Shown here piece by piece: positions 1-9,055 of a stretch of 9,055 nucleotides of DNA. The stretch is taken from contig JAEMRJ010000077.1 in NCBI GenBank assembly GCA_016463365.1, positions 1 to 9,055 on the forward strand. The letters run 5' to 3'. The first letter of the stretch is position 1. Every line of letters begins with the position of its first letter. A program made the position numbers and the translations under genes. This stretch comes from Thermoleophilaceae bacterium. Lineage in GTDB: Bacteria; Actinomycetota; Thermoleophilia; Solirubrobacterales; JACPNS01. Under the pieces are notes generated by a model, which did no database searches, had not been told where the DNA came from, and saw nothing but the letters and a program-made list of their open reading frames with translations.

Positions 1-120
1 TTCGAGGCCTTCGAAGCCCGCTGCGTGCTGCACGAGATCGACCACCTGGACGGCCTCCTCTTCCTCGACCGGGTCACGTCCCTCACGACCGACGTCTTCC
101 CCCGCAAAACACGGAAGTAA
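1..120 (+). CDS. def: Peptide deformylase, C-terminal fragment (5' end outside window)
   Basis: This is the last 39 residues of a protein that starts before the window. It reads in frame from base 1 to a TAA stop at 118-120. The peptide contains HEIDHLDG followed by LLFLDRV, the HExxH metal-binding motif of peptide deformylases with the usual downstream DHLdGxLfxDR block; the two His and the Glu are visible residues 11, 15 and 12. Peptide deformylase removes the formyl group from the N-terminal methionine of nascent proteins in the cytoplasm, using a bound metal (commonly Fe2+). The residue before the HExxH is Leu, where most family members have Gln (QHEIDHL); this is a minor departure. The tail is short and basic. 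The gene converges on the neighbouring SDR gene, and a large hairpin lies between them. The family call is firm; whether this is the main or a second deformylase cannot be judged here. Confidence 0.9.
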   Translation, partial: FEAFEARCVLHEIDHLDGLLFLDRVTSLTTDVFPRKTRK

Positions 121-189
121 GCCAAGAACTGCATCAACATACGTCTTGCCGACCCTCGGCAGGACGTATGTTGATGCAGGATCTGGCTT
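119..189. terminator. Large interrupted palindrome between convergent genes; candidate bidirectional terminator
   Basis: Bases 129-151 pair with 157-179 over 23 positions: 22 Watson-Crick pairs plus one T/G (146 with 162). The loop is five bases (152-156). The outer 17 bases are a perfect inverted repeat. After a 4x4 mismatch, AAGCCA at 119-124 can pair with TGGCTT at 184-189. The element occupies almost all of the space between the deformylase stop (118-120) and the stop of the convergent SDR (197-199). No T-run follows either arm, so it is not a classical intrinsic terminator. The stem is also longer than most terminators. A dispersed palindromic element is an alternative. Confidence 0.6.
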
Positions 190-196
190 GAAACCG

Positions 197-1000
197 CTAC
201 TTGCCCACGGGCCAGACGCGGTCGAGCAGTTCCAGCGTCATGCGCGTCGGCGCGATTTTGCTGGTGTAGACGCCGAACTTGTTCACGGATTTCGGTATGT
301 GGATGCGCTTCTGCTGGAACATCGCATCGATCCCGCTGCGTGCGCAGTCCTCGGCGCTCTGCCAGGCCCAGTCGGGCGAGTCGTTCTCCAGTTCTTCCTG
401 CCGATCACCGAAAAACTCTGTGCGCGTCGGGCCGGGGCAGAGCGCGGTGAAGCTCACCCCGGAGGCTTTGAACTCCTGAGAGAGACCCTGTGACAGCGAG
501 ATCACATAGGCCTTGGTCGCGGCATAGACCGCCTGTCGCGGCATCGGTTGAAAGCCTGCGGTGGAGGCGACGTTCAAGATCGCGCCGGCGCGCTTCTCGA
601 GCATCGGCGCCAACACCATGTGCGTCAGCGCCGTCAGTGCGACCACGTTGACCTCGAGCTGCTGCATCTGCGTTTCCAGCGGATCGGCCATGAACGAGCC
701 GTCCGTGCCGACGCCGGCATTGTTGATCAGGATCTCGACGTGGTCGCCCCGGGCCTCGATCGATTCGAGCAGCTCCTGGCGTTGCACGGCGTCAGTGACG
801 TCGCAGGCGACGGCGATCGCACGCACGTTGTACCGCTCTTCAAGCTCGGCGGCCAACTCGGTCAGTCGGTCGATCCGCCGGGCGGCGAGCGTGACGTTGT
901 AGCCGCGTTCGGCCATCTGGCGCGCAAACTCGGTGCCGATGCCTGCCGAGGCTCCTGTGATCAGACATGTACCGGTCTCTGACGGAATCGGAATGCTCAT
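197..1000 (-). CDS. Short-chain dehydrogenase/reductase (classical SDR, NADPH type)
   Basis: A 267-residue classical SDR, a cytoplasmic NAD(P)-dependent oxidoreductase with a Rossmann fold. Counting from the ATG at 1000, the cofactor motif TGASAGIG is at residues 15-22 and NNAG at 93-96. The catalytic tetrad is Asn118, Ser146, Tyr159 and Lys163 (in YAATK). Two arginines after the second strand (Arg41-Arg42) suggest NADP(H) rather than NAD(H). The length is normal for the family. A TTG at 1009 would add three residues (extended form M-T-P-M). I prefer the ATG at 1000 because a TAGATT -10-like box lies exactly seven bases upstream, which suits a leaderless transcript. The gene is divergent from the small gene at 1042 and convergent with deformylase. 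The C-terminal region (CPGPTRTEFF, then a helical tail) resembles the DltE/YqjQ-like group of SDRs, but the substrate cannot be deduced. Confidence 0.93.
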   Translation of the reverse strand: MSIPIPSETGTCLITGASAGIGTEFARQMAERGYNVTLAARRIDRLTELAAELEERYNVRAIAVACDVTDAVQRQELLESIEARGDHVEILINNAGVGTDGSFMADPLETQMQQLEVNVVALTALTHMVLAPMLEKRAGAILNVASTAGFQPMPRQAVYAATKAYVISLSQGLSQEFKASGVSFTALCPGPTRTEFFGDRQEELENDSPDWAWQSAEDCARSGIDAMFQQKRIHIPKSVNKFGVYTSKIAPTRMTLELLDRVWPVGK

Positions 1001-1007
1001 CGGCGTC

Positions 1008-1013
1008 AATCTA
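1008..1013 (-). promoter_or_regulatory. Candidate -10 box of leaderless promoter for the SDR gene at 197-1000
   Basis: On the minus strand TAGATT is followed by seven bases (gacgccg) and then the ATG at 1000. That spacing would place transcription initiation at or next to the start codon. There is no Shine-Dalgarno sequence and no convincing -35 box. The call rests on the TANNNT pattern recurring at the same place before the other non-operonic genes in this window. Confidence 0.55.
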
Positions 1014-1025
1014 GCCGAGCCGCTG

Positions 1026-1031
1026 TACCAT
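1026..1031 (+). promoter_or_regulatory. Candidate -10 box for the 87-residue protein gene
   Basis: TACCAT lies ten bases before the ATG at 1042, so a transcript would have a leader of only a few bases. No Shine-Dalgarno sequence is present in tcgggcgaacg. It is divergent from the TAGATT box of the SDR gene (1008-1013), 12 bases away. Confidence 0.45.
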
Positions 1032-1041
1032 CGGGCGAACG

Positions 1042-1305
1042 ATGGATGAATTCAACCTCTTTGGCGACCCCGACGAGCTCCAGCGCCGGATGGCCGAGTT
1101 CGCCGAGCAGATGCAGAGCGGCCAGCGCGTCGCCTGGGCAGACAACGCGATCAGCCTCGCTGTGGACATGACTGTCGCAGCGATCGAGAAGATCGACGCA
1201 TCGGGCAGCAGCGACGAGCAGGCGATGCAGATCCGCGATGCGATGCGGATGATCTTCCCCGAAGCTGTGACGCTCGTGCGCGAAGCTCGCGAAGGCCTGC
1301 AGTAA
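1042..1305 (+). CDS. Small hypothetical protein, 87 residues, acidic and helical
   Basis: The family is not recognised. The protein is soluble, with no signal peptide or membrane segment. It is rich in Glu, Asp, Ala, Met and Gln, and is probably mostly alpha-helical. A first helix spans roughly residues 10-27 (PDELQRRMAEFAEQMQ), a middle helix about 34-52, and a C-terminal helix about 58-86. There are many methionines and only one Gly-Ser-Ser turn (residues 55-57). It has no cysteine, so a metal or redox site built on Cys is excluded. The ATG at 1042 is the only early ATG and sits ten bases after a TACCAT -10-like box. It is its own transcription unit, divergent from an SDR and convergent, with a 7-base gap, on the UPF0104-type gene. 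Codon use and base composition match its neighbours, and it fills the gap between two real genes exactly, which argues that it is real. Confidence 0.7.
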   Translation: MDEFNLFGDPDELQRRMAEFAEQMQSGQRVAWADNAISLAVDMTVAAIEKIDASGSSDEQAMQIRDAMRMIFPEAVTLVREAREGLQ

Positions 1306-1312
1306 CGCCAGC

Positions 1313-2413
1313 TCAGTAGTCGCGCGGCGATTCCGGGATGTCCCGGTCGTACTCAAGCGTGGTCTGTGAGTCAGGCGTCGGGTGTTTTGAGGCCCACGTG
1401 TCGTCGCCGAAGTTGTCGTGCTCATAGGGCACGTCGGCCTCTTCGGCAGCCTTCTCGGCCTTGCCCGCCCGCATCAACGAGCGCCAGTCGGTCGTCTTGA
1501 AGACGAAGGCCAACGCCACCAGGCCGAAGACGGCGTTGAAGACCGCGAATGCCAGCTGCTGACCGACCGAGTATGCGGCGATCGCGGAGCTTGACGCCAC
1601 CCCGGCCAACGCAGTGAACAACAGCGCCTGCTGAACGCCCGCACCCTGCGGGGTCAGCGGGATCAGGCTGGAGGCGACCTGCACGGCGATCACGGTGAGC
1701 ACGATGTCGATAGAGGAGTTGATGTTGAACGCCTGCAGCATCAGCCAGATGCTCGCGAGCCGAAAGAGCAATGCGACAGACTGCGGCGCTGCCGCCCCGC
1801 GCATGTAGAGCGGGCGCGAGCGCAACAACGTGATGCCCTGCCGCACGTTGGCCCAGAAGTCGCGCACACGCACCGACAGGTAGGCAAACAGTGCGAGCAG
1901 CAGGATCGGCACCAGTGTCACGAAGAACACGGCGAAGCGTGGATGTTGCGCCAGAAACGACAGATCGAAGGCGTTCAGCTTTGAGAGGTCGGGGATCTCC
2001 GGAAAGACGCCCTGCGTGAAGCCGTAAGCAAGGATCAGCACACCGAGTGCCATGTCAAAAGGCAGCTCGACCATGAACGAGGAGCCGACGGTCGCGTAGT
2101 TGGAGCCGTGCACAGTGTGCTTGCCCAGGTACAACCGCACGAACGCCCCGGCGTGTGCGGGGACGACGCTGGAGATGCCGTTGCCCGCAATCTCGGCCGC
2201 CCAGATGTTGCGCCAGGGGAAGTTCTCGGTCGGGTAAGCGGCGCGCAGGCCGTTGTACCAGGCGCGGGTGCGTATCGAGAGGTAGAGCCCCTGGCAGGCC
2301 AGCGCCCCCAGCAGCGGCAGCACGTGGATCGCCGAGATGTTGTCGAGGAACTTCCCGACAGCGTCAAAGAACTGCGCGAATGAGCCGTCTGCGAGAGGCG
2401 GGGGCATCGCCAT
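1313..2413 (-). CDS. Multi-pass membrane protein, LPG-synthase-TM / UPF0104 flippase-like family
   Basis: A 366-residue integral membrane protein. Hydrophobic segments are visible at about residues 30-47, 70-92, 108-132, 158-182, 212-230, 234-256, 262-280 and 284-306. A hydrophilic, acidic tail (about 308-366) probably lies in the cytoplasm. The segment IPLTPQGAGVQQALLF (251-266) matches the family's conserved Pro-x-x-Pro-Gly-Gly-x-Gly-x-x-E block. Here the second Gly is Gln and the Glu is Gln, which is a departure. The NGISSVVPAHAGAFVRLYL stretch (78-96) matches the earlier conserved loop. Relatives include the transmembrane part of lysylphosphatidylglycerol synthase MprF and archaeal AglD; lipid or lipid-linked-sugar translocation is possible but not shown. 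The reading frame stays open upstream to 2602, but that would overlap the divergent SDR's coding region. ATG 2413 (MAMPPP) or ATG 2407 (MPPP) are the sensible starts, and 2407 has ideal leaderless spacing from TACGGT. Confidence 0.85.
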   Translation of the reverse strand: MAMPPPLADGSFAQFFDAVGKFLDNISAIHVLPLLGALACQGLYLSIRTRAWYNGLRAAYPTENFPWRNIWAAEIAGNGISSVVPAHAGAFVRLYLGKHTVHGSNYATVGSSFMVELPFDMALGVLILAYGFTQGVFPEIPDLSKLNAFDLSFLAQHPRFAVFFVTLVPILLLALFAYLSVRVRDFWANVRQGITLLRSRPLYMRGAAAPQSVALLFRLASIWLMLQAFNINSSIDIVLTVIAVQVASSLIPLTPQGAGVQQALLFTALAGVASSSAIAAYSVGQQLAFAVFNAVFGLVALAFVFKTTDWRSLMRAGKAEKAAEEADVPYEHDNFGDDTWASKHPTPDSQTTLEYDRDIPESPRDY

Positions 2414-2419
2414 ACCGTA
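2414..2419 (-). promoter_or_regulatory. Candidate -10 box for the UPF0104-family gene
   Basis: On the minus strand TACGGT directly abuts the ATG at 2413 and is six bases before the second in-frame ATG at 2407. The six-base spacing to 2407 is the classic leaderless geometry and argues for 2407 as the true start. A transcript starting there could not contain the 2413 ATG. There is no Shine-Dalgarno sequence. Confidence 0.5.
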
Positions 2420-2428
2420 GGCAACGCA

Positions 2429-2434
2429 TAGGAT
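2429..2434 (+). promoter_or_regulatory. Candidate -10 box of leaderless promoter for the SDR gene at 2441
   Basis: TAGGAT is followed by six bases (tgtcgc) and then the GTG at 2441, so the first transcribed base would be the G of the start codon. No Shine-Dalgarno sequence is present. It is divergent from the TACGGT box at 2414-2419, with nine bases between the two hexamers. Any -35 contacts would fall inside the neighbouring gene's coding sequence. Confidence 0.6.
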
Positions 2435-2440
2435 TGTCGC

Positions 2441-3217
2441 GTGAGTTTCTCGGGCAAGCGCATTCTGCTGACCGGCGCGGCCGGCGGCCTGGGCGAGATC
2501 ACCGCTGCGGCCTTCGCCGAAGCGGGCGCGACGCTGATCCTCAGCAGCCGCAACGAGGAGAAGCTCAACGAGATCGTCGCGGGCCTGCCCGGCGGGCCGC
2601 ACGAAGTGATCGCCGCTGATCTGATGCAGCCCGGCGCGCCCGAAGACGTGGTCGCCAGGGCCGGAAGGGTCGACATTCTCGTCGCCAACGCTGGACGCCC
2701 CGGCGGCTGGGCACTTGATGAAACGCCGGCCGACGAGATCGCATCCGTGATCCGCGTGAACTTCGAGGCCCCGATCCAGATGGTCAAGGCGGTGATCCCT
2801 CAGATGAAGGAGCGCAAAGACGGCCAGATCGTCCTGATCGCGTCGCTGGCAGGCAAGTTCGCCCTCCCCGACAGCACGATGTACTCAAGCACGAAGTCCG
2901 GCCTGCGCGCGTTCGGCTGGGCGCTGCGCCCCGAACTCGCGCGCGACAACATCGCCGTGACTGTCGTGACTCCGAGCTTCATCGGCGAGGTCGGTATGTT
3001 TGCCAAACGCAAGCGCAAGGCGCCGCCGATGGCGGGGATCGTCTCGCCCGACAAGTACACGAAGACGCTGCTTGCTGGCGTCGAGAAAGGCAGGGGCGAG
3101 GTCACCATCGCCACGCCTCAGCTCCGCGTGCTCTCGCAACTTTCGGTGCTCGCACCGCGCATCTTCGACTTCGCGTTTCGGCGCTCAGCGCCTCAGCGCA
3201 AGCCTGTCGACCAGTAG
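2441..3217 (+). CDS. Short-chain dehydrogenase/reductase (classical SDR)
   Basis: A 258-residue classical SDR with a GTG start. The Rossmann motif TGAAGGLG is at residues 11-18 and the NAG motif at 83-85. The catalytic tetrad is Asn107, Ser135, Tyr148 and Lys152 (YSSTK). Ser36-Arg37 after the second strand points to NADP(H). The region after the usual PG motif reads TPSFIGEVGMF (residues 176-186) where many members have PGxxxT. The C-terminal ~40 residues are basic and amphipathic (LSVLAPRIFDFAFRRSAP), so loose membrane association is possible. It is only distantly similar to the SDR at 197-1000 (different motif wording), so the two do not look like a recent duplication. It has its own -10-like box and is followed 27 bases later by the antiporter gene, which also has its own box. 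Substrate unknown. Confidence 0.93.
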   Translation: MSFSGKRILLTGAAGGLGEITAAAFAEAGATLILSSRNEEKLNEIVAGLPGGPHEVIAADLMQPGAPEDVVARAGRVDILVANAGRPGGWALDETPADEIASVIRVNFEAPIQMVKAVIPQMKERKDGQIVLIASLAGKFALPDSTMYSSTKSGLRAFGWALRPELARDNIAVTVVTPSFIGEVGMFAKRKRKAPPMAGIVSPDKYTKTLLAGVEKGRGEVTIATPQLRVLSQLSVLAPRIFDFAFRRSAPQRKPVDQ

Positions 3218-3228
3218 TCAGCCGCAAA

Positions 3229-3234
3229 TAGACT
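3229..3234 (+). promoter_or_regulatory. Candidate -10 box for the cation/proton antiporter gene
   Basis: TAGACT lies ten bases before the GTG at 3245, in the 27-base gap after the upstream SDR's stop (3215-3217). The antiporter therefore need not depend on read-through from the SDR. No purine-rich Shine-Dalgarno sequence is present in the cctgctgcag between the box and the start. Confidence 0.4.
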
Positions 3235-3244
3235 CCTGCTGCAG

Positions 3245-5029
3245 GTGGAGCACTCAGATTCAATATTGATCGCGGGTGTTCTGCTCGCGCTCGCAATCGC
3301 GACGACGCTCGTGGCTCGTCGAGCGCGCGTACCGGGCCTTGTGCTGTTCCTGATTCTCGGCATCGTCGTGGGGCCCGAGGGGCTGGGCATCGTCGAATTC
3401 GTCAGCCTCGACATGGCCCAGACCGTCGGCGTCGTCGCGCTGGCGCTGATCCTCTTCGAGGGCGGTCTGGCTTCCGGCTGGAAGGAGATCCAGCCGGTCT
3501 TCGGCGTGAGCATCTCGCTGGCGACGATCGGCACGCTTCTGACCGCCGTGATCACGGGTCTTGGCACGGCGTTCTTCCTCGACTACTCGACGCTTCAGGC
3601 GATGTTGATCGGCGGAATCGTCGCCAGCACCGACGGCGCGGCGGTCTTCGCGCTCTTGCGCGGATCGACGCTGAAGAAGCGCCTCGCGCGCACGCTTGAA
3701 GGCGAGGCCGGCCTCAACGACCCCGTGGCCATCCTGCTCGTGATCGGATTCATCGACTGGATCACGCTGCCTGACTACGGCGTGCTGGACATGGTCCTGC
3801 TGTTCGTCGAAGAGATGCTGATCGGCGCGGTTGTCGGGATCGCGATCGGGTTCATCGGCGTTCGCGGGATCCGCGCCGTCGGCAACGTGACTTCCGGTCT
3901 CTATCCGGTCGCGACCGTTGCGACCGCCGCATCGGCATTCGGGCTTGCTCAGGTCATTCACGGATCGGGGTTTCTCGCGGTGTACATCGCGGGGCTGATC
4001 CTCGGAAGCGCGCGGCTGCCAGCCAAGCGCGCCATCTCCGACTTTCATGACGGCATCGCGTGGGTCAGCCAGATCGCGGTGTTCCTTGTGCTCGGCCTTC
4101 TGTTTGCGCCGGGCTCGCTGAAGTCGCTGTGGGAGGAGGCGCTGATCGTGACGCTGCTGCTGATGTTTGTCGCGCGCCCGGTCGCGGTCTACGTCGCGAC
4201 GTTGTTTGCGAAGTTCGAATTCCGCGAGGTCGCGTTGCTGCAGTGGGCCGGCATGCGCGGCGCGGTGCCGATTGTGCTCGCGACATTTCCGCTGGTCGAC
4301 GGAATTGCCGATTCAGACGCGATCTACAACATCGTCTTCTTCGTCGTCCTTGCATCGGCGATCTTCCAGGGCACGACCTTCGAGTATTTCGCCAATCGCC
4401 TGAAACTCACGACCACTCATCGAGCGGTGGTTCCGCCGGTCATCCAGGCGGGCAACATCCGCAAACTTGGCGCGGAGTTCTTCGAGTTCCCGATTCGCGA
4501 GGGCGACGCGATCGCCGGGCACGTCGTGCGCGAACTACAGCTTCCGCGCGAAGCGCTCGTCAGCGTGATCGTGCGCGGCGAGGAAGCGCTGCTGCCGCGT
4601 GGATCGACGCAGCTTGAGGTGGGCGACCGCCTCCAGATTCTTGTGCGCGGCTACCTGGTCAAACGCATTGAGGAGCTTTTCGAGCTCTGGCGCGAGGGTC
4701 CGATCGGCGAGGAGGAGCGCGAGTACGCGAGGCCGATCGCCGGTCGTCCTGCGATCTTCTCGGTCAAGCCGTGGGAGGCCGACGCCGGCGACCAGGGTGA
4801 CCCGCGGGAGATCAACGGCAAAGCGGTGCTGCGCCGCGTGCGCATCCGCCACGATCAGCCCGGCGCGCTCGTCGTGCTCGAGGACGGGCGCTTTGCTGTG
4901 AGCAGCGGAGGGCTCGTGGCTGCCGGCAGCCCACCGCAGATCCGGGCCTTTGCCGTGCGCCGGATCGAGCGCTCGAAAACGCGCTCGGAACGCGCCTGGT
5001 GGCAGGAAGTGGCCGGCGCCGTCGCCTAG
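3245..5029 (+). CDS. CPA1-type K+(Na+)/H+ antiporter with C-terminal RCK_C domain (NhaP2/CvrA-like)
   Basis: A 594-residue inner-membrane antiporter exchanging a monovalent cation for protons; it would act in pH and K+/Na+ homeostasis. Residues 1 to about 380 form a Na+/H+-exchanger domain of roughly 12-13 hydrophobic segments. Key motifs are STDGAAVFALL (128-138) and EGEAGLNDPVA (152-162). The Asn158-Asp159 pair is the ion-binding position of the CPA1 family. GMRGAVPIVLATFPL (336-350) is the conserved segment near the end of the exchanger. Residues about 412-476 form an RCK_C/TrkA_C regulatory domain (GDAIAGHVVRELQLP, then GDRLQILVRG), the layout of K+/H+ antiporters such as NhaP2. Residues about 500-594 form a further soluble region that I do not recognise; some NhaP2 proteins carry a CorC/HlyC-type domain there. 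The GTG at 3245 gives a first membrane helix immediately. The stop overlaps that of the convergent MpaB-type gene. Ion preference is inferred only. Confidence 0.92.
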   Translation: MEHSDSILIAGVLLALAIATTLVARRARVPGLVLFLILGIVVGPEGLGIVEFVSLDMAQTVGVVALALILFEGGLASGWKEIQPVFGVSISLATIGTLLTAVITGLGTAFFLDYSTLQAMLIGGIVASTDGAAVFALLRGSTLKKRLARTLEGEAGLNDPVAILLVIGFIDWITLPDYGVLDMVLLFVEEMLIGAVVGIAIGFIGVRGIRAVGNVTSGLYPVATVATAASAFGLAQVIHGSGFLAVYIAGLILGSARLPAKRAISDFHDGIAWVSQIAVFLVLGLLFAPGSLKSLWEEALIVTLLLMFVARPVAVYVATLFAKFEFREVALLQWAGMRGAVPIVLATFPLVDGIADSDAIYNIVFFVVLASAIFQGTTFEYFANRLKLTTTHRAVVPPVIQAGNIRKLGAEFFEFPIREGDAIAGHVVRELQLPREALVSVIVRGEEALLPRGSTQLEVGDRLQILVRGYLVKRIEELFELWREGPIGEEEREYARPIAGRPAIFSVKPWEADAGDQGDPREINGKAVLRRVRIRHDQPGALVVLEDGRFAVSSGGLVAAGSPPQIRAFAVRRIERSKTRSERAWWQEVAGAVA

Positions 5030-5928
5030 CCGGACTTGCTCTTGGCGCGTTCGCGCGGCGGAACGTGTCCGACGGTCTCAAGATCTCGCGGGTTGCCGCG
5101 GTCCTTGCCGAAGAAGTTGATCAGATTGCGGTCCTTGCGGAAGACGCGGTAGGGCGTGGACTTCAGGTAGGTGCGCGCAACCATGTTGACCTGGAACTGG
5201 ATGAATGCCGGCGGCGCCTCGACGCCCATCGCCTCGCGCAACTTGGGATCGAGCAGGCCGGCGAGCGACTGGCGCGCCAGCCACTCGCGCTTGGGCAGCC
5301 AGGTCGGATACCAACGCAGCCAGTCCTGGATCAGGCCCTCGTAGCAACCGCGGCCGTCGACCGTGTTGGCGTAGTGCTCATCCTCGTAGGCGAGCATCCA
5401 TTCGAGAAAGCCCTCGCGCGTTGAAGCCGGCAGCTCGAGGCCCATCTCGCGGGCGATCCCGCACCAGAAGTTCCAGCGCGCTTCGCGGTCAACCGGGCTG
5501 AACGGGTTGACACCGAACTGCATGGCCAGACGGTCGGGCTCGAGCATCACGGTTGCGAGCGTGTAGAGCTTGAGTTCGTCGCTGATCAGGAAGCGGCTGT
5601 GGATCTCTTCCATGCGCTGGACGGCCGCGCGGCCTTCTTCTGATCTGTAGCCACGACGGTAGAACTCCGTGAAGAAGATGATCGTGTCGTTGTTGCGCTT
5701 GCGCGGACTGGTTGCGATGTCGCCGTTGCCGGAGCGATAGAGCACCTTTGCGATCGCCGGGATCGCGGACTGGCGTGAAAACGTGACGAGGTAGATCGAG
5801 TGCGCAAAGTAGGCGTCTGCGAACAGGACGTTCGAAACTTGTGCGGTGATCTCTTCGTCGTCGGCGACGGGGTCCAGCGAGTCGACGTAGCTGCGCAGTG
5901 CGCGGCCGGATGTCCAGTTGTCGAACAC
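5026..5928 (-). CDS. Oxygenase MpaB / latex-clearing-protein family (MPAB_Lcp_cat, DUF2236), putative haem protein
   Basis: A 300-residue soluble, helical protein. The core LYRSGNGDIATSPRKRNNDT (63-82), then GYRSEEGRAAVQRMEEIHSRFLI (93-115), then LYTLATVMLEPDRL (121-134) and FWCGIAREMGLELPAST (154-170), follows the pattern of bacterial MpaB-like proteins. These are relatives of fungal MpaB and of rubber oxygenase Lcp, which bind haem b. His110 in the EIHSRF segment is a likely haem-ligand candidate by analogy with Lcp. Family members oxidise lipids, isoprenoids or rubber, or have unknown substrates; none can be assigned here. The frame stays open to 6171, but that would overlap the divergent CPBP gene. 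The GTG at 5928 gives the expected N-terminus (LRSYVDSLDPVADDEEI) and has a TACCCT box ten bases upstream. A TTG at 5973 is an alternative, adding 15 residues. No signal peptide is visible, so it is probably cytoplasmic. Confidence 0.85.
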   Translation of the reverse strand: MFDNWTSGRALRSYVDSLDPVADDEEITAQVSNVLFADAYFAHSIYLVTFSRQSAIPAIAKVLYRSGNGDIATSPRKRNNDTIIFFTEFYRRGYRSEEGRAAVQRMEEIHSRFLISDELKLYTLATVMLEPDRLAMQFGVNPFSPVDREARWNFWCGIAREMGLELPASTREGFLEWMLAYEDEHYANTVDGRGCYEGLIQDWLRWYPTWLPKREWLARQSLAGLLDPKLREAMGVEAPPAFIQFQVNMVARTYLKSTPYRVFRKDRNLINFFGKDRGNPRDLETVGHVPPRERAKSKSG

Positions 5929-5938
5929 TCTGCTCGCG

Positions 5939-5944
5939 AGGGTA
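5939..5944 (-). promoter_or_regulatory. Candidate extended -10 box for the MpaB-type gene
   Basis: On the minus strand TACCCT lies ten bases before the GTG at 5928 and is preceded by TGT, which fits an extended -10 (TGN). A TTGACT hexamer at 5973-5968 resembles a -35 box, but its 23-base spacing to TACCCT is too long to count as support. No Shine-Dalgarno sequence is present. Confidence 0.45.
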
Positions 5945-5980
5945 ACAACCGATCTGGCTAGTCGGCCAGTCAATGAGTTG

Positions 5981-5994
5981 GCTTGTCGACAAGC
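5981..5994. promoter_or_regulatory. Perfect 14-bp palindrome in a divergent promoter region; candidate operator
   Basis: GCTTGTCGACAAGC equals its own reverse complement. It lies between the divergent MpaB-type gene (start 5928) and CPBP gene (start 6036). It is about 37 bases upstream of the TACCCT box of the first and 26 bases upstream of the TACGAT box of the second. That is a usual position for a dimeric regulator controlling both genes. No regulator gene lies beside it in the window, so the binding protein is unknown. Confidence 0.4.
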
Positions 5995-6020
5995 GAAATT
6001 TGATCGCGCTCCGCAGTTTC

Positions 6021-6026
6021 TACGAT
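6021..6026 (+). promoter_or_regulatory. Candidate -10 box for the CPBP protease gene
   Basis: TACGAT lies nine bases before the GTG at 6036. A TTTGAT/TTGATC stretch at 5999-6005 could act as a weak -35 element, with a 15-16 base spacer. An out-of-frame ATG occurs at 6029 inside the short leader. There is no Shine-Dalgarno sequence. Confidence 0.5.
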
Positions 6027-6035
6027 TGATGCACT

Positions 6036-6704
6036 GTGGCTCACGCGACTTCAAAGCTGACGCCGTTCTGGACCGGTGTCGTGGTGTTTGAGCTCGCGCT
6101 CTGCACCGCAGCAGTGTTGCTGGACCTGCTGCTTCCGGCCGTTCTGATCCTGATTCTCGCCGCCGTCTCACTGCGCGCGCGGCGTCAGCACTTCGCGGAC
6201 CTCGGATTCCGACGACCGCAATCCTGGTGGCGGCTGGTGGGGATAGTCCTCGCGCTGACTGCCGCTTGGACGCTGGTACAGATCGGGTTCTTCTTCCCGA
6301 TCCTTGAGCACGTCACAGGCGACCGGCAGGACCTCGCTGACTTTGAAGATCTGAAGGGGAACATCGCGATGTTGCTCGCGTTGATCGCGGCGAGTTGGAT
6401 ACTTGGCGCGCTGATCGAGGAGACCGCCTTTCGCGGGTTCGTCCAGACACGGCTCACGGACTTGACCGGTACGGGCACGACGGGCCTGGCTGCCGCGGTG
6501 ATCTTCACTTCAGCGTTGTTCGCGCTCATCCACACAGAGCAGGGCACGATCGGTGTCGCGGCGACATTCCTGGACGCGATCTTCTTCAGCGTGCTCAGGC
6601 TGCGCTTTGCAAACCTCTGGGCGGCGGTGCTCGCCCACGGCTTCAACAACACGATCGGGCTGATCGCGTTCTTCCTGGCCGGCCCGATCTACGGGCTCTG
6701 GTAG
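6036..6704 (+). CDS. CPBP family intramembrane glutamic endopeptidase (CAAX protease / Abi-like)
   Basis: A 222-residue integral membrane protein with about six to seven hydrophobic segments. The three signature motifs of the CPBP/Rce1 superfamily are present in order: EETAFRG with Glu128, Glu129 and Arg133; FALIH with Phe162 and His166; and HGFNN with His201 and Asn204-Asn205. Glu and His residues in these motifs form the active site in Rce1 and its archaeal homologue. Bacterial members process or inactivate peptides (for example bacteriocin immunity) or act as membrane proteases of unknown target. No bacteriocin, prenylated-CAAX or peptide gene is nearby, so the substrate is unknown. The GTG at 6036 is chosen because it follows the TACGAT box and precedes the first membrane helix. 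The stop is six bases from the stop of the convergent peroxiredoxin gene. Confidence 0.9.
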   Translation: MAHATSKLTPFWTGVVVFELALCTAAVLLDLLLPAVLILILAAVSLRARRQHFADLGFRRPQSWWRLVGIVLALTAAWTLVQIGFFFPILEHVTGDRQDLADFEDLKGNIAMLLALIAASWILGALIEETAFRGFVQTRLTDLTGTGTTGLAAAVIFTSALFALIHTEQGTIGVAATFLDAIFFSVLRLRFANLWAAVLAHGFNNTIGLIAFFLAGPIYGLW

Positions 6705-6710
6705 CCGGAG

Positions 6711-7178
6711 CTAGAGGTCTGCCAGCGCTTTGAGCACGAGGTCGTCGTGCTTCTTGGGCTGCACCTTGGGCAGGTACTCGGCGATCTTGCCGCTGGGCGA
6801 GATGATGAAGGTGCTGCGCTGCACGCCCATGTACTTCTTGCCATACATCGACTTCTCGACCCACTGGCCGTACTTCTCGGCGATCTTGTGGTCGGGGTCG
6901 CCGACCAGCTCGAACGGCAGCTTGTACTTCTTCTTGAAGGCGGCGAGCTTTGCGGGTTCGTCCGGTGAGACGCCGACGACGACGGCGCCGGCCTTCTTGT
7001 ACTCGCTGATGCGGTCGCGGATGCCGCAGGCCTGCGTCGTGCATCCCGGGGTGTCGGCTTTCGGGTAGAAGTACAGGACGAGCGTCTTGCCCTTGAAGTC
7101 GGCGAGCTTGACCGTCTTGTCGTCCTGGTTCTTGAGCGTGAAGGCGGGGGCTCTGTTTCCGGGCTGCGGTGCTGACAT
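6711..7178 (-). CDS. bcp: Thioredoxin-dependent thiol peroxidase, Bcp/PrxQ-type peroxiredoxin
   Basis: A 155-residue cytoplasmic peroxiredoxin that reduces hydrogen peroxide and organic hydroperoxides with electrons from thioredoxin. The AhpC-TSA fold is seen in order: PGNRAPAFTLKNQDDK (6-21), LVLYFYPKADTPGCTTQAC (33-51), VVVGVSPDEP (about 66-75), then FELVGDPDHKIAEKYG. The peroxidatic cysteine is Cys46 in the conserved TPGCT motif. Cys51, five residues on, is the resolving cysteine of atypical two-Cys Bcp enzymes. The length is typical of Bcp. The frame stays open upstream to 7355, but that would overlap the divergent RpiB-like gene. The ATG at 7178 gives the standard N-terminus and lies seven bases from a TAGGCT -10-like box. 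The gene is divergent from the isomerase-like gene with only 26 bases between the two start codons. Confidence 0.95.
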   Translation of the reverse strand: MSAPQPGNRAPAFTLKNQDDKTVKLADFKGKTLVLYFYPKADTPGCTTQACGIRDRISEYKKAGAVVVGVSPDEPAKLAAFKKKYKLPFELVGDPDHKIAEKYGQWVEKSMYGKKYMGVQRSTFIISPSGKIAEYLPKVQPKKHDDLVLKALADL

Positions 7179-7185
7179 GGCGGCA

Positions 7186-7191
7186 AGCCTA
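7186..7191 (-). promoter_or_regulatory. Candidate -10 box of leaderless promoter for the Bcp gene
   Basis: On the minus strand TAGGCT is followed by seven bases (tgccgcc) and then the ATG at 7178. It directly abuts the TATCGT box of the divergent gene at 7192-7197. No Shine-Dalgarno sequence is present. Confidence 0.6.
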
Positions 7192-7197
7192 TATCGT
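7192..7197 (+). promoter_or_regulatory. Candidate -10 box of leaderless promoter for the RpiB-like gene
   Basis: TATCGT is followed by seven bases (cggccgc) and then the ATG at 7205. The hexamer is immediately next to the opposing TAGGCT box at 7186-7191, so the two polymerases would compete for the same DNA. No Shine-Dalgarno sequence is present. Confidence 0.6.
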
Positions 7198-7204
7198 CGG
7201 CCGC

Positions 7205-7642
7205 ATGCGGATTGCAGTCTCCACTGATACTCGCGAAGGCGTTGCCGATGCGCTTGTTTCGCGGCTAGAGGCGGATGGGCATTCGGTGCTGCGCTTCGGA
7301 GCGTTTGACGCTTCTGCTCGCGCCGACTGGGCGTGGGGGAGCGAGGCTGCGGCAAGGGCGGTGGCTTCCGGTGCGGCCGATCAGGGCGTCGTGTGTTGCT
7401 GGACCGGGACCGGCGCTTCGATCGCGGCGAACAAGGTGCCCGGCGTGCGGGCGGCTTTGTGTGGCGATCCGGAGACGGCGGCCGGCGCGCGGAAGTGGAA
7501 TGACGCCAACGTGCTGGCGCTGTCTTTGCGGCTGGTCAGCGAGCCGATGCTGGGGGAGATCCTCACGGCGTGGTTCAGCTCCGAGCCAAGCGATGATCCT
7601 GACGACGCCGCCAACGTGGCGCACGTCGATCAGATCGCGTAG
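7205..7642 (+). CDS. RpiB/LacA/LacB-family sugar-phosphate isomerase-like protein with altered active site
   Basis: A 145-residue cytoplasmic protein of the ribose-5-phosphate isomerase B family. The fold markers are MRIAVSTD (1-8), the ASIAANKVPGVRAALC block (71-86) and WNDANVLALSLR (98-109), all close to RpiB. Cys65 aligns with the catalytic cysteine of RpiB, but the motif CGTGIG reads CWTGTG here. The SDHAG motif is STDTREG, so Asp8 is kept and the next His is Thr. The His of the HNDANVL motif is Trp98. These losses affect positions used for sugar ring opening in characterised RpiB enzymes, so ribose-5-phosphate isomerase activity should not be assumed. ATG 7205 is chosen over upstream starts (7169 overlaps bcp) because it begins the family N-terminus and follows TATCGT by seven bases. 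The ~20-residue tail is acidic. The specific substrate is unknown. Confidence 0.85.
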   Translation: MRIAVSTDTREGVADALVSRLEADGHSVLRFGAFDASARADWAWGSEAAARAVASGAADQGVVCCWTGTGASIAANKVPGVRAALCGDPETAAGARKWNDANVLALSLRLVSEPMLGEILTAWFSSEPSDDPDDAANVAHVDQIA

Positions 7643-7646
7643 AAGT

Positions 7647-7703
7647 TCGCAATTTGCGCGGCACCTCTGGCACCTGGTGCCAGAGGACGGTCGCAAATTG
7701 CGA
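7647..7703. terminator. 57-bp nested palindrome between convergent genes; candidate bidirectional terminator or dispersed palindromic element
   Basis: The element is symmetric about base 7675. The inner arms 7664-7674 and 7676-7686 are a perfect 11-base inverted repeat (CCTCTGGCACC / GGTGCCAGAGG). After five unpaired positions on each side, the outer arms 7647-7658 and 7692-7703 pair perfectly over 12 bases. Each outer arm also contains its own small palindrome (CGCAA-T-TTGCG and CGCAA-A-TTGCG). It begins four bases after the isomerase-like gene's stop and ends 30 bases before the stop of the convergent EamA gene. No T-run follows either side. Roles as terminator, REP-like repeat or paired binding site are all open. 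Confidence 0.6.
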
Positions 7704-7733
7704 CATTCAGGTGCGACGCGGGGGCTCGCAGCG

Positions 7734-8603
7734 CTACGCCGCAGCCAGCATCACAACACCAAGCAGCGCCATCACCACGCCGACCCGCTGGCTGACGGCC
7801 AGCCGCTCATGCAAAAAAACAAACGCCAGCATCACAGTGATCACCGGGTAGAGCGAGCTGACGACTGAGGTGATCGCGAGTGCGCCCTGCTGCGTTGCCG
7901 CAGCGAACGTGATGTTCGCCGTCACGTCGAAGAATCCGATCGAGATCGGGAACAGCCAACCGCTGCCGACCGGGCGCTCGCCCAGGGCGGACCGCCGCGT
8001 CACGCCGACAAGCAGGATCAGCACGACCGCGCCCAGCGTGGTCAGCTTCAGCACGGCAGCCGGCCAGTAGATCGACTCCTCGCCGGCCTCGGCGATCAGC
8101 GTGAAGATCGTGCCGAATCCGACTGCAGCGACGATCGCGAGCAGGACCGACCTGCGGTGTGTGGCCTCGTCGACGCCGGTCGTCTCGGCCTTGTCCTGTT
8201 CGCGCGAGGCAAGGATCACGCCGCAGACGGCGACGACAATCGCGAAGATCGCGAAGGGCGTAAGGGTCTCGCCGCGGCCGACCACGCCCCACAGCACCGG
8301 GATCGATGACCCGGTGGCCGTGATCGGGGCGACGATGCTCATCGTCCCGATCGCGAGCGCCTCATAGAACGCGGCCAGCGCGACCAGTCCGGCCAGCCCC
8401 GCCAAGGCAGAAATCGCCAGATCGCTCTGCGGCGGAACCGGGTCGCCGCTGATCAGGGAACCGGAGCCCGAAACCACCAGCCCGCCGAGCGAAGACGCAA
8501 GCAGCACCCAGAGCAGCGCATACCTGCGCGCAGCGATGCCGCCGAGAAAGTCGCCGGTGCCCCATGAAACCGCTGCCGAGAGGGCCAGCGCGATGGCGAG
8601 CAT
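7734..8603 (-). CDS. EamA-family (drug/metabolite transporter superfamily) permease
   Basis: A 289-residue inner-membrane transporter with about ten hydrophobic segments arranged as two EamA repeats. The first is roughly residues 2-131. The second is roughly 151-289, ending with SSLYPVITVMLAFVFLHERLAVSQRVGVVMALLGV, the hallmark end of an EamA repeat. The linker between the halves (about 133-150, REQDKAETTGVDEATHRR) is charged and probably cytoplasmic. Substrates in this superfamily range from amino acids and nucleotides to drugs; none can be assigned here. The ATG at 8603 is well supported: AGGAG lies six bases upstream, and the stop of the helicase gene is 13 bases upstream, so the two are probably co-transcribed. 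A run of seven T (minus strand, 7819-7813) occurs within the FVFLHE codons; it is notable in a GC-rich gene but the frame is intact. Confidence 0.92.
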   Translation of the reverse strand: MLAIALALSAAVSWGTGDFLGGIAARRYALLWVLLASSLGGLVVSGSGSLISGDPVPPQSDLAISALAGLAGLVALAAFYEALAIGTMSIVAPITATGSSIPVLWGVVGRGETLTPFAIFAIVVAVCGVILASREQDKAETTGVDEATHRRSVLLAIVAAVGFGTIFTLIAEAGEESIYWPAAVLKLTTLGAVVLILLVGVTRRSALGERPVGSGWLFPISIGFFDVTANITFAAATQQGALAITSVVSSLYPVITVMLAFVFLHERLAVSQRVGVVMALLGVVMLAAA

Positions 8604-8609
8604 CTGCTG

Positions 8610-8614
8610 CTCCT
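8610..8614 (-). promoter_or_regulatory. Shine-Dalgarno sequence of the EamA transporter gene
   Basis: On the minus strand AGGAG lies six bases before the ATG at 8603, in the 13-base gap after the helicase stop. It is the only clear ribosome binding site found at a gene start in this window. That contrasts with the leaderless-looking starts of the other genes and supports an operon with the upstream helicase gene. Confidence 0.8.
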
Positions 8615-8616
8615 GA

Positions 8617-9055
8617 CTAGGAGGTTTCTGCCACGACGGCGTCGGCGGCGACCGTCTGGCCGCGCAGCTGCGCGCCGTCGATTGCGCCGGCGACGCTCGC
8701 CGCCTTGTCGCTGGGCACCTGCATCAGTGTGTAACGGCTGAGCACGCGAACGCGGCGAATATCACTGCCGGTCAGGTCGCTCTTTGAGGTCACAAGCTCG
8801 ATCACGTCGGCAGGCTCCACGCCGCGCGACGTTCCGCCGTTGACGATCAGCAGGCTGAAGTCATCACCATCGAGTTCGATCTGGTTGGGCTTGAGGTGTC
8901 GCGGGTGACGCAGCTCGCCACGCTCGACCTCGGCCTCTGGCTCTGGCTCCGGCTCTGGCTCGGCCTCTGGCTCCGGCTCTGGCTCGGCCTCTGAAACCTC
9001 GGCCTCGGGCTGATCCTCGGTCACGACCTCTTCGGTCTTGGCCACGGGCGGACCC
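8617..9055 (-). CDS. DEAD-box RNA helicase, C-terminal part with DbpA-type RNA-binding domain (5' end outside window)
   Basis: The last 145 residues of a protein are visible and the frame is open to the window edge. Residues about 66-141 (FSLLIVNGGTSRGVEPADVIELV, LTGSDIRRVRVLSRYTLMQVP, LRGQTVAADAV) match the DbpA RNA-binding domain, which follows the helicase core in DeaD/CsdA/DbpA proteins. These proteins unwind RNA in ribosome assembly and cold adaptation. Before it lies a Pro-Glu-Ala linker of low complexity (about residues 22-44). A GTG at 9045 could start a 142-residue stand-alone protein. However, it has neither a Shine-Dalgarno sequence nor a -10 box in the ten visible upstream bases, so a C-terminal fragment is much more likely. 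The helicase core itself is not in the window; the call depends on the C-terminal domain alone. It is followed 13 bases later by the EamA gene. Confidence 0.75.
   Translation of the reverse strand, partial: GPPVAKTEEVVTEDQPEAEVSEAEPEPEPEAEPEPEPEPEAEVERGELRHPRHLKPNQIELDGDDFSLLIVNGGTSRGVEPADVIELVTSKSDLTGSDIRRVRVLSRYTLMQVPSDKAASVAGAIDGAQLRGQTVAADAVVAETS
8923..8993. repeat. Imperfect tandem repeat coding for a Pro-Glu-Ala linker
   Basis: A 30-base unit (8931-8960), a 24-base unit (8961-8984) and a partial 9-base unit (8985-8993) share the start CGGCCTCTGG. The two full units differ by one 6-base CTCTGG step. On the minus strand this codes for alternating Glu-Pro with occasional Ala in the helicase linker. 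All unit lengths are multiples of three, so slippage would change linker length without breaking the frame. Confidence 0.75.

What the first reader, a model, noticed from the sequence alone, without database searches (positions are those of the whole stretch)
1000..7205. Systematic leaderless start architecture: TANNNT 6-10 bases before every non-operonic start, no Shine-Dalgarno
Nine complete genes start a transcription unit (starts at 1000, 1042, 2407/2413, 2441, 3245, 5928, 6036, 7178, 7205). All have a TANNNT hexamer: TAGATT, TACCAT, TACGGT, TAGGAT, TAGACT, TACCCT, TACGAT, TAGGCT, TATCGT. Gaps to the start codon are 7, 10, 6 (using 2407), 6, 10, 10, 9, 7 and 7 bases. None has a purine-rich ribosome binding site. 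The one gene that appears to be second in an operon (8603) has AGGAG at six bases. In GC-rich DNA a TANNNT in such a narrow window should be uncommon, so nine of nine is hard to attribute to chance. Leaderless transcripts are common in actinobacteria and Deinococcus; here they seem to be the default.
Basis: partly seen in the sequence, partly recalled or inferred. Interest (0 to 1): 0.7.

Follow-up and report, generated by a model that had tools for sequence, protein, structure and literature searches.

The report
Leaderless gene starts, bare -10 boxes
In this actinobacterium, genes appear to be switched on by a tiny six-letter signal placed right at the start codon, so their messages carry little or no leader, and in its close relatives that signal has been largely cleared from the insides of genes, presumably because it would start stray transcription.

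Summary
In detail: all nine starts have the stated TANNNT at the stated gap. Only 15 TANNNT occur on both strands of the window, and nine are these boxes.

The nearest genome (G001, 82% identical at the antiporter) is Solirubrobacterales. There, 189 of 706 non-operonic starts have TANNNT at 6-10 nt, against 17 of 282 operon-internal starts and 31 in shuffles. The mark is conserved gene by gene with G002 (odds ratio 24.5). These are very probably sigma-A -10 boxes of leaderless or nearly leaderless genes, a kind known in actinobacteria. 'Default' is too strong.

It is the most avoided of 2304 three-base patterns. The purge is blind to a start codon downstream and nearly blind to a -35 TTG. It looks transcriptional: a -10-only promoter so simple that the genome reserves it. 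It is strong in only part of the class. Transcript ends were not measured.

The parts
1008..1013 (-). TAGATT, -10 box of the short-chain dehydrogenase gene 197-1000 (ATG at 1000, gap 7)
   Evidence: TAGATT at gap 7 in both L001 and L005
1026..1031 (+). TACCAT, -10 box of the 87-aa gene 1042-1305 (ATG, gap 10)
   Evidence: gap 10 in L001, 7 in L005
2414..2419 (-). TACGGT, -10 box of the LPG-synthase-type gene 1313-2407 (gap 6 to ATG 2407, gap 0 to in-frame ATG 2413); with 2413 it forms the self-complementary TACCGTA
   Evidence: TACCGTA kept in L001 and L005 but nearest in-frame ATG at gap 17 in L001, gaps 0 and 9 in L005
2429..2434 (+). TAGGAT, -10 box of the short-chain dehydrogenase gene 2441-3217 (GTG, gap 6)
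   Evidence: gap 7 in L001, 6 in L005
3229..3234 (+). TAGACT, -10 box of the Na+/H+ antiporter gene 3245-5029 (GTG, gap 10); gene is co-directional with its upstream neighbour
   Evidence: TAGACT at gap 10 in L001, 9 in L005; of 12 further antiporter rows, L010, L011 and L012 have a box at 6-10, L018 and L019 have one before an in-frame ATG slightly upstream, seven have none
5939..5944 (-). TACCCT, -10 box of the MPAB/Lcp-type gene 5026-5928 (GTG, gap 10)
   Evidence: TACTTT at gap 10 in L001 (start read by eye), TACCCT at gap 9 in L005
6021..6026 (+). TACGAT, -10 box of the CAAX-protease-like gene 6036-6704 (GTG, gap 9)
   Evidence: no orthologue row in L001 or L005
7186..7191 (-). TAGGCT, -10 box of the peroxiredoxin gene 6711-7178 (ATG, gap 7); abuts the box of 7205
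   Evidence: in L001 replaced by CAGGAG six bases before the ATG, no row for L005
7192..7197 (+). TATCGT, -10 box of the RpiB-like gene 7205-7642 (ATG, gap 7)
   Evidence: gap 6 in L001 and L005
8610..8614 (-). AGGAG, Shine-Dalgarno site of the operon-internal EamA-type gene 7734-8603 (spacing 6)

Best explanation
The nine TANNNT hexamers are -10 boxes of housekeeping (sigma-A type) promoters. RNA polymerase recognises them essentially through the -10 element alone and starts transcription about 7-9 nt downstream, at the start codon (gaps 6-7) or one to a few nucleotides before it (gaps 8-10). The mRNAs are therefore leaderless or nearly so and are translated without a Shine-Dalgarno site, while operon-internal genes more often carry one. 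Shown here: the boxes, their spacing, conservation, strand and position bias, and the purge.
For: Boxes and gaps. Six of nine kept at gaps 6-10 in both close relatives. Genome scale: G001 189 of 706 non-operonic against 17 of 282 internal starts, G002 98 of 432 against 6 of 172, shuffles 31.3 and 17.0. Gene-by-gene conservation: 55 both, 16 and 15 one only, 107 neither, of 193 pairs. No -35 information in 372 selected promoters. Pyrimidine-purine step at the start codon for gaps 6-7 and one base earlier for gaps 8-9. Purge: window 3/37.4, G001 1113/6100, G002 907/3559; most avoided of 2304 patterns; spacing-specific; both strands; graded like promoter strength; orientation-dependent between genes.
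Against: No 5' ends were measured, and the window's own genome was not available. Only about a quarter of non-operonic starts in relatives show the box, and 364 of 706 in G001 show neither box nor Shine-Dalgarno tetramer. Peroxiredoxin lost the box and LPG-synthase shifted its start in L001. The purge is strong in 12 and weak in 7 of 19 class genomes sampled. TGNTANNN not ending in T is itself at about 0.5, so part of the extended -10 effect is not specific to TANNNT; and TGNTANNNT is also rare in Streptomyces plasmids (1/21.5) and Rhodococcus pRHL1 (3/21.9).
Confidence: 0.82

Rival explanations
1. The hexamers are real -10 boxes, but the purge of TANNNT from genes has another cause, such as a DNA-binding protein, a mutational bias or a codon-pair effect.
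For: TAA/TTA (0.33) and other TA-containing patterns are also low in G001; the purge varies widely within the class; no experiment links it to transcription.
Against: Spacing-specific and T-specific (TAN2T 0.80, TAN4T 0.74, TANNNA 0.65), equal on both strands, strongest for TGN-extended and TANNAT forms, and reversed in promoter-direction intergenic DNA.
Confidence: 0.13
2. The boxes are -10 elements, but many of these genes also have upstream promoters and real leaders, so leaderless messages are minor.
For: 364 of 706 non-operonic G001 genes have neither box nor Shine-Dalgarno tetramer, so other modes exist; some divergent spacers are long enough.
Against: Three of the four divergent spacers in the window are 26, 33 and 41 nt, leaving no room for a leadered promoter outside the neighbouring gene; eight of nine lack a Shine-Dalgarno tetramer.
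Confidence: 0.1
3. Coincidence helped by picking start codons to fit.
For: One start (2407 rather than 2413) was chosen to fit; the window may have stood out because it is rich; runs in relatives reach only six.
Against: Shuffles never exceed 4 of 9; conservation in relatives; genome-scale enrichment.
Confidence: 0.01

Closest known systems
TA-led (leaderless) genes of Actinobacteria and Deinococcus-Thermus (Zheng et al. 2011, PMC3160421; passages seen)
   Same: TANNNT about 10-12 bp before the start codon, no Shine-Dalgarno, mostly first or single genes
   Different: Passages gave no mention of Rubrobacter or Conexibacter; here the lineage is Solirubrobacterales, and the hexamer is also purged from genes
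Mycobacterial -10-only promoters (M. tuberculosis, Cortes et al. 2013, PMC3898074; M. smegmatis, PMC6448022; passages seen)
   Same: TANNNT, no -35 consensus, TGN-extended form stronger, C at -1 and purine at +1, about a quarter of genes leaderless
   Different: No RbpA match in 10 related genomes here. Cortes et al. give about 16,400 TANNNT in the M. tuberculosis genome, which at 4.4 Mb (size recalled) is near 1.9 per kb per strand; G001 has 1.07
Selection against spurious -10 motifs (Froula and Francino 2007, PMC1939733; abstract and passages seen)
   Same: -10 motifs under-represented in coding DNA (24 of 42 genomes) and over-represented in regulatory DNA
   Different: By one method here TANNNT is depleted 5.5-fold (G001) and 3.9-fold (G002) against 1.2-fold in E. 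coli; their sizes are given as standard deviations, so the two are not directly comparable
Bidirectional (symmetrical) promoters (Middlemiss et al. 2023, PMC10268837; abstract and outline seen)
   Same: Divergent genes started from closely packed, opposed -10 boxes
   Different: At 7178/7205 the boxes abut without sharing bases; two compact pairs in relatives do share the TA

Membership tests
Actinobacterial leaderless (TA-led) genes | TANNNT at the distance of a -10 box from the start codon | tested here: met
   Nine of nine in the window; enriched in relatives
Actinobacterial leaderless (TA-led) genes | No Shine-Dalgarno site | tested here: met
   Eight of nine lack AGGA/GGAG/GAGG; 2441 has AGGA inside its box, not kept in orthologues. 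In G001, 21 of 189 boxed non-operonic starts also have a tetramer
Actinobacterial leaderless (TA-led) genes | Transcript 5' end at or within a few nucleotides of the start codon | not testable with these tools
   No RNA data; only the inferred pyrimidine-purine step
Mycobacterial-type -10-only promoter | No -35 consensus | tested here: met
   372 promoters in relatives; purge hardly depends on TTG at spacers 16-18 (0.187 against 0.230 elsewhere)
Mycobacterial-type -10-only promoter | RbpA as partner of the housekeeping polymerase (recalled) | tested here: not met
   PF13397 in 0 of 10 relatives, control C. glutamicum positive; window's own genome not testable
Selection against spurious -10 motifs | -10 motif under-represented in coding DNA and over-represented in promoter regions | tested here: met
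Bidirectional symmetrical promoters | Opposed -10 boxes overlap on shared bases and drive both directions | tested here: inconclusive
   7186-7191 and 7192-7197 abut; TACCGTA at 2413-2419 is self-complementary; pairs 23 and 25 bp apart in relatives share the TA; use in both directions unknown

The most novel reading that the evidence does not exclude
In part of this class a bare TANNNT, without a -35 and without RbpA, is close to sufficient for transcription initiation, and selection has reserved the hexamer for gene starts by purging about 75-80% of it, and nearly all TGNTANNNT, from both strands of genes. Promoters and leaderless starts could then be read from raw sequence, and avoidance strength would give a scale of promoter strength without experiments.
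Probability: 0.4. Interest if true: 0.62.

Novelty: new variant of a known kind. Interest (0 to 1): 0.45.

Why it matters
Leaderless starts are an established but patchily mapped mode of bacterial gene expression. Here a lineage for which my searches found no transcript maps shows it clearly enough to be read from sequence. The strong, graded loss of the -10 hexamer from genes is a natural experiment on what counts as a promoter: it ranks promoter variants by how far they have been removed, and raises the question of how a polymerase without RbpA or a -35 keeps its specificity.

Tried and rejected
Chance and start picking: rejected. General AT-rich start context: control hexamers and control gaps are low. 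A hidden -35: none seen. Purge caused by leaderless mis-starts: rejected, since the ratio is 0.14-0.26 with ATG/GTG at gaps 6-9 and 0.13-0.28 at the other gaps tested. Purge tied to leaderless use across the class: not settled; I compared by hand the whole-genome counts of TANNNT-N7-ATG and TANNNT-N15-ATG, and the excess per Mb is not clearly higher in strong purgers; the built-in reversed control is confounded by the purge. Divergent spacing: clear in G001, not in G002. Gene calling in 72% GC Solirubrobacter (G006) was poor, so its start statistics were not used. Comparison organisms other than E. coli are plasmids or chromids. Of the stretches fetched from G002, two short contigs (L093, L100) were left out of the scripts. 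Of 20 class loci fetched, 19 gave coding sequence.
Full report
WHAT WAS CHECKED. The window is 65% GC and its genes look ordinary: two short-chain dehydrogenases, an LPG-synthase-type membrane protein, a Na+/H+ antiporter, an MPAB/Lcp-type protein, a CAAX-protease-like protein, a peroxiredoxin, an RpiB-like isomerase, an EamA transporter and an 87-aa protein without a Pfam match. Only 15 TANNNT exist on both strands of 9055 bases. Nine are these boxes, one is the other half of the self-complementary TACCGTA at 2413-2419, two lie in a long inverted repeat, and three lie inside genes. Shuffling the nine upstream regions gave 0.39 hits on average and at most 4 in 20,000 rounds. The 8603 gene has AGGAG at six bases, as stated.

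CORRECTIONS. The antiporter gene at 3245 is co-directional, 27 nt after its neighbour's stop, so its own promoter is an inference, though its TAGACT is kept in two relatives. TAGGAT before 2441 contains AGGA, a weak Shine-Dalgarno match absent from both orthologues. The LPG-synthase start is ambiguous (2413 or 2407).

WHERE IT COMES FROM. No genome is held for the window. The antiporter's best match, 82% identity, lies in an uncultured Solirubrobacterales genome (L001 = G001); next is L005 = G002 at 71%.

CONSERVATION. Six boxes are kept at gaps 6-10 in both L001 and L005. Gaps (window/L001/L005) are 7/7/7 for the first dehydrogenase, 10/10/7 for the 87-aa gene, 6/7/6 for the second dehydrogenase, 10/10/9 for the antiporter, 10/10/9 for MPAB (L001 start read by eye) and 7/6/6 for RpiB. 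Three are not: LPG-synthase keeps TACCGTA but its nearest in-frame ATG is at gap 17 in L001 (0 and 9 in L005); peroxiredoxin has CAGGAG instead in L001 and no row for L005; CAAX has no row for either. In 12 further antiporter rows, three have a box at 6-10, two have one before an in-frame ATG slightly upstream, and seven have none. Across G001 and G002, 294 reciprocal best hits (median identity 67.6%) include 193 pairs that are non-operonic in both. Of these 55 have the box in both, 16 in G001 only, 15 in G002 only and 107 in neither (odds ratio 24.5, p 4e-20).

GENOME-SCALE TEST IN RELATIVES. I took 1.13 Mb of G001 and 0.76 Mb of G002 and called genes with a simple codon-hexamer model that ignores upstream sequence. 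TANNNT counts rise abruptly at gap 6 in both genomes and fall after gap 9 in G001, less sharply in G002. Non-operonic against internal starts: G001 189 of 706 against 17 of 282; G002 98 of 432 against 6 of 172; shuffled upstream regions gave 31.3 and 17.0. Allowing near-best starts, 40% of divergent G001 genes have a box, with control gaps at 4-5%. Of the 706 G001 starts, 153 have a Shine-Dalgarno tetramer alone, 168 a box alone, 21 both and 364 neither. Leaderless starts are thus a major class, not the only one. Runs of consecutive hits reach six in G001 and four in G002, so nine of nine is unusual. In G001 the share is highest when divergent genes are 35-100 bp apart (58 of 92 genes) and low beyond 250 bp (11 of 64), but G002 does not show this (8 of 26 and 14 of 44; summed).

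PROMOTER ANATOMY. In 372 putative promoters of G001 and G002, selected for TANNNT, no -35 information is visible and the base after the box is A in only 3%. At gaps 6-7 the pyrimidine-purine step lies at the start codon (0.64 and 0.60); at gaps 8-9 it lies one base earlier (0.49 and 0.51); at gap 10 it is undecided (0.40 and 0.42). The purine share at -1 differs between gaps 6-7 and 8-9 (ATG starts only; p 0.0012 in G001, 0.017 in G002). I read this as zero-nucleotide leaders for gaps 6-7 and one-nucleotide leaders for gaps 8-9; it is inference. A G at -1 is also common before internal ATGs, so the clearer signal is the C at -1 for gaps 6-7.

THE PURGE. I compared coding sequences with versions in which synonymous codons were shuffled within each gene. 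Both strands together, TANNNT observed/expected is 3/37.4 in the window, 1113/6100 (0.18) in G001, 907/3559 (0.25) in G002, 0.28 in G006, 0.84 in E. coli K-12, 0.70 in S. meliloti pSymB, 0.60 in D. deserti plasmid 3, 0.575 in two Streptomyces plasmids and 0.43 in Rhodococcus pRHL1; sense-strand only, Thermus pTT27 gives 29/47. All comparison records but E. coli are plasmids or chromids, and Rhodococcus is intermediate. Among 2304 three-base patterns spanning up to 10 nt, TANNNT and its complement are the most avoided in both G001 and G002; TAA/TTA comes next (0.33 and 0.58). It is spacing-specific: TAN2T 0.80 and TAN4T 0.74 in G001. It is nearly equal on both strands and seen in all codon phases. 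It is graded like promoter strength: TGNTANNNT 6/374 and 3/220, TANNNTA 14/550 and 14/342, TANNAT 0.075 and 0.111. Two cautions from the same call: TGNTANNN not ending in T is itself at 0.50 and 0.57, and TGNTANNNT is also rare in Streptomyces (1/21.5) and Rhodococcus (3/21.9) records. The purge does not depend on ATG/GTG at gaps 6-9 and hardly on TTG at a -35 position (0.187 against 0.230). Between genes it depends on orientation: in G001 tandem intergenics hold 5.97 per kb in the promoter direction and 2.00 in reverse, and convergent ones 1.71; G002 gives 5.78, 2.53 and 1.12-1.24. This fits selection against spurious transcription initiation. Across 19 genomes of G001's class, about 2-18 kb of coding sequence each, the ratio runs from 0.17 to 0.80: 12 at or below 0.42 and 7 at or above 0.56. 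It is thus strong in part of the class only, and some estimates rest on few expected sites.

MACHINERY. RbpA (PF13397) was found in 0 of 10 relatives while the Corynebacterium control was positive. CarD-domain matches were found in 10 of 10, two each, one in an open frame above 1,000 aa that I take to be Mfd and one in a frame of 231-353 aa. The primary sigma factor was not singled out among many region-4 matches.

COMPARISON WITH WHAT IS KNOWN. TANNNT-led leaderless genes in Actinobacteria are known (PMC3160421, passages), as are -10-only promoters with stronger TGN forms in M. tuberculosis (PMC3898074, passages), -10-dominated promoters without a -35 in M. smegmatis (PMC6448022, passages), and 33% zero-leader mRNAs in C. 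glutamicum, which has a weak -35 (PMC3890552, passages). Under-representation of -10 motifs in coding DNA is known in 24 of 42 genomes (PMC1939733, abstract and passages). One 2026 paper, seen only as a listing (PMC13220856), says E. coli genomic DNA, intragenic parts included, holds more promoters than random DNA, which speaks against a strong general purge in E. coli and agrees with the mild 0.84 here. For Thermoleophilia, Solirubrobacter and Rubrobacter, searches with 'leaderless' gave only incidental papers (listings, and passages of PMC10783764). Searches on avoidance (listings) showed no report of this purge in the class; the library covers open-licence papers only.

VERDICT. The leaderless reading is very probably right for most of these starts and is a known kind. 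'Default' overstates it. The more surprising property is the near-exclusion of the -10 hexamer from genes: under one uniform method an extreme version of a known effect, still untested by experiment.

Noticed in passing
window 119-189 and 7642-7708: Long inverted repeats (34-nt arms 85% and 33-nt arms 79% complementary) in the two intergenic stretches between convergent genes; possible two-way terminators, without a clear T run.
   Followed up: no
window 2413-2419: Self-complementary TACCGTA that could act as a -10 box in both directions; TACCGTA (or its complement) is also present at the same place in L001 and L005, although TANNNTA is about 25- to 40-fold depleted in coding DNA of G001 and G002.
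   Followed up: partly
L001 17590-17710: The peroxiredoxin gene has a Shine-Dalgarno site (CAGGAG) in L001 where the window has a leaderless-type box: an apparent switch of initiation mode in one gene.
   Followed up: partly
genomes G001-G010: No RbpA (PF13397) match in 10 of 10 related genomes, although RbpA is thought of as an actinobacterial polymerase partner (recalled); CarD-domain proteins are present in all 10. No paper in the library holds both 'RbpA' and 'Thermoleophilia'.
   Followed up: partly
window 8617-9055: The 5'-truncated gene on the minus strand encodes a Glu/Pro-rich repeat stretch (EPEPEPEAEPEPEPEPEAE) before a conserved-looking domain.
   Followed up: no
window 1-120: The truncated first gene on the plus strand ends with HEIDHLDG, the peptide deformylase motif (recalled, no search made).
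   Followed up: no
G011-G030, 20 kb or less each: TANNNT avoidance differs up to about fourfold between genomes of one class even at similar GC (G011 0.23 at 61% GC, G016 0.79 at 62%).
   Followed up: partly
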